From Amedibacterium intestinale (GTDB lineage Bacteria; Bacillota_I; Bacilli_A; Erysipelotrichales; Erysipelotrichaceae): a stretch of DNA of 64,000 nucleotides. Within the stretch, counting starts at the first letter, position 1. Each line of letters starts with the position of its first letter. The notes below the pieces were generated by a model. That model was not told the DNA's origin, did no database searches, and saw nothing but the letters and a program-made list of their open reading frames with translations. Below, piece by piece: positions 1 to 64,000 of this stretch. Location of the stretch: NCBI RefSeq assembly GCF_010537335.1, contig NZ_AP019711.1, positions 1,736,001-1,800,000 of the forward strand, read 5' to 3'. Made by a program: the position numbers and the translations under genes.

Positions 1-1
1 T

Positions 2-1291
2 CCCATCACGAAGATCAAGGGATATGTGACCAAGACCATCCAGCATTCATTACTGGCCGATAAAAAATGTGTTCTTCAATACCATGCCAGGCGATATATC
101 TGCCCAATATGCCACAAAACGTTCTATGAATACAATCCTTTCGTCTTCCAGAACATGAAGATTTCTTCAGATCTGATGCTTCAGATCCTCAAGGACTTGC
201 AAGAACCTGGCGAAACCTTTACCCACGCAGCTAAGAGATATCATATTTCTCCAACTTCTGTTTCATCGATCTTCGATTCGGTTGTTTCGATTCCAAGGGC
301 AAAACTGCCAGAAATCATGTGCACAGATGAAAACTATGCCTTTCATTCCAAAACACAAAACAGTAAGTACATCTGTCTTTTGATCGATCAGACCAATGGG
401 CGGCCAATCGATATCTTGCCTAGTCGACGATATGAATATTTGGATAAGTACTTCTCAAATATACCAAAATATGAAATAGATCAGGTCCATATCATGATTA
501 CGGATATGTACGAACCATACCGCAGGATCATTAAAAAACATTTCAAAAATGCGATTCATGTGGTCGACCATTATCATGTTTCACAGGAACTGCACCGCAG
601 AGTGGACAGGGTTCGCTTAAGGATCATGAACCCCCTGCGATGCATCAACACATCGAAACGCACCCAGGAACAAGAAGAAAACTATTATCTGTTAAAACAC
701 AAGAACGGACTCCTGTTCAAGCACTTTACAAGATCTAAAGGCGCCGATGGAAAACCACTTTTCGATATTTTAAGACCAAAAGAATATAATAAGGTTCTAA
801 AACGATATATGAACCCATACGATTATGCCAATGCGCTTGTATCTATTCATCCGGATATAAACACGGCCTGGGAATTAAAGGATGAACTTACGGATTTCTA
901 TGTCTCGAACACACTTGAAACGGCACCTGCTGCTTTGAAAAAAGTCATTACCGATTTCAGAGAAAGCAATGTAGAAGAAATGGTCAAGTTTAGTTACACA
1001 TTAGCCAACTGGCAAACCGAGATCATCAATTCTTTCTACATAGCCAAAACCGAATACAAGCTCTCGAGAAAGACAGGACAAATCACTGTCGGATATAAAA
1101 GGCTCAACAACGCACTGATGGAACGACTCAACGGAACCGTCAAGCTGATTACCAAGGCAGCCAACGGATATACCAATTGGGAACGATTCCGTAACCGATG
1201 CATGTTGGTCCTTGAAAAAGGCATAGAATTTGCGATCGACGAGAAAGACAAAAGCGTAAAGATGGTCGAAAAAAAGGAGCCCACCACCTAG
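2..1291 (+). CDS. ISL3-family transposase, 5' end outside the window
   Basis: The reading frame is open back to the first bases of the window (residues before the GTG at 26 read PITKIKGY), so the true start lies upstream and the gene is partial. The N-terminal part has the second half of a zinc ribbon (YICPICHKTF), preceded by the usual basic stretch. A DDE transposase region follows, with D-D-E type motifs around LLIDQTNGRPIDIL, VHIMITDMYEPYR and HVVDHYHV, and a C-terminal segment (ALMERLNGTVKLI) typical of DDE_Tnp_ISL3. The enzyme cuts and moves its own element by binding terminal inverted repeats. The frame looks intact. I could not define the right-hand inverted repeat downstream. Family assignment is secure; whether the element is still active cannot be judged because the left end is missing. 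Confidence 0.9.
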   Translation, partial: PITKIKGYVTKTIQHSLLADKKCVLQYHARRYICPICHKTFYEYNPFVFQNMKISSDLMLQILKDLQEPGETFTHAAKRYHISPTSVSSIFDSVVSIPRAKLPEIMCTDENYAFHSKTQNSKYICLLIDQTNGRPIDILPSRRYEYLDKYFSNIPKYEIDQVHIMITDMYEPYRRIIKKHFKNAIHVVDHYHVSQELHRRVDRVRLRIMNPLRCINTSKRTQEQEENYYLLKHKNGLLFKHFTRSKGADGKPLFDILRPKEYNKVLKRYMNPYDYANALVSIHPDINTAWELKDELTDFYVSNTLETAPAALKKVITDFRESNVEEMVKFSYTLANWQTEIINSFYIAKTEYKLSRKTGQITVGYKRLNNALMERLNGTVKLITKAANGYTNWERFRNRCMLVLEKGIEFAIDEKDKSVKMVEKKEPTT

Positions 1292-1640
1292 GACAGGTGA
1301 TGAGCCCTTTAGACCCTCTCAACGAAATAGGGTATATGCCGCCCCCAAGTAATCTCGAAGATCAAATTCAGCTAACCCCAACTATTTTTGGAGCACCAAA
1401 AAAATACCATACCTAAACCCCTATACCTATGGAGGAATATCAAAATAGGAAGATACATTTTATAGAACCCTTAAAACGCCATCCTAGTCAACCACCAAAA
1501 ACCCCTTGACATATTCACATTCTTCCTGCCAAGGGGTGTTACCTATTCAATTTTATAATTCGCGACCTCCTTATACTTTATGTCTTTGTATAAGATATCG
1601 ACCTTTTTCCTTTCTGGTCTTATCAAATTACAATACATAT
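1292..1640. other. Non-coding right flank of the ISL3 element
   Basis: No gene is visible here. The stretch is presumably the 3' flank of the transposase, including the right end of the element. A stem of 8 bp (ACCCCTTG with CAAGGGGT, 1501-1538, 21-nt loop) is the strongest structure, but it cannot be assigned to an inverted repeat or terminator without the left end of the element. Confidence 0.4.
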
Positions 1641-1644
1641 ATCG

Positions 1645-1890
1645 TTAAGTAATATCGTTACTGTATTCCAGAATTATTTCCACATAAGGACTTTTATCCA
1701 ACTGTATCTTCCACGTTACAGGTTTTATATTTCCCCTGCATTTTCCATCTGCCTTATGCTTCTTTTCCCCTGCTTCATTTCTATTATGATCCTGATGTTG
1801 CTTGTACTCTCTAACTATTTTATGATGTACAAATCTTGTCAGTTTTTCCAATTCGCAGAGTAAACAGATCTTATAAATAACTTCGTATTC
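1645..1890 (-). pseudogene. Degraded coding remnant, function unknown
   Basis: An open minus-strand frame of about 80 codons runs from a stop at 1891-1893 and ends with residues YVEIILEYSNDIT. It has no ATG start (only TTG at 1851), no ribosome binding site, and adjacent frames carry coding-like text that shifts frame around 1860-1930 (CFDEAMLLNDGRDENTKLF). This pattern suggests a decayed gene beside the insertion element. I recognise no family. Confidence 0.3.
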
Positions 1891-2130
1891 TCATCTCTTC
1901 CATCATTTAAAAGCATGGCTTCATCAAAACACTTTTGTTATTTATCCCTTCCATAGATACCCTCTCAGTCTTGTCTATCTTCCATATATATAGCTCTCAC
2001 TGATTTCTCTATTTCCAGTTCCCTATTATTTATATATATCGTATCTACTTATCCATTCTCTTTTATATCTTCTCTATTTTGAATCTATAACCTCAATGCC
2101 GTTCAATTACAATATATATAACTCTAATTC

Positions 2131-2319
2131 CTAATACTGGGAGTTATACGCACCATGTACGTTGGAAACATCACTATTTCCTTTTCCTAATACCTTGTTT
2201 TGCTGTCCCAAAACTTCTTTAGGCTTTAACTTCCGATGATCCACACCGTATTTTCCAATTGTTAGATATATATTTTATACAGTTAAGACTGACTGTTTAA
2301 ACGCCCATTCATAAATCAT
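2131..2319 (-). pseudogene. Small decayed ORF with an in-frame stop
   Basis: From ATG at 2317-2319 the minus strand reads MIYEWAFKQSVLTV, then TAA, then 47 further codons in the same frame, starting NIYLTIGKYGVDHRKLKPKE and ending VHGAYNSQY before a TAG. The coding-like continuation after a single stop suggests a nonsense-mutated small gene. No family recognised. Together with the remnant at 1645-1890 it shows that the 1.3-2.4 kb region is relict DNA. Confidence 0.3.
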
Positions 2320-2535
2320 CTTTTCTTATATAAGTTTTACATATCTAACGAAGTAAACATCCCATTTTCTCACCGCTCTCTTTTATCTGTTTTCTTTTTA
2401 CACCTTTATTATATCCACGCACTTTTCTAAGTAAAGAAAAGTGGAAAAACTGGCAGAAATCTGGTATTTTCAGTAAAACCAATATCTAATTTACATAAGT
2501 GAAGCATATTGATTTTCAAAAAACAAACGAAATCA

Positions 2536-2541
2536 TATAAT
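2536..2541 (+). promoter_or_regulatory. Putative -10 box of the YciI-like gene
   Basis: TATAAT lies 26 bases before the ATG, upstream of a strong AAAGGAGG ribosome binding site. The -35 match at the proper distance (TTTTCA, 2513-2518) is poor, so only the -10 is well supported. Confidence 0.5.
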
Positions 2542-2567
2542 AAATGCATTAATAAAGGAGGATTCTC

Positions 2568-2864
2568 ATGCAATTTTTCATAGTAGAAGGTGTATTAAAG
2601 AAACCAGAACTTATGAACGATACCCTGTTAAAAGAACATATTTCCTATACACAAAAAGCGATGCAGAAAGAACTGTATTTATTATCTGGATTGAAAGAAG
2701 ATCAAACAGGCGGCATTTTTATAATAAAGGCAGAAAACAAAGAAGCTCTTCAGTCTTATTTAGAAAATGAACCTTTCTATAAAGCCGGTATGCAAACCTA
2801 TAAGATAACAGCGTTTGATGCTCACTATACACAAGAAGCGATAAGTTTCTGGTTTCAAAAGTAG
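2568..2864 (+). CDS. YciI-like domain protein
   Basis: This is a 98-residue single-domain protein starting at ATG behind AAAGGAGG (ideal spacing). The pattern MQFFIVEGVLKKPE, then a helix, LYLLSGLKEDQTGGIFIIKAENKEALQSYLENEPFYKAGM, fits the ferredoxin-like YciI / dimeric alpha-beta barrel fold. Such proteins are small and often of unknown function, with some acting in enzyme-like or sensor roles. It is a single-gene unit: an intrinsic terminator follows at 2869-2893 and the next gene is convergent. Specific substrate unknown. Confidence 0.75.
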   Translation: MQFFIVEGVLKKPELMNDTLLKEHISYTQKAMQKELYLLSGLKEDQTGGIFIIKAENKEALQSYLENEPFYKAGMQTYKITAFDAHYTQEAISFWFQK

Positions 2865-2868
2865 TTCC

Positions 2869-2893
2869 ACAGTGCCTATGGTGCACTGTTTTT
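2869..2893. terminator. Intrinsic terminator between convergent genes
   Basis: A 7-bp stem ACAGTGC (2869-2875) / GCACTGT (2883-2889) with a 7-nt loop is followed by a short T-run on the plus strand. It sits between the YciI-like gene and the convergent LytTR gene. Confidence 0.75.
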
Positions 2894-3569
2894 ACTTTTT
2901 ATGAATATAACTTTCCATTTTCCTTCGAACTTCCTGTTTTCGATTTCTTGCGAATGGCAAAGCTATCTTTTGAAGATAAACACTATCACTATCTATTTTG
3001 GTAATATATCGCATATTTACCAAATAACTGGAATGAATTCTTAAAAAATCATAAGGCTCAAATTCCATATATGCATCTTTCATATTTTTTCGTTCTTTAA
3101 ATTCTCCTTTTTGGGTATGATAAATAAGCTGTTTATCTATTTTTTCAATATAGAAGATATCACGATATTTAATAGGTACCTGCACATAATTATAAGAAAG
3201 CAAATACTCTTCCTCTCCTCTGCTCACTCTATATAAGGAAGAAGCAATATTCTGCATTTCTTTTTTTATTTGATGTTTATTTATATAAAGTATTCTTTCA
3301 AAAGAAGTATAAGAAGAAGTTTTTTCATCTTGTGTAAAAACAATGATACGCTCTGATTTTTTTAAAAGAAAAGTATCTAAAAAACGTGGTACATCATATT
3401 TCCCTTGAATAAATAAGATTGAAAAATCCACTTCACATTCTGCCTTTACAAAATCAGAAATAGAAGAAAAATATTGAAATGTCCACTCAGTCCCCTGAAA
3501 TATCTTGCCTAACTCAAAGATTATTTCTTTCGCAACCGTTTCTTCTTCCAGCAAAGCAACTTTCAACAT
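2892..3569 (-). CDS. LytTR-family DNA-binding regulator with degenerate receiver domain
   Basis: 225 residues. The C-terminal half (about 115-225; KYRDIFYIEKIDKQLIYHT, FLRIHSSYLVNMRYITKI, ALPFARNRKQEVR) is a clear LytTR DNA-binding domain, which binds direct-repeat promoter sites. The N-terminal half is receiver-like in length and secondary structure, but the acidic pocket reads LLEEE (residues 6-10) and the phosphoacceptor position is Gln55 in ILFIQG instead of Asp. Phosphorylation at the usual site is therefore unlikely. No histidine kinase gene is adjacent. The start ATG follows AGAGGTGAGG. The domain call is secure; phospho-independent action is inference. Confidence 0.85.
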   Translation of the reverse strand: MLKVALLEEETVAKEIIFELGKIFQGTEWTFQYFSSISDFVKAECEVDFSILFIQGKYDVPRFLDTFLLKKSERIIVFTQDEKTSSYTSFERILYINKHQIKKEMQNIASSLYRVSRGEEEYLLSYNYVQVPIKYRDIFYIEKIDKQLIYHTQKGEFKERKNMKDAYMEFEPYDFLRIHSSYLVNMRYITKIDSDSVYLQKIALPFARNRKQEVRRKMESYIHKK

Positions 3570-3640
3570 AGAGCCTCACCTCTTTTCTTTATCATAACAC
3601 AAAGCATGTTACATGGTACAAAGAAAAGTAAACGTTAATT

Positions 3641-4975
3641 TCAGGCATACAGCCAATTTGCCTTTTTGTAGTAAAGAAAGAAAACAATCGAACTTAATGT
3701 CCATGTGATCGGATATACCCAATATACCACTTGAATACTGTGGAAAATTGGAGTAAAAAACATTAAAATACTGACACGAATGACACACCAGCATACCAGC
3801 ATGACAAACATAGGAATACTGGATTTTCCAACACCTCGAAGAATGGCAGAAACGCAATGAGAATATGCCAGCAAAAAGAAAAATAAGGCAGAGGTTCTTG
3901 CTCGTTCTACTCCAAACTGTATTACTTGCGGGTCATTGTTGAAGGCTTTCGTTAAGGCAGGGGCAAATAGAAAAATCAAAATTCCAATACCTTCTGCCAG
4001 AAGCATAGAACACATCATCCCAAAGAAAGCTCCTTTTTTTGTACGTTCATATTCTTTCGCACCGCTATTTTGTCCAACAAAGGTTGTAAGTGCCATGGTG
4101 AAACTTGTAATTGGAAGAAAAGCAAATCCTTCAATTTTGGAATATGCACCACATCCTGCCATTGCCATTTCTCCAAAAGCATTAATGTTAGACTGTACAA
4201 CTACATTCGCAATCGCAATAATAGAATTTTGTATACCGGAAGGAATACCTAAACGAAGAATCATCCCTAGATGTTTTTTATGAAAGGTAATCTTTTTTAG
4301 TTCTAAACGATAGGATTCTCTGCTTCGCATCAATAACACCAGGCAAAGAAAGGCACTTAAAAACTGAGATAGGATGGTCGCAAAAGCCGCTGCACCAACA
4401 CCAAAATGAAAAACAGAAATGAATACAATATCCAAGACAATATTGGTAATCGAAGAAATAATTAAATAGTATAGCGGATGTTTGCTGTCTCCGATTGCCT
4501 GCAAGATACCCACAAAAATATTGTACATAACAAGTCCCAAAGAACCTGCGAAATAAATACGAAAATATGTAATAGAAGATGGCAGTACATTGGATGGTGT
4601 ATCCATCCATATTAACATCTGTGGTGCCAACAAAACACCAACAAACGTTAAAACAACACTGGCAACAAGTCCAAAGGCAACCGTAGTGTGAATCGCCTTC
4701 TGCATGTTTTCCACATCTTTTGCGCCAAAATAGCGAGCTATGACAACGCCTGCCCCCATCGCAATTCCATTAAAAAATCCAACCATTAAAAAAATCAAAT
4801 TCCCAGATGAGCTTACCGCAGCCAATGCATTGCTTCCAAGAAAGTTTCCTACAATTAAAGAATCCGCTGTGTTATATAACTGTTGAAATAAATTTCCTAA
4901 AAATAAAGGCAACGCAAAAAAAGTAATCTTTTTCCAGATACACCCCTCACTCATCGATGTACTCCCTTTATCCAC
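3641..4975 (-). CDS. MATE-family multidrug efflux transporter
   Basis: A 444-residue polytopic membrane protein with about 12 predicted helices in two MatE halves. The N-terminal signature ITFFALPLFLGNLFQQLYNTADSLIVGNFLG is typical of Na+- or H+-coupled MATE exporters of cationic drugs or metabolites. Two starts are plausible: GTG at 4975 (AAGGAGG, 7-nt spacing) and ATG at 4954 (AAGGGAG, 7-nt spacing). I keep the longer one because its Shine-Dalgarno is stronger. It is a single gene, divergent from addB. Substrate unknown. A second, distinct MATE gene lies at 35079-36446. Confidence 0.9.
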   Translation of the reverse strand: MDKGSTSMSEGCIWKKITFFALPLFLGNLFQQLYNTADSLIVGNFLGSNALAAVSSSGNLIFLMVGFFNGIAMGAGVVIARYFGAKDVENMQKAIHTTVAFGLVASVVLTFVGVLLAPQMLIWMDTPSNVLPSSITYFRIYFAGSLGLVMYNIFVGILQAIGDSKHPLYYLIISSITNIVLDIVFISVFHFGVGAAAFATILSQFLSAFLCLVLLMRSRESYRLELKKITFHKKHLGMILRLGIPSGIQNSIIAIANVVVQSNINAFGEMAMAGCGAYSKIEGFAFLPITSFTMALTTFVGQNSGAKEYERTKKGAFFGMMCSMLLAEGIGILIFLFAPALTKAFNNDPQVIQFGVERARTSALFFFLLAYSHCVSAILRGVGKSSIPMFVMLVCWCVIRVSILMFFTPIFHSIQVVYWVYPITWTLSSIVFFLYYKKANWLYA

Positions 4976-5227
4976 ACATACCCCTCCTTAAAAATCATAT
5001 CTTTTATTATAATACAAAATATTAACGATTATCTATAAAAAGAAAGAGATGCGTATTCATCATGAACAGATTTTCAATATTATTTTTATAAGCCTTTTCT
5101 CATGATAAAATTAAATTTTATATTCGGTTACAACTGAATTAAAGCACAACAAACAAATGTTACTATCAAAATATTTCCTTTCCATAGATTTTCATGTTCT
5201 TTCCTTTTTTCACACACCTATCTGTTA

Positions 5228-5233
5228 TATAAT
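5228..5233 (+). promoter_or_regulatory. Putative -10 box of addBA
   Basis: TATAAT lies about 28 bases before the addB start, in the divergent region between the MATE gene and addB. No convincing -35 is visible, only a T-rich stretch ending CACACA. Position and sequence fit a housekeeping promoter for the addB-addA operon. Confidence 0.5.
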
Positions 5234-5260
5234 ATCTCTTAGTAAGAAAGGATGGATGTT

Positions 5261-7933
5261 ATGGCTTCTTTACATGATTTGCGTATGGGTGATATTATAG
5301 TAGCCCCTTCGTATTTACACCCTTTTTTAAGAGAGCAGCTGATAGAAGAAAACCAAGGATGTATTGGTATTCATCTGCACTCTTTTTATAGTCTTTTAAC
5401 TTCGTGGCAAAAGGAAGAACCACAAGGTGAAATTGCGATTATTTCACAGTATCGAAAATTGATCAAAGAGATGCTTCCTTCATTGTCTATATATAAAGAA
5501 ACAGCTTCTTCTCTGCCATTTCTGCAGGAATGTTATGCCTTTATAGAAGATATGAAAACATGGGATATTTCTATCGACCAGCTGCCAAGAGAAACTGCTT
5601 CACAAAAAGAATTGTATGCCATTCTCTTTCCGTTATATCCCATTACAACTTCTGCAGATATACAAAAGAAAACACTGGAGAAAAGAATACATCATGATTT
5701 TTCAAACATCTACCTATACGATGCTTCGTTTTCCTTGAAGGAACAAAAACTGGTGGACTTTTTCATAGAACATGGCGCAAAGCACATTCCTATGCAGCCA
5801 GTATGTCAAAAAAAGCAGTTTTATCATGCGGTAAATAAACGACAGGAAATTGAAGGATGCGCACAATACATTCTTCAACATGACATATCTGCACAAGACA
5901 TACAAATTACCTTGACAGATACGACATATGCTCCCATTGTAAAACAGATTTTTGAACGATACAAAATTCCACATACGTTTCTTTCCAATTCGCATACAAG
6001 TATCATCACCAAGCGTTTTCATGCCTTGTTTCAATATTACTTGCGGCAGGATGAAAAACATTTTTTAAACTGTCTTGACTGCGGATGTTTTGTGGTAGAA
6101 GGAATCGAAAGTCTTCGAAGTTATCTTGAAATTTTCCCGGGAAATATTACAACGCCTTTTGATCACCTGCAAACGATTGATTATCAAGGACATGTATTAT
6201 CACCCCTTGATCTGAAAAAACTGTTACACCTGCAACAAAAAGCAGAAGAAGTTCGCCAGCAAGTTACAGAAAAACTGCATCCGTTTCTAACATCTGCTTC
6301 CATCGAAGAAGTCTTTCTTTCAATTTGTGAGCTTGTGAAAGAAACCTTATCGACACAGCATACAGAGTTACAAGTATTTCTAAAAGTACAAAACTTTTTA
6401 AATGATGTCTTTCCCTATTTAGAAAACATGGAAGATTTTACTTTCTATCTGCCTTACCTGGATAAGATTTCCTATGATGGTTCTATCAAGGAGATGCATG
6501 GGGCAATCGTTACTTCCCTAACACAAAACTGTCCAAAGAAACAATACCAGTTCATATTAGGGGCAACACAAAACAATTATCCTGCTTTTTCTTTTAAAAA
6601 AGGCATTTTTGATGAAAGCTACTACCAATTTCTTCCTTATCCAAGTATGGAAGATCGTTATGCCCATTATTTAAAACAACTAGAGAAACAATTATGGAAT
6701 GCACCCGTTCTTGTCGTATCGTATCCACTTGGAACCTATGAAGGAAAAAGTCTGGAGGCAGCACTGGAAATGGAACAAATGCTTGGAAAACCAGAGTCTT
6801 ACCCGCTTCATACTTCTTATGTGCCAAGGAAAACATCCCTTGAAATCTCTCCACAAATCGCAAAACAGCTATTTGTGAAAGATGATGTTTTAAAAGGCTC
6901 TATTTCCTCTTTGGAACGTTATATTCACTGTCCTTTCTCTTACTTTTTGCGTTATGGATTAGGACTTCGTGAGCCGATGCAGTATACATTCTCGGATTCC
7001 TATGCCGGAACACTTTCTCATTATGTACTGGAAACCCTGACAAAAACGATGGGAAAAGAATATGCGAAAGCAACATCAGATAAAATCGAACAATTACTAC
7101 ATAAGGAAATTGAAGAAATAAAAGAAATCTTTCCTTCATCTGCCAGCAGTTACTCTCTTTTAGAAAAACGATTGTTTACCAATTTAACACAGACACTGCA
7201 AAGACTGGAAGATATGGAAGAACACTCCCATCTAAAACCATGGAAACAGGAAGAGCCTTTTACCTATACCTTGCCTGTAAAAGAAGATGTAAAACTGCAG
7301 CTGTATGGAATTATTGACCGTATTGATGCCGATGGAAACCTTGCGAGTATCTTGGATTATAAAAGCTCGATAAAAACCTTATCCGAGCCAAAAGTATTTG
7401 CGGCATTGCAGTTACAGCTGTTAACTTACTCCATCGTTGTAAAGAAGATGCACAAAGAAGTATTGGGAGCATATTATGTATCTTTAAAAAACGAAAATAT
7501 CCCAAACATTGCCGGACAGCTAAAACGTCGTCCTGTATCCTATACAGAAATAGGAAAAGAAGAAAAAGAAGCACTGTTGAAAAAAGCACATCGAAGAAAT
7601 GGATGGACAATGTCTTATCAGGTAGATATTCTGGATGATGATGCAAGCCACATTGCAGGGGTTCGTCAAAACAAAGATGGTATCATAAAAGCAGGAAAAA
7701 CGTACAGTCTTGATCAGATTGAAAAATACTTTACAACGATTTATCAGAAAATCGCAGATCGCATTCTTTCTGCAGATATATCCTTAACACCAGATGAAGA
7801 TGCCTGTACTTTCTGCAAGTATTATGAAATTTGCCGTTTTCATGGATTATATACAAAAAAAGAACCGTTTATAGAGCCAGATGATGCGCTCTATCGAAAA
7901 GAGGAGGAAAAAGAAGATGCCACAATGGAATGA
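5261..7933 (+). CDS. addB: ATP-dependent helicase-nuclease subunit B (AddB-like)
   Basis: About 890 residues; AddB works with AddA to resect double-strand breaks for RecA loading. The C-terminal PD-(D/E)XK nuclease is visible (GIIDRIDADGNLASILDYKSS, around residues 682-703). It is framed by the four cysteines of the AddB iron-sulfur staple: one in YIHCPFSYF near residue 555 and three in DACTFCKYYEIC near residue 850. The N-terminus has no Walker A motif, and the protein is much shorter than the roughly 1,160-residue Bacillus AddB. ATG 5261 is preferred over in-frame ATG 5252, because AAAGGA overlaps the latter but sits 8 nt before the former. Its last 17 bases overlap addA. Confidence 0.85.
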   Translation: MASLHDLRMGDIIVAPSYLHPFLREQLIEENQGCIGIHLHSFYSLLTSWQKEEPQGEIAIISQYRKLIKEMLPSLSIYKETASSLPFLQECYAFIEDMKTWDISIDQLPRETASQKELYAILFPLYPITTSADIQKKTLEKRIHHDFSNIYLYDASFSLKEQKLVDFFIEHGAKHIPMQPVCQKKQFYHAVNKRQEIEGCAQYILQHDISAQDIQITLTDTTYAPIVKQIFERYKIPHTFLSNSHTSIITKRFHALFQYYLRQDEKHFLNCLDCGCFVVEGIESLRSYLEIFPGNITTPFDHLQTIDYQGHVLSPLDLKKLLHLQQKAEEVRQQVTEKLHPFLTSASIEEVFLSICELVKETLSTQHTELQVFLKVQNFLNDVFPYLENMEDFTFYLPYLDKISYDGSIKEMHGAIVTSLTQNCPKKQYQFILGATQNNYPAFSFKKGIFDESYYQFLPYPSMEDRYAHYLKQLEKQLWNAPVLVVSYPLGTYEGKSLEAALEMEQMLGKPESYPLHTSYVPRKTSLEISPQIAKQLFVKDDVLKGSISSLERYIHCPFSYFLRYGLGLREPMQYTFSDSYAGTLSHYVLETLTKTMGKEYAKATSDKIEQLLHKEIEEIKEIFPSSASSYSLLEKRLFTNLTQTLQRLEDMEEHSHLKPWKQEEPFTYTLPVKEDVKLQLYGIIDRIDADGNLASILDYKSSIKTLSEPKVFAALQLQLLTYSIVVKKMHKEVLGAYYVSLKNENIPNIAGQLKRRPVSYTEIGKEEKEALLKKAHRRNGWTMSYQVDILDDDASHIAGVRQNKDGIIKAGKTYSLDQIEKYFTTIYQKIADRILSADISLTPDEDACTFCKYYEICRFHGLYTKKEPFIEPDDALYRKEEEKEDATME

Positions 7934-10900
7934 GATGCAGCTAAAAGCCATTGAAACAAAACAGAAAAATGTCCTTGTTTCCGCCTCTGCGGGAAGTGGA
8001 AAAACTACGGTACTTATTGAGCGATTGATGCGATTGGTTATGGAAGAGCGTGTAGAAGTCGATGCGATACTGGCAATGACTTTCACCGAAGCTGCCGCCA
8101 ATGAAATGAAAAAACGACTGGCAGCAGCCTTGCAGTCTGCCTATGACACCAGTACAAAGGAAGAAGAAAAAGCATATATTACAAGACAGCTGACTTCTAT
8201 ACAAACTGCGCATATTTCTACCATTCACTCCTTTTGTCTATCTATTATTCAAGATTATTACTATATCATTGGATTAGATCCTGCCCGTATTTCCAGCATT
8301 ATGGATAATGGGGTAATGGAACAGGCAAAAAGTGAAGCACTATCCAAAGCATTTGACATCCAATATGAAAAACAGGATGAGGATTTTCTGCATACATGTA
8401 TGATGTTTTCTTCCCGTGCAGAAAATAACGATGCACTTGCAGCTTGTATTCAAAATCTTGCGAACCTTTCTTCCAGTAAACCAAACCCAAAACAATGGCT
8501 GGAAGATATGAAAGAGATGTATCATGATATCCATACCCTTGATGATATTCCTTCTTTTATGCAAGATATCTTTTTTGACTATCTACATGTACAAATGGAA
8601 CGATATCATGAAGTTTTAGATCGTCTTGCATATTTATATGAATATCGTTACAGTGAAGAAGAAAAGAAAAAAACAGCTGTCATGAAAAAGTATGGAGCAC
8701 TTGGCGAAGTAGAAAAAACACTAGAAGAAAAAGATTATGAAGCTTTTCGACTGGCATTTCGTGGAATTGCACAGGGAATCATCCCTACCAGTCCAGATAA
8801 AGAAGATAATGAATATCATCGTTTACGAAAACAATCACAGGAATTGGAAGATGAACTGCTTGCAATCTTATTTTCTTCCACAACTTTTCTACAGGATATC
8901 CAAACCTTATACCCTATCGTTAGTAAACTGGTAGAAATGACATTAGATTATCGAAATGCATACCAAACTATCAAAGAAGAAATACAGTGTATTGACTTTG
9001 ATGATATGGAACATTTTGCCCTTGAGATTTTACAGGCAAAAGATGGAGAAGTAGCCGATATTTACCGTAACCAGTTTGTAGAAATCATGGTGGATGAATT
9101 TCAGGACAGCAACGATGTTCAAAATGAACTTGTATTATTGATATGCAAAGAAAACAATGTATTCCGCGTTGGTGATATCAAACAGTCAATTTATGGTTTC
9201 CGTCATGCGAAACCGCAGTTGATGAAAGGATTGATCACAAACAAAAAAGAAAACGATGAAGTTATTTACTTATCCAACAACTATCGTTCTAAAAAAATGA
9301 TCGTAGATTTCAATAATATTTTATTTAAAGAGCTGATGAATACCGATGGTTTTTCTTGCAGCTATGCGAAAGAGGATGATGTAGAAACTGGGGTTCCTGC
9401 ACAAAACGAAGATAACCTTCCTATCTGTTTCCATGCGATTTTCCATGATGAAATAAAAAAAGAAAATGATCTTATATTATCCAAGAATGATTTTAAAGCG
9501 TCTTATATTTCCCATGAAATTCTTCGAAAACATGAAGAAGAAAATAGAAAATGGAAAGATTTTGTTGTCCTTGTCAGAAGCAATGCCAGAAAAGAAAACC
9601 TGAAAGCTGCGTTTGATAAGCTGAACATTCCGTATTTCATTGATGTAAAATCAGGGTTTTATCAGTCCAATGCTGTACAAATTATGTTATCTACTTTACG
9701 TGCTCTATTACATCCACAGGAAGATATTCCTTTTATGGCCGCAATGACTTCTCCCTTATTCCAATACAATGTAGAAGATTTTGCCCATGCAAAACTGCAG
9801 AAAGAGAAAACACAGTCCTATTATGCCTGGTTTAAAGAACATGCCAGTGCAAATTTTAACGTGTTTGAAGATCTTCGAACAAACACAAGAACACTGTCTT
9901 TACCAGATATGTTAAACCTTTTATACAACACAAATGATTACTATTCCTTGCATACAACCTTGCAGGAGAAAACAAATTTAGACTTGTTGTATGAAAAAGC
10001 AGTTAATTTTGAAGATAGTTATGCGACAGGGATTGCCGGTTTTTTATCACAGATCGAACAAATCAAAGATGCCCAGACAGCAGAAGCGATTCCCATTGGT
10101 AGTGAAGCCGATGTTGTACGTGTTATGAGTATTCATCAATCCAAAGGATTACAGTTTCCTGTTGTTTATTTATGGTCTTCTGATTCCTTCAGCATGGTGG
10201 AAAATAAAGAATTCTGTATGTGTGATGCGGATATGGGAATTGCCTTAAAATGTATGGATCTTCCACAGCGTTATGTACGCACAACATGGTATCGTCTAGC
10301 AATGGAACATAAAAAAAATAAAGAAGAACTGGAAGAAGAAATGCGTATCTTATATGTTGCGACCACACGTGCACAGCAGGAAATGCATATTGTAGATTGT
10401 GTCTTATCTTTGGATACATACAATCGCCCACTTACCATGTCCGCTATTTATGAACGTAATGGATACTCTTCCTGGATCTTACAATCCTTCCTGCAAAACC
10501 CAAACCCTTTATTTACTATTCAGGAAGTTCATCAATTGTGGAACGACATTCCTCTTCCAGAAGAAATTCATCCTGTATCAAAAACATTCCAATATCAAAA
10601 GGATACAAAAAAACTGGAAATCATTACTCCAACAGCGATTCAAAAAGAACATCTTCCAGAATTAAACCTTCATAAACAAGTGCGAGGAAGCAGTTATGGA
10701 ACAAAGATGCATAAACTGATGGAAACCATAGGAGAAGATACTTTTTCTATTGAAAACATAAAAGAAAAAGCAGAAATGCTAGGATTACAGCTATATGATA
10801 AGCAGATGCATTCCATCACAACTCTGTATGAACATCCCATCTATCAAGAAGCCTTACAGGGGCAGTGTTTTCACGAACTTCCTTTTATGGTGAAAAAAGA

Positions 10901-11120
10901 AGATATGATTCTTCACGGATATATGGACTTTGTATCTATTCAAGATAAAATTATGATCATTGATTTTAAAACAGATGCATTGGAAAAGGAAGAAGATTTT
11001 AAAAAGCTATATGCTTCACAGCTATCCCAGTATAAAGAAGCAATGCATATTTTATATCCATCAAAAGACATACATACGTATATTTACTCTTTCCATTTGG
11101 AAAATATGATAAAAGTATAA
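7917..11120 (+). CDS. addA: ATP-dependent helicase-nuclease subunit A
   Basis: About 1,067 residues of UvrD-type superfamily 1 helicase plus nuclease. Motifs in order are Walker A SASAGSGKT (residues 22-30), helicase motif II VDEFQDSN near 392, GDIKQSIYGFR, motif V-like VMSIHQSKGLQFPVVYL, motif VI-like YVATTRAQ, and a C-terminal PD-(D/E)XK nuclease (GYMDFVSIQDKIMIIDFKTD). It unwinds and degrades DNA ends until Chi-like recognition. I chose ATG 7917 (after GAGGAGG) rather than the longer frame from 7881, whose first 12 codons lie inside addB. The 17-base overlap with addB implies translational coupling and equal subunit supply. Confidence 0.95.
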   Translation: MPQWNEMQLKAIETKQKNVLVSASAGSGKTTVLIERLMRLVMEERVEVDAILAMTFTEAAANEMKKRLAAALQSAYDTSTKEEEKAYITRQLTSIQTAHISTIHSFCLSIIQDYYYIIGLDPARISSIMDNGVMEQAKSEALSKAFDIQYEKQDEDFLHTCMMFSSRAENNDALAACIQNLANLSSSKPNPKQWLEDMKEMYHDIHTLDDIPSFMQDIFFDYLHVQMERYHEVLDRLAYLYEYRYSEEEKKKTAVMKKYGALGEVEKTLEEKDYEAFRLAFRGIAQGIIPTSPDKEDNEYHRLRKQSQELEDELLAILFSSTTFLQDIQTLYPIVSKLVEMTLDYRNAYQTIKEEIQCIDFDDMEHFALEILQAKDGEVADIYRNQFVEIMVDEFQDSNDVQNELVLLICKENNVFRVGDIKQSIYGFRHAKPQLMKGLITNKKENDEVIYLSNNYRSKKMIVDFNNILFKELMNTDGFSCSYAKEDDVETGVPAQNEDNLPICFHAIFHDEIKKENDLILSKNDFKASYISHEILRKHEEENRKWKDFVVLVRSNARKENLKAAFDKLNIPYFIDVKSGFYQSNAVQIMLSTLRALLHPQEDIPFMAAMTSPLFQYNVEDFAHAKLQKEKTQSYYAWFKEHASANFNVFEDLRTNTRTLSLPDMLNLLYNTNDYYSLHTTLQEKTNLDLLYEKAVNFEDSYATGIAGFLSQIEQIKDAQTAEAIPIGSEADVVRVMSIHQSKGLQFPVVYLWSSDSFSMVENKEFCMCDADMGIALKCMDLPQRYVRTTWYRLAMEHKKNKEELEEEMRILYVATTRAQQEMHIVDCVLSLDTYNRPLTMSAIYERNGYSSWILQSFLQNPNPLFTIQEVHQLWNDIPLPEEIHPVSKTFQYQKDTKKLEIITPTAIQKEHLPELNLHKQVRGSSYGTKMHKLMETIGEDTFSIENIKEKAEMLGLQLYDKQMHSITTLYEHPIYQEALQGQCFHELPFMVKKEDMILHGYMDFVSIQDKIMIIDFKTDALEKEEDFKKLYASQLSQYKEAMHILYPSKDIHTYIYSFHLENMIKV

Positions 11121-11331
11121 CTACGAGTCTTTTTCAATAGCAGATTTTGATAAGTAAATACAAATCTATGTTCTTGAGCAGGTTTCCTTAATCATCATTC
11201 CTTTAAAGGTAACTGTTATATGTTATAAAGAGAAATGAAACTGAATAAGATGATGTACTTTCTTCTAAAGATATATTTTTATTTTTTAAATATTTAAATA
11301 TCATGTATAAACATTTCATAATTATATTTCG
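11121..11331. other. Intergenic region after addA
   Basis: AT-rich, no gene and no clear terminator for addA. A promoter for the small peptide begins near the right end. Nothing else is visible. Confidence 0.4.
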
Positions 11332-11340
11332 TGATATAAT
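11332..11340 (+). promoter_or_regulatory. Extended -10 promoter of the small peptide gene
   Basis: TGATATAAT is a perfect TATAAT with the TGn extension, 46 bases before the peptide ATG. No good -35 is visible, as is common for extended -10 promoters. Confidence 0.55.
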
Positions 11341-11385
11341 CACTACGTTTCCCATCTCTGCCCAATGTGGAGGAGGTGATTTTAC

Positions 11386-11472
11386 ATGGAGATAATCATT
11401 ACGATATTTACTTCTGTTATCGCTGGTACAATTTGCCATTGTATCTGCAAGTGGCTGGACAACAAGAAGTAG
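11386..11472 (+). CDS. Small hydrophobic peptide, type I toxin-like
   Basis: A 28-residue peptide beginning MEIIITIFTSVIAGTICHC and ending ICKWLDNKK. It has one predicted membrane segment followed by a short charged tail, the layout of Fst/Ldr-type and related holin-like toxins of Firmicutes. The evidence for expression is strong: a near-perfect GGAGGAGGTGAT ribosome binding site, an extended -10 promoter upstream and an intrinsic terminator directly downstream. Type I toxins are silenced by an antisense RNA. The downstream hairpin reads as a terminator on both strands, as expected for overlapping transcripts, but I could not identify the antisense promoter. Function is inferred from form only. 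Confidence 0.6.
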   Translation: MEIIITIFTSVIAGTICHCICKWLDNKK

Positions 11473-11493
11473 GCAACAATTTTGGCCATAACG

Positions 11494-11523
11494 AAAAAAG
11501 GAGTGTTGCAGCACTCCTTTTTC
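11494..11523. terminator. Bidirectional terminator after the small peptide
   Basis: Stem GGAGTG (11500-11505) / CACTCC (11512-11517) with a 6-nt loop, flanked by six A and a T-run, so the stem can extend to 11-12 bp and work in both directions. Confidence 0.85.
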
Positions 11524-11770
11524 TTTTACATGGCTCATTACGATATTTTGCCTACACATATTATATGCAAATACAGTAACTTAGTCAAACTAAATTTTTT
11601 AGTTATATGCGTTGAATCTTAGTGGAGATACAACCTCTTTTGTATAGACAGAAGATGGCATTCATGAATATGGTTTAACATTTATATCTCTAGAAGTTAG
11701 ATAATATAGATGAAATACAAAAGTCTGGAACAAGCTATCTCCTTTATAAACAATCTCCATTGCCTCTTAG

Positions 11771-11988
11771 CAAACACTCATAATTGTAGATAAAAATGAA
11801 GATAGAAGCGTAATAGAATATAATCCTTATGTGGTAAAAATAATTTATCCTAACAAGGATTCTAATATAATTGATACAATCAATTTAATATATGTAAAAA
11901 TGAAGCCAATGCCCTCTGCTCTGTTATCTACGATATAAAAAACAAAAAAATTTTAGAGCTGATGGAAAGCTATCTTGTAAAAGTTTAA
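11771..11988 (+). pseudogene. Frameshifted remnant of a small protein gene
   Basis: One frame reads DKNEDRSVIEYNPYVV and then KIIYPNKDSNIIDTINLIYV. It then loses coding sense, while the +1 frame continues as ANALCSVIYDIKNKKIL and ELMESYLVKV to a TAA at 11986-11988. The break falls near 11905. There is no start codon or ribosome binding site. This looks like a roughly 70-residue gene broken by a frameshift. I do not recognise the family with certainty. The bases between 11580 and 11770 show no other feature. Confidence 0.4.
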
Positions 11989-12029
11989 AGAAAATACAAG
12001 ATGTAACAAAAGTAAAAAGCTGATTTTAC

Positions 12030-12596
12030 TTAGCTTACATACGACATTTCCCCTAGGGCTTTATTTCTTTTCTCCGATAAAGTTTTCAAATAGTTGCGAA
12101 CAGCTTCCCAAATAGAATACATAACATTTTCCAATACACCCAGCTGTACACTTTGTACAATTAGCTGTAACAAATAATCTTCTTTTCCTGTTCCATAATC
12201 ATTATCAAACATCAACAATAAAACACCTAAAAGATAGTTTTCTTTTATAAATTTCATATCTTCTTTTTCTTCTTCTATATGAAACAATTTATGTTCATAT
12301 AGAAACAGCAAGTTATCATATACATCTACAGGAATCTGTATTTTTCCTTTCGGATAATACAAACAGTCTTTTTCCTGCCATAATCCAAATTGTGTCTTAA
12401 AATCATGAATACGCAAGGTAAGTGGAAGCCTCCAGTCTTCAAATATATCTAAGTTTCCTGTCGCATTTAAATCTTTAAACGCAAAGCCATCTTTTTCAAT
12501 GATTTGAATACCCAAATTAGGATGATAACTCAAATTCTTCCCATTTTCATTTTCTATGATATCATATGATTTTTTATGCACCAATTTCCACGTCAT
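12030..12596 (-). CDS. Conserved-looking protein of unknown function
   Basis: 188 residues starting at ATG 12596 (MTWKLVHKKSYDIIENEN), behind GAGGAGG with an 11-nt spacer. The frame is open 40 codons further upstream, but without a ribosome binding site. The first half is rich in predicted beta strands (LGIQIIEKDGFAFKDL, WRLPLTLRIHDFKTQFGLW); the second half is helical and acidic. No signal peptide, membrane segment or catalytic motif is apparent. It lies directly downstream of the cytidylate kinase-like gene but behind that gene's terminator, so it is probably its own unit. I do not recognise the family. Confidence 0.6.
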   Translation of the reverse strand: MTWKLVHKKSYDIIENENGKNLSYHPNLGIQIIEKDGFAFKDLNATGNLDIFEDWRLPLTLRIHDFKTQFGLWQEKDCLYYPKGKIQIPVDVYDNLLFLYEHKLFHIEEEKEDMKFIKENYLLGVLLLMFDNDYGTGKEDYLLQLIVQSVQLGVLENVMYSIWEAVRNYLKTLSEKRNKALGEMSYVS

Positions 12597-12696
12597 ATCA
12601 ATAGAAACCTCCTCGTTTATATCTATATTGACAGTATAACAGTTTCTTCTTTCTCCTATGTCAAACAATCTTGTGAAATTATGGTAGAACAAATAT

Positions 12697-12720
12697 TTAA
12701 AAAGAGTGGTTTGCACTCTT
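12697..12720 (-). terminator. Terminator of the cytidylate kinase-like gene
   Basis: On the minus strand a stem AAGAGTG / CACTCTT (12702-12708 and 12714-12720) with a 5-nt loop is followed by five T. Confidence 0.8.
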
Positions 12721-12727
12721 CTTTAAA

Positions 12728-13336
12728 TCAGTCTTTTATTACATCTTTAATAATTTGCACAGCTCCATCCACATCAAATGTACTTGTATTAATACTTAAG
12801 TCATAATTTTCTGCACGTCCCCATTTTCTGTCTGTGTAATATTCATAATAGTTTGCACGTCTTTTATCTATTTTATGAATAGAATCTTCTACATTTCGTT
12901 CATCCACTTCATAAGAATGTACTGCACGTTTGATTCGATCATTCATATTCGCATGAATATAAACATTTAATACATCATCACGATCACTTAATACATAATC
13001 TGCACATCGTCCAACAATTACACATGGACCTTCCTGAGCAACCTGTTCAATAACCTGTGATTGTACCAGATATAAACGATCATTCAATGATAATTCGGTA
13101 ATCGTAGATAATGGTCCACCCAAAGAATATCCTAAAGCACCAATCAGATGAAATCCCAAGCTTGTACGTGTGTCATCTTCCACAAACAATTCAGGATCCA
13201 TTCCACTTTCTTTTGCGGCTATTTCAATTAATTCCTTATCATAAAATGGAATACCTAAATCTTTCGCAAGCTTTTCACCTACTTCTCTTCCTCCGCTTCC
13301 AAATTGTCTACTAATTGTAATAATGGTCTTTTTCAT
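12728..13336 (-). CDS. Cytidylate kinase-like family protein
   Basis: 202 residues. The N-terminus MKKTIITISRQFGSGGREVG carries the P-loop variant of the cytidylate kinase-like family (P-loop NTPase fold). It is followed by LAKDLGIPFYDKELIEIAAKESG and a central VIVGRCADYVL motif, where canonical kinases place the LID/base-binding region. Such proteins phosphorylate nucleotides or related small molecules, but the substrate of this subfamily is not established. I chose ATG 13336 (AAGGAGG, good spacing) rather than an upstream in-frame codon that adds 19 unlikely residues. Divergent from the M55 peptidase gene. Confidence 0.85.
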   Translation of the reverse strand: MKKTIITISRQFGSGGREVGEKLAKDLGIPFYDKELIEIAAKESGMDPELFVEDDTRTSLGFHLIGALGYSLGGPLSTITELSLNDRLYLVQSQVIEQVAQEGPCVIVGRCADYVLSDRDDVLNVYIHANMNDRIKRAVHSYEVDERNVEDSIHKIDKRRANYYEYYTDRKWGRAENYDLSINTSTFDVDGAVQIIKDVIKD

Positions 13337-13449
13337 AAATGTCGACCTCCTTATTTCTATTCTTATTATACTCCTTATTATATATTTCATCAATGAGTGC
13401 GCTTACATATTATTTTCTTTTTTCAAGCTTCTCCATCTCTCAACACTTA

Positions 13450-13478
13450 TTGTATAAACTTTCCATTCATGTCATAAT
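13450..13478 (+). promoter_or_regulatory. Sigma-A-type promoter of the M55 peptidase gene
   Basis: TTGTAT (13450-13455), a 17-bp spacer and CATAAT (13473-13478), 28 bases before the ATG. Confidence 0.65.
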
Positions 13479-13505
13479 ACATATAACAGAAAGAGGGTAT
13501 TTACA

Positions 13506-14327
13506 ATGAAAAAAATTTATATCTCTGCAGATATTGAAGGAATATGGGGAAACAGCAACCCTGCTTATACGATGCGAGGTGGTGCAGAGTATGAAGAATA
13601 TAGAACCAACATGATAAATGAAGTAAATTTAGTTATTTCTGCCTTATTTGAAAATGGTGTTGAGGAAATTATCGTGAATGATGGTCATGGCAATATGGAT
13701 AATCTTTTGCCATCTCGCTTAGATCCACGTGTATCTTTTGTTTCCAGCAATGGTGCTTATAAACCATATGGCATGATGGAAGGATTTGATGACAGTTATG
13801 ATGGTGTATGTTTTATTGGTTATCATTGTCGTTCCAATACAGCAGGTATTATGGCACATACCAATTGGGGAGCGATGATTCGAAATATTAAAGTAGATGG
13901 AATGGAAATGGGAGAGGCTGGCATTAATGCTCGTCTTGCCTGGGAATATGGTGTTCCTGTTATCCTTGTTAGTGGAGATAATCTTTTAAAACAGCAAATA
14001 GAAGAAGAATTGGGTAAGGGATTTTCTTATGTAGAAACAAAAAAAGCAATTAATTCTCAATGTGCTCTTTGCTGCAGCTGGAATACACTTATGAAACGTT
14101 ATCAAACTGAAATTCCAAAAGCTTTAACGCATGCAACTATGAAGAAAGAGGTAACTTCTCATAGTATGGAAATTACCTTTCATCATGAACGCAATGCAGC
14201 ATTCGCAAGTCGTATGGACAATGTGATACGTATAGATAATTGTACAGTGCGAATTGAAAAAGATAACTATGATGCATTGTACCGTATGATGCGCTTTATC
14301 ATCAAAACATGCAATGCTTTCGCATGA
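13506..14327 (+). CDS. M55 family zinc D-aminopeptidase (DppA-like)
   Basis: 273 residues, close to the family length. Family motifs are all visible: KIYISADIEGIWG at the N-terminus (metal-binding Asp and Glu), VNDGHGNMDNL, CFIGYHCRSNTAGIMAHT and VILVSGDN. M55 enzymes form decameric rings and release N-terminal D-amino acids from peptides such as D-Ala-D-Ala, so a role in cell-wall peptide salvage is likely. No oligopeptide transporter genes lie next to it, unlike Bacillus dppA. It is a monocistronic unit with its own promoter and a terminator at 14351-14405. Confidence 0.92.
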   Translation: MKKIYISADIEGIWGNSNPAYTMRGGAEYEEYRTNMINEVNLVISALFENGVEEIIVNDGHGNMDNLLPSRLDPRVSFVSSNGAYKPYGMMEGFDDSYDGVCFIGYHCRSNTAGIMAHTNWGAMIRNIKVDGMEMGEAGINARLAWEYGVPVILVSGDNLLKQQIEEELGKGFSYVETKKAINSQCALCCSWNTLMKRYQTEIPKALTHATMKKEVTSHSMEITFHHERNAAFASRMDNVIRIDNCTVRIEKDNYDALYRMMRFIIKTCNAFA

Positions 14328-14350
14328 TGTTTAACAAACACATTGATAAA

Positions 14351-14405
14351 AAAGAGACTGTGCCTATTAAAAAAAATTCGAATTTCTTCCAAAAGCACAG
14401 TTTTT
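14351..14405 (+). terminator. Terminator of the M55 peptidase gene
   Basis: Stem ACTGTGC (14357-14363) / GCACAGT (14395-14401) with an inner palindrome AAATTCGAATTT-like in the loop, followed by a T-run. Confidence 0.7.
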
Positions 14406-14455
14406 CTATTATTTTCTTATTTACTACTATTATAGGAAAATTCAAGATTTGTATA

Positions 14456-14509
14456 TTTCTAACCAATTTTTAATCATTCTAACCATTCTCATCAAATTTT
14501 GGTTAGAAT
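14456..14509. repeat. Three spaced TTCTAACCA elements
   Basis: TTTCTAACCA (14456-14465) and ATTCTAACCA (14476-14485) are direct copies exactly 20 bp apart, and TGGTTAGAAT (14500-14509) is the inverted copy. They lie in the 375-bp convergent region between the M55 gene and mnmG, where no gene is visible. Two-turn spacing and one inverted copy suggest a protein-binding site rather than a terminator. Confidence 0.5.
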
Positions 14510-14652
14510 AGAGAACATTCTTAATTATAAAATGAAAGAAATGATAATAAAGGAGGGAATTAAAAAGAAAACCATTAAAACTGTTATTATGTTTTGTTAA
14601 AACATTATTTAAATAAATCTGCCAGTTGACAAAATTTTTCTTTATATAACAT

Positions 14653-14692
14653 AAAAAATGATGTATCCGCAAATGGTCTTACATCATTTTTT
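14653..14692. terminator. Bidirectional terminator at the end of mnmG
   Basis: A perfect 13-bp stem AAAAAATGATGTA (14653-14665) / TACATCATTTTTT (14680-14692), serving mnmG on the minus strand and usable from the plus side. Confidence 0.9.
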
Positions 14693-14703
14693 ATTACATC
14701 TTT

Positions 14704-16560
14704 CTAACTTCGTTTTAACTGCTCCAAATATACTGCCAACACCGCAATATCAGCTGGATTCACACCTGAAATTCGAGAGGCCTGCCCCATCGTCATTGGC
14801 TGTATTTCTGATAGCTTTTGTTTTGCTTCTAAAGATAAATGCTGAATACTGTTATAATCCAAATCCTGTGGTAAACTTACCCTTTCCATTTGTCTTAAAT
14901 GTGCAGCATCTCTTTTTGCTTTGTTGATATAACCCTCATATTTGACTTCAATTTCTACCTGAGAAAGTACTTCATCATCATATTTTATTTCCAGATAATC
15001 TTTCATGCCATCTAATGTAACTTTTGGACGTTTTAATAAATCTAAAGCAGAAATTCCCTCTTTTAATGTTCCATATTCAATAGATTCCAAGTAAGTATTA
15101 ATTTCAGATTTTGGTGTAAAGCGAACTGTCTTTAAATACTCCTTACATTCTTGAATATTTTTTTCTTTTTCTTCAAATGCAGAGAATCTTTCATCACTGA
15201 TAAGTCCAATTTCATGTCCATAAGTACTTAATCTTCGATCTGCATTATCATGACGCAACAACAAACGATATTCTGCTCTTGATGTTAATAAACGATAAGG
15301 CTCTTTTGTACCCTTAGTCACCAAATCATCAATCATAACACCGATATATGCTTCATCTCTATGTAAAATAAGAGGTTCTTTGCCATCCATTTTCAATACA
15401 GCATTAATACCTGCCATTAACCCCTGGGCAGCTGCTTCCTCATAACCACTTGTTCCATTAATTTGCCCTGCAGTATAAAGATTTTCAATCTTTTTATTTT
15501 CCAATGTTGGTTTGCACTGTAATGGATCAATCGCATCATACTCAATCGCATAGGCATATTTCTCAATGATACAGTTTTCTAATCCCGGCAAGCTTTTCAA
15601 CATATCTTCCTGCACATCGTGTGGCATAGAAGTAGAAAATCCCTGTATGTAAGTTGTATTTAAAGATTCACTTTCCGGTTCCAGGAAAATCTGATGACGT
15701 TCCTTATCCGCAAAACGTACCAGTTTATCTTCAATACTTGGACAATAACGTGGGCCAATCCCTTTCACAAGCCCGGAATACATAGCAGAATCCTTTAAAT
15801 GAGAGCGAATAATTTCATGTGTTTTCGCATTTGTATAGGTCAGATAACATACCGCCTGTTTTTCAAAAGGGCGAATGGACTTCGTTTCATTGGAAAAGCG
15901 TAAAAAAGCATCTGTGCCGGGTTGTACTTCCGTTTTACTGAAATCAATGGAATCACTGCGAATACGTGCTGGTGTTCCTGTTTTTAAACGGAATGTATGA
16001 ATACCTAAATCACGCAGACTTTGTGATAATGAATCTGTTGTAGGTTCATCATCTGGTCCTTGTTTGGTAGAAGTATGTCCTACTAAAATACGACTGCTCA
16101 TAAACGTTCCACTTGTGATGATCAAAGAATGACAAGGCTCTATATGACCATCCGCCTGTAACACTCCACGAACAACACCATTTTCTGCCAATACCTTTTC
16201 CACACACATCTCACGCACTTCAAGATGCTCTTGATGTAACACTTTATTCTGCATATAACGCATATACGCAATTTTATCTGACTGCACACGAAGACACTGT
16301 ACACCAGGTCCTTTCGTTGTATTCAACATCTTAAACTGAAGTGCTGTTGCATCCGCAGCCTTTCCCATTTCTCCACCTAATGCATCAATTTCACGAACAA
16401 CGATTCCCTTTGCAGGTCCTCCTACACTTGGGTTGCAGGGCATTGATGCGATCATATCAATATGCATAGAATATAGAATGGTATCTTTATTCATACGTGC
16501 ACAAGCAAGTGCTGCCTCTACACCAGCATGTCCTCCACCAATGACAATAATATCCGCCAT
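14704..16560 (-). CDS. mnmG: tRNA uridine-5-carboxymethylaminomethyl modification enzyme MnmG (GidA)
   Basis: About 618 residues. The N-terminal FAD-binding GGGHAG motif ([19 protein letters not shown]) is followed by the GidA signatures [22 protein letters not shown] and [20 protein letters not shown]-like text ([35 protein letters not shown]). MnmG with MnmE installs the cmnm5 group on U34 of tRNAs reading two-codon boxes. Start ATG 16560 follows AAAGGA with 8-nt spacing; the three extra codons of the open frame lack a site. It is the last gene of the rpmE-to-mnmG stretch, with a terminator directly behind it. mnmE is not in the window. Confidence 0.97.
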
Positions 16561-16712
16561 ATACAACATCCTTTCCTATAAACGTACTAACATTTTACCA
16601 CAGAACTTTTATTTTGACTGTAAAAAACAAATAGAACACTATAATTTCCAATAATACTAAATTTTTAATAATGTATTCACTTACCATACATCATTATATG
16701 TGAACGAAATAC

Positions 16713-16732
16713 AAAAAGCAGCACAAAGCTGC
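16713..16732 (-). terminator. Short terminator after prmC
   Basis: On the minus strand GCAGC / GCTGC (16728-16732 and 16718-16722) with a 5-nt loop is followed by TTTTT. Weak but correctly placed. Confidence 0.55.
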
Positions 16733-16748
16733 CTATAATCTATGTTTT

Positions 16749-17603
16749 CTATTCAAGGTTTAAGTAGATAAACAACATTCTGTTTTTACCGCTCATGTCC
16801 TTAATGACTTCAATCTTCGCATCAGGGAAATATTTTCTGGCTTCTGTACTCAATGCTTCTTTTTGGTTATAACCCATTTCAAATGCCATGAATGCTTTCT
16901 CTTTTAGAATCTTAGGTGCATTCTCAAAGATAACACGATAAAATTTCAAGCCGTCTTCTCCACCGAATAAAGCCACATGTGGTTCATAATTCACCACACT
17001 ATCCTCCATGACTTCTTCATTTGGAATATATGGAGGATTACTAATAAGAATATCCAGTTTGATATCACGATCAATCAAAGGCTGTAACATATCACCTACT
17101 AGAAAGGATACCACTGCATCGTTATTTGCGGCATTTTCTTTCGCCACCATCACTGCTTTTTCACTAATATCACTTGCCAGCATGTGAATGTTTTCTTCCT
17201 CTTTCTTTAAAGAAATCGCAATTGCTCCACTACCTGTACCAATATCTGCCGCAGTTACCTGCTGTCCTTGAAAATATTCATCATAAGCAGCCAATACATT
17301 GGCAACAAGCTCTTCTGTTTCAGGTCTTGGAATCAACACATCTTCATTTACTTTAAAACGATACCCATAAAACCATTCAAAACCAAGCACATGCCCTAAC
17401 GGTTCTCCTGCCAGTAAACGCTGAATACCTGCTTCATATTCTTTTTCAATATCTTCTGGCATTTCCTGTTCAAATTCCATATATAAATTATGTGCTTCCA
17501 TATTTGTCAGTTCCAAAAGATAAAGCAAAGCTGCCTGCTCTCCTCGATCTGCTTCTTCCATGCGTCTCTGTGCATGTTTTAGCACTTCTTTATAACTACT
17601 CAT
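16749..17603 (-). CDS. prmC: Peptide chain release factor glutamine methyltransferase
   Basis: 284 residues. The N-terminal helical domain precedes a Rossmann methyltransferase with the SAM motif AADIGTGSGAIAISL and the catalytic NPPY motif (LDILISNPPYIPNEE). RPETEELV, before the SAM site, is also diagnostic. It methylates the Gln of the GGQ loop in release factors. Its start overlaps the last 8 bases of prfA, so enzyme and substrate are made from one transcript with translational coupling. Confidence 0.97.
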   Translation of the reverse strand: MSSYKEVLKHAQRRMEEADRGEQAALLYLLELTNMEAHNLYMEFEQEMPEDIEKEYEAGIQRLLAGEPLGHVLGFEWFYGYRFKVNEDVLIPRPETEELVANVLAAYDEYFQGQQVTAADIGTGSGAIAISLKKEEENIHMLASDISEKAVMVAKENAANNDAVVSFLVGDMLQPLIDRDIKLDILISNPPYIPNEEVMEDSVVNYEPHVALFGGEDGLKFYRVIFENAPKILKEKAFMAFEMGYNQKEALSTEARKYFPDAKIEVIKDMSGKNRMLFIYLNLE

Positions 17604-18675
17604 TTTTTGTACCTGCTAATTTTGCCTGCTGATCAGCACTTTGTAAAGCATCTAATAATTCCTGCATTCTACCTTCCATGATACGATCCAGCTGGTTTAC
17701 GTTATATCCAATACGGTGATCAGTAACACGGTTTTGCGGATAGTTGTAAGTACGGATTTTTTCTGCACGATCTCCTGTACCAATCTTGCTTCTTCTTTCA
17801 GCTCCCTGTTCTTCTTCCAGTTTACGCTGATGTTCTTCATATACACGAGAACGAATAGTCATCAATGCTGTTGCACGGTTTTCATGCTGAGAACGACCAT
17901 CCTGGCATTTTACAATAATACCTGTTGGTTTATGGATGATACGTACAGCAGAGTCTGTTTTATTAATGTGCTGTCCACCGGCACCACTTGCACGCATGGT
18001 TTCAATTTCCAAATCATTCATATCAATATCAAAATCTTCTGCTTCAATTTCCGGTGTAACTAAAACCGTCGCAGTAGATGTATGAATACGTCCCTGTGAT
18101 TCTGTTTTTGGAACACGCTGTACACGATGACTTCCAGATTCAAACTTCAATCTGCCATATACGCCATCCCCTTTTACCATAAAAGATACCAAAGAGAATC
18201 CACCAGCCTCAGAATCATCCATTTCAATGATTTCAATTTTCCAGCCCTGGCTTTCTGCATATTTGCTATACATACGATATAAGTCACCCGCAAAGATATT
18301 TCCTTCATCTCCACCAGCTGCTCCACGAATTTCCACAATCGCATTGTGAGAATCATTTGGATCTTTTGGAATCAGAAGAATTTCCAGCTTTCCTAAAAGT
18401 TCTTCAATTTTAGGCTCAAGTTCTTCAATTTCCATCTTCGCCATTTCTTTAATTTCTTTATCATCTTCCATTAAAAGTTCTTTTGCTTCCTGTAAAGCTT
18501 CCGCACTTTTTTTGTATTCTTCATAAGTTTCTACAACTTGTGTTAAATCTGCCTGTTCTTTTCCAAGTTTCGCAAGTTCTTTACTGTCGGATACGATTTC
18601 CGGCATCATCATCATTTCCGTAATTTCGTGATAACGGTTTACCATACCTTCCAGACGTTCAATCATGATACTCAT
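17596..18675 (-). CDS. prfA: Peptide chain release factor 1
   Basis: 359 residues, full family length. The catalytic GGQ loop lies in RASGAGGQHINKTDSAVRI; the codon-recognition domain precedes it. RF1 reads UAA and UAG and releases the peptide from the ribosome. ATG 18675 follows AGGAGG with 7-nt spacing. It is followed by its methyltransferase gene prmC, overlapping by 8 bases. Confidence 0.97.
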   Translation of the reverse strand: MSIMIERLEGMVNRYHEITEMMMMPEIVSDSKELAKLGKEQADLTQVVETYEEYKKSAEALQEAKELLMEDDKEIKEMAKMEIEELEPKIEELLGKLEILLIPKDPNDSHNAIVEIRGAAGGDEGNIFAGDLYRMYSKYAESQGWKIEIIEMDDSEAGGFSLVSFMVKGDGVYGRLKFESGSHRVQRVPKTESQGRIHTSTATVLVTPEIEAEDFDIDMNDLEIETMRASGAGGQHINKTDSAVRIIHKPTGIIVKCQDGRSQHENRATALMTIRSRVYEEHQRKLEEEQGAERRSKIGTGDRAEKIRTYNYPQNRVTDHRIGYNVNQLDRIMEGRMQELLDALQSADQQAKLAGTKNE

Positions 18676-18786
18676 AACATAACCTCCTGCCTCTATTTAT
18701 ACTAGCCTTAAATGGCATAAATATCCTTATATACTATACCATTGAACACTTAAAATGAAAAGAATTTTTCAACATCTAAAAAGAAT

Positions 18787-18830
18787 AAAAAAAGAAAGTG
18801 CCCTCTGCTTATATCTACAGCAGACACCCT
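18787..18830 (-). terminator. Terminator after the DUF4230 / small peptide unit
   Basis: On the minus strand TCTGCT pairs with AGCAGA (extended by GTG/CAC around a GGG bulge), followed by a T-rich tract of seven T. It separates the upstream unit from prfA. Confidence 0.65.
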
Positions 18831-18854
18831 CTATATTATTTATATTCTTGTATA

Positions 18855-18938
18855 CTATGCAGTTAAAAATAATACAAAATAAAACAATGCAATAAGAATA
18901 ACAATACCTATTAAGATAAATCGAAGTTTTTTCATCAT
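18855..18938 (-). CDS. 27-residue membrane peptide
   Basis: MMKKLRFILIGIVILIALFY followed by FVLFLTA: a basic N-terminus then an uninterrupted hydrophobic segment, with no extracellular tail. The ATG lies 14 bases beyond the stop of the DUF4230 gene, with AGGAGAT immediately before, so the two are likely translated from one mRNA. A terminator follows. It could be an accessory subunit of the DUF4230 membrane protein or an independent small membrane peptide. Function is unknown; coding status rests on position, binding site and composition. Confidence 0.5.
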   Translation of the reverse strand: MMKKLRFILIGIVILIALFYFVLFLTA

Positions 18939-18952
18939 TTGTTAATCATCTC

Positions 18953-19585
18953 CTATTTCTTAATAAATTTTATCTTATACTCCTTTAAATCATATTCTTT
19001 CTCAAAAAAAGGAGTTAATATTTTTTCTGCATTTTCATATGCATTTTCCAACAACCCATTAGAAATCGCATCTTTTTCCGCATTCTTTTTTAATTCCGCC
19101 AATGCTTTGTTGTTTTCAGATAATGTAATCTGTCGAAATATACTTTCATCTTCATGGTAGATCTTGCAGGAATCCATATCTATTTCCGTACTTAAAATTT
19201 TTGCTTCTGGCAATTTTACTTCAATCACATGATTCGTTTCTTTCCACTCTATCTCATTAAAGTTAAATCCTGCTTTTATATTCACATCATAACTATATAC
19301 ATACTTGCTTTGCGTAAATGGAATTTCCATACCAAATAGATTTCTTGCGGCTTTTGTCACATTTACTTCCGTAACATATGCACTTTGTGTAGCCAGTTCC
19401 CCAATATCTTCAAAACCAAGCTTTGTAGTTTTGCTTTCTGCTACATAAGATTTTCCTATTCCAAGTACAACTACCATAAGCAAAGCTATCATGCCTATTG
19501 CGGTAAGTAATTTATTCGCAAGCAGAAATTTCCAAACATTAAATCTGCTTTTGTTTTTCCCCTGTTCTTTTTTCTGTAATTCCAT
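18953..19585 (-). CDS. DUF4230 domain membrane-anchored protein
   Basis: 210 residues: a short cytoplasmic basic region (KKEQGKNKSRFNVWKF), one membrane segment at about residues 27-47 (LLTAIGMIALLMVVVLGIG), and an outside DUF4230 domain with alternating strand pattern (AYVTEVNVTKAARNLFGMEIP, KYVYSYDVNIKAGFNF) and a coiled C-terminal helix. The family has no known biochemical role. ATG 19585 follows GGAGGG at 7 nt; the longer TTG start is rejected. It is encoded between tdk and prfA, an insertion relative to the Bacillus order. Confidence 0.8.
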   Translation of the reverse strand: MELQKKEQGKNKSRFNVWKFLLANKLLTAIGMIALLMVVVLGIGKSYVAESKTTKLGFEDIGELATQSAYVTEVNVTKAARNLFGMEIPFTQSKYVYSYDVNIKAGFNFNEIEWKETNHVIEVKLPEAKILSTEIDMDSCKIYHEDESIFRQITLSENNKALAELKKNAEKDAISNGLLENAYENAEKILTPFFEKEYDLKEYKIKFIKK

Positions 19586-19740
19586 CAAACATCCCTCCAA
19601 TCTTTATACGAAAATATCTACCCATGATAAGATATATCATTACAGCATCTTGTTAATATACTGCTCCATTTAATATTTACTTTTGTTATATATAATACTT
19701 AAAAATCTTACATAGTCAATATATATGCCGTTTTTTCGCA

Positions 19741-19770
19741 AAAAGAAAAGAAGATTACGCATAACCTTCT
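19741..19770 (-). terminator. Terminator of tdk
   Basis: On the minus strand AGAAGGTTA pairs with TAATCTTCT (one G-U pair) around a 4-nt loop, followed by TTTTCTTTTT. Confidence 0.75.
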
Positions 19771-19788
19771 TTCTACAATTTAAAATTG

Positions 19789-20385
19789 TTAGTCTTTATG
19801 AATGGTTCTTTTTCCCGGCACTTCATGACAATGACGACATCTTGCCTCATACTGTTCACTTGCGCCAACCTGAATAATTGGATCATCATAACGAGCTGGA
19901 TGACCATCAATTAATCTTTGACTTCTTGTCGCAGGTGCGCCACATTTCATACATACTGCTGTTAGTTTTGTTACAAACTCTGCATGTGTAAACAACTGCG
20001 GCATTACACTGAATGGTTCTCCTCTAAAATCCATATCCAAGCCTGCTACCATAACTCTTTTTCCCTGATCCGCAAAATGATCACAAATTTCTACAATTTC
20101 TTCATCAAAGAACTGTACCTCATCAATTGCGATTACATCATAACTATCGTCTATGTAATCAAAAATTTCTCTTGCATTTTTAATATTAAAACTTTTCACA
20201 CTGCTTCCCGCATGAGAGACAACAGAATCTTCACTGTATCGATTATCTATTTTCGGTTTAAATACTGCTATTTTTTTCTTTGCATATTCCAAAACTTTAA
20301 TTCTACGAATAAGTTCTTCTGTCTTACCTGCAAACATACAGCCAGAAATAACTTCCAGCCATCCCTCTTTATACTGCTGATACAT
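19789..20385 (-). CDS. tdk: Thymidine kinase
   Basis: 198 residues of type II thymidine kinase. Visible motifs are the P-loop [15 protein letters not shown], the Walker B-like [12 protein letters not shown], and the zinc ribbon with CMKCG and CRHCH pairs of cysteines near the C-terminus. It phosphorylates salvaged thymidine to dTMP. ATG 20385 follows GAGGTGAAG. It keeps the rpmE-tdk-prfA-prmC neighbourhood of Bacillus, although azoreductase and DUF4230 genes have been inserted. Confidence 0.97.
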
Positions 20386-20429
20386 ATCTTCACCTCATAA
20401 CGCAGTTTATTATACTACATAATTAGACA

Positions 20430-20455
20430 AAAAAACAGAAGCTTACACTCCTGTT
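20430..20455 (-). terminator. Terminator of the azoreductase gene
   Basis: Minus-strand AACAGGAG (20448-20455) pairs with CTTCTGTT (20434-20441) including one G-U pair, followed by a run of T. Confidence 0.7.
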
Positions 20456-20462
20456 TCTTAGA

Positions 20463-21059
20463 TTAAAATGTTCCCGCAAGTTTTTCAGCTTTTTCTTTTG
20501 ATGAAGAAAGAATGTTTTCAATATCATTTCCGATTACATCTAAACCTTCAATCGCAATGGTAGAGATGTCATATACACCAAAGAAATTTAACAGCGTGCG
20601 CAGATAACGATCTCCCATTTCTACTTCGCTTCCTTCATATACGCCTCCACGAGCAGTAATATGGATAGCTTTTTTATTTTCTAAAAGTCCTTGTGGTCCC
20701 TGTGCAGTGTAGCGAAACGTAATACCTGTAACACTGACATAATTCAAATAAGCTTTTAAAATAGCCGGCATAGATAAATTCCACATTGGTGCAGCAAAAA
20801 TATATTTATCTGCTTCCTGAAATTGATATGCATATTTCAATACAGGGTGCTGTTTACTTTCTTCTGTCTTAGGCCCAAATACAGAATCTAAATCCTGTGG
20901 TCTTAAAAAATCAATACCTTCTTTATATAAATCCAGTGTAATGACTTCATCTTCCGGATGATTCTTTTTATACATTTCTACAAAATGGTCGGATACTTGA
21001 AATGTTCTAGACTGCCCTTCTTCTTTAATATTTGCTTTTATATATAATACTTTACTCAT
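20463..21059 (-). CDS. FMN-dependent NADH-azoreductase / flavodoxin-fold quinone reductase
   Basis: 198 residues of the AzoR / NQO1-like flavodoxin fold. The N-terminus MSKVLYIKANIKEEGQSRTF matches the FMN phosphate loop region, and APMWNLSMPAILKAYLNYV and the ARGG loop are family signatures. These enzymes carry out two-electron reduction of quinones or azo compounds with NADH and help with electrophile stress. ATG 21059 follows AAGGAGA. Flanking terminators suggest a single-gene unit between rpmE and tdk. Confidence 0.9.
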   Translation of the reverse strand: MSKVLYIKANIKEEGQSRTFQVSDHFVEMYKKNHPEDEVITLDLYKEGIDFLRPQDLDSVFGPKTEESKQHPVLKYAYQFQEADKYIFAAPMWNLSMPAILKAYLNYVSVTGITFRYTAQGPQGLLENKKAIHITARGGVYEGSEVEMGDRYLRTLLNFFGVYDISTIAIEGLDVIGNDIENILSSSKEKAEKLAGTF

Positions 21060-21218
21060 AAATAATCTCCTTATTTTTTCACTAGTATTAGTATTCTTTC
21101 ATTTTTCAAAACTATACTACTTCTACAAGTATCTATATCGTACTTATTTCTAAGCATTCCTACAAGTCATATGACCATTTATCGCATATAAAGAATACAT
21201 AGCTATATTACTATATTA

Positions 21219-21272
21219 AAAAAAGAGTCATAACTTCTTGAACAATTTGTCCTTCTGTCATAACTCTTTTTT
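21219..21272 (-). terminator. Terminator of rpmE
   Basis: A 10-bp outer stem AAAAAAGAGT (21219-21228) / ACTCTTTTTT (21263-21272) closes a long loop. A and T runs make it usable in both directions. Confidence 0.75.
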
Positions 21273-21286
21273 CTTTGTAATTGTTG

Positions 21287-21490
21287 TTATTTAAGTCCGT
21301 ATTTTTTGTTGAATTTTTCAATACGTCCTGCAGCAGCAGCGAATCTCTGACGTCCAGTAAAGAATGGATGACAGTTTGAGCAAGTATCAACACGCAATTC
21401 TTTTGCAGTTGAACCTGATTCAAATTCAGCTCCACAAGAAGTACATTTTACCATAATACGGTGGTATTCTGGATGAATTCCTTTTTTCAT
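21287..21490 (-). CDS. rpmE: 50S ribosomal protein L31 (zinc-binding form)
   Basis: 67 residues beginning [20 protein letters not shown]. The CTSC and CSNC pairs identify the zinc-containing form, with [10 protein letters not shown] as the family signature. ATG 21490 follows AAGGAGAG; the longer open frame adds ten residues without a site. A strong promoter and a GC-rich leader precede it. Confidence 0.97.
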
Positions 21491-21545
21491 AATATACTCT
21501 CCTTCCGCCTTAAGCCTCATGCGGGCCCAAAGTAAGTGCTATACA
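21491..21545 (-). promoter_or_regulatory. Structured leader of rpmE, possible L31 autoregulatory element
   Basis: The 5' leader between promoter and rpmE is strikingly GC-rich for this genome (minus strand: GGGCCCGCATGAGGCTTAAG then GCGGAAGGAG). It can form CCGC/GCGG and GGCTTAAGGC-type pairings next to the ribosome binding site. Autoregulatory L31 leaders are known in several bacterial groups. Assignment to such a class is inference from position and composition. Confidence 0.45.
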
Positions 21546-21574
21546 ATTATAACAATACTTTGTCTATATCGCAA
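21546..21574 (-). promoter_or_regulatory. Sigma-A-type promoter of rpmE
   Basis: On the minus strand TTGCGA (complement of 21569-21574), 17-bp spacer, TATAAT (complement of 21546-21551). Confidence 0.75.
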
Positions 21575-21592
21575 GTAGCTACTATAATTTTT

Positions 21593-21835
21593 TTAATTTT
21601 TATCTTCTTCTTTTTCTTCATCTTCTAAATAATCATCTAATTTTGTATCATCATTATCGCCTGGAAGATATTTTTTCAACATTATACCTCTTCCAATACC
21701 CATCACGATCAACAAAATCCCAAGAAATAGAAGTATTTGTTCCTGCACTTGCCATCCTTTGATGATAAACACAAGTCCTACAAGAATTAATAGTCCTACG
21801 TAACCAAAAATCGTAACCTTTTGTTTCGGATTCAT
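21593..21835 (-). CDS. Small membrane protein with acidic tail
   Basis: 80 residues: two predicted membrane helices (VTIFGYVGLLILVGLVFII and ILLFLGILLIVMGIGRGIM) followed by a strongly acidic tail (DNDDTKLDDYLEDEEKEEDKN). It starts three bases after the metG stop codon, so it is probably co-translated with metG. The family is not recognised; the composition is that of small anchored proteins of unknown role. Confidence 0.7.
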   Translation of the reverse strand: MNPKQKVTIFGYVGLLILVGLVFIIKGWQVQEQILLFLGILLIVMGIGRGIMLKKYLPGDNDDTKLDDYLEDEEKEEDKN

Positions 21836-21838
21836 AAA

Positions 21839-23800
21839 CTAGCTTACTTTCGTTCCATTAGGAAGATCTTTCGCAATGGAAACAATATCCAAATCATCTT
21901 CTGTACTTGCGCATAAAATCATACCTTGACTTTCTACCCCGCGAAGTTTTACTGGTTTTAAGTTCGTTACCACAACTACCTTTTTCCCTACTACTTCTTC
22001 TGGTTTAAATGATTTCGCAATTCCACTGACGATTTGACGTGTTTCATCTCCTAAATCAATCTGTTCTACTAACAAACGATCTGCTTTTGGATGTTTTTCT
22101 GCCGAAATAATTGTCCCTACTTTTAATTCTACTTTTGTAAAATCTTCAATAGAAATTTCTTCTTTCACATCTTTTTTATCTTCTTTGGAAGCTTTTTCTT
22201 CTGCTTTTTCCTGTGCTTTTTTATCAGCTTCCAGTTTTTCCATAAATTCTTTCATATCGTTACGAGCGAATAGAATTTCTGGTTTAGAATCAACTGTACG
22301 GCCACATTCTAACATACCAAATTCTTTTAAGCTTTCTGTATCTCTTTGTGAAGTACTTAATTCATCTAAGATTTTCTCAGAAGTTTCTGGCATATAGCTG
22401 CTTAAAAGTACTGCCGCAATACGGATACTTTCCATCAAGTTGTAAAGTACGGTTGCTAAACGATCTTTTTTGCTTTCATCTTTTCCTAAAACCCATGGTG
22501 TTGTTTCATCAATATATTTATTACAACGTTTCAAAAGCGCAAAAATTTCATCGATGGCTTCTCCAACATGCAAGGTATCCATTGCTTTTTCTACACGTTT
22601 TGGTGTATCCATTGCCAATGAGATCAATTCTTCATCAATAGCTTCTTTTTCTAATGGATTGCTAATTACACCGCCAAAGTATTTATTCTGCATAGAAATT
22701 GTACGGTTTACCAAGTTTCCTAAAACGTTTGCTAAATCAGAGTTCACACGCTCTACCATCAAATCCCAGGTAATTGTTCCATCCTGAGCAAATGGCATTT
22801 CATGAAGAACGAAATAACGTACTGCATCTACACCAAAATAGTGTACTAATTCATCAGCATAAATCGCATTTCCTTTTGATTTAGACATTTTTCCATCGCC
22901 AACTAATAGCCAAGGATGTCCAAATACCTGTTTTGGAAGTGGCAAATCAAGTGCCATTAAGATAATTGGCCAGTAAATTGTATGGAAACGTAAAATATCT
23001 TTCCCGATGATATGTACATCAGCAGGCCAGTATTTCTTAAAGTTTTCCCCATGATTTCCATCCGCATCATATCCTAAAGATGTAATATAGTTTGTCAAAG
23101 CATCTACCCATACATATACAACATGTTTTGGATCAAAATCGACTGGTACACCCCATGTAAAAGAAGTACGAGATACACATAAATCCTGTAGTCCCGGTCT
23201 TAAAAAGTTATTCAACATTTCATTTTTACGAGATTCTGGCTGAATAAATTCCGGATGTTCTTCAATATACTGAATTAAACGATCGGCATATTTCTGCATT
23301 TTAAAGAAATACGCTTCCTCTGTTGCCTTTTTCACTGGACGACCACAATCTGGACAGCAGCCATCAACTAATTGACTCTCTGTCCAGAAAGATTCACATG
23401 GTGTACAATACATTCCTTCATAGGTACTTTTATAAATGTCACCTTTTTCATATAATTTTTTGAAGATTTTCTGCACTTGTTTTTCATGCTGTTCATCCGT
23501 TGTACGAATAAAGTAATCATAAGATGTATTCATCATATCAAAGTTTTTACGAACAACAGAAGCAACATTATCTACAAACTGTTTTGGTGTAATACCAGCA
23601 TCTCTTGCTTTTTCTTCAATTTTTTGACCATGTTCATCTGTTCCCGTCTGGAAAAATACATCATATCCCTGTTGACGTTTATAACGCGCGATCGCATCAG
23701 TCAATACGATTTCATATGTATTTCCAATATGTGGTTTTCCTGATGTATAAGCAATTGCTGTAGTGATAAAATATGGTTTCTTCTTGCAGTTTTCACACAT
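21839..23800 (-). CDS. metG: Methionine-tRNA ligase
   Basis: 653 residues. Class I motifs: YTSGKPHIGNTYE (HIGH region) and DGKMSKSKGNAI (KMSKS). The zinc knuckle is CTPCESFWTE...GCCPDCG. The anticodon-binding domain is followed by a C-terminal EMAPII-type tRNA-binding domain (KVELKVGTIISAEKHPKADRL) joined by a charged linker. It charges tRNA-Met. ATG 23800 follows GGGAGGATTTACTT; the frame is open 27 codons further but would run through the T-box terminator, so that extension is rejected. Expression is controlled by the T-box at 23827-24050. Confidence 0.97.
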   Translation of the reverse strand: MCENCKKKPYFITTAIAYTSGKPHIGNTYEIVLTDAIARYKRQQGYDVFFQTGTDEHGQKIEEKARDAGITPKQFVDNVASVVRKNFDMMNTSYDYFIRTTDEQHEKQVQKIFKKLYEKGDIYKSTYEGMYCTPCESFWTESQLVDGCCPDCGRPVKKATEEAYFFKMQKYADRLIQYIEEHPEFIQPESRKNEMLNNFLRPGLQDLCVSRTSFTWGVPVDFDPKHVVYVWVDALTNYITSLGYDADGNHGENFKKYWPADVHIIGKDILRFHTIYWPIILMALDLPLPKQVFGHPWLLVGDGKMSKSKGNAIYADELVHYFGVDAVRYFVLHEMPFAQDGTITWDLMVERVNSDLANVLGNLVNRTISMQNKYFGGVISNPLEKEAIDEELISLAMDTPKRVEKAMDTLHVGEAIDEIFALLKRCNKYIDETTPWVLGKDESKKDRLATVLYNLMESIRIAAVLLSSYMPETSEKILDELSTSQRDTESLKEFGMLECGRTVDSKPEILFARNDMKEFMEKLEADKKAQEKAEEKASKEDKKDVKEEISIEDFTKVELKVGTIISAEKHPKADRLLVEQIDLGDETRQIVSGIAKSFKPEEVVGKKVVVVTNLKPVKLRGVESQGMILCASTEDDLDIVSIAKDLPNGTKVS

Positions 23801-23826
23801 AAGTAAATCCTCCCTTTTAGAAAATA

Positions 23827-24050
23827 AAAATCTCTCATCAAAGGACGAGAGATTCGTGTTACCACCTTTTTTCGTGTACAAATGTACACCTCAAATCCTT
23901 AACGCTAGATTCACGACTTTTTCTAATCATTCAAAAAAGCGGTTCCAGGGCCATTTTCCTGTCATTTCTTCATACAGATTTCCACCTGCCATCTGTTCTC
24001 TAGGTTTTCAAAATGCAGTACTCTTCCTGTCATTACCTTTGATTTTTACC
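23827..24050 (-). promoter_or_regulatory. T-box riboswitch leader of metG, Met specifier
   Basis: The minus strand carries the T-box motif AAGGTGGTAACACGAA (around 23853-23868), directly followed by a terminator (ATCTCTC / GAGAGAT then TTTTT, 23827-23852). Upstream, Stem I contains GAAATGAC, with ATG (complement of 23963-23965) in the specifier position, matching methionine. Uncharged tRNA-Met would stabilise the antiterminator and allow metG transcription. Motif, terminator and downstream gene agree; the exact stem boundaries were not folded. Confidence 0.88.
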
Positions 24051-24057
24051 ATATACA

Positions 24058-24086
24058 ATTATATAGAAATCCATACTGTATTACAA
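24058..24086 (-). promoter_or_regulatory. Sigma-A-type promoter of the metG T-box transcript
   Basis: Minus strand TTGTAA (complement of 24081-24086), 17-bp spacer, TATAAT (complement of 24058-24063). The start point falls just before the T-box leader. Confidence 0.8.
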
Positions 24087-24133
24087 GCATTTCTTTTACA
24101 AGGATTATATCGGATACAAATACGTAAATGAAT

Positions 24134-25006
24134 TTATGATTTCCTTCTGTTTAACCTATCTAAAATCTTAGTTTTTAATTCTTCATCAATCTCTAAAATC
24201 TCCATTGCTTCTTCTCTGCTCAAATTCATATTTTTTTCTATTTTTTCTATAGCCTTGAGCATTGTATTTACTTCTCCTTCAACTATACCTGCTTCTTTCC
24301 CTTCTGCCAATGCCTCTACTCTTGTCTTTCTTTCATAATATTCAATTACATTACACATATCATCCATTGCCTCCTCTAGTTCTCTTGTCATTTTTATTTT
24401 ATATCTTTCTTCTAATATCTGCTTTTTCTTAGCTACTTCCATATCCGATACAAATAAAATGTGTAAAAATCTGATGACTTCATTTTCACTGTCTTCTTTT
24501 AATGGATATACCATAATGATATTCATCAATGTCTTATCCTCTTTTTCAGGAAATGTATGTACTTCTATCATTTCCTCTTTTTTCACATCCATATCCATTA
24601 CGATCCATATGGAATACACTTCTTTCATTTCTCCATACCTTGATTTCATAAACCCTTCTGACTTATTCTTTTGTTTAGCTATCAACCTACTCACATAATA
24701 AACTGCTCTGTTCATCAATGGATACCCTGGATTTTCTTTGCTTTGTGCTTCTATGTTTACAAATATCTTCGTTTTAGGAAGTTTTACTTCATAGAGTTTA
24801 TCATACTCTATTCTTGCACCTGGTATGCTTTCATCTACGATATTGCTTTCTTTTATACCGCAATATCCCTTGTTATCTAAGATAAGTTTTTCAAGTATAT
24901 AACTTACTACATCTTTATTTGACAATACTCTTTTACAGTAATCATCAAACGCCTTTCCTTTTCCTCTAATTTCAACTGCACTACCCAATTCTGTATTTTC
25001 TATCAT
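24134..25006 (-). CDS. Rpn-type PD-(D/E)XK nuclease family transposase
   Basis: 290 residues of the PD-(D/E)XK transposase/nuclease family related to RpnA-D. The core appears as YDKLYEVKLPKTKIFVNIEAQ (Asp and the E-x-Q catalytic pair) followed by PLMNRAVYYVSRL and a variable helical C-terminus with RKTRVEALAEGKEAG, usual for the family. Members cut DNA and promote RecA-independent recombination, and often occur in many copies in Erysipelotrichia. ATG 25006 follows AGAGGTG. No inverted repeats mark an element. A second, more distant member is at 36646-37629. Confidence 0.85.
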   Translation of the reverse strand: MIENTELGSAVEIRGKGKAFDDYCKRVLSNKDVVSYILEKLILDNKGYCGIKESNIVDESIPGARIEYDKLYEVKLPKTKIFVNIEAQSKENPGYPLMNRAVYYVSRLIAKQKNKSEGFMKSRYGEMKEVYSIWIVMDMDVKKEEMIEVHTFPEKEDKTLMNIIMVYPLKEDSENEVIRFLHILFVSDMEVAKKKQILEERYKIKMTRELEEAMDDMCNVIEYYERKTRVEALAEGKEAGIVEGEVNTMLKAIEKIEKNMNLSREEAMEILEIDEELKTKILDRLNRRKS

Positions 25007-25157
25007 TCTTTCACCTCTTTTATCTTTCATAATTAATTACGATGCAAAAGGATGAAAATACAAATTTATCTGTTATTTTTTACTTTTTCTTCTATATCAC
25101 TATAGCACAATAAACATTATCCTAGTATATACCTTATGGGATATTCATGTTATAAAA

Positions 25158-25204
25158 CAAAAAAACAAACTTTATGATAGATTTCAGCCATCCTTAAAGT
25201 TTGT
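25158..25204 (-). terminator. Terminator of the RDD-PHP gene
   Basis: A 10-bp stem ACAAACTTTA (25165-25174) / TAAAGTTTGT (25195-25204), then TTTTTTT on the minus strand. Confidence 0.85.
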
Positions 25205-25217
25205 CTTAAATCAGTAT

Positions 25218-26699
25218 TTACATTTTTGCGCGAATCAAAGATATAATTAAACTTTCTGCTTCTTCCGGGCAATGACAGTCTCCTAATTCATTTCCCTGTT
25301 TTCTACTTGTAAATCCACTTCCACAAGTAATTAACAATTTATCTTTTTGTGCATAGCGCAATAAATCAGCCATCTGTTTTTTATTATATGCCGACTGGAA
25401 CACTTCAATTCCTTCGATTCCATGAGAGAGAATATCCTTCATCAGTTCTTCATCATGCAGGAAATCAGCTCCATCCGCAAGTACCGCTACACCATTTGTT
25501 AATGATATGACATCCAAGACATCCTGCAAAGGAGGACATTTCATCATCACATAACAAGGTTTTCCATATGCAAAATATTCCTGACATAAAATTTCTACTG
25601 CTTTGTTCATTTCCATCTTGCGATATGGCTTTAATACTTCACATTCATCGTATAAGCTAGAATTTAATACATGTCGCACCAGTAATCTTCCAGAAATCCT
25701 TTGGAAGCGATTTGTATGCAGCAGGCGTTCTACAGGAATTTGTACACCTAATATCTTTTCAAATCTTCTAACTCTTTCTAAGCTGGCATTTCTTTCATTT
25801 ACCAAGCCATTATTTTCAATTGTTGTAAATATATCATTCTTATAATCAATAAAATATCCTAGAACACGCACTCTTCTGCCTTTATATTCTGCCCCTATTT
25901 CAATACCAGGAACATAGTTAATATTATAAAGCTTGCTCATATTTACAGCAAGAGCATTTGCTTTTACACTGTTCCAGTCTGTAATAGAAATCGTATGAAT
26001 TCCTTCTTTTGCAGCCATCTGGAAAATTTCTTCCACATTATATTCCCCATTAGCACTGAAGTTAGAACGTACCCTTAAATCAATGTGATTGCGAGGATAT
26101 GATACTTTAGAAACAGATTCCACTTTCTTTTCTGTAACAGGAGCCTTCACTTCCTGTTTACTTTCTATTGTTTCAGCTTCTACTCTAATCAGATATGTTC
26201 TTAATAAAAAGTCAATCAGATTGCGATGCTTTTTATCCACCAGGAAAATTATTCCATTTAATGCCCAATATACAAATACTCCAATAACATTTGTAAAAAT
26301 CATCAGCACAACAAAAGGAATTGCATTTCCTAAAACCTCATGCATCAAACAAACTTTCTGACTTGCTCTTTTACCATTTTCACGCATTATCGCAAAACCA
26401 AACTGATACATTCCAAATGTGCGTCCTTTTGTTTTCTTGATAATAGAACTATTAAAGAAAAAGATAGACAACCCCATCAAGACTCCTACAATAATATTGG
26501 CAATAAAGATTGCGGTAACACTTAAAAGACTACCCAGCACAGCTAAAAGAATAAGGTTCCACAACATCATTGGAGATAACATTACAGAAACATCTAACGC
26601 AAAAGAAAGAAAACAATCCCAGTAGTCCTTTCTTTGAAGATATGCGACATTAGAAGGTGTTCTGCTTTCTTTTGTCTTACTTTTTATATTTCTACGCAT
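25218..26699 (-). CDS. RDD membrane domain fused to a PHP-like domain with lost metal ligands
   Basis: 493 residues. Residues about 20-175 form an RDD-type membrane domain with four to five helices. Residues 205-493 follow the PHP phosphoesterase fold (IDLRVRSNFSANG, ISITDWNSV, YVPGIEIGA, VRVLGYFID, VAVLADG, CGSGFTS). Compared with canonical PHP motifs (HxHTxxSDG, TDH, VHxLGY, VLAHP, GSDxH), the His and Asp ligands are replaced, while GIE remains. The domain is therefore probably non-catalytic, perhaps ligand-binding or scaffolding. It lies 2 bp after the small zinc-ribbon membrane gene, so the two form an operon. Confidence 0.8.
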   Translation of the reverse strand: MRRNIKSKTKESRTPSNVAYLQRKDYWDCFLSFALDVSVMLSPMMLWNLILLAVLGSLLSVTAIFIANIIVGVLMGLSIFFFNSSIIKKTKGRTFGMYQFGFAIMRENGKRASQKVCLMHEVLGNAIPFVVLMIFTNVIGVFVYWALNGIIFLVDKKHRNLIDFLLRTYLIRVEAETIESKQEVKAPVTEKKVESVSKVSYPRNHIDLRVRSNFSANGEYNVEEIFQMAAKEGIHTISITDWNSVKANALAVNMSKLYNINYVPGIEIGAEYKGRRVRVLGYFIDYKNDIFTTIENNGLVNERNASLERVRRFEKILGVQIPVERLLHTNRFQRISGRLLVRHVLNSSLYDECEVLKPYRKMEMNKAVEILCQEYFAYGKPCYVMMKCPPLQDVLDVISLTNGVAVLADGADFLHDEELMKDILSHGIEGIEVFQSAYNKKQMADLLRYAQKDKLLITCGSGFTSRKQGNELGDCHCPEEAESLIISLIRAKM

Positions 26700-26701
26700 A
26701 C

Positions 26702-27016
26702 TTATTTATTCTCCTTTTTCTTTTCATATTTCAGTATCCCTATTTTTACGCAAAGCCATGTAAACAGCGCAGCCAAAACAAAAGATACTCCAAGAATATA
26801 AATCGTCTTTATGTCAATAGATGCATCTTTTAAAAAATGCATACTTGTCATAACAGCAAATATAACACATAAAAATGGAATAAACATATATCGCTTTATA
26901 CTTTTCTGATCAAGACAATAAGCCTGATGACAACCAGGACAACATATATGTACATTCCCTCTAATTATTTTCATAGAAATAGGCGTATGACAGTTTTCAC
27001 AAATATGAATCATCAT
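26702..27016 (-). CDS. Small zinc-ribbon membrane protein
   Basis: About 104 residues. The N-terminus has CENCHTPISMKI...CCPGCHQAYC, two CxxC-type pairs that would bind one zinc ion. Two membrane helices (YMFIPFLCVIFAVMTSM and IYILGVSFVLAALFTWLCV) and a lysine-rich tail follow. ATG 27016 lies after AAAGG; a GTG two codons upstream is an alternative. It is the first gene of a two-gene unit with the RDD-PHP fusion. Function unknown; the pairing suggests a shared membrane role. Confidence 0.7.
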   Translation of the reverse strand: MMIHICENCHTPISMKIIRGNVHICCPGCHQAYCLDQKSIKRYMFIPFLCVIFAVMTSMHFLKDASIDIKTIYILGVSFVLAALFTWLCVKIGILKYEKKKENK

Positions 27017-27163
27017 AAGCACACAACCTTTCTTTTATAATTATACTACACTTTCCAAAATTGTATATGCATAAAAATTATATGGAAATCGTAAGAAATT
27101 TCCTCTTGCGCATAATCAATACTTAAAGTATCATACTATGCATATGAAAAAAGGAAGGTGTCT

Positions 27164-27655
27164 ATGAAACATTATCTCACTCGCAAAAAATGTTATAAGT
27201 TTTTCCTGTCCTTTTTCTTTATTCTATATATTTTTGTTTTATTGTATTTGTTGTTTTTTGCTTCTGAATTTTCCAGAGATCATATATCCATGATGAATGG
27301 AAACTACCTGGAAACTCTTCGCCAGCAATGGAATAGCGCAACCAATCTTCATCCCTTTAAAACCATCCATACTATGATACAGATTTATCACAATCCTTAT
27401 TATTCCAACATGATTGCACATACCAATCTATATGGAAATATTATCATCTTTATGCCGTTTTCTTTTTTTCTTCCACAATTATTTCCTTCTATGAAAAAAG
27501 CAGCTCATTTTCTACCTTTTATGCTTTTTCTTATTATCCTCGTAGAGATTTTACAGCTTTTTACTTTTAGCGGATCTATGGATATTGATGATGTCATCTT
27601 AAATTATTTTGGTGTACTCATTAGCTTCTACATATGTAAAAAAGTCTTTGTTTAA
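27164..27655 (+). CDS. VanZ-family membrane protein
   Basis: 163 residues with about four membrane helices. The VanZ signature is visible: TNLYGNIIIFMPFSFFLPQLFP and the ending EILQLFTFSGSMDIDDVILNYFGVLISF (acidic DIDD before the last helix). VanZ from Tn1546 gives low teicoplanin resistance; most chromosomal homologues have unknown function. ATG 27164 follows AAGGAAGGTG. The stop codon lies inside a 16-bp terminator stem shared with the convergent hydrolase gene. No other van genes are present. Confidence 0.88.
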   Translation: MKHYLTRKKCYKFFLSFFFILYIFVLLYLLFFASEFSRDHISMMNGNYLETLRQQWNSATNLHPFKTIHTMIQIYHNPYYSNMIAHTNLYGNIIIFMPFSFFLPQLFPSMKKAAHFLPFMLFLIILVEILQLFTFSGSMDIDDVILNYFGVLISFYICKKVFV

Positions 27656-27680
27656 AACCATTGAAAACAAAGACTTTTTT
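27638..27680. terminator. Strong bidirectional terminator
   Basis: A perfect 16-bp stem (27638-27653 with 27665-27680) flanked by six A and six T. It overlaps the end of the VanZ gene and ends five bases before the convergent gene stop. Confidence 0.93.
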
Positions 27681-27684
27681 ATGT

Positions 27685-29925
27685 TTATTTATTTCCTTTT
27701 ACCCAAATAGGACTTGACCATGCCTGATGTTCATCTTCCTGTGTTACTCTTACATAATAGAAATCCTCTTGTTCATTCACTTCTTTTGTAAAGGTAAAAT
27801 CACATTCTCTTCCATCCGATACTTTTTCTTCAATTACTTTATTGTTACATAATACTTCTACTTTTAATTTATCCGTTCCTAAAACACTTACTGTAAAGTC
27901 GACACTGCTATGTACTGGTTTTTCTACGATTTGTCCCATTTCTTTTCCATCGCATTTAAAAGATACTAAAATACCAGCTCCACTTGTACCATACATAAAG
28001 CGATCATATAAATTATCCCAAATATTTTCATTATTTAACTTATCTACAAAGGAAATCGTGATACCACCTTCAACCCCATGTTCCATCTGGTGTGAGTCAC
28101 TGCCTGCAGTAAAACCTAAATGGTATCCTTTTTCCAAAGCATCCTGTACACTGCATCGTTCGATCTGCATATTATTTTTTGTATATTTGGAATAATTTCC
28201 ATAGTACTCAAATGGTGCATGTCTAGAGAATATTTCTACCATTCTTTGTACTTCTTCATCATGGAATGCCCAATCCGTTGCGGCACTTACAAGTTTCCAG
28301 CTTGCGGCAGGATGATGCGGGAATGCCATTGCCTTGTATTGTTTAATACTTTCAAACAATCGATCCGGTGTCATACCGCCTTCATCCCCTGAACGATAGA
28401 TTTCTCCTTCAAATCCTTTATAATAGATATTTTTATGTCCAAAGTCATAACGATATTCATTTGGTGTCCATTCATAAGCTAAAAGCGTAGCCATTTTATT
28501 TTCCACGTTAAATAATTGAGAAGTCGTACGAATCCATTCCCATTCTGATTGACTTAACCAGTCTGGATAACAATCATGATCCGTTAAAGCTGTGAAGTCC
28601 AATTTTCCCCATACTTTGGCGGAATTAAAATACTGATCGATTTCTCCAACACCATCACTCATACCACTTTGTCCATGAATGTCTCCATACACTGGGAATT
28701 TGCCAGCATATCCATTTTTCTTGATCCATGTTTTTACTTCTTCATCATCTATGCGATCTAATGTTTTATTAGCTTCGATTGGACGTGTAAAAGGGTCACT
28801 TACTTTTTCTGCTTCCAAGTCAACATAAGAATCATATTCATCTTTGTTTAGCCATGTATACACAACTTTCGCATTTCGAATAGGTTTATGTCCATTTTGG
28901 TTTCCATATTGCCATGCCAAGTGAATCGTACCATCCTCGTCGATAAGAACTCTCTGGTTTGAGGCAAAACTATTTTCATCATACGTAAATACAACCGGAT
29001 CAGACCATTTATTTTCATAATCATAGTGTCTTGCATGCAGTTTTGTTTTTCCCCATGAATAAGAAAAAGCTACTTCTCCTTTAGCATTTGATGAAATCGC
29101 AATATCTTCATACCAGTCAATACCTCTGGCAAAACAGCAAGATTCTTCTACATTTGCTTTTCCATCTTTTTCAAATACGACTGCACTATGATAAGAGAAA
29201 TCAGAACCATGATTGAAATCATACCAGCATACAAGAGCTTTATCCTTTAAAGATGCCAGTAATGGCTGTGTTGCCCATGCTGTTTTTGAAGTATTTACTA
29301 CTTTTTCCTCTGTCCAAACTTGATCTTTACATGCTCTTACAATCACATCGTAAGTTGTTCCGTTAAAAGAATCATATGCCACATAGATTGTATGATCTTC
29401 TGTGATACAAATACTTGGACGATACGTTTCTTTTGAAGTGGAAACCACCTGTACATCATGAATACCTTCTTCATCAATCGTTGATAAAACAATTTCACCC
29501 GCATTGCTGGATTGACGATTCCATAACAAATATACAATTCCATCTTTTGCATACAGACATGGATAAAACAAGGCTTCTCCCTCTTCCGCACAGTGAATTT
29601 CACCATACACTCCATTTTCATAGCTTCGATAGTAAATTCCCCATACCTGATTTCTACATTCTCCCCATGCATACCAAATTTGATTTCCACTAGAAACACA
29701 TACAGGTTTTAAAGCCTCGCCTTCACCGGAAATTCTCTCAACTTCACTAAAGGTATCCTTTTCTTGATTTAAAACACCTGCAACAATGCAGTCATGTCCA
29801 TCTTTATATTCCTGATAACAAACATACATAGTTCCATCTTCTGCTTTTGTTAAAGAAGGATACTGTGCACTGCTTTTAATAATATCGCTTACTTCTTTTG
29901 AATATTTTTGATTTAATAAATTCAT
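27685..29925 (-). CDS. Beta-propeller plus PHP-type (DUF3604-like) metallohydrolase
   Basis: 746 residues without signal peptide. Residues 1-370 hold at least six repeats of the kind GxxYVxWxxxxxxxxxIxxxxxxxG (QYPSLTKAEDGTMYVCYQE, RPSICITEDHTIYVAYDS), a sialidase-like or Kelch-like propeller. Residues 410-690 are a PHP-type domain with intact ligands: YGDIHGQSGMSDG (412-425), ALTDHD (446-451), FPHHPA and GSDSH. A beta domain ends the protein. It is the third gene after a Crp-type regulator and a GPH symporter, so it probably hydrolyses the imported compound in the cytoplasm. The substrate is unknown. ATG follows AGGAGG. Confidence 0.8.
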   Translation of the reverse strand: MNLLNQKYSKEVSDIIKSSAQYPSLTKAEDGTMYVCYQEYKDGHDCIVAGVLNQEKDTFSEVERISGEGEALKPVCVSSGNQIWYAWGECRNQVWGIYYRSYENGVYGEIHCAEEGEALFYPCLYAKDGIVYLLWNRQSSNAGEIVLSTIDEEGIHDVQVVSTSKETYRPSICITEDHTIYVAYDSFNGTTYDVIVRACKDQVWTEEKVVNTSKTAWATQPLLASLKDKALVCWYDFNHGSDFSYHSAVVFEKDGKANVEESCCFARGIDWYEDIAISSNAKGEVAFSYSWGKTKLHARHYDYENKWSDPVVFTYDENSFASNQRVLIDEDGTIHLAWQYGNQNGHKPIRNAKVVYTWLNKDEYDSYVDLEAEKVSDPFTRPIEANKTLDRIDDEEVKTWIKKNGYAGKFPVYGDIHGQSGMSDGVGEIDQYFNSAKVWGKLDFTALTDHDCYPDWLSQSEWEWIRTTSQLFNVENKMATLLAYEWTPNEYRYDFGHKNIYYKGFEGEIYRSGDEGGMTPDRLFESIKQYKAMAFPHHPAASWKLVSAATDWAFHDEEVQRMVEIFSRHAPFEYYGNYSKYTKNNMQIERCSVQDALEKGYHLGFTAGSDSHQMEHGVEGGITISFVDKLNNENIWDNLYDRFMYGTSGAGILVSFKCDGKEMGQIVEKPVHSSVDFTVSVLGTDKLKVEVLCNNKVIEEKVSDGRECDFTFTKEVNEQEDFYYVRVTQEDEHQAWSSPIWVKGNK

Positions 29926-29960
29926 AAAAGCCTCCTATTTTTAAATATTCTATTAATTTC

Positions 29961-31310
29961 TTAATTATTGTTTCTCTTTTCTAATTCTGCCGCAATTTCC
30001 TTAGTCTTTTTTGGAGTAATTTCATAAAAATACAATGCCAAAATCGTTAATACGAACAATACTGCCGGTATGAAGAAACGTAAATTTATAATCATCTGCA
30101 ATGCTTGTGCACTTTGTTCCTGATTTGCGATAAATCCAGCAAATCCAAGTAAGATTCCTGATAAAAAACCTCCAATAGCTGTTGCACATTTTTGAATAAA
30201 GGTAAATGTTGCGGTAAATAACCCATTTGGCTGTACCCCATACTTCCATTGTGCAAAATCAATACAATCAGGAACCATTGCCCATGGCAATGCACTTACC
30301 AAACCATAGAAAAATCCAAATACAACCAATAAAACACTTAATCCAACCATCCCCATCGTCGGCATAAAACCAATGATGAATAAAGGAATTGCACACAATA
30401 TAGATGTATACATAAATAAGTTACGTTTTCCAAATTTTGCTTCAAGCTTAGGTAAAACCATAGAGGCAAGGATACTTGCACTCATTGTCACAAACATAAC
30501 CGTTGGTATCCAGTTCTCTTTATGTAATACATATTTGAAATAATACATATTCGCAGAATTTAGTAATGTGTTTGCTAAAAATGATAATCCAAATGCTACG
30601 ATAAGAAGTAGTAATGGTTTTGTTTTAAATAAAACAGAAATATCTTTTCCTGTTGTTTTTTCCTTTGTTTTTTTGATGGAAGCATCGATACACACATCAT
30701 GTGTTTTTGCACCACTTGCCGCTACCCAGATCAACAAAGTTGAAACAATTCCGATCAATGCCCCAAAAGAAGCCCATCCTTTTTGTCCACCACCAAATGC
30801 ATTTACAATCGGAAGTGCAAATACACTAATGCATAAAACGGCTACCTGACACATCACACTTTTCCAAGAAATGATAATCGTTCTTGTATGTGCGTCTTTT
30901 GATAGTACCGGCACTAGCGCAAAATAAGGAATGGATACAATCGTTACAATAATGGAATATAAAATAAACACTGCATAAGCATAGATAACTTTCATACTTT
31001 CTGAAATCTGTGGCGAATAGAAAAGCACAAAAATTGCGACTCCTAAAACCGGTGCAAAAAACATTAACCATGGACGAAATTTCCCCCAGCGAGAATGTGT
31101 ACGATCGGCAATGATTCCCATCAAAGGATCTGTAATTGCATCTACAATTCTAGAAACCAGCATAATGCCCGCAACCGCAAAGGTTGTAATACCAAAAATA
31201 TCTGTTAAAAAGAAATTAAAATAGGTCATTACTAAATTTGTAACTAACGTTATCCCTAGTCCACCTAGAGAATATTTAAAAATATCAGTCATTAAGTTTT
31301 TCTCTTTCAT
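29961..31310 (-). CDS. GPH-family (MelB-like) sugar:cation symporter
   Basis: 449 residues, 12 predicted helices. The glycoside-pentoside-hexuronide signature is clear: SRIVDAITDPLMGIIADRTH followed by SRWGKFRPWL. Family members import glycosides or uronides with H+ or Na+. It lies 35 bases upstream of the propeller-PHP hydrolase and 15 bases downstream of the Crp-type regulator, so the three genes are one transcription unit. The transported compound is presumably the hydrolase substrate; which one cannot be told from sequence. Confidence 0.92.
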   Translation of the reverse strand: MKEKNLMTDIFKYSLGGLGITLVTNLVMTYFNFFLTDIFGITTFAVAGIMLVSRIVDAITDPLMGIIADRTHSRWGKFRPWLMFFAPVLGVAIFVLFYSPQISESMKVIYAYAVFILYSIIVTIVSIPYFALVPVLSKDAHTRTIIISWKSVMCQVAVLCISVFALPIVNAFGGGQKGWASFGALIGIVSTLLIWVAASGAKTHDVCIDASIKKTKEKTTGKDISVLFKTKPLLLLIVAFGLSFLANTLLNSANMYYFKYVLHKENWIPTVMFVTMSASILASMVLPKLEAKFGKRNLFMYTSILCAIPLFIIGFMPTMGMVGLSVLLVVFGFFYGLVSALPWAMVPDCIDFAQWKYGVQPNGLFTATFTFIQKCATAIGGFLSGILLGFAGFIANQEQSAQALQMIINLRFFIPAVLFVLTILALYFYEITPKKTKEIAAELEKRNNN

Positions 31311-31325
31311 TTTGTTCTCTCTTTC

Positions 31326-32039
31326 TTAAAACTTTTTGTTCACAATCATCTCTTTTATTAGATGTATCTGCGTTTTATTTACAACGATGTTATTTTTACG
31401 AATAGATACGATATTTTTCTGTTTTAAGTCTTTTAACACACGATACAGCGTTCTTGTACTGATTCCAATTGCTTCCGCAATATATTCATTTTTTAATGTG
31501 ATCACACACTCGTCCCCTTGCGCTTTACAAAAGTTCCAATATTCAATCAGCCATATAAGTACCTGTGTTTTCGCATCATTCAATAACATCACATCAACGC
31601 GAGTAGAAGCAGAAGACATTTTCCCTAATAAATTTTGAATAATATATACGGATAAATCTCCATCACTTTTTAAACATTCAATGAAGTATTCCTTTTCAAT
31701 ATCTAGTACCGTACATTTTTCCAAAACCAAATCTTCTGTAATATTTGCATTTTCTTTATCTAGTACATGGTCAATCCCAATCCATTCTGGTCCCTGACAC
31801 AAAGCAATAAGATTTCTTTTACCTGCTTTTGAAGTTCGATAATGAAAATATTTACCTGTCAAAACAAATACCACATAGTTTCCAACGATATCTGGCGTTA
31901 AAATAGAAGAACCTTCTTCCAGTATTCGTATTTTCATATGCGAATTCATAGATTCTCTTATGTTTTTGATATCCATCCTATTTTTCTGTTTGTTTTTTGA
32001 CAGTTGAATCAACTCATATAAATCACTATGCGTACTCAT
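31326..32039 (-). CDS. Crp/Fnr-family transcriptional regulator
   Basis: 237 residues. A cyclic-nucleotide-binding-like beta-roll (ILEEGSSILTPDIVGNYVVFVLTGKYFHYRTSKAGKRNLIAL) precedes a dimer helix and a C-terminal winged helix (NEYIAEAIGISTRTLYRVLKDLKQKNIV). The nucleotide-binding phosphate cassette (RxS/T) is not evident, so the effector is probably not cAMP. No Cys cluster for an Fe-S centre is seen. ATG 32039 follows GAGGTGG at 7 nt; the upstream ATG is too close to it. First gene of the symporter-hydrolase operon; the palindrome at 32156-32167 is a candidate operator. Confidence 0.88.
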   Translation of the reverse strand: MSTHSDLYELIQLSKNKQKNRMDIKNIRESMNSHMKIRILEEGSSILTPDIVGNYVVFVLTGKYFHYRTSKAGKRNLIALCQGPEWIGIDHVLDKENANITEDLVLEKCTVLDIEKEYFIECLKSDGDLSVYIIQNLLGKMSSASTRVDVMLLNDAKTQVLIWLIEYWNFCKAQGDECVITLKNEYIAEAIGISTRTLYRVLKDLKQKNIVSIRKNNIVVNKTQIHLIKEMIVNKKF

Positions 32040-32155
32040 AGACATTCCACCTCTCTTTCATTATTTTACACATAAAATTCTACTCTTTACGATATAAAAC
32101 CTTTCGTGACTTATGGATTCATTTACATCTTATATGATTTTTACATAGTTTTCTA

Positions 32156-32167
32156 TGACACATGTCA
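32156..32167. promoter_or_regulatory. Candidate operator palindrome upstream of the Crp-type operon
   Basis: TGACACATGTCA has perfect 5-bp arms TGACA/TGTCA around 2 bp. It lies 117 bp upstream of the regulator start within the 357-bp divergent region to the orphan membrane gene. Autoregulation is inference. The remaining bases of this gap (32046-32402) are AT-rich, with an extended -10 at 32302-32310 for the plus-strand gene. Confidence 0.45.
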
Positions 32168-32301
32168 CACTTTAAAAGTTTTTAGAAATTTATGGTAAAT
32201 TTTATATTACCGTGTTTGACCATGAAGATAAAAAAGATAATCAAAAATTCTATATGAAGTTTATTTTACACTTCAATAAAACATTAATATTCATTGATAT
32301 A

Positions 32302-32310
32302 TGTTATAAT
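32302..32310 (+). promoter_or_regulatory. Extended -10 promoter
   Basis: TGTTATAAT lies 92 bases before the ATG of the orphan membrane protein; the -35 is weak. Confidence 0.5.
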
Positions 32311-32402
32311 ATGCTAATCAAATATCATCCAACTATTGTAAACAACATGAATAAAAAGAAAGGATTAAACTATACGATCATTCGATGTATCAGGTGAAGT
32401 AT

Positions 32403-33005
32403 ATGCATTTTTTACAATTTACAATTTTTCTCATGACATTAGTTTTCATTACCTTTTTTACACTTCTTTTAAGTCTTTTTTATAAATTTCTCCATATAGA
32501 CAAAAAACAATATATTCTTATCTGTATCTTATCAATATCTATGCTTGTTCATAAAATGATTTTAAAATTTCCATATATGTATGTTACATACACTATTCTT
32601 ATAATCCTTTGGCTTTTTGTTTTACTATATACTCTTCTTTGTTTTTTTAAAAAGAAAGCTTTTCTTCAAACCCTATTTATTTTGGTAGTCTTTCTACTTT
32701 CTATTTTCTTTCCGACATTTGGAAATTTACGTCAATATTATGTATACAAACCTATTTTTATATTACGTTCCTATTCCATATTAGAGAATAATAATTATTT
32801 ACCTTATCTCTCTTTCATGACTGGAAAAAAAGTATTTGTTTTGAAAAATAAAGTTTATTATGAATTAGGAAAACCTTCTGCATTCGATAATACAGGAGGT
32901 ATTGTCATAACTTTTGATGAACCACCTTCAAAAACAGATTGGAATACATATATATTTTTTGAGAAAATTGATACTTACGCTTATTTTTATACTAGACATA
33001 AATAA
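32403..33005 (+). CDS. Orphan membrane protein, unknown family
   Basis: 200 residues from ATG 32403 (MHFLQFTIFLMTLVFITFF), behind AGGTGA with short spacing; an ATG at 32385 has no site. Four hydrophobic segments occupy residues about 1-110. A soluble C-terminal domain follows (ILRSYSILENNNYLPYLSF, GKKVFVLKNKVYYELGKPS, GGIVITFDEPPSKTDW), presumably outside the cell. No family recognised. Its codon use is very AT-rich. It is a single gene ending at a strong bidirectional terminator shared with nadE. Confidence 0.6.
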   Translation: MHFLQFTIFLMTLVFITFFTLLLSLFYKFLHIDKKQYILICILSISMLVHKMILKFPYMYVTYTILIILWLFVLLYTLLCFFKKKAFLQTLFILVVFLLSIFFPTFGNLRQYYVYKPIFILRSYSILENNNYLPYLSFMTGKKVFVLKNKVYYELGKPSAFDNTGGIVITFDEPPSKTDWNTYIFFEKIDTYAYFYTRHK

Positions 33006-33051
33006 GATATATAAATAAGTCATATAACAGACAATAAATAACTTCTTATGC

Positions 33052-33097
33052 AAAAGGAGTATACCTTTTTAAATACGTCACAAGGTATACTCCTTTA
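33052..33097. terminator. Strong bidirectional terminator
   Basis: A 15-bp perfect stem AAAGGAGTATACCTT (33053-33067) / AAGGTATACTCCTTT (33082-33096) with A and T runs, between the membrane gene and convergent nadE. Confidence 0.93.
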
Positions 33098-33103
33098 TTT
33101 CTT

Positions 33104-35008
33104 TTACAATTCATCAATTTCTTTTATCCACATTGATACATTTGCATCACTTGGCATACGCCAATCTCCTCTTGGAGATAAAGAAACACTTCCAACCTTT
33201 GGCCCATCTGGAATACAGCTTCTTTTAAACTGCTGTGTAAAGAAGCGCCAGTAAAATTTACGCATCCATTTTTTTATGATTTCATCACTGTATTTATCTT
33301 TAAACGCAAGTTTTGTTTTACGCAGTAATTTTTTTGGATGATCTCCAAATCGAACAACATGGTATAAGAAGAAATCATGCAGTTCATATGGACCTACAAT
33401 ATCTTCTGTCTTCTGTACGATTTGATCATTTTCCTGTGGCAGTAATTCTGGAGAAACTGGTGTATCCAAAACATCCATCAAGATTTCTTCTAATCTTGTT
33501 CCTGCATGCAAATGTGCTACATATTCTACAAGATAACGTATCAATGTTTTTGGTACAGATACATTAACAGCATACATAGACATATGATCTCCATTATACG
33601 TAGACCAGCCAAGAGCTACTTCTGATAAATCTCCTGTTCCAATGACAAGACCTCCAATTTGATTTGCCTTGTTCATTAAGATTTCTGTACGTGTTCTTGC
33701 CTGTACATTTTCATAGGTAACATCATGATTATTAATATCCTGTTTTAAATCTTTAAACTGTACAAGTACGGATTCTTTGATATTAATCGTTTCGCTTGTA
33801 ACACCAAGCTCTTCCATAAGTCCTGTCGCATTATTTTTTGTACGGCTTGTCGTTCCAAAACATGGCATCGTAATCGCATAGATATTTTCTAATGGAAGTT
33901 GCAGTTTTTCAAATGCTCGTACCGTTACAAGCAATGCCAAGGTAGAATCCAATCCACCAGAAATTCCAATCGTCACTTTCTGAATATTGGTAGCACGTAA
34001 TCGCTGCATCAACGCTTGTGTCTGAATCGCAAAAATTTCTTCACATCGCTGTTCTCGTGCACTTTCTTCACTTGGCACAAAAGGATGTGGATCATAGAAT
34101 CTTGTTAAGTGAATATCAACAGGTGTACTTTGAAATGAGATTACCTCATAATCATAGGCACTTTCAAATGTCGTCATTTTTCTTCTTTCAGAAGAAAGTT
34201 TCATTACATCAATATCGGCATATATGATTTCTGGTTCATATTTTCTGCTTTCTTTTAATACCGTACCATTTTCACATACGATATGATGCCCGCTGTATAC
34301 AATATCAGTAGAACTTTCTCCATTGCCTGCACTGCTGTATAAATACGCACACATTAATTTGGCAGACTGCATGGAAACTAAATTTTTTCGATAATCTGCT
34401 TTTGTAGTAATTTCATTGCTGGCGGAAGGATTACAAATAATATTTGCCCCATTCAATGCCAGTGAAATACTTGGTGAATTTGGAATCCATAAATCTTCAC
34501 AAATCTCAACTCCAAAAGTAAAGTAAGAATTTTCTTCGCAAGAGAAAATATAATGTGTACCAAAAGGTACTTTTTTTCCATAAAAATCAATCGATTGATT
34601 TTCTTTTGGTGCAGGAATAAAACGACGTCCTTCATAAAATTCCTGATATGTAGGAATACAAGTTTTAGGAACAAATGCCAGCACTTTTCCCTTTTGGACA
34701 ACTGCGGCAACATTATATAGACTGTTTTTTACCTGCAAAGGCATTCCTATTACCATTACAAGATCATATTTTTTACTCTCTTCAACAATTTCTTTCAACG
34801 CACTTTTACATGTATCCAATACAAGCTGCTGCTGAAACAAGTCTTCAATACTGTAGCCACTTAAACAAAGTTCTGGAAACACCAGCAATCTCGTATCTGT
34901 CTTTGAAACTTCTTCTATAATTTTCAATATTTCATTTTTATTATGATTTACATCTGCTAGCGCAACCGGAAAAGATGCACAGGCACAAGTTAAATATCCA
35001 TCTTTCAT
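33104..35008 (-). CDS. nadE: Glutamine-dependent NAD+ synthetase
   Basis: 634 residues of the long, two-domain form. The N-terminal nitrilase-like glutaminase has the Glu-Lys-Cys triad in LLVFPELCLSGYS, FVPKTCIPTY and GVEICEDLWIP. The C-terminal synthetase has the ATP P-loop GISGGLDSTLALL and the ending SPRGDWRMPSDA. It converts nicotinate adenine dinucleotide to NAD+ using ammonia from glutamine. ATG 35008 follows AGGAGG at 7 nt; the upstream ATG is too close to that site. Single-gene unit. Confidence 0.96.
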   Translation of the reverse strand: MKDGYLTCACASFPVALADVNHNKNEILKIIEEVSKTDTRLLVFPELCLSGYSIEDLFQQQLVLDTCKSALKEIVEESKKYDLVMVIGMPLQVKNSLYNVAAVVQKGKVLAFVPKTCIPTYQEFYEGRRFIPAPKENQSIDFYGKKVPFGTHYIFSCEENSYFTFGVEICEDLWIPNSPSISLALNGANIICNPSASNEITTKADYRKNLVSMQSAKLMCAYLYSSAGNGESSTDIVYSGHHIVCENGTVLKESRKYEPEIIYADIDVMKLSSERRKMTTFESAYDYEVISFQSTPVDIHLTRFYDPHPFVPSEESAREQRCEEIFAIQTQALMQRLRATNIQKVTIGISGGLDSTLALLVTVRAFEKLQLPLENIYAITMPCFGTTSRTKNNATGLMEELGVTSETINIKESVLVQFKDLKQDINNHDVTYENVQARTRTEILMNKANQIGGLVIGTGDLSEVALGWSTYNGDHMSMYAVNVSVPKTLIRYLVEYVAHLHAGTRLEEILMDVLDTPVSPELLPQENDQIVQKTEDIVGPYELHDFFLYHVVRFGDHPKKLLRKTKLAFKDKYSDEIIKKWMRKFYWRFFTQQFKRSCIPDGPKVGSVSLSPRGDWRMPSDANVSMWIKEIDEL

Positions 35009-35078
35009 GAGCATGCCTCCTAACTTTCAACATTATAACAGAATTCCACATGTATTAACATAGAACATATTCGTACTT

Positions 35079-36446
35079 TTATGCATTCTGTACCTGCATT
35101 TCCCTTTTTCTAAAAGCTCTTTTACGTACGATTACATAACATATCAAATGGGCAAGCAATGTTAAGATCCAGGATATAGGGTAGGAAATATACAGTGAGA
35201 ACTGTGTATGGAAAACTTGAAATACTGTATAAATCCAAATGATACGAAATAAGCAGGCACCTGTTAAAGATACAAACATCGGCATCAAAGAATAACCGAT
35301 TCCTCTTAAAGAACCAACCAGTGTATCCATGATTCCACATAAGAAATATGATGCACTAACTACCCCCAATCTGGCAATACCATAGGAAATAACCTCTTCA
35401 CTTGATGTATAAATACTTAACAGCGGATGTCCAAGTAAAAATGCACCTAGTCCAAGTACAAGACCAACCACACTAACGATACCTACACATTCAAAAAGAA
35501 TCCTATCTACACGTTTATATTGTCTAGCACCCATATTCTGACTTGTAAAACTTAAAGATGTCTGATAAATGGCATTCATAGAAGTATAGACGAAACCCTC
35601 AATGTTGCTGGCAGCTGTATTTCCTGCCATAACCAACGATCCAAAAGAGTTTATAGAGGATTGTATCAATACATTTGATATACTAAAAATAATTCCCTGT
35701 AATCCTGCAGGAAGTCCAATTCTTAACATTTGTTTCACTTTATCTTTATGTAGCTTTATCTCACTTCTTGATAACTGTAACACTCCTTCTGAGCGAACAA
35801 GACACAAAATAATCAAAACAGCAGATATCCCCTGTGCTATGATCGTAGCCAAAGCAACACCTGCAACCCCCATATGTAAAACAATGACAAAAAACAAATT
35901 AAAAATCACATTTACACATCCTGCAATTGTTAGAAAATACAAAGGTCTTTTTGTATCACCAACTGCTCGAAGCATCGCTGCCCCAAAATCATATAAAATA
36001 AAAGCCGGCATTCCTATAAAATAAATACGCATATACAACACTGATAAATTAATAACATCTGCAGGTGTTCCCATCATTTCCAACAAAGGTCTGGCAAGTA
36101 GAACACCTACAAAAATCATTAAAATACCACCATACAAAGAAATACATACCGCCGTATGCAAGGTTTCCCTTGCATTTTTATAATCCTGTGCCCCAATATA
36201 GCGAGCCATTAAAACATTTCCACCAATCGAAATTCCTATAAATAAGTTTACCAGCAAATTGATCAATGAGCTGGTAGAACCTACTGCTGCCAAAGCCTCA
36301 CTCCCACTAAATCTTCCTACTACGATAATATCCGCCGCATTAAACAGCAGCTGCAATATCCCAGATAACATCAAAGGCAAGGCAAAAACAATAAGTTTCT
36401 TAAACAAAGGACCATGACACATGTCCATCTCATAACGTCTACTCAT
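35079..36446 (-). CDS. MATE-family efflux transporter (second copy)
   Basis: 455 residues, about 12 helices, two MatE halves. The N-terminus CHGPLFKKLIVFALPLMLSG then ILQLLFNAADIIVVGRFSG is typical. It shares the family with the gene at 3641-4975 but is clearly divergent, so it is not a recent duplicate. Substrate unknown. It is a single gene between nadE and an Rpn-type gene. Confidence 0.9.
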   Translation of the reverse strand: MSRRYEMDMCHGPLFKKLIVFALPLMLSGILQLLFNAADIIVVGRFSGSEALAAVGSTSSLINLLVNLFIGISIGGNVLMARYIGAQDYKNARETLHTAVCISLYGGILMIFVGVLLARPLLEMMGTPADVINLSVLYMRIYFIGMPAFILYDFGAAMLRAVGDTKRPLYFLTIAGCVNVIFNLFFVIVLHMGVAGVALATIIAQGISAVLIILCLVRSEGVLQLSRSEIKLHKDKVKQMLRIGLPAGLQGIIFSISNVLIQSSINSFGSLVMAGNTAASNIEGFVYTSMNAIYQTSLSFTSQNMGARQYKRVDRILFECVGIVSVVGLVLGLGAFLLGHPLLSIYTSSEEVISYGIARLGVVSASYFLCGIMDTLVGSLRGIGYSLMPMFVSLTGACLFRIIWIYTVFQVFHTQFSLYISYPISWILTLLAHLICYVIVRKRAFRKREMQVQNA

Positions 36447-36542
36447 ACAAACATCCCCTTAATTTTTACATACCTGTATATTATAGCACTATACAGAAAA
36501 AAGTAATGATAGAGTTTTTCCTTCAAATTGTTTAAAAACAAT

Positions 36543-36579
36543 AAAAAAGAAGACACCTTTACTTATATGTATCTTCTTT
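36543..36579 (-). terminator. Terminator of the second Rpn-type gene
   Basis: Minus-strand stem AAAGAAGA / TCTTCTTT (36572-36579 with 36546-36553) extended past one mismatch, followed by T-rich bases. Confidence 0.7.
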
Positions 36580-36645
36580 CTCTATCATTTATATTATTTT
36601 CATTAATCTTTCTCAAAGAAAACTTTTTATTCTCTTCTCTATATT

Positions 36646-37629
36646 TTAAAGAAGAATACCTGTGACTCTCTCTATAAGTTCTTTACTGCATCCTTCCTTT
36701 TTCATTTTCTCAGCTATTTCTATTTTCTCTTTCGCTATGCCTTTCTTTTCGCCTTCAGTTTTTAATCTTTTAATAGCCTCTTCAGGGGCAAGATTTTCTT
36801 CTCCTTCTTTTCTAACTCCCATCATATTGATGAATCCATCTGTAATTTTTCGTGTCCATCTTTGTTCCCATCTCTTCGTTGCTTCGCACATGTTGATTTC
36901 CTCCTCATCTTTATGTTCTTTTACATAGTTTAATATTTCTTCATTTTCCGTTATTGTTCCTACCAGTTCTGCTGTATCTCTTCCTACTTTTATATTCGCA
37001 TAATACCTTTGCAGTTCTTCTACTTTGTCACTGTATAAAAGCTGTATGATCTTTATGAAATTGAAGATATCCTGATTTTGAAATGTATTTGTGCAGGTTC
37101 CTATTTCCAGCAGCTTCATAGGATAGTCATTGAATCTTTTTTCCATCCATTTCGGCATATCCACCATCATGTCTTTCAAACTTCTTGCCCCATCCCATGG
37201 TGCTTCTCCATAATATATGACTAGTGTGAATACTGGATGAATACGATCCTTTTTTCGCATTTTAGAAAGGTATTCACTGTCTTTCCTGTTTCTTCTCGTA
37301 TTTACAAACTGTCTGCATTCTGCTTCATAGGTCAAAGTATCATACATCATCACACGCAAAGGCATTGCATAGTGGATACTGGATTGATTTTCAACCCCAT
37401 AAATCACATATTCACAATCTCCTGCAGATTTTCGGATAACATCTCTTACTCTTGCAAGGGGAATCTTCATCCCCTGCGTATGGATATACAGCGATGAATC
37501 CGTATCAAGTTCTTCCAAATCATCAGGTTTAACAACCTGTATACCATTGTATATGCCTGTGTTAATTAAATCCGCAAAGCGATCATTATTTTTGAAATAA
37601 GATTTTAGTGCGATATCCTGTTTTCCCAT
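36646..37629 (-). CDS. Rpn-family recombination-promoting nuclease/putative transposase
   Basis: 327 residues of the transposase_31/YhgA-like PD-(D/E)XK group. Diagnostic are QDIALKSYFKNNDRFADLIN, YVIYGVENQSSIHYAMPLRVMMYD (E-x-Q catalytic pair) and HPVFTLVIYYGEAPWDG. The C-terminus varies in a lysine/glutamate-rich manner (EEAIKRLKTEGEKKGIAKEK). ATG 37629 follows AGGAG at 9 nt. The frame stays open 64 codons further upstream (to 37821), but without a binding site and without family similarity that I recognise. It is only distantly related to the member at 24134-25006. Confidence 0.85.
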   Translation of the reverse strand: MGKQDIALKSYFKNNDRFADLINTGIYNGIQVVKPDDLEELDTDSSLYIHTQGMKIPLARVRDVIRKSAGDCEYVIYGVENQSSIHYAMPLRVMMYDTLTYEAECRQFVNTRRNRKDSEYLSKMRKKDRIHPVFTLVIYYGEAPWDGARSLKDMMVDMPKWMEKRFNDYPMKLLEIGTCTNTFQNQDIFNFIKIIQLLYSDKVEELQRYYANIKVGRDTAELVGTITENEEILNYVKEHKDEEEINMCEATKRWEQRWTRKITDGFINMMGVRKEGEENLAPEEAIKRLKTEGEKKGIAKEKIEIAEKMKKEGCSKELIERVTGILL

Positions 37630-37852
37630 CTTCATCAGCTCCTCTTTTGATACTTCTTGATCGGATATAATATTGATGAAGGAAAGATAAGAGATATCCA
37701 TCTTCATTATAAAATAAGAATATTGTTTGTCTATACCGATATCGTGATATATGGAAAGCATGTTTGGATACACTTTATCCTTTTCACTATACATATACGA
37801 AACCAATAGGTAAAAATACAAAAAAAACTAGAAAATTATCATGAAAAAATAC

Positions 37853-37906
37853 AAAAAAAGATTCTGATTTCAAAAATCCTATGGATTTAATAATATACAG
37901 AATCTT
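37853..37906 (-). terminator. Terminator of the nagA / lipase-GNAT unit
   Basis: Minus-strand stem AAGATTCTG / CAGAATCTT (37898-37906 with 37858-37866), followed by seven T. Confidence 0.8.
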
Positions 37907-37919
37907 ATAAATATAATTT

Positions 37920-39623
37920 TTAAGAAATAAGTTCATATACAAAGATATTTTTATTTTCTTCTTTACACATGACAAATCCTAAATTCACAAGTAGATGCTG
38001 ATAAGATGCATCTTCTTGTGGATTCATCGCAAATATTTTTTTAATAGAGAAAACGGATACAGCATACATCAAAATTGCCTCTAATGCTTCTTTTCCATAC
38101 CCTTTGCCACGATACTCTTTCTTTATATAGACTCCTAATAAACACTTACCATTATCATCTACATGGATTCCACAACATCCAATAAAAATATTCTTTTCCT
38201 GTATATAAAGAGGAAAGTATTGTAACTGATGTTTTTGATAAGCTTCGATTTCCTCATTTACATACTCCGCAATTTCTTTTTTATCATTGATAGCCATTAC
38301 CCAGTCTATATCATTCCACAATGCATGAGCCTTATCCAGATCTTCCATCTTCCATGTGGTAAAACCAACATGTTTGCTCATCATAAAATATCGCTCTTCC
38401 TCTTTTCTATTTAAAATCGAGCGTATCGCCTTCGTGATTTTTTGGTTATTATCATTCAGTTTTTCCTGCAGATTTGCTGTTGTTTCTTTATAAAGCAATT
38501 CGTAATTATGCAATAATCCCTGTGTAATTTCTTTCATATCCAGTTCATTCATCAATTCTTTTCGATTCATTAATGCGATATTCATATTGCGAAGAAAAAT
38601 CTTACTTTTTCTATGTTCCATTAATTCCTGGAAGGTAATTGTTTTCATCTTCTCATAAGGAATCCCTTCAAATAAAGAAGTATATTGACTTATATGATAA
38701 AAAAAGACTTTGTATAACTCTGTTATAGATAAATCACTTTGGAAATAATCTTCCATTCGATGTACCATTGTTTCTAATTTCTCTTTTTTCTGATTGACAA
38801 AAAAATCATTGATAAAATGATACATCAATATAGGTACAGCACTTTTCTTTTCCGCAATCACATATCCATTATTCACAAAGTTTAATGTATATAACTGATG
38901 ACTTCTATACAATTCTTCTATATTTCTACAAGGCGAGGAAGATTTTAATAGAATCGGTTCTTTTAAATGTTCAAAAAAAGAAGAAATACAGTCATTTTCA
39001 TTTTCAAAAATATGCAGCTTTTCTAAAAAAGAAGGATCTTTCGCTCTGTCTTTATATACCTCAAGAATACTTTTTGTAATACCTGGCGCATTAAACGCAT
39101 ATACTCCTGCCAGTTTATCCAGATTTTCTTCTTTCATACACAAAGCACAGTATAAGGCAATATTTCCTCCTTTGGAATGTCCGCATAAATAAAAAGGCTT
39201 ATGAAGAGATTCTTTTTCTAGCTGATGAAGTGATAATAGCTGCTGCCATGTAGGACCATCTAGAAACATCTCAAAGTTATCCATCCAGTCCTGCCATCCT
39301 GTTGTATGATATTGTTCATCTAATATTTCACTTCCACGAAAAGCAACAAATAGTGCTTCTTCATTTTCATATATATCATAGACAACACCACTGTTTTTAT
39401 TATCATCAAAACAGGAAACAAGATACATGCTTCTATAATTTTCTAGTGGTATGCGTTTGATCATTTCAAGATTTCCTTTCGCATCATCTATCTCTTCTGC
39501 CTGACGCAACACTTCTTCATCCTTTACTATCATTTGACATAACTTACTAAGTGAAGTACCTACTTTTTTTACATTATAGTAGGATATAAGAGAAAGGTAA
39601 TAAAAGGTTTCTTCTCTTATCAT
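37920..39623 (-). CDS. Mbeg1-like lipase domain fused to GNAT acetyltransferase
   Basis: 567 residues. The first ~300 are an alpha/beta hydrolase of the Mbeg1/DUF2974 type: ALFVAFRGSE and the nucleophile elbow LCGHSKGGNIAL (Ser150), with downstream VYAFNAPG. A helical region of about 100 residues follows. The last ~155 residues form a GNAT domain with the acetyl-CoA loop YIKKEYRGKGYGKEALEAIL. Such lipases often act on acyl esters; GNAT domains move acetyl groups from acetyl-CoA. The frame is continuous, so this is a true fusion. It lies 15 bases after nagA and probably shares its transcript. Substrates unknown. Confidence 0.82.
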   Translation of the reverse strand: MIREETFYYLSLISYYNVKKVGTSLSKLCQMIVKDEEVLRQAEEIDDAKGNLEMIKRIPLENYRSMYLVSCFDDNKNSGVVYDIYENEEALFVAFRGSEILDEQYHTTGWQDWMDNFEMFLDGPTWQQLLSLHQLEKESLHKPFYLCGHSKGGNIALYCALCMKEENLDKLAGVYAFNAPGITKSILEVYKDRAKDPSFLEKLHIFENENDCISSFFEHLKEPILLKSSSPCRNIEELYRSHQLYTLNFVNNGYVIAEKKSAVPILMYHFINDFFVNQKKEKLETMVHRMEDYFQSDLSITELYKVFFYHISQYTSLFEGIPYEKMKTITFQELMEHRKSKIFLRNMNIALMNRKELMNELDMKEITQGLLHNYELLYKETTANLQEKLNDNNQKITKAIRSILNRKEEERYFMMSKHVGFTTWKMEDLDKAHALWNDIDWVMAINDKKEIAEYVNEEIEAYQKHQLQYFPLYIQEKNIFIGCCGIHVDDNGKCLLGVYIKKEYRGKGYGKEALEAILMYAVSVFSIKKIFAMNPQEDASYQHLLVNLGFVMCKEENKNIFVYELIS

Positions 39624-39638
39624 ATATATTCCCCTTTC

Positions 39639-40742
39639 CTATAACACACTTCTTCCATCCATAATGACATCACGAATTTTTAAATCATGACTTAATACAA
39701 CCAAATCCACTTTCTTTCCTAATCCTATGGTCTGTGTATAGCACTTGAACTCTTTAGCTACGCTGCCTCCACACATCTCAATACATTCCTGTAAAGGAAA
39801 TTTATCATAAAGATAGCGGAATGCATCTAGCATATCTATCGTACTTTCATATAAAATTCCATCTTTATATACGCATTTATCTTTCAAAACTTCATGATCA
39901 TGCAAAGTTAAACCATTTGGATATTTCCATCCTGCATAACGTCCACTTCCACTAACTGCCAAGATGCGTTTACTTCCAAGAAGAGGCATAAGCCACTCTA
40001 CCATTGCATCTTTTATATGCGTGCCATCCAAAATCAGTTCACAAAGACAATTTGATGTGAAAATAGCATCCATCATCGTGCTTTGTTTATGATTGATTTC
40101 TGGCATACGATTACATAAATGTGTAACATGCGTTGCACCATTTTCCAGTGCCTCTTTTACACATGCATAAGAAGCATTGGTATGACCTAGAGATACAATG
40201 ATTCCATACATATGAAGCATATGGATTGCTTCCATCGCATATTTTAACTCTGGGGCAATCGTCATAATTTTTATATCCTCATGATACTTCACAAGAAACT
40301 TTTCCAGCTCTGCCAAGTCAATTTCCTGTGTCTTTTCCCCATGTTCGCTCATAATCATATTATCCGAAAGATACGGTCCTTCTAAATGTGCTCCTAAATA
40401 GCGGGCACCTCCGCGAAAATCTTTAAATGCTTCCTTATAAATATCCAGCTGTTTCGCATAATCGTTCAAGCTTTTACAACGTAATGTCGCACAAAAGGAA
40501 GTTGTCCCTCTTTTTACATATTCTAAAGATAACTCCTGTAACATTTTTGGGTCTGTTTCTTCACAAGATATCATATGAAATCCATGTGTATGAATATCAA
40601 TAAATCCTGGGATTGCCAAGTCAGACAGTCCTCTTGGTGTTTTATAATCAATGCGCTCTACATAACCATTTTCTAAATGCAAATCTCCAAACACCATCGT
40701 TCCATCTTGAAAAAATCTTACATTTTCTATGATCGTCTTCAT
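39639..40742 (-). CDS. N-acetylglucosamine-6-phosphate deacetylase-like protein (NagA family)
   Basis: 367 residues of the amidohydrolase superfamily. Present are GFIDIHTHG (residues 47-54), HLEGPYL with metal ligand Glu121, GHTNASY (His187) and THLCNRM (His208), and DGTHIKDAM. At the place of the catalytic Asp (usual VTDA) the sequence is LAVSGSGRYAG, giving Gly265. NagA deacetylates GlcNAc-6-P for amino-sugar catabolism, but with that residue lost normal activity is doubtful. Overall length and the C-terminal GLGKKVDLVVL fit the family. No nagB is adjacent. ATG follows GAGGAAG. It is the first gene of a unit with the lipase-GNAT fusion. Confidence 0.8.
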   Translation of the reverse strand: MKTIIENVRFFQDGTMVFGDLHLENGYVERIDYKTPRGLSDLAIPGFIDIHTHGFHMISCEETDPKMLQELSLEYVKRGTTSFCATLRCKSLNDYAKQLDIYKEAFKDFRGGARYLGAHLEGPYLSDNMIMSEHGEKTQEIDLAELEKFLVKYHEDIKIMTIAPELKYAMEAIHMLHMYGIIVSLGHTNASYACVKEALENGATHVTHLCNRMPEINHKQSTMMDAIFTSNCLCELILDGTHIKDAMVEWLMPLLGSKRILAVSGSGRYAGWKYPNGLTLHDHEVLKDKCVYKDGILYESTIDMLDAFRYLYDKFPLQECIEMCGGSVAKEFKCYTQTIGLGKKVDLVVLSHDLKIRDVIMDGRSVL

Positions 40743-40854
40743 ATTACTTCCTCTTTTCTATTACTTCTATTGTATTTCATTCCTTTTCTCTTTACAAGTT
40801 TTCCCTATGTCTGTTTTATGATAAAATAGGTATGTTTTAGAAAGGAAACAACAT

Positions 40855-41661
40855 ATGAAAAAACGTTATAAAATCTTAATCGGAATTCTTGTTTTTGTTT
40901 TTATATGTTTCTTAGGAACCCTTTATCTAAGAAAAGAAACACCTAGAACACCAAACACAGATTCCATTCCAGTTCTTGGATATCATCATTTGGCAAGTGA
41001 TGAACATAAAAAGGAAAACTATCGTTTTGATCCTTGGACAACCAGTATTTCTACATTTGAAAAACATATGAAATACTTACATGATCATGGATATAAAACA
41101 ATTTCTTTAGATGATTTTTATGCATGGTATAAAGGTGAAAAAGAATACGATAATAAAACGGTTGTTCTTACCTTTGATGATGGATATTATTCTACTTTAA
41201 AGATTGCACAGCCTATCCTTGAAAAATATGGTTATCAAGCTTCTGTTTTCATGATCGGACATAATATTTCAAATAAGGAAAAGCCATATTCTCCACCATC
41301 AAAACAATCCATCCCTGCATACCTTATAAACGATAATGATACTTTAAAATTTTATTCTCACTTCTATAATATTCATAGAAAAATAGATAATGACTATGCG
41401 ATAAATGTATATTCCAAACAAGAACTGGAAAAAGATATTCAAAAAGCTGCCGATATATCCAATACCAAATATATGGCATACCCTTATGGAAAATACAATG
41501 ATAAGGTACAGGAATCTTTAAAAAGCCAAAAGGTTTCTCTTGCTTTTTCTTATGCAAATTATCGAAATGCGAAAAGAAGTGATGCCCCTTATGAAATTCC
41601 TCGTTATATGGTAGATGCCTATACGCCTATGTTTTTATTTGAATGGTTCTTAAACAGATAA
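40855..41661 (+). CDS. Polysaccharide deacetylase (NodB-type), membrane-anchored
   Basis: 268 residues. A single N-terminal membrane segment (YKILIGILVFVFICFLGTLYL) anchors the protein outside the cell. The NodB domain begins at VLGYHHL, with the catalytic/metal motif TFDDGYYST and the second motif SHFYNIH in place of SHTxxH, then MAYPYGKYND. Such enzymes remove N-acetyl groups from peptidoglycan or other surface sugars, often for lysozyme resistance. ATG follows AAAGGAAA. Its stop falls at the edge of the first of several hairpins. Confidence 0.9.
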   Translation: MKKRYKILIGILVFVFICFLGTLYLRKETPRTPNTDSIPVLGYHHLASDEHKKENYRFDPWTTSISTFEKHMKYLHDHGYKTISLDDFYAWYKGEKEYDNKTVVLTFDDGYYSTLKIAQPILEKYGYQASVFMIGHNISNKEKPYSPPSKQSIPAYLINDNDTLKFYSHFYNIHRKIDNDYAINVYSKQELEKDIQKAADISNTKYMAYPYGKYNDKVQESLKSQKVSLAFSYANYRNAKRSDAPYEIPRYMVDAYTPMFLFEWFLNR

Positions 41662-41685
41662 AAGGTTCGATTTCCTCGAACCTTT
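41661..41685. repeat. Palindromic hairpin, copy 1
   Basis: A 25-base near-perfect palindrome (arms AAAGGTTCGA / TCGAACCTTT around 5 bases). An identical copy lies at 41876-41900. Confidence 0.85.
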
Positions 41686-41686
41686 C

Positions 41687-41739
41687 AGACCGTTGACAAA
41701 GTCGCTCTTTGAGCAGACTTTGTCATTCGGTCTTTTTTT
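41687..41739 (+). terminator. Terminator of the polysaccharide deacetylase gene
   Basis: Long stem: AGACCG plus GACAAAGTC (41687-41703) pair with GACTTTGTC plus CGGTCT (41716-41733) around a small internal loop, then seven T. Confidence 0.9.
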
Positions 41740-41762
41740 ATCCCCACTTTTGTATAAAAAAC

Positions 41763-41798
41763 AGGTGATTTTAAGCTATCATTTACCAAAAATCACCT
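41763..41798. repeat. Hairpin within the 41.7-41.9 kb block
   Basis: AGGTGATTTT (41763-41772) pairs with AAAATCACCT (41789-41798), a 10-bp stem. A fully palindromic TATATATTTT-C-AAAATATATA lies further right (about 41850). Confidence 0.6.
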
Positions 41799-41875
41799 AG
41801 TAAAAGGAATCTTTCTACCACTTTTTTTAAATTGGTTTTATATATTTTCAAAATATATAGTTTGTCAACAACCTG

Positions 41876-41900
41876 AAAGGTTCGATTTCCTCGAACCTTT
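41876..41900 (-). terminator. Palindromic hairpin, copy 2; terminator of the c-di-AMP receptor gene
   Basis: Identical in all 25 bases to 41661-41685. On the minus strand it lies 11 bases beyond the stop of the c-di-AMP receptor gene and can act as its terminator. Confidence 0.75.
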
Positions 41901-41911
41901 TCTTTTACAGA

Positions 41912-42235
41912 TTATAGTTTTACAAATTTTTCTACATCAAGTACAAAGATCGTAGCTCCGCCAACCTGTACTTCTACTGGGAAAGATGCGTATCTTCCAA
42001 TATCATAAGATGCTGTGCTTGGTACTACTTCTGTACGTCTTCTACTATATTCACCAATCACTTCAATTGCACGTTCTACTTTATCATCATCCGTACCAAC
42101 AATTAATGTTGTATTTCCTGCTCGTAAAAATCCTCCGGTAGTCGCAAGTCTTGTTACCTGATAGTTTTCTTTTGTCAATGCACTTGATACAGCAGGACTA
42201 TCATCATTTGACATGATCGCAAGTATTAACTTCAT
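41912..42235 (-). CDS. darA: Cyclic-di-AMP receptor, PII-like (DarA/PstA)
   Basis: 107 residues of the DUF970 / DarA (PstA) family, a PII-like trimer that binds c-di-AMP. The N-terminus MKLILAIMSNDDSPAVSSAL, TRLATTGGFLRAGNTTLIVG (nucleotide contact region with conserved Thr and Gly residues) and the closing VEVQVGGATIFVLDV are characteristic. Its downstream partner is unknown in all species. ATG 42235 follows AAAGGGGAA. Single-gene unit, divergent from the patatin-like gene. Confidence 0.93.
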   Translation of the reverse strand: MKLILAIMSNDDSPAVSSALTKENYQVTRLATTGGFLRAGNTTLIVGTDDDKVERAIEVIGEYSRRRTEVVPSTASYDIGRYASFPVEVQVGGATIFVLDVEKFVKL

Positions 42236-42434
42236 AAGAATTTCCCCTTTCTACATTTACGCATGTTTTCTATATGCATATTTTATCACTTTCCTTATAC
42301 ATTTACAAATATATATCAAAGAAATCATTTTATATAACCAAGCACATATCCTTAAATGATATAATCCTAGTATAAAACTTAACAATAATGTAAAGAAATT
42401 ATAGGATTTCAAACATAATTCTTGTTTCATTTTG

Positions 42435-42443
42435 TGCTATAAT
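42435..42443 (+). promoter_or_regulatory. Extended -10 promoter of the patatin-like gene
   Basis: TGCTATAAT, 24 bases before the start codon. The 231-bp divergent gap shows no other feature. Confidence 0.6.
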
Positions 42444-42466
42444 TACTCACAAAGGAAGTGAAAAAG

Positions 42467-43315
42467 ATGGATAAATTAGGACTTGTATTAGAAGGAGGAG
42501 GAATGCGTGGTTTATATACCGCAGGTGTTCTTGATTTCTTTCTAGATCATGATATATATGCAGATGGGGTTATTGGTGTTAGTGCTGGTGCATGCCATGC
42601 GGCCAGCTATATTTCTCATCAAAGAGGACGAGCTTTTCGTACGGGTACACAGTATTTAAAAGATAAACGCTATATGAGCTTGCAGTCTTTAATAAAAACA
42701 GGAGATTTATTTGGTGCAGATTTTGTTTATAATCAAATTCCTAATAAACTAGATTTATTTGATTATGACGCTTTTCATCAAAGCGGAATTAAAATGTATG
42801 CTGTTGTCAGCAATCTTGAAACAGGTAAAGCAGAATATCTTCCATGTATCAATATGCATAATGATACCATTAATATTCGTGCTTCTGCTTCTTTACCGCT
42901 TCTTTCTAAAATTGTGGAAATCAACGGTAAGAAATACTTAGATGGCGGTGTTTGTGATTCTATCCCTGTAAAACAGTTTCAAAATATGGGATATAAAAAG
43001 AATATTATTATATTGACTCGTGCTATCGATTATCGCAAAGGAAAAAACAATATGCTTCCAATTATACGTAAAGCATATAAAAAGTATCCAAAGTTTGTAA
43101 AAGCAATGGAAAATCGCCATATTCTTTATAATCGCACATTAGATGAAATCGGTGTTATGGAAAAAGAAGGCAGTGTCTTTGTCATCCGCCCAAGCAAACC
43201 TGTAGAAATTGGGCGTTTAGAAAAAGATATAACAAAATTAAAAGCACTATATGAAGAAGGATATAATGATGCGAAAAAGCATTATGAAGCATTAATGGAA
43301 TTTATAAACAAGTAG
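42467..43315 (+). CDS. Patatin-like phospholipase family protein
   Basis: 282 residues. The oxyanion loop GLVLEGGGMRGLYTAGVLDFF, the nucleophile GVSAGA (G-x-S-x-G) and the catalytic Asp motif YLDGGVCDSIP are intact, so this is a probable cytoplasmic Ser-Asp acyl hydrolase (phospholipase A-like, YjjU-type). ATG 42467 follows AAAGGAAGTG; GTG 42458 is part of that binding site. A terminator follows at 43318-43370. Substrate unknown. Confidence 0.92.
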   Translation: MDKLGLVLEGGGMRGLYTAGVLDFFLDHDIYADGVIGVSAGACHAASYISHQRGRAFRTGTQYLKDKRYMSLQSLIKTGDLFGADFVYNQIPNKLDLFDYDAFHQSGIKMYAVVSNLETGKAEYLPCINMHNDTINIRASASLPLLSKIVEINGKKYLDGGVCDSIPVKQFQNMGYKKNIIILTRAIDYRKGKNNMLPIIRKAYKKYPKFVKAMENRHILYNRTLDEIGVMEKEGSVFVIRPSKPVEIGRLEKDITKLKALYEEGYNDAKKHYEALMEFINK

Positions 43316-43317
43316 AT

Positions 43318-43370
43318 AAAAGGGATTGTGATATAGTAGGAGAATTTCTCTTAATACCACAATCCCTTTT
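43318..43370. terminator. Bidirectional terminator
   Basis: A 13-bp stem AAAAGGGATTGTG (43318-43330) / CACAATCCCTTTT (43358-43370) between the patatin-like gene and the convergent PTS gene. Confidence 0.9.
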
Positions 43371-43380
43371 TAATGATTTT

Positions 43381-43704
43381 CTATCTTTTACTTAATTCAT
43401 CTACTCTTCGATATAAGTCAATAAATTCATCGCATAAAACCTTAAAGCTGTCTGCACTTGCAAGTATATTCTGTGCATGACTTAATAACAAAGTTATTAC
43501 TACCTCATTTCCACTTGCCTCCTCAGATACGAGCTGCTGATGTACACGATGTGCTTTCGCATATAATTCATTCCCTTTGCGTATGAGTTCATTACATCCT
43601 TCATAATTGCTGCTTTTAGCTTCCTGAATTGCTTCAATATAAAAATTCTTTGCCTGCCCTGCATCTGATATGATTTCCAGAATATCCATTTCTGAAGGTT
43701 TCAT
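43381..43704 (-). CDS. Solitary PTS lactose/cellobiose-type IIA component
   Basis: 107 residues, all-helical IIA Lac/Cel family. The active-site region reads LLLSHAQNILAS: the phosphorylated His76 is present, but the Asp and second His of the usual HAQDH are Asn79 and Ile80. In known members that Asp binds metal at the trimer core. No IIB, IIC or glycosidase genes are near, so it may deliver phosphate to distant partners or have a regulatory role. ATG follows AAGGAGA. Family call secure, role inferred. Confidence 0.88.
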   Translation of the reverse strand: MKPSEMDILEIISDAGQAKNFYIEAIQEAKSSNYEGCNELIRKGNELYAKAHRVHQQLVSEEASGNEVVITLLLSHAQNILASADSFKVLCDEFIDLYRRVDELSKR

Positions 43705-43755
43705 ACATTCATCTCCTTATGCCTTTATACGAAATATATTCTAACATAATCTCAT

Positions 43756-43782
43756 AAAAAAAGGCATCTTATTCGATACCTT
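43756..43782 (-). terminator. Terminator of the WecA/TagO-type gene
   Basis: Minus-strand stem AAGGTATC / GATGCCTT with one wobble, followed by seven T. It overlaps the stop region of the gene. Confidence 0.7.
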
Positions 43783-44866
43783 CTTTCTTTTCTTTTTGAC
43801 ATTTTTTTTGTTTAACTTGTGTTATTTTTTTCTTACAAAGATTCCATATAGAAATTAGAGGATGAAACTTTTTAGAAATCATTCCACTTGTTTCAATAAA
43901 AACCTCTACAATAAACGCAATAATAAACAAAACAATAAAACCAGCGGTTTTATTTACGATATATATGTATGCAGTCAATCCAAATAAAGCTGTCACAATA
44001 TACAAAATGATAACCGTATTTCTTTGTCCAAATCTTTGCATAAGCAAATGATGTACATGTTTTTTATCTGCTTCTGAAAACTTATGCCCACTTAATTTTC
44101 TTCTTAAAATAGCTCCTAGTGTATCAATAATTGGTACTGCCAATATCAAAATAGGAAGTGCCAGTGTCATGATCGTTGAACTTTTAAAACCTAGTAAAGA
44201 AATTGCGGAAATAATAAATCCTAAAAACAAGGCACCGCAATCCCCCATAAAGATACTTGCCGGATGCCAGTTATATATCAGAAAACCTAAAGTAGCTCCC
44301 GCTAAAATCAAAGCCATAGTATGGATGTCCCACCTGTTATCCACAACCGATAAACAAGCAATGATAATTAAAATAATAGTAGATATACCACCTGCAAGAC
44401 CATCTAATCCATCAATCAGATTAACCGCATTGGTAATACCTATGATCCAAATAAGCGTTACCAGCACAGAGATAAGTCCCATATCAATTTGAATACCAAA
44501 AGGCAGACGAATAACATCTAAGCTTACTTTTCCAACAACCATCAACACAATTGCCGCCGCTATTTCAAATAGTAATTTATTTCTTGGTTTAAGATCTACC
44601 ATATCATCTATCAATCCGCCAAGAAACATAATTGTCCCACCTAAAAGAATCCCATTAATCGTCATATCGGTTTTCATAAACACCGCCATGCAGATAATAA
44701 AAGATACGTAAATTGCAACGCCTCCAATACGGGCAATCTTTCCGCAATGTACCGTTCTTTCATTTTCTACTGCATAAATTTCAAGTCGTGTCGCCACGAC
44801 TTTCAATATCGGTGTAAGCAATGCTGATAAAACCAAAGGAATCAGCAAATACATGAGATAATTCAT
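43769..44866 (-). CDS. Undecaprenyl-phosphate GlcNAc-1-phosphate transferase (WecA/TagO type)
   Basis: 365 residues, about 10-11 membrane helices, MraY/WecA family. Signatures: LGGLIDDMVDLKPRNKLLFE, AVNLIDGLDGLAGGIS (catalytic Asp cluster), FMGDCGALFLGF and the cytoplasmic HVHHLLMQRFGQR loop, which is of the WecA rather than MraY kind. It transfers GlcNAc-1-P to undecaprenyl phosphate, starting teichoic acid or other surface glycan synthesis. A Lys-rich tail ends the protein. It begins 31 bases after mreB and is likely co-transcribed with it. Confidence 0.93.
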   Translation of the reverse strand: MNYLMYLLIPLVLSALLTPILKVVATRLEIYAVENERTVHCGKIARIGGVAIYVSFIICMAVFMKTDMTINGILLGGTIMFLGGLIDDMVDLKPRNKLLFEIAAAIVLMVVGKVSLDVIRLPFGIQIDMGLISVLVTLIWIIGITNAVNLIDGLDGLAGGISTIILIIIACLSVVDNRWDIHTMALILAGATLGFLIYNWHPASIFMGDCGALFLGFIISAISLLGFKSSTIMTLALPILILAVPIIDTLGAILRRKLSGHKFSEADKKHVHHLLMQRFGQRNTVIILYIVTALFGLTAYIYIVNKTAGFIVLFIIAFIVEVFIETSGMISKKFHPLISIWNLCKKKITQVKQKKCQKEKKEGIE

Positions 44867-44897
44867 ATATACACCTCGCTTTACATGCGAATTTTAC

Positions 44898-45887
44898 TTA
44901 ACGTACCAAATGTAAGTTTTCTAACAGGATACCTGTTCCTTCCGCAACACAGCGAAGCGCATTTTCCGCAACATACACAGGAATGTGCAGTTCATTTCTA
45001 AGAAGTTCATCAATACCATGCAACAAGGCACCTCCACCTGTTAACACAATACCTCTTGTAACGATATCACTAGCAAGTTCTGGTGGTGTCTGTTCCAATA
45101 CCGTTCTGCAGGCACGTACAACATCCTGTAAACTTTCTTCCATACTTCCTGCAATTTCATCACTGTTTAAGGTAATCGTTGTTGGAAGTCCGCTGACAAG
45201 ATCACGTCCACTAACTTCCATTGTTTCATGAAGACTGCTTTTCCAGGCAGTACCAATACGTTTTTTAACTTCTTCTGCTGTACGATCACCAATCAGCAAC
45301 TTTTTATTTTCTTTAACAAATTTAATAATATCGCGATCAAACGTATCACCAGCTACTTTTAAAGATGTACTAGATACGATTTCCCCTAAAGAGATAACCG
45401 CAACATCTGTTGTACCTCCACCAATATCAAGTACCATGCATCCACTAGGTTTTCCAATATCTAACCCAGCTCCAACCGCAGCTACTTTTGGTTCTTCTTC
45501 AATATATACTTTTTTAGCACCTGCACGATATGCTGCATCACGAATTGCATTTCTTTCTACACTTGTAATATTGCTTGGGCAGCAAATCAAAATCGTAGGA
45601 CGTTTAAACATCCCTTTGATTGCCAGCTTTTTAAAGAAGAAATTCAACATAATTTCTGTTACTTCAAAATCCGCAATAACTCCATCTTTTAATGGACGAA
45701 TTGCTAATACTCTTCCTGGTGTTCTACCAAGCATATCTTTCGCATCCTGTCCGGCTGCTAAACATTTTTTAGTTTCTGCATCTATTGCTACAACGCTAGG
45801 TTCGTCAATAACGACACCTTCGCCTTTTACATACATTAATAAATTGGCTGTTCCTAAGTCGATTCCTACTTCTTTTGAAAACATCAT
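44898..45887 (-). CDS. mreB: MreB/Mbl-family rod-shape actin homologue
   Basis: 329 residues. The actin-fold nucleotide motifs are visible: EVGIDLGTANLLMYVKG (phosphate 1), CMVLDIGGGTTDVAVISLG (phosphate 2) and GIVLTGGGALLHGID (adenosine). It forms membrane filaments that position lateral wall synthesis. It lies downstream of spoIID-spoIIQ, the place held by mbl in Bacillus, so it is probably the Mbl paralogue. ATG 45887 follows GGAGG at 7 nt. Confidence 0.95.
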   Translation of the reverse strand: MMFSKEVGIDLGTANLLMYVKGEGVVIDEPSVVAIDAETKKCLAAGQDAKDMLGRTPGRVLAIRPLKDGVIADFEVTEIMLNFFFKKLAIKGMFKRPTILICCPSNITSVERNAIRDAAYRAGAKKVYIEEEPKVAAVGAGLDIGKPSGCMVLDIGGGTTDVAVISLGEIVSSTSLKVAGDTFDRDIIKFVKENKKLLIGDRTAEEVKKRIGTAWKSSLHETMEVSGRDLVSGLPTTITLNSDEIAGSMEESLQDVVRACRTVLEQTPPELASDIVTRGIVLTGGGALLHGIDELLRNELHIPVYVAENALRCVAEGTGILLENLHLVR

Positions 45888-45993
45888 TTACATTCCTCCA
45901 TTCTACGGGCATTAAACATTATAACACAAAATTATGAATTAAAAAGCTTAATTCATGAATCTTCATATAGTGTTAAGAATTGCTTATTTTCAT

Positions 45994-46020
45994 AAAAACA
46001 GTACCCGTATAACAGGTACT
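45994..46020 (-). terminator. Weak hairpin between spoIIQ and mreB
   Basis: AGTACC / GGTACT (46000-46005 with 46015-46020) followed by GTTTTT on the minus strand, overlapping the spoIIQ stop. It may partly insulate mreB from sporulation transcripts. Confidence 0.5.
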
Positions 46021-46639
46021 ATTTCAATTCTTCCAGTGTTTTATCATATATCGTTTCAGGATCTACCAGTTTTCCATTTACCTGTGTAACGATATGTACA
46101 TGATTTCCTAAATCTTTATTGTAAATATTTTTTCCAGCTGTTCCTATCGTCTGTTTCTGCTCAATATGCTCACCTTTTTTTACCTGTATGGCATCTAGAC
46201 TTTGATAGGTTATAATTAAATCTCCGCTTTGTATGACAACTGTATTTCCAAACAGTTCATCATTTCGCACATCGCTGACTTCTCCGGAAAAAACTGCCTG
46301 CACCTCAAAAACCTGATCATTCAATGCATAATCAATCCCCTGATTTCCACGATAAACACCTTCAAACTGTGTAATGTTGTTTATTTCGCTTTCTTTACCA
46401 TCATAATAATCAAGAACGACCTGTGCATCTACAGAGAATGGTTTTACACCTTTTTGCTGTGCATCCGGCAATGCTAATACAGGGAGTGTTTCTTCCTGAA
46501 AAACCGCACTTTCTTTCTTGTTTTGCTGCTGATGATAAAAACGATAAGAAATAAGTCCACATCCAGCTATCAACAAACAAGAAAGAGAAATCAATAATTT
46601 TTTCTTCGATAGTTTTCTTTCCTTTACATAACTATACAT
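46019..46639 (-). CDS. spoIIQ: SpoIIQ-like M23-fold protein
   Basis: 206 residues: an N-terminal membrane segment (LLISLSCLLIAGCGLISYRFY), then an LytM/M23 domain. The first zinc motif HxxxD is NQGID here (His replaced by Asn), while the final HxH is present (LGNHVHIV). Bacillus SpoIIQ is likewise non-catalytic, whereas clostridial forms can keep the His. In sporulation SpoIIQ in the forespore membrane pairs with SpoIIIAH to form the intercellular channel. It lies 41 bases after spoIID, in Bacillus order. ATG follows GAGGTGATG. Confidence 0.88.
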   Translation of the reverse strand: MYSYVKERKLSKKKLLISLSCLLIAGCGLISYRFYHQQQNKKESAVFQEETLPVLALPDAQQKGVKPFSVDAQVVLDYYDGKESEINNITQFEGVYRGNQGIDYALNDQVFEVQAVFSGEVSDVRNDELFGNTVVIQSGDLIITYQSLDAIQVKKGEHIEQKQTIGTAGKNIYNKDLGNHVHIVTQVNGKLVDPETIYDKTLEELK

Positions 46640-46680
46640 TTCATCACCTCTAGTGATGAGTATGCCCTTCTCAAAGACCT

Positions 46681-47592
46681 TTATACACCAAGTTTTTCAA
46701 TCTTTGTCTTAGGATAATAATGCGAAAGAATCTGCTTATAACTCTTTCCTTTCTCTGCCATAGCCTGTGCCCCTATCTGTGACATACCAACACCATGTCC
46801 ATATCCTTTTGTCGTTATCACAACATTATCCTTGTTCTCTTTAATCGTAAAACAGGAAGAGCGAAGATTCAATTTTTCCCTTACTTCTCTGCCTGTAAAT
46901 ACAATACGATCTATACGAATTTCTTTTACATATCCACTGTCATATCTTATCGGCTCTTCAATTTCATGAACTGTATTTTGAAATCCCAATGCTGTTGAAA
47001 ATTCCTGTTTGCTCATCGTTATGCTTTTTTCGTATTCTTCGCTTTGTTTATCCCAGGAAGAATCAACACTAACAAGATAAGGTACTTTATTCCCCCAATA
47101 TTCCTGTGCATTCGCTGTTTTTCCACAAGAACTGCTAAAAAATAAAGCGGAAATTGGTTTTCCCTGATATGTAAGAATTTCTCCTGTTGTTTCCTGAACT
47201 GCCTGCTGTATCTTTTTATGATATACATCGTAATTATCTTTCCAGCTGTCTTTTAACTGCTTGTTATCACGATATACCTGTGTATTGGTTGTATCATCTA
47301 CTTCATACCCTCGCTGTACAACAAAGGTTCTCGCAGCTACACATTGTGCTTTCAATGCCTCCATTTCAAATGCTGGCGACATTTCCGAGGAAATAACTCC
47401 TTCCAAATAAGATTCGATATCCAGATATAGATCTTTTCCATCTACACGTGTAACATGTACCTTCTGTATTTCTTCCCTTTGATAGTTCCCATTTTCTTTC
47501 CAGAAAAGATAGTCTTCTCCACTATGTACCCAAAGCATAAAAACAAGCACAATGATCAATACAACAAGAATTCCTTTACTGATTTCCTTCAA
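46681..47592 (-). CDS. spoIID: Stage II sporulation protein D
   Basis: 303 residues with an N-terminal membrane anchor (GILVVLIIVLVFMLWVHSG). The lytic transglycosylase core contains the catalytic Glu in LEGVISSEMSPAFEMEALKAQ and continues as VAARTFVVQRGYE, with GYGHGVGMSQIGAQAMA near the C-terminus. SpoIID cuts glycan strands during engulfment. The start appears to be TTG at 47592 behind AAGGGTG; no ATG with a site exists nearby. Only 17 bases separate it from the preceding response regulator gene. Confidence 0.93.
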   Translation of the reverse strand: MKEISKGILVVLIIVLVFMLWVHSGEDYLFWKENGNYQREEIQKVHVTRVDGKDLYLDIESYLEGVISSEMSPAFEMEALKAQCVAARTFVVQRGYEVDDTTNTQVYRDNKQLKDSWKDNYDVYHKKIQQAVQETTGEILTYQGKPISALFFSSSCGKTANAQEYWGNKVPYLVSVDSSWDKQSEEYEKSITMSKQEFSTALGFQNTVHEIEEPIRYDSGYVKEIRIDRIVFTGREVREKLNLRSSCFTIKENKDNVVITTKGYGHGVGMSQIGAQAMAEKGKSYKQILSHYYPKTKIEKLGV

Positions 47593-47609
47593 TCTTTCAC
47601 ACCCTTATT

Positions 47610-49205
47610 TCATTCTATGACCTCATCCAGATTTTCATTCCTTTCTTCCTGCAGTTTTTTTCGATAATCGCTAGGAGATAAATCATAATACTTTTTAAAT
47701 ACACGATTAAAATATAACTGATCTTCCATTCCTATCTGTGCCGCAACATCTTTTATTTTAAAAGATTCATTAGATAACAGTTCCAATGCTTTTTTCATAC
47801 GCTTCTCATTAATATAAGACTTTAAATTCATTCCTGTTTCATTCTTAAACAAATGCGACAAACTGCTTTCACTCATAGAAAAATGCTCTGCAATTTCTTT
47901 TAAAGATAATTTTTCCTGATAGTTTTCATCTAAATAATTCATGACATCTACAACTTCCTGACGATAACGGTTAAAGTTTTCATCTTTCAGCCATTCTTCT
48001 ACCAGCACAAAACCTTCCATTAAAACTTCCTTTAGTTTAGAAAATGTATCACAATGACGCAGATTCATTACAATCGTATCCAGCGAATACATATTCTTAT
48101 GTCCTTTTACCATTTCATTTCCTTCAATGTTATGCAAAATAAAGATGTAATATTCAATAACCTGATAAGGTTCTATGCACTCTTTTTCCATCATATTAAA
48201 GGACTCTTCCAGCATTTTCTCTGCCTTTTGAAAATCTCTTGTGCTCATAGCTTCCATAATATCTTTATGCCATGACATATGTGCTACATCTAAATCCACA
48301 TATTCTTCTTTTTCCTCCACAAACATCAAGGTTCCACTTCCTCGGTAAAAATGATTTCTAGATGCCGCAAACACATCCCCACAGCACTGATAAAAATCTT
48401 TTATATCCTCCATCACATTAGATAACACAAAGGATATCTGAACATTTAAATACTGCTGTATATTTCGAATCATCGTATGACAGATATTTGCCATTCGCTG
48501 CTTTTGTCCTCCCTGCAGTAAAATGATCGCAGTGTGGTGATTCAAAAAGAAACTTCTAAATTCGATATCAAGTGGAACACTGTCTCGCATTTGATCATAT
48601 AAGAATTTTTCCAGTTTTTCATGTTCCTCATATTTTTCTTCATAAAATAAATGAATATTATCTACATGCAGATAGGCTACCTGATATTCTTTTTTATACG
48701 GCTGAACAAAAGCTGACTCCAAATAGGCATCTTCTTTTTCTATTTTTTCCTGATTCTTAATAAGCAATAAAGTTTGCTTAATATGATTTAACCATTTAAT
48801 CTCTTCGCTATCCTCTTTTTCCTGTGCAGATTCACAATGTACAAGTCGCTGTCTTACTGCTTTCTCTAACTGTTCCTTATCCAAAGTGACTTTTAATAAA
48901 TAATCTGCTGCTCCTGCCTTCATTGCATCTCTTACAAGTTCAAAATCAGAATAATTGCTTAAGGCAATAATTTGTGTATCTGCTCTTTCCTCTTTTACTT
49001 TCCGTATCAATTCAATACCATCCATCTGCGGCATTTTTAAATCTGTAATGATCAAATCCGGATGTACTTTCTGGAATACCCCATAAGCTTCTATACCATC
49101 TTTTACAGCCGCTACAACATCACAGTTAAGTTCTTTCCAATCCAGCATATTCTGCAGCGTCATACGAATCAGACGCTCATCATCAACAATCAAAACTTTA
49201 TACAT
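47610..49205 (-). CDS. YesN-type response regulator with AraC DNA-binding domain
   Basis: About 531 residues. The receiver has an intact acidic pair (VDDERLIRMTLQNML), phosphoacceptor Asp in LIITDLKMPQMDG and Lys in YLLKVTLDKE. A long middle sensory/linker region follows, then two AraC-type helix-turn-helix units (LSLKEIAEHFSMSESSLSHL and IKDVAAQIGMEDQLYFNRVF). ATG 49205 follows AAGGGG at 9 nt; its first 8 bases overlap the kinase gene. Such YesMN pairs often sense carbohydrates, but this one sits next to spoIID rather than sugar genes. Confidence 0.93.
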   Translation of the reverse strand: MYKVLIVDDERLIRMTLQNMLDWKELNCDVVAAVKDGIEAYGVFQKVHPDLIITDLKMPQMDGIELIRKVKEERADTQIIALSNYSDFELVRDAMKAGAADYLLKVTLDKEQLEKAVRQRLVHCESAQEKEDSEEIKWLNHIKQTLLLIKNQEKIEKEDAYLESAFVQPYKKEYQVAYLHVDNIHLFYEEKYEEHEKLEKFLYDQMRDSVPLDIEFRSFFLNHHTAIILLQGGQKQRMANICHTMIRNIQQYLNVQISFVLSNVMEDIKDFYQCCGDVFAASRNHFYRGSGTLMFVEEKEEYVDLDVAHMSWHKDIMEAMSTRDFQKAEKMLEESFNMMEKECIEPYQVIEYYIFILHNIEGNEMVKGHKNMYSLDTIVMNLRHCDTFSKLKEVLMEGFVLVEEWLKDENFNRYRQEVVDVMNYLDENYQEKLSLKEIAEHFSMSESSLSHLFKNETGMNLKSYINEKRMKKALELLSNESFKIKDVAAQIGMEDQLYFNRVFKKYYDLSPSDYRKKLQEERNENLDEVIE

Positions 49206-50850
49206 CTTCATCAACCCCTTTTTTTAAAGGAAGACACAAAGTAACCATCGTTCCTTTTCCTTCTTCACTTTCAATTTTCATATCATATGGTTTCCCATAC
49301 ATCAAAGATATACGCTCCTGTATATTCTTTATTCCAATATTGCTTAATCGAGAACGTTTTTCCATTTGCTTTTCTATTGAAAAACCTTTCCCGTTATCCC
49401 CAACAACAACCATCAGACAGTTTTCTTTTTTATATATACGAAGCGTAAGTTTTTGATGCAGCCCATCTTCACGAAAAGCATGTAAAATACTATTTTCCAC
49501 AATTGGCTGTAACAAAAACTTCAAAATACGATAACCTTCTACACCCTTGTCTACAATATACTCCGTCTCAAACAAATCCCCATAACGCAGTTTCTGTATA
49601 ACGATATAATCCTGCACATTATGAATTTCTTCCGCAATACTAACATATTCCTGTTTATCCACAATTGTATTTCTAAGCAGGCGTGATAAAGCGCTGATTC
49701 CCTCACTTACCGGTGCATCTTCATTTAAAATTGCCAGATATCGCAATGTATTTAACGTATTAAACAGAAAATGCGGATTAATTTGAGCCTGCAGAAGCTG
49801 GATTTGCGTCTGTCTTGTCTGCTCCTGTTCACTTTTTACTTTTTCCAGTAAATCATCTGCTTTTACAAGCAATTCATTAAAGTTCTCACTCAATTCATGC
49901 AATTCATCATTTCCATGATCTTCAACAAATCCATGCCTAAAATTACTTTCTTTAGCTTTTCTCATAGATACTACAAGATTATGAGTAGGATCATAAATAC
50001 TTTTATAAATCATCATTGAAAAAATGCTTTCCACAAGAATAACGACCAGTACATTTAAAAACAGCATATTGCGAAAACTTTGCACATCTTTCATTACATA
50101 CTCTTCCTGCGCCAATGCCACAAGATTCCAGTTGAAATCTTTCGCTTTCAACTGTTTTTGGTAATACATTGTATTATCCAGCTTGATTTTATCTTTATTA
50201 GAAGAAAAGTTATAGTTTCGCATGGCATCATCCCCTAATAGATAATTGCCCTGTTCATCGCATAGAAACAGCAAACGCTCTTCATTTTTCTCTTCTTTTT
50301 GAAACATATTATGAAAAACATCTTCATTGTATCCTATACAAATATACCCTAAAACTTTCCCATTTCTTTTTAACGCACTGCTTAAAGAAATCTGTTTATG
50401 CTCTGTATCAAAGCTCCAATGAACTTTTTCCTCATCATGTAAATCTTCTGCATAATATTTCCCATCCTGATATAAAAGACGTTTCTGTTCATCAAAGAAA
50501 GAAAATGCATTTCTTTCCAAAAGAGCGGAATGTTTTCTTTCCAGTTCCTTTATATCTTCCTTGCTCATAGGTTCCTGTGCAACTAAACAATCGTACAAAA
50601 TTTCTTCCTGTAAAAGATCTTGCATCGTCTGTTCCATCTGTGATGTTTTATGATATAAGGCTGCTTGTGCAATTTCCAGTGACTGTGATAAATCTTTCGC
50701 ATTTTTTTCCAGTATCATATCTGAACTCATTTGATAATAAACAAAAAGAACGATCAGCATCATCAATAATGGAAGCAGCAGAAAGCCAAACTGCATACGT
50801 TGTCGTATTCCTATACTACGCAATATTTTTTGAAATCTTTTCATTTTCAT
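49198..50850 (-). CDS. YesM-type sensor histidine kinase
   Basis: 550 residues: membrane helix about 17-40, an extracellular sensing domain (about 45-240), second helix (MLFLNVLVVILVESIFSMMI), HAMP, then the LytS/YesM-type kinase core QINPHFLFNTLNTLRYLAI with the phosphorylated His, and an HATPase domain (QPIVENSILHAF, VVGDNGKGFS, SNIGIKNIQERISLMYG). The start overlaps the DUF1146 stop by the ATGA tetranucleotide; the response regulator gene overlaps its end. The signal is not known. Confidence 0.94.
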   Translation of the reverse strand: MKMKRFQKILRSIGIRQRMQFGFLLLPLLMMLIVLFVYYQMSSDMILEKNAKDLSQSLEIAQAALYHKTSQMEQTMQDLLQEEILYDCLVAQEPMSKEDIKELERKHSALLERNAFSFFDEQKRLLYQDGKYYAEDLHDEEKVHWSFDTEHKQISLSSALKRNGKVLGYICIGYNEDVFHNMFQKEEKNEERLLFLCDEQGNYLLGDDAMRNYNFSSNKDKIKLDNTMYYQKQLKAKDFNWNLVALAQEEYVMKDVQSFRNMLFLNVLVVILVESIFSMMIYKSIYDPTHNLVVSMRKAKESNFRHGFVEDHGNDELHELSENFNELLVKADDLLEKVKSEQEQTRQTQIQLLQAQINPHFLFNTLNTLRYLAILNEDAPVSEGISALSRLLRNTIVDKQEYVSIAEEIHNVQDYIVIQKLRYGDLFETEYIVDKGVEGYRILKFLLQPIVENSILHAFREDGLHQKLTLRIYKKENCLMVVVGDNGKGFSIEKQMEKRSRLSNIGIKNIQERISLMYGKPYDMKIESEEGKGTMVTLCLPLKKGVDEDV

Positions 50851-51050
50851 AAACCATTATATACAGAAAGTGCTAATAAAAACTGTGCCACCAGATATCC
50901 CAAAGCCAAAGATAAAAGCAATAGCAGGCATTGTACCTTTGCTGGTTTTCTTACATCGCAAAAACGATCAAATCGAAGGGATGACAAAGCCCAGAAACTA
51001 GCAATAAAACAAAGTAAATGTATACCAATATTGAGAATGAAAAATGACAT
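50847..51050 (-). CDS. DUF1146 family small membrane protein (YwzB-like)
   Basis: 67 residues, two membrane helices (MSFFILNIGIHLLCFIASFW and CLLLLLSLALGYLVAQFLL) with the linker ALSSLRFDRF typical of DUF1146. In Bacillus the ywzB gene lies just upstream of ywmB-murA-spoIID-spoIIQ. Here it leads the cluster and is joined to the histidine kinase gene by a 4-base overlap. ATG 51050 follows GGAGG. Role unknown. Confidence 0.85.
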   Translation of the reverse strand: MSFFILNIGIHLLCFIASFWALSSLRFDRFCDVRKPAKVQCLLLLLSLALGYLVAQFLLALSVYNGL

Positions 51051-51162
51051 AGGAATACCTCCATATTTTTTCATTATTATACCATATTTCTACGCGCGAT
51101 ACTTCTTTCGTAAAATATTTAAATAAATCCCAAAATGAAATACGTATTTATACAATACAAAA

Positions 51163-51191
51163 TAAAAACCAGCACTCTTGAGAAGTACTGG
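51163..51191 (-). terminator. Terminator of the radical SAM gene
   Basis: Minus-strand stem CCAGTACT / AGTGCTGG with one wobble (51184-51191 with 51169-51176), followed by TTTTTATTTT. Confidence 0.75.
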
Positions 51192-51210
51192 CTAAAAACA
51201 GACATCACAG

Positions 51211-52296
51211 TTACAAGCTGTTAGAAATCATCATCATTTCATCTTTGGCATACATCAAAAAATCCTTATATCCACAATAGTCCTTTGTATAGTATGTAAT
51301 ATTTAGACGTTTACAGTTTTTATGACATATATTTACAAACGGACAATTTCTACACTCTGTGCATTCTCTTCTTTCTTCTTTCAAAAACTTCTGCATTGCA
51401 TCTGTTTTTACAAGTTTTATCAAACTGTCCTCTTTTATATTCCCACAGCGATACGCATCTAGCACATAAAAATCGCATGGATATACATCACCATTGCTTT
51501 CTATTACAAACTGTGGTGTACAATAGCCAAGCATACCACACTGCTGAGGTCTGATTCCTTTAAACATAGGAATGATATTATCAAATAAAGTAATGCTTAT
51601 ATAGTTTCCCTTTTTGTATTCCGCAAGCCACAGACGAAAAAAAGCTTTATAAAAAGATGCAAATTCTTTCGGATGTAATGAATTTTTATTCTCACTTTCA
51701 TCTAAACCCGGTAAACAGGGAATCAGCTGTACATAGGACAACTGATTCTGCTTATAAAAACGAAACAGTTTTTCCGGATGCTTTGATAATTGAGAAGTTA
51801 ATACGGTTAAGATATTAAAAGGAATTTCATACTGTCTTAATAACTGTATCGTTTTAAATACATGTGAAAAGGTTCCCTTTAAACACTGATCCATACGAAA
51901 ATAATCATGTATCTCCTTATATCCATCCAAAGAAACTCCAATTAAGAAATTATATTTTTTAAACAATGCGCACCATGACTCATCAATTCTTGTTCCATTT
52001 GTCTGTAAGGCATACTGAATGTTCTGTTTTGTTTTATGCTTTTCTGCATATTCACAAAATGATGTAAAGTAGGATAAACCTGCCATAGTAGGTTCTCCAC
52101 CTTGAAAGGCAAAGGTAATATGAGCATCTTCTCCAAGACCTAAGGCCTTATCAATTAATGCATGCATCGTATTTTCTTCCATGATGCCATATGCAGAAAC
52201 TTCTCTATGCTCTGCAACATCATAATAAAAACAATAACGACATCGCATATTACATAAAGAAGATGCCGGTTTAATTAAAAAACTAATATATTTCAT
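51211..52296 (-). CDS. Radical SAM/SPASM protein, anaerobic sulfatase-maturase type
   Basis: 361 residues. The radical SAM cluster motif is SSLCNMRCRYCFY; QGGEPTM and LQTNGTRID are typical of anSME. The SPASM cysteines follow: QQCGMLGYC, VYPCDFYVL, CTECRNCPFVNICHKNC and DYCGYKDF, giving ligands for two auxiliary Fe-S clusters. anSMEs oxidise an active-site Cys or Ser of sulfatases to formylglycine; relatives modify peptides. No sulfatase lies in the window, so the client is unknown. ATG 52296 follows GAGGTG. Confidence 0.9.
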   Translation of the reverse strand: MKYISFLIKPASSLCNMRCRYCFYYDVAEHREVSAYGIMEENTMHALIDKALGLGEDAHITFAFQGGEPTMAGLSYFTSFCEYAEKHKTKQNIQYALQTNGTRIDESWCALFKKYNFLIGVSLDGYKEIHDYFRMDQCLKGTFSHVFKTIQLLRQYEIPFNILTVLTSQLSKHPEKLFRFYKQNQLSYVQLIPCLPGLDESENKNSLHPKEFASFYKAFFRLWLAEYKKGNYISITLFDNIIPMFKGIRPQQCGMLGYCTPQFVIESNGDVYPCDFYVLDAYRCGNIKEDSLIKLVKTDAMQKFLKEERRECTECRNCPFVNICHKNCKRLNITYYTKDYCGYKDFLMYAKDEMMMISNSL

Positions 52297-52373
52297 ACTA
52301 CACCTCATTATCTATATTTTAATAATGTATTGAAAAAGGCGCTACTCATTGAACAGCACCATATCCATTAACT

Positions 52374-53573
52374 TTACTCTGATTGTGAATACTCTTCTTT
52401 ATGAAAATAAATACTGCTTGCGGAAAATACAATGAAGAATAACAAAGAAGTTTGCACCCAGTAAATCGTATAATCTAAGATTCCATGAATTAGTACGGTA
52501 AGAAGAAACGCAACAATCAAAGAAAATAAGCGCATATCGATTCTTCTTTTAAACAGAAGCCATACTTCTTTTAAGTTGCTTCCAAGATAAACAAGCAAAA
52601 TAATACATGGAATCAATCCATGACTTAATAAAGGATCAAGAATTACATTATGTGCATGCTGTGTAGGATGTCCTCCATATTGTTTATATATATGGTAGTA
52701 CGTTAAAGGTCCTTCCCCAAACAATGGATGTGCTTTTATTCCTTTCACTGCTGTTTTCCAGATTTTTGCTCTTTTTAGAAAATCTCCCAGGATAGAGGTT
52801 CTTTGCATAAGTTCAGGATATACAAGTAAACTTATCCCCGAAACAGCAATAGCACCCATTGAAAAAGAAAAGAAACCAAAGCGTTTATTCATTAAAAACA
52901 TAAAAGGAACTGTCACAACAAAAGGAATCCATGCAGTTCTGCAACCTGTTAAATACAACGCAAATAAATTTGCCGCAATGGTAAACAAATAAAAAACAAT
53001 TCTTCGCAAAGTTTTTACCTGCATCATTTTATAGACACAAATCAAAACAATGAACTCAATTATCATCGCATAATAATTGGCATTAAAAAAAGTAGAATTT
53101 ACACGATCTTTCGGACTGTCTTCAATGACCAAATCAAGAAAATGATAATCTAGACGATTAATAATACGAACATATTCCATCAATGCCCAGACAACACAAA
53201 ACAAAGAAATGATACAGCACGCATCCAGCAAGAGTTCAAATAACCTTTTATTGATATATGTACGATAATAAAAGACAAATAAAAAAATCAAAAGAATTGC
53301 TACTCCGCAGACTGCACCAAGCCAGTTTTTATAAAACAATGCCACCAGCGTTGTAATTATACAAAAAGCTATTGCGAAATAAGACTTTGGTATATTTCGA
53401 ATAATCCCTAACAGTCTTCCTTTTATAAGAAGATAAAAAAGAATTCCTGCAATTACAATCATTGAACAGTAAAATGGCAAAAATATGGAACATACCAAAA
53501 CCATAATGATGTATTCATCACATGTAAATCCATCTAATTTTCTATGCAGGAAATCTGACAAACTACGCAACAT
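52374..53573 (-). CDS. O-antigen ligase / Wzy-like membrane protein
   Basis: 399 residues with about ten membrane helices and the O-antigen ligase family core (LTGCRTAWIPFVVTVPFMFL, and the periplasmic-loop motif GEGPLTYYHIYKQYG then HPTQHAHNVILDPLLSHGL). These enzymes join or polymerise lipid-linked glycans on the cell surface. It lies upstream of the radical SAM gene on the same strand, 77 bases apart, and is preceded by a tandem 24-bp repeat. Substrate unknown; no glycan cluster is adjacent. ATG follows GGAGG. Confidence 0.85.
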   Translation of the reverse strand: MLRSLSDFLHRKLDGFTCDEYIIMVLVCSIFLPFYCSMIVIAGILFYLLIKGRLLGIIRNIPKSYFAIAFCIITTLVALFYKNWLGAVCGVAILLIFLFVFYYRTYINKRLFELLLDACCIISLFCVVWALMEYVRIINRLDYHFLDLVIEDSPKDRVNSTFFNANYYAMIIEFIVLICVYKMMQVKTLRRIVFYLFTIAANLFALYLTGCRTAWIPFVVTVPFMFLMNKRFGFFSFSMGAIAVSGISLLVYPELMQRTSILGDFLKRAKIWKTAVKGIKAHPLFGEGPLTYYHIYKQYGGHPTQHAHNVILDPLLSHGLIPCIILLVYLGSNLKEVWLLFKRRIDMRLFSLIVAFLLTVLIHGILDYTIYWVQTSLLFFIVFSASSIYFHKEEYSQSE

Positions 53574-53626
53574 ATAGTCCTCCTATATAAAACACAGTTA
53601 TTATAACATTCCCCTTATAAAATAAC

Positions 53627-53674
53627 AAATCTTCTATCATTACGTTTTTGAAATCTTCTATCATTACGTTTTTG
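53627..53674. repeat. Tandem 24-bp direct repeat
   Basis: Two exact 24-base copies (53627-53650 and 53651-53674, each starting AAATCTTCTATC) in the gap between the O-antigen-ligase-like gene and ispE, probably replication slippage. Confidence 0.9.
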
Positions 53675-53681
53675 AAAGATT

Positions 53682-53714
53682 AAAAAAAGAAGAATTCCTA
53701 CAAATCCTTCTTTT
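53682..53714 (-). terminator. Terminator of ispE
   Basis: Minus-strand stem AAAAGAAG / CTTCTTTT (53707-53714 with 53685-53692), continued by T. It begins inside the last codons of ispE. Confidence 0.65.
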
Positions 53715-54552
53715 ATCGAAAAGATGTAATTAGCGCAAAATACCCGTCTTTCTTTTTATATTTTTCTACTGCTTTTTGTGCTAATTGTTTATCTTCACTT
53801 AGCGCAAAAACTGTACTTCCACTTCCAGACATCAACACACTCATAAAGCCCATATCCAATAAATCTTTTTTGATGTCTTTAATTTCCGGTACCAGCTGAA
53901 ATGCACTATATTCCAAACTGTTTGCGATGACATCCTGCAGCTTTTCAAATTCATGTGCACAAAGCACTTCTTTTACCTTTGCAGAATCAGGATGTTCACA
54001 TTTATGAAAGTCCAGCATTCCAAATGCTTTCCCTGTTGAAACTCCTTTATTTGGTTTTATCAAAACAACATGCAAAGGATAAGAGAAATCAAATGGTTCT
54101 AACTTTTCTCCAATTCCTTTTACGATGGCACATTGACTTAAAACACAGAAAGGAACATCGGCTCCTACCTGTTTGCCAAGCTGTGCAAGCTCTTCTATCG
54201 TAATATCAACATGACATAGCTTGCGAATTGCTCGAAGTACAGCTGCACCATCTGCACTGCCTCCCGCAAGGCCTGCTTCAGCTGGAATATGTTTTTCTAT
54301 ATGAACATGAAAATGTTCCTTTAATCCAAATGTTTTTCTCATCAACTCCACAGACTTTACAACGGTGTTTGTTTCATCCATGACAAGACCTTCTATATTA
54401 CAAGAATAAACATCTTCTTTTGCCAGCTCAATCGTAATTTCATCATGAAGTTCTAAAGGCATCATGATCATATCCAGTTCATGATAACCATCTTCTCTTT
54501 TTCCAACAACATCTAAACATAGATTGATTTTCGCATATGCTTTACATTTCAT
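53713..54552 (-). CDS. ispE: 4-diphosphocytidyl-2-C-methyl-D-erythritol kinase
   Basis: 279 residues, GHMP kinase. The substrate motif AKINLCLDVVGKREDGYHEL, the ATP loop PAEAGLAGGSADGAAVLRA and the C-terminal SGSGSTVFAL are all present. It phosphorylates CDP-ME in the MEP isoprenoid pathway. ATG 54552 follows GAGGTG and lies within the last bases of rsmA, so the two are translationally coupled, as in the conserved rnmV-rsmA-ispE neighbourhood. Confidence 0.96.
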   Translation of the reverse strand: MKCKAYAKINLCLDVVGKREDGYHELDMIMMPLELHDEITIELAKEDVYSCNIEGLVMDETNTVVKSVELMRKTFGLKEHFHVHIEKHIPAEAGLAGGSADGAAVLRAIRKLCHVDITIEELAQLGKQVGADVPFCVLSQCAIVKGIGEKLEPFDFSYPLHVVLIKPNKGVSTGKAFGMLDFHKCEHPDSAKVKEVLCAHEFEKLQDVIANSLEYSAFQLVPEIKDIKKDLLDMGFMSVLMSGSGSTVFALSEDKQLAQKAVEKYKKKDGYFALITSFR

Positions 54553-55393
54553 GATGCACCTCATATAAACGCAGGAAATCTTCCATTACAAGACTTTCTG
54601 CTCTTCTTTTCCCATCAATACCGGCTTTTTCCAGTTCTTCTTTTGCCTTTTCTTTATCCTCACAATATGTCTGATAATTATTTGAAATCGTTTTTCTTCT
54701 CTGTTTAAAACATGCCTTTACCAAAGAAAAGAATGCTTCTTCATTAATATCTTTGGAAGGAAGAAAACGAAAATGCAGCACTGCACTATCAACATTTGGT
54801 TTTGGCATAAATACATTTCTAGGTACCTTCATAACATTTCTTACTTCACAGCGATATTGGGTAACAATACTTAACGCATTGTAATCTTTTGTATTTGGCA
54901 CAGCAGAGAAACGATCTGCCACTTCTTTCTGCATCATGACCGTAATAGCCGCAATATCTGCCTGCGATTCAAAAATCTTAAACAAGATTGGTGTTGTAAT
55001 ATAGTAAGGAAGATTGGCCGCAATGACAACATCCATTCCTTCTTTACGATACTTATCTACCCATGCTTTTAAATCAACTTCCAGAAAATCCTGCATGACC
55101 AAAGTAAAATTATCATATTCTTCCAAGGTATCTTTTAATACATCGGGAAGTCTTTCATCAATTTCAAAAGAAACAACCTTTTTTGCATACTCGCACAAAT
55201 ACTGTGTCAAAGCACCGATACCAGGTCCTATCTCAAATACAACACAATTATCAGAAACAATCGCGCTGCGTGCAATTTTCTCTACGACACCTGGTTCAAT
55301 CAAAAAGTTCTGCCCATAATTCTTCTTGGCAAACATATCATGTTTTTCCAGTATTTCTTTTGTTCGAGAGGGGGTTGCGATTGGTTTTCTCAT
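54542..55393 (-). CDS. rsmA: 16S rRNA dimethyladenosine transferase (KsgA)
   Basis: 283 residues. SAM-binding VFEIGPGIGALTQYL and the catalytic NLPYYITTPILFK (N-L-P-Y) are clear, with QNFLIEPG at the N-terminus. It dimethylates the two adjacent adenosines in the helix 45 loop of 16S rRNA. ATG 55393 follows AAGGAAA and overlaps the rnmV stop by four bases; the 25-codon upstream extension is rejected. Confidence 0.97.
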   Translation of the reverse strand: MRKPIATPSRTKEILEKHDMFAKKNYGQNFLIEPGVVEKIARSAIVSDNCVVFEIGPGIGALTQYLCEYAKKVVSFEIDERLPDVLKDTLEEYDNFTLVMQDFLEVDLKAWVDKYRKEGMDVVIAANLPYYITTPILFKIFESQADIAAITVMMQKEVADRFSAVPNTKDYNALSIVTQYRCEVRNVMKVPRNVFMPKPNVDSAVLHFRFLPSKDINEEAFFSLVKACFKQRRKTISNNYQTYCEDKEKAKEELEKAGIDGKRRAESLVMEDFLRLYEVHHEM

Positions 55394-55935
55394 ACAGATT
55401 TCCTTTCTTCCTTTAACAGATGCTCTACATCTTCCTTTGTTTTTTGTAACATATTTAATCGTTTCCACAATGTTTTCGCATTTGGTTTTCCCAAATGTAA
55501 AACACTGGCTATCTTTTCTCTTTTCGCTGCACTGTCTTTACCGCCATTTAAACCTAAAGATAAAAAATCTTCTCTAGATAAGGTTTCCTGTGCATTCTTA
55601 TCATAGGTAAACAAATGCTGCAGCGATTCTAAAATATCTTCTTTAGATGCATGTTCTACACCTACTTTTTTGCTTGTTCTTGCTTTCTTTTTTTCAATAT
55701 AGGCATTTTTACATCCATCAATAGCTTCATTTATGGTATTTCGAATATATTCTCCTGGATAATCCGGATCTGTAAAAATAATGACACCTCGTGTTTGTTT
55801 CGCAATACGAATCTGTTCTATGACTTCTTTATCAATACTGATACCATGCGTCTCAATCGTATCACAATCCACATAACTCTTTAATACATTCGTGTCATTT
55901 TTACCTTCCACTACGATAACTTCTTTGATTTTCAC
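55390..55935 (-). CDS. rnmV: Ribonuclease M5
   Basis: 181 residues with the Toprim motif VVEGKNDTNVLKS, IIFTDPDYPGEYIR (DxD) and a C-terminal 5S rRNA-binding region (FLSLGLNGGKDSAAKREKIA). It matures 5S rRNA. The start is GTG at 55935 behind GGTGATT. The 4-base overlap with rsmA couples their translation. Upstream lies the 3D-domain lipoprotein gene, the arrangement yabE-rnmV-ksgA of Bacillus. Confidence 0.95.
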   Translation of the reverse strand: MKIKEVIVVEGKNDTNVLKSYVDCDTIETHGISIDKEVIEQIRIAKQTRGVIIFTDPDYPGEYIRNTINEAIDGCKNAYIEKKKARTSKKVGVEHASKEDILESLQHLFTYDKNAQETLSREDFLSLGLNGGKDSAAKREKIASVLHLGKPNAKTLWKRLNMLQKTKEDVEHLLKEERKSV

Positions 55936-55996
55936 CAGTAATCACCGCATTTATTTTACCATAGATTTTAAAAAAGGCATAGACTCGCATCTATAC

Positions 55997-56836
55997 CTAA
56001 AGAGGACAGCTCCCATTTTTCATACCGCCTAGACGAATGATCTGTGCCTTGGCTGATGTATTCGATACCTTTTGAATCGCTCCAGAATTTTCACTGCCGA
56101 TATATAAATCTACATGCGTTCCACGTATTGCGCCTCCTCGATCTAGCACAATCGCTTCAAACGGTTTATCTGGAGATATTCCACTTCCTCGCAGTCCATG
56201 ATCATATACCTTTAAAACCGAGCACATAGGGATACCTGGATCTGCCGCAATCACATAATATTTTCCATACTGAATACCAGGCTGCCAGCTTCCATTTGGA
56301 AGAAGGACTCCTTTGTTTATATCCAGCTTTACACCCATTGCTGTATTCCCTTGTCCATTATTGAAATTGCATCCGTAACAATCAACTCCATAAGTTGTCG
56401 TATACAATGGAAACAATCCATTTTCATCCGATGGGATTCCTGCCTGTCTGGCAAGTTTTGTTTTCTTTTCTATTTCTCGCTTTTTTCTTTCTGCCTCTTT
56501 TTGTTTTTCTACTGTACTTACAACATCCTCACTTAATGTTTTTAATGCACTTACACTTCGAAGCTCACCATCTGCATTGCGGACATTTGTCACAAAAGAT
56601 TCGTTATTTTGAGGTTTCATATTCTCAAGAAAAGCAATTTCCTTTATATCATTTTCATCCACAGAGTGATAAAGCTGCATTACTGATAACATACTTTCAT
56701 GCTCGATAGCTTTTTTATCCCCTGTAAATAATAATTCTGTTTTATTCACTGTTTGTGTAGCAGAGTTTCCACTTGCACATCCAAATAACGTGAAGATACT
56801 GATGAGTAAAGCGAATTGCATTCGTTTTGATACCAT
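55997..56836 (-). CDS. 3D-domain lipoprotein (YabE/Rpf-like wall enzyme)
   Basis: 279 residues from ATG 56836. The N-terminus MVSKRMQFALLISIFTLFGC ends in a lipobox (LFGC), so it is a lipoprotein. A coiled KKREIEKKTKLARQ segment precedes the C-terminal 3D domain: YYVIAADPGIPMCSVLKVYD, AIVLDRGGAIRGTHVDLYIG with the conserved Asp residues of MltA/3D-type lytic transglycosylases. The frame is open to ATG 56962, also with a good AAGGTGAG site, adding 42 residues and burying the signal sequence. I prefer the shorter form. Located like yabE upstream of rnmV. Confidence 0.82.
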   Translation of the reverse strand: MVSKRMQFALLISIFTLFGCASGNSATQTVNKTELLFTGDKKAIEHESMLSVMQLYHSVDENDIKEIAFLENMKPQNNESFVTNVRNADGELRSVSALKTLSEDVVSTVEKQKEAERKKREIEKKTKLARQAGIPSDENGLFPLYTTTYGVDCYGCNFNNGQGNTAMGVKLDINKGVLLPNGSWQPGIQYGKYYVIAADPGIPMCSVLKVYDHGLRGSGISPDKPFEAIVLDRGGAIRGTHVDLYIGSENSGAIQKVSNTSAKAQIIRLGGMKNGSCPL

Positions 56837-57054
56837 ACAGGTTCCTCCTTTTTTACAGAACGTTCCATAGTCTAACATACTTTCTATAACTTGTCCAATA
56901 TTTTTATTTATTAACATGTTTATGGTTTTATTTTTCCCTGATATCTGCGTTTTATACACCATCTTTTTTCTCACCTTTTTAAATTAATGCGATAAATAAA
57001 GGATTTACTTTCTAAGTCTATGAATTTTATTCTTTTTTTATACCGAATAATTAT

Positions 57055-57176
57055 TGTGAAATTTAGGTTTTATTTCACATATTGTGCACTTTTACATTTT
57101 GTGTGAAATCGCTACCGACATGATATTTAAAGCCTCTAAGAACAACAAATTCATTTGTGAAAAATGCAATGAATTT
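57055..57176. repeat. Inverted repeats upstream of the 3D lipoprotein gene
   Basis: TGTGAAAT (57055-57062) faces ATTTCACA (57072-57079), with a third direct copy at 57102-57109. A further 9-bp inverted pair AAATTCATT / AATGAATTT spans 57148-57176. No gene lies in 56837-57207 other than the alternative N-terminal extension of the 3D gene. Confidence 0.55.
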
Positions 57177-57178
57177 AT

Positions 57179-57209
57179 AAAAAAAAGACTTCAACATTAC
57201 GTCAAAGTC
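57179..57209 (-). terminator. Terminator of the DbpA-type helicase gene
   Basis: Minus-strand GACTTTGAC pairs with GTTGAAGTC (two G-U pairs) around a 5-nt loop, then eight T. It overlaps the stop codon. Confidence 0.8.
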
Positions 57210-58641
57210 AGTTTTCTTTCGCAATCTCCACTTTTATTTTTTTCCCTTTGATTGTCTTTTGGTTAAGTGCTTTCAATACTTCTTTTCCTTTACCATTTAA
57301 GATATCTACATAAGATTGATGTTCCTGTACCTGTATTACGCCAATATCTTCACTTTGTATTCCTTCTATCTGGCAAATTGCCCCTACAATATCTCCCGCT
57401 CTTATTTTTTTTGATTTTCCTTTATTGATATAAAGCTTTGTTGTATCCTTACGAAGTGCTTCTGCTTTGTCTTTTTTTACTTGAGGGTTTTCTTCTAGTT
57501 TTCTCAGCAGTTCTTCATCTACATGTATTTGATCTACCTCATTTCGATCATGAATTTCTAAAGCATATCCCAGGTATTCTTCCAGTTCTTCTTTTCGCTG
57601 AGCATCATATTGAGAAAGAAAAGAAATCGTAATTCCTTGTTTTCCAAACGCTCTTCCTGTCCTTCCTTTTCGATGCACATACGTTTCTTTTTCATTTGGC
57701 ATGTCATAATTTATGATATGTGTTACATCCTCAATATCTATCCCTCTGGCCGCAACATCTGTCGCAACAAGAATGCGAAATAAACCTCTTTTAAAATCTT
57801 TTATATTTTGAATACGGTCTTCTTGAAGCATACCTCCATGAAGTTTATCAACACTCATTCCTTTTTCATACAAGGCATCACACACTTCAATTACATGTGC
57901 CTGTGTTTTTGCAAATACGATACAGGATTGCGGCAGCTCTTTACATAACAGCTGAATTAAAAACTGTGTTTTTTCATGTTCCTTTATTTCATACGCATAA
58001 TGAATCCCTGTATGTATAGAAGTTTCCTCTATTTTTATATGCACTGGATTTTTCATAAATTTCTGTGCAAGTTCTAGTATTGGCTCTGGCATAGTCGCTG
58101 AAAATAAAGCGGTTGTATGATTTTCAGGAAAATATGTCATAATCTTTTTCACACTTTCAATAAACCCCATATTCAACATTTCATCCGCTTCATCCAATAC
58201 GACATATTGTATTTTATTCAAAGAAAGTGTTCCTCTTTCTAAATGATCAAGAATTCTTCCCGGTGTCCCTACAACCGCATGCGTTCTTTGTTTTAGATCT
58301 TCAATTTGAAATTTATATGGCTGTCTGCCAAATATAGTCACACATTTTAAACGCTGATAAATGCTGATATTATCATATTCTTCTTTTACCTGTAATGCCA
58401 GCTCTCTTGTTGGTGTTAGAATCAAAGCCTGTGGTTCTTTTTCATCCCATCTTGTATTTTGAATAACAGGAAGAAGATAAGCCGCTGTTTTCCCACTTCC
58501 TGTTTTCGACTGTGCAATCACATCTTGTCTATCATATAAAAGTGGAATCACTTTTTCCTGAATTGGAAACATATCAATATAATGAAGTTTATCTAATGCA
58601 TGTATAATTTTCCCATCAAACGAAAAATCTTTAAATTTCAT
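57208..58641 (-). CDS. DEAD-box RNA helicase, DbpA/YxiN type
   Basis: 477 residues. Helicase motifs: AQSKTGSGKTAAYLLP (I), PTRELALQV (Ia), VLDEADEMLNMGF (II), LFSATMP (III), VATDVAARGIDI (V), HRKGRTGRAFGKQG (VI). The last ~75 residues (TKLYINKGKSKKIRAGDIVG, QSYVDILNGKGKEV) are the DbpA/YxiN RNA-binding domain that recognises hairpin 92 of 23S rRNA, so it probably acts in large-subunit assembly. ATG follows AAAGGAGA. It is separated from upstream murA by a terminator. Confidence 0.93.
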   Translation of the reverse strand: MKFKDFSFDGKIIHALDKLHYIDMFPIQEKVIPLLYDRQDVIAQSKTGSGKTAAYLLPVIQNTRWDEKEPQALILTPTRELALQVKEEYDNISIYQRLKCVTIFGRQPYKFQIEDLKQRTHAVVGTPGRILDHLERGTLSLNKIQYVVLDEADEMLNMGFIESVKKIMTYFPENHTTALFSATMPEPILELAQKFMKNPVHIKIEETSIHTGIHYAYEIKEHEKTQFLIQLLCKELPQSCIVFAKTQAHVIEVCDALYEKGMSVDKLHGGMLQEDRIQNIKDFKRGLFRILVATDVAARGIDIEDVTHIINYDMPNEKETYVHRKGRTGRAFGKQGITISFLSQYDAQRKEELEEYLGYALEIHDRNEVDQIHVDEELLRKLEENPQVKKDKAEALRKDTTKLYINKGKSKKIRAGDIVGAICQIEGIQSEDIGVIQVQEHQSYVDILNGKGKEVLKALNQKTIKGKKIKVEIAKEN

Positions 58642-58669
58642 ATTCTTTCTCCTTTCTATATATAATATA

Positions 58670-58693
58670 AAACTACTCTTCTAAGAGTAGTTT
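58670..58693 (-). terminator. Terminator of murA
   Basis: An 11-bp perfect stem AAACTACTCTT (58670-58680) / AAGAGTAGTTT (58683-58693) with a 2-nt loop, then TTATATT on the minus strand. Confidence 0.75.
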
Positions 58694-59957
58694 AGTTTAT
58701 TTCCTCACGCCAAATTTGAGCTCCTATGGCAGTCAGCTTTTCTACAATATGTTCATATCCGCGTTCAATATGATAAATATTTCGAATGGTAGTAACACCA
58801 TCCGCAATCAATCCGGCAATCACAAGGCAAGCTCCACAGCGAAGATCGGTTGCGCTAACTTCTGCACCAGATAAAGGAGTTGGTCCATTGATAAAAGAGC
58901 TTGGTGTCATCACATTGATTTTCGCTCCCATTTTTTCCAGTTCAAAACAATGTTTAAAACGTTCTGTATAAATTGTTTCTGTAACGATTGACTGTCCCTG
59001 TGCCTGTGTTAAAAGTGCAGTTAAAGGCTGCTGGATATCTGTCGCAAAGCCTGGATATGGAAGTGTTTTAATATCAATTGGATGAAGATTATCCAAACCC
59101 CCATGAATCGTAATACTGTCAATATCAATTTTCATATCAACACCTAGTTCTGTTAGTTTGCTTGTTAAAGATTCTAAGTGATGTGGAATAATATTTTCAA
59201 TTTTTACTTTTTCACCGGCTGCAGCAGCTAAAACAATGTACGTAGCTGCTTCAATACGATCAGGAATAATTTCATGGAAACAGCCGCTTAACTCATCCAC
59301 ACCATCAATGGTAATGACATTGGTTCCTGCCCCACGTATTTGAGCTCCCATTTTATTCAACAAAGTCGCCACATCGATGATTTCCGGTTCTTTTGCGGCA
59401 TTTTCAATTGTCGTTCTGCCTTTCGCATGTACAGCTGCCATCATAATATTGATGGTAGCACCTACACTGGCAATATCCAAAAAGATTTTTGTACCAACAA
59501 GTTCAGGTGCATCTAAAACATAACATCCATGATCATATTTTACTGTTGCCCCCAATGCCTCAAAACCTTTCAAATGTAAATCAATCGGACGAGGCCCTAA
59601 ATAACATCCACCAGGCATACGAATCTCTACATGTCCATATTTTCCTAATAATGCTCCCATAAAATAATAAGAAGCTCTTAATTTATTAACTGCATCATGT
59701 ACCAATGGTTTATTCTGCATATTTTCTGTATCAATCAAAATACTATCTGATGAACGTACATCCACCATAACACCTAGATCCTGAAGAAGAACAGATAAGG
59801 ACTCTACATCAGAAATACTAGGAACACCACAAATCGTAACAGGTCCATTCGCAAGAATGGAAGCAGGAATAAGTGCTACTGTCGCATTTTTGGAACCTCC
59901 AATGCGAACTGTACCATTTAGTTTTTTGCCACCTTTAATTTTTATTACTTCTTCCAT
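58692..59957 (-). CDS. murA: UDP-N-acetylglucosamine 1-carboxyvinyltransferase
   Basis: 421 residues. The N-terminal VRIGGSKNATVALIPASI contacts UDP-GlcNAc, and the catalytic Cys is in MPGGCYLGPRPIDLHLKGFE (fosfomycin-sensitive form). It makes the first committed precursor of peptidoglycan. ATG 59957 follows AAGGAG at 7 nt. In Bacillus one murA copy lies next to spoIID; here it is about 11 kb away. Confidence 0.96.
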   Translation of the reverse strand: MEEVIKIKGGKKLNGTVRIGGSKNATVALIPASILANGPVTICGVPSISDVESLSVLLQDLGVMVDVRSSDSILIDTENMQNKPLVHDAVNKLRASYYFMGALLGKYGHVEIRMPGGCYLGPRPIDLHLKGFEALGATVKYDHGCYVLDAPELVGTKIFLDIASVGATINIMMAAVHAKGRTTIENAAKEPEIIDVATLLNKMGAQIRGAGTNVITIDGVDELSGCFHEIIPDRIEAATYIVLAAAAGEKVKIENIIPHHLESLTSKLTELGVDMKIDIDSITIHGGLDNLHPIDIKTLPYPGFATDIQQPLTALLTQAQGQSIVTETIYTERFKHCFELEKMGAKINVMTPSSFINGPTPLSGAEVSATDLRCGACLVIAGLIADGVTTIRNIYHIERGYEHIVEKLTAIGAQIWREEIN

Positions 59958-60194
59958 TGCCAATCTCCTTTTCTTTCTATATTTATATAAAAAGCTATCT
60001 CAAAATAGCTGTATCGTAAAAATGCATTACTATTATAAAGCATTTTTCCCTTCATGGCTATGTATTTCTTCAAAAAAATCGCAATGTAAAATCCGCATCG
60101 ATTTTCTTTTCTGCATATTACATCTTTCCTTATATATTAAGGTATGCATAAAAGAAAAATACATAAACGATCATGAAAAAATTATCTTTTATCG

Positions 60195-60224
60195 TTAGTC
60201 AACAGTTAAAAAATTTGTTATAAT
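60195..60224 (+). promoter_or_regulatory. Promoter of the DUF1846 gene
   Basis: TTAGTC (60195-60200), 18 bp, TATAAT (60219-60224) with the TG extension (TGTTATAAT). Confidence 0.65.
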
Positions 60225-60263
60225 AATCCTCGGTTAAATTATTTTAGAAAAGGAGTGGTTAAT

Positions 60264-61748
60264 ATGAATAAAATCGCATTTGATAATGAGAAATATTTAA
60301 AAATGCAATCGGAACATATCTTAGAAAGAATTAATAAGTTTGATAATAAACTGTATCTTGAATTCGGCGGCAAATTGTTTGATGATCATCACGCTGCCAG
60401 AGTGCTGCCTGGTTTTCAGCCAGATAGTAAATTAAATATGCTTCTGCAGTTAAAAGAACAGGTAGAAATCGTAATTGCAGTTTGTGCCAGTGACATTGAA
60501 AAAAATAAAATCAGAAGTGATATGGGAATTACCTATGATGTTGAAGTTCTTCGTTTGATTGATGCATTTCGTGGAACAGGTTTATATGTAGGAAGTGTTG
60601 TTATTACACAATATGCAAACCAAAGTGCTGCCGATGCTTTCAAAAAACATTTGGAGAATTTAGGTGTCAAAGTATTCCTTCATTATCCAATTTCTGGATA
60701 TCCTAACAATACTTCTTTCATTGTTTCAGATGAAGGGTATGGAAAAAATGATTATATAGAAACAACAAAACCTTTGATCGTTGTTACCGCACCTGGTCCT
60801 GGTTCAGGAAAAATGGCCACTTGCCTTTCTCAGCTTTACCATGAACATAAACGCGGAATCAAAGCAGGATATGCCAAATTTGAAACATTCCCAATCTGGA
60901 ACCTTCCATTAAAACATCCTGTAAACCTAGCCTATGAAGCCGCAACCGCTGACTTAAATGACATCAATATGATTGACCCATTCCATTTAGAAGCTTATGG
61001 CGAAACAACGGTAAACTATAATCGTGATGTTGAAATCTTCCCTGTATTAAATGCTATGTTTGAAAAGATTTTGGGTACAAGTCCATACAAATCTCCTACA
61101 GATATGGGTGTGAACATGGTTGGATACTGCATCGTTGATGATGAAGCCGCAAAAGAAGCAAGCAATTGTGAAATCATTCGTCGTTATTATAAAGCAAAAG
61201 TCGATTATAAAAAGGGATATACAGACGAAAATACGATTCGTAAAATTGAAATCATTATGTCACAGGCAGATATCACTGACAAAGATCGTAAATGTGTACA
61301 GCCGGCAATTGAAAAAGCAGAAGAAACAGGAGCACCTGCTGTTGCGATTGAACTTCCTGATGGACGTATCGTTACAGGAAAAACCACTTCACTACTAGGG
61401 GCAAGTTCAGCTGCATTGCTTAACGCATTAAAAGCACTTGGAAACATCAATGATGAAATCCCTTTGATTTCACCAAGTATTATAGAGCCGATTCAGAAGT
61501 TAAAAGTTAATTCTTTAGGAAACCACAACCCTAGATTACATACAGATGAAATTTTAATCGCACTTTCTATCAGTGCAACTATGAATCCGATTTCTCATCT
61601 TGCTTTGCAGCAGTTAGATAAATTAAAAGACTGTGAAGCACACAGTACAGTAATCTTATCGCAGGTAGATGCAAATACATTTAGAAAGCTAAAAATCAAT
61701 TTAACCTGCGAAGACCGTTATCAAACAAAAAAACTATATCATAAATAA
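60264..61748 (+). CDS. DUF1846 family protein
   Basis: 494 residues, the usual length of DUF1846. Characteristic parts are [40 protein letters not shown] and [23 protein letters not shown], which resembles a phosphate-binding loop. Structures of family members show an ATPase-like fold, but the reaction is not established. ATG 60264 follows AAGGAGTGG; GTG 60255 is part of that site. Own promoter and terminator, so a single-gene unit. Confidence 0.93.
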
Positions 61749-61755
61749 ATCATAT

Positions 61756-61785
61756 CTCCCTTTCCGTGTGAAAGGGAGTTTTTTT
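61756..61785 (+). terminator. Terminator of the DUF1846 gene
   Basis: Stem CTCCCTTTC (61756-61764) / GAAAGGGAG (61770-61778), 5-nt loop, then seven T. Confidence 0.93.
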
Positions 61786-61811
61786 CATAGGCATAAAAAA
61801 ACAAAGCAGAA

Positions 61812-62645
61812 TCATTTTCTACTTTGTTCTTTTACAATATGAAGATAATCTCGACTATGTTTTTTTCTTCTAGGAATAAACCTTGTCGCAAAATGGTGTT
61901 TCCCTCTGCTTTTCACATAAAAATATCCAAAGATAGAAAAAACAAATGCACCAATGAAATTCACCAGCAAGTCTTCCATTGTATCTAATAGTCCTATATC
62001 TATATAGCCGCCAAGACCTAATGATTTTCCATTTACTACCACATCTTTAATATTATCTACTAAAATTGGAATATTACTTTTTGTTGGATCCAGCAAAACA
62101 GAATGAAAAGAATGAATGATCGTATCTTTCTGCATATCCAGTCCCATAAACTGATCCATAAACAATTCATAGAATTCCCATAAAACACCAATGGTCATGG
62201 AAAAACAAAATGCAACTATTGCCATAAACAGCGGTGATAATTTAAATTCCATGCGTTCACTCTGATTTAATAAATCCACCAGGGAAAATCCAATCGCTGC
62301 CGCCAGAAATCCATTGAGTGTATGAAGAACCGTATCCCACATAGGAAATAAAATATAAAACGAAGATATTTCTCCAAGAATTTCTGCCGAAAAGATAAAC
62401 AAGAGAATAATAACCTCTAATGTTTTCGGTAATTCTATACGAAATTGCAGCTGTATAATACTTGGCACAATAAATAAAAATAAAGTCAATATGCACAAGA
62501 ATGCATTTTCATAATTTTTATTTAAAATCTGTAAAATCATCATAACAATTACCAGCGCACGAAGAATAACATAAACAGCAAATGTACTTTTATGTTCTCG
62601 TATTTCCATTTTCACTGCTTTTCCCCATAAACGAAGTCTATTCAT
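61812..62645 (-). CDS. DUF2238-like polytopic membrane protein
   Basis: 277 residues with about seven membrane helices. FPMWDTVLHTLNGFLAAAIG, TIGVLWEFYELFMDQFMG, DMQKDTI and DTMEDLLVNFIGAFV match the conserved polar residues of the DUF2238/YjdF-type membrane family (WDxxxH, WExxE, DTxxDL). The role is unknown. A basic C-terminal tail follows. It stands alone between the DUF1846 and fhs genes. Confidence 0.75.
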   Translation of the reverse strand: MNRLRLWGKAVKMEIREHKSTFAVYVILRALVIVMMILQILNKNYENAFLCILTLFLFIVPSIIQLQFRIELPKTLEVIILLFIFSAEILGEISSFYILFPMWDTVLHTLNGFLAAAIGFSLVDLLNQSERMEFKLSPLFMAIVAFCFSMTIGVLWEFYELFMDQFMGLDMQKDTIIHSFHSVLLDPTKSNIPILVDNIKDVVVNGKSLGLGGYIDIGLLDTMEDLLVNFIGAFVFSIFGYFYVKSRGKHHFATRFIPRRKKHSRDYLHIVKEQSRK

Positions 62646-62753
62646 ACAAAACCTCCCAATCCTTTATTTCATGATAGTTATACTAACACCGTCAACAAAT
62701 AAAGTAAAGATATATCATAATTTTCTCTGTTTTCCCTTTATCAATATTCTTAC

Positions 62754-62796
62754 AAAAAAAGAAACAAATACACTTTCTTCAAGCATACATGTTTCT
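62754..62796 (-). terminator. Terminator of fhs
   Basis: Minus-strand stem AGAAACA / TGTTTCT (62790-62796 with 62760-62766) followed by a run of T. Confidence 0.6.
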
Positions 62797-62809
62797 CTCT
62801 ATTATATTC

Positions 62810-64000
62810 TTAGAACAATCCTTTAATGTGCCCTTCCTCATCAATATCCATATTGTTTGCGGCAGGCACTGCAGGTAATCCTGGCATTGTTAATACTTTA
62901 CCAGTTAAGGCAACAAGGAATCCTGCTCCTAAGGATGGATTCAATTCACGAACGGTAATCGTAAATCCTTTTGGTGCCCCATATTTTTTCGCATCATCGC
63001 TTAAAGACATTTGTGTTTTTGCCATACAGATTGGCATTTTATCCCAGCCCATTTTATTATATAAGGCAATCTGCTGTTTTGCTTCTTCACTAAATTCAAC
63101 TCCATCAGCACCATATACTTTTGTCGCAATCGTATGAATTTTATCTTCAATGCTGTCTTCTACATCATATAAAGGTGCATAGCTGTTTTCTTCCTCACAT
63201 AAAGCAACTACTTTTTCAGCCAAATCCAAGGCACCTTCTCCACCTTTTGCCCATACCTGAGATAAAGACATTGGATGTCCATGTTCTTTACACCAGTTTT
63301 CTAATGCTTCTACTTCTTTTGGTGTATCGCTGGCAAATTCATTGATGGCAACAATATAAGGAAGACCAAATTGTTTTACTGTATCAATATGCTTTGCAAG
63401 ATTTGCACATCCTTCCAGCATCGCCTCTACATTTTCTTCTTTCAAGTCTTCATAAGCCACATTTCCATGCTGCTTCAAGGCACGAATGGTCGCAACGATA
63501 ACAACTGCATTTGGTTTTAAGTTACCAAAGCGGCATTTGATATCTAAGAATTTTTCAGCGCCCAAATCTGCTCCAAATCCTGCTTCTGTAACTGTATAAT
63601 CTGCCAGTTTCAAACATGTTTTAGTTGCAAGAATAGAGTTACATCCATGCGCAATATTCGCAAATGGTCCACCATGAATCAACACTGGATTATGTTCCAA
63701 GGTTTGTACCATATTTGGTTTAATGGCATCTTTTAATACCATTGCTAAAGCACCTTCAATACCTAAATCTTTTACATAGATTGGTTCATTTTTGGTATTA
63801 TACGCAACTAGCATATTTCCTAGACGAGTTTTTAAATCACTTAAAGAAGTAGCCAGACAAAGCACTGCCATAACTTCACTTGCAACGGTGATGTTGAAAC
63901 CATCCTGACGTTCTACTCCGTTCGCTTTCGCCCCCATACCAATACGAATATTACGTAAAGTACGATCATTCATATCTAAGCAGCGTTTCCAAGTAACATG
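62810..64000 (-). CDS. fhs: Formate-tetrahydrofolate ligase, C-terminal part
   Basis: 397 codons to the window edge; the frame continues beyond it (residues before the first internal Met read HVTWKRCLD, the family pattern TWxRxLDMNDR). Visible signatures include MNDRTLRNIRIGMGAKANGV, HGGPFANIAHGCNS and TEAGFGADLGAEKF, and the closing MPGLPAVPAANNMDIDEEG. About 160 N-terminal residues with the ATP-binding loop lie outside. It makes 10-formyl-THF from formate and ATP in one-carbon metabolism of anaerobes. Confidence 0.96.
   Translation of the reverse strand, partial: HVTWKRCLDMNDRTLRNIRIGMGAKANGVERQDGFNITVASEVMAVLCLATSLSDLKTRLGNMLVAYNTKNEPIYVKDLGIEGALAMVLKDAIKPNMVQTLEHNPVLIHGGPFANIAHGCNSILATKTCLKLADYTVTEAGFGADLGAEKFLDIKCRFGNLKPNAVVIVATIRALKQHGNVAYEDLKEENVEAMLEGCANLAKHIDTVKQFGLPYIVAINEFASDTPKEVEALENWCKEHGHPMSLSQVWAKGGEGALDLAEKVVALCEEENSYAPLYDVEDSIEDKIHTIATKVYGADGVEFSEEAKQQIALYNKMGWDKMPICMAKTQMSLSDDAKKYGAPKGFTITVRELNPSLGAGFLVALTGKVLTMPGLPAVPAANNMDIDEEGHIKGLF

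Follow-up and report, generated by a model that had tools for sequence, protein, structure and literature searches.

The window analyzed here, a stretch of 64,000 nucleotides from the genome of the gut bacterium Amedibacterium intestinale, encodes a protein (P0001) that joins an RDD membrane domain to a PHP domain with almost all of its metal ligands replaced, and we put at roughly 0.68 the probability that P0001 is a membrane pseudoenzyme whose PHP domain has a non-catalytic role, binding or regulatory, as a module of an RDD system. This combined statement is scored as it is because the pseudoenzyme part is its core: taken alone, it appears highly probable from the sequence that the PHP domain is a metal-free pseudoenzyme, and, if so, its use as a binding or regulatory module of the RDD membrane system would be slightly better than an even bet. 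A first-pass annotation of this DNA had proposed a membrane-tethered pseudoenzyme, a proposal now supported by the predicted fold, the disappearance of ligands that are essential in RNase AM, a graded loss shared with relatives, and purifying selection.

P0001 is read from the minus strand (Table 1), the plus strand at 25218–26699 being stop-rich in a reading-frame check. The annotated order, an RDD-type membrane region and then a PHP fold, was borne out by Pfam and by an AlphaFold model, with both Pfam assignments barely exceeding their cut-offs (for PHP, PF02811, 26.9 bits against 26.4, starting at residue 207). These are the only two Pfam domains in P0001, which is not part of a C-family DNA polymerase. 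The best full-domain NCBIfam match is to 3',5'-nucleoside bisphosphate phosphatase (NF041577, residues 205–475, E 1.5e-24), at 86.6 bits under a model cut-off of 400, and the intact orthologues, at 112–131 bits, likewise fall under it. Judged from its sequence, the PHP domain derives from a phosphoesterase that depended on metals and was of the nucleoside-bisphosphatase/RNase AM type; a chance PHP match was ruled out by the profile, fold and PDB matches. The RDD domain (PF06271) is matched by 49 of 49 members, with E up to 0.01. Both conserved Asp residues of the RDD family are kept in P0001 (D36 and D163), and the family Arg position is occupied by C29, being R or H in most relatives.

Table 1. 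Coordinates of the RDD-PHP gene, its domains and ligand positions, and neighboring features in the window
Feature	Position	Strand	Basis or remark
RDD-PHP protein P0001 (493 aa)	25218..26699	-	single open reading frame
RDD membrane domain, residues 28-165	26205..26618	-	Pfam PF06271, 28.5 bits vs cut-off 24.1
Linker, ~residues 173-203, low confidence/disordered in model	26091..26183	-	pLDDT <50 at 176-195
PHP domain, residues 205-493	25221..26087	-	model residues 204-493 superpose on 2YB1 at Z 26.4
Ligand positions 209 and 211, H209R and H211R	26067..26075	-	ligand map
Ligand position 217, D217N	26049..26051	-	ligand map
Ligand position 242, H242W	25974..25976	-	ligand map
Ligand position 267, Glu, sole one kept	25899..25901	-	ligand map
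Ligand position 278, H278R	25866..25868	-	ligand map; Arg in 41/48 degenerate relatives
Ligand position 409, H409D	25473..25475	-	ligand map
Ligand positions 462 and 464, D462G and H464T	25308..25316	-	ligand map
Upstream gene coupled to RDD-PHP, encoding a CxxC/CxxC protein of 106 aa that has membrane segments	26702..27022	-	ends 2 bases before RDD-PHP start
VanZ-like gene, divergent neighbor	27158..27655	+	PF04892, E 8.7e-24
T-box leader before metG	23838-24042	-	Rfam RF00230, 121 bits

Nine residues bind the three metals of a PHP enzyme. We mapped these nine positions via profile alignments to solved homologues together with published assignments (PMC9410882, PMC3666897). In RNase AM, His13, Glu72 and Asp255 form the alpha site, Glu72, His83 and His198 the beta site, and Asp20, His45 and His257 the gamma site (PMC9410882), in an order and spacing that match the nine-position table of polymerase PHP domains (PMC3666897) as well as the alignments to solved structures. 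The equivalent positions in P0001 are 209, 211, 217, 242, 267, 278, 409, 462 and 464, where the catalytic set H, H, D, H, E, H, H/C, D, H reads RRNWERDGT, with one ligand in nine kept, the alpha, beta and gamma sub-sites all broken, and Arg at three of the positions. Position 216 (now Ala) was rejected as the aspartate of the SDG motif in favor of 217 (now Asn), because intact relatives with S-x-D-G keep only the second Asp. Every motif quoted in the first-pass annotation is present in P0001 (IDLRVRSNFSANG, TDW, GIE, VRVLGY, VLADG and GSGFT), and its statement that nearly all expected PHP ligands are replaced holds, eight of nine differing from HHDHEHHDH. It had also stated that PHP catalysis needs these His/Asp residues; in the homologue RNase AM the D20A, E72A and D255/H257A mutations abolish activity (PMC9410882), and counterparts of residues essential there are gone from P0001.

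Whole-domain drift does not account for the loss, since 38 of 62 other positions conserved in intact relatives are kept against the single ligand (Fisher p = 0.006, uncorrected and for a protein picked for this feature). Seven of the nine ligands are also lost in an independent genome of the same genus (L007), which has R209, R278 and D409 in common with P0001, so the changes are not a sequencing error. Both a sequencing error and a pseudogene were ruled out on this ground and by the one open frame in a single-contig genome.

In the AlphaFold model of P0001, built with 48 sequences, the PHP part has a pLDDT of ~95 over most of its length and superposes on the PHP phosphoesterase 2YB1 with Z 26.4 and an rmsd of 3.2 Å over 268 residues at 18% identity. 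On the same structure an orthologue that has all nine ligands (L087, which is also the gene labeled L049) scores Z 26.4, with an rmsd of 3.0 Å over 266 residues, and from the equal Z we conclude that the predicted fold is unaffected by ligand loss. The annotated claim that the fold remains around the lost ligands agrees with this confident predicted barrel; as AlphaFold may favor the family fold, the model supports but does not prove that the fold is kept.

Full-length RDD-PHP proteins occur in 51 of 272 genomes of a single Erysipelotrichales family, that of the target, a 52nd match (G166) being PHP alone. An RDD query across the rest of the order found no RDD-PHP protein, and evenly drawn samples of the class and phylum gave no full-length match outside the family. 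Restriction of the fusion to this family, as judged from these samples, is therefore well supported, though not exhaustively. Named relatives, taken from one short-pattern search, include Amedibacillus dolichus, Holdemanella, Faecalicoccus, Absicoccus, Breznakia and Allobaculum. In the literature we did not find the fusion described; where both terms co-occur, the domains are treated separately. One genome (G039) carries, adjoining an intact RDD-PHP gene, an RDD paralogue of 411 aa (L145:3212-4447, minus strand) in which the PHP domain is replaced by a long Lys/Glu-rich tail.

Trees from which the ligand columns were left out place the RDD-PHP proteins in a single clade (support 100/97), and ligand substitutions are shared, in graded fashion, across 48 of the 51 members. 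The first-pass annotation had named orthologues with intact motifs as evidence against its reading; three such orthologues exist (L015, L017 and L049), but they branch early and so represent the starting state, which is no refutation of loss. The commonest degenerate pattern, HRDHERSDH (three lost), occupies a large clade; genus g51 has HHDHERxDH (two lost), a separate clade sister to intact L049 has HHxxETYDY (five lost), and the clade of the target, with four to eight ligands lost, is the most extreme of the family. The tree calls for a minimum of two changes between intact and degenerate states, which we take to be losses, the stand-alone relatives being intact, and ligand loss would then have arisen at least twice. 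One candidate explanation, that loss is permitted by an active stand-alone PHP paralogue, as in Pol III, gave no clear rule: the genome of the window encodes L002 and L003, two stand-alone PHP proteins that both have 9/9 ligands, but in G001, G054 and G015 a second PHP match was absent at the threshold used.

Not one of the 48 degenerate members has an intact beta site. Arg accounts for 70 of 171 ligand replacements among them. All 13 intact proteins (10 stand-alone, with slight variations in L002 and L003, and 3 fused) have the cap (insertion domain) stretch RxDxP..VNFYWD, which none of the 48 degenerate ones has; the cap thus changed together with the metals. All 51 RDD-PHP proteins have R309, and 49 of them have K/R at 303, against 0 of 10 stand-alone relatives; position 303 may correspond to RNase AM Arg107, which lines the 5'-phosphate pocket, but with one weak pairwise alignment this is only a lead. 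That the PHP domain is still catalytic, with one or two metals in a rearranged site and perhaps another substrate, we consider quite unlikely. Partly degenerate relatives long keep whole sub-sites (35 of the 48 have an intact gamma site and 17 an intact alpha site), and residual catalysis could hold for them; P0001, however, has all three sub-sites broken, with only E267 left and Arg at three positions, and it has lost residues essential in RNase AM as well as the cap motif.

The claim that the pseudoenzyme is kept by selection finds support in omega values of 0.02–0.08 for eight close pairs of degenerate PHP domains (usable NG86 estimates). In five of five pairs with both parts estimable by YN00, the PHP domain is more constrained than the RDD domain. 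For the target (L001) against its nearest relative (L007), the NG86 dS of 1.48 is near saturation and the omega of ~0.25 accordingly rough; as the target has no close relative with unsaturated synonymous sites, we infer constraint on P0001 from the relatives and from a PHP identity to L007 of 57%. Across the 49 aligned members, 23 columns do not vary at all, among them D207, S212, S215, D241, G265, L280, Y282, G460 and S461 directly beside the ligands, and conserved residues beside ligands are likewise a pattern of polymerase PHP domains (PMC3666897). Taken together, the degenerate PHP domains appear to be under strong purifying selection, P0001 by extension from its relatives. A functionless passenger decaying toward loss might be suspected from the extreme ligand loss in the clade of the target and from the one genome with an RDD paralogue that lacks PHP. 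We regard it as very improbable in view of the low omega values, the invariant columns, a target branch no longer than that of its sister (0.41 vs 0.35), and the absence of frameshifts or stops in the RDD-PHP genes of all 51 genomes.

A purely structural PHP brace, with no ligand or partner of its own and an RDD part unstable without it, as proposed for Pol III, would agree with a fold kept while ligands were lost and with the lowered stability of Pol III PHP mutants (PMC3666897). It is unlikely here: the long disordered linker between the domains makes mutual bracing of RDD and PHP less likely, the RDD paralogue in G039 exists without any PHP domain, and the PHP domain is the more constrained of the two parts in all five comparable pairs.

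The genomic neighborhood offers candidate partners. The annotated pairing with a zinc-ribbon membrane protein is real and recurs in eight genomes (that of the window and those with L008, L010, L011, L044, L046, and intact L015 and L017); against the TIGR04104 zinc-finger family the 106-aa CxxC protein scores 25.3 bits, under the cut-off of 45, and its relatives 20.6–30.6 bits. As the pair also stands beside intact genes, pairing most likely predates ligand loss and was later dropped in other lineages. The VanZ-like gene adjoins RDD-PHP in four of six target-clade genomes (that of the window, G001, G044 and G007) and is a neighbor in that clade only. According to a recent lipocone survey, the VanZ-RDD fusion is among the commonest VanZ architectures and is tied to lipid modification and signaling at the cytoplasmic face (PMC12419801). 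With VanZ and CxxC neighbors missing in many orthologues, neither is a universal partner. Downstream, metG follows RDD-PHP in 31 of 38 loci and, having its own T-box in the window, is probably controlled separately; a function inferred from this neighborhood was rejected on that ground, and we take the arrangement as synteny only.

Several further genes were observed at these loci. Between RDD-PHP and metG in the window lies a 298-aa orphan (24134-25030, minus strand) with no Pfam or NCBIfam match, not seen at that place in the relatives examined, which may resemble mobile proteins of the Rpn/PD-(D/E)XK type. The window also encodes another PHP protein, unrelated to P0001 and 746 aa long (27685-29925, minus strand), which belongs to the CehA/McbA family (83.9 bits vs cut-off 80), has motifs that look intact (GDIHGQSGMSDG, LTDHD, FPHHP and GSDSH), and adjoins a transporter-like gene (29961-31310). 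Intact RDD-PHP genes (L015 and L049) follow parA-parB, directly or after the CxxC gene (L147:4183-7353, plus strand, and L148:6169-9628, minus strand; genomes G282 and G025). RDD-PHP is preceded in the large clade by a surface-type protein, secreted and of low complexity, whose length varies greatly, from 217 to 734 aa (L076:4615-5817, L094:3647-5773 on the plus strand, and 16 more loci).

A preserved domain and staged loss in relatives suggest that evolution keeps the PHP domain for something other than its original chemistry. Lacking metals, the PHP domain of P0001 would be unable to hydrolyze phosphoesters, and Arg at former ligand-His positions (R209, R211 and R278) may stabilize the empty site by charge, as the sequence and the precedent of E. 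coli Pol III suggest. Lys/Arg-rich loops would place the domain on the cytoplasmic side, where it could act as the non-catalytic binding or regulatory module of the RDD membrane part, which may work with the coupled CxxC membrane protein and, in the target clade, probably also with VanZ. A bolder version, in which a phosphoesterase, once fused to RDD, was converted repeatedly into a sensor of anions or nucleotides that binds no metal and gates or signals to the RDD/CxxC-protein/VanZ system, with Arg at the metal positions and the cap K/R303-R309 pair kept, is speculative and on balance rather doubtful.

Dead PHP domains are, to our knowledge, known mainly from inside DNA polymerases, and the RDD-PHP family provides a second, membrane-tethered setting. 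As its living relatives span 9/9 to 1/9 ligands with loss at least twice, the route from enzyme to pseudoenzyme can be read stepwise; a broken beta site and a missing cap motif are common to every degenerate member. For RDD domains, whose role is still unclear, the links to VanZ and the CxxC membrane protein give a concrete handle.

P0001 shares the RDD domain and both conserved Asp residues with an RDD family that includes the Halobacillus RDD Na+/H+ antiporter (PMC5996927), but has C29 for the family Arg and is fused to PHP. The VanZ-RDD fusions of the lipocone survey have the RDD-VanZ link in common with P0001, whose genes are divergent neighbors and unfused, and the survey's passage on these fusions describes no PHP domain (PMC12419801). 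The closest fold and sequence relatives of the PHP domain are the Cv1693 3',5'-nucleoside bisphosphate phosphatase (2YB1) and RNase AM/Rnm (7UG9, 9ETK), at Z ~26 and 18–22% identity; these are soluble trinuclear enzymes, whereas P0001 keeps one ligand. The pseudo-PHP domain of E. coli DNA polymerase III alpha, like that of P0001, has kept the barrel and lost ligands, with Arg at ligand position 1 (R10 in Pol III, R209 in P0001), an aromatic residue at position 4 (F44 and W242), and conserved ligand-flanking residues in both (PMC3666897). Among polymerase PHP domains, six of the nine positions have Arg as their most frequent substitute, and the fold stays intact when the metals are lost (PMC3666897). 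The Pol III domain lies inside a replicative polymerase and lacks five of the nine ligands; that of P0001 lacks eight, is attached to an RDD domain in the membrane, and falls in the bisphosphatase/RNase AM branch. The P0001 family is like in kind to the dead PHP domain of Pol III, but in a new architecture.
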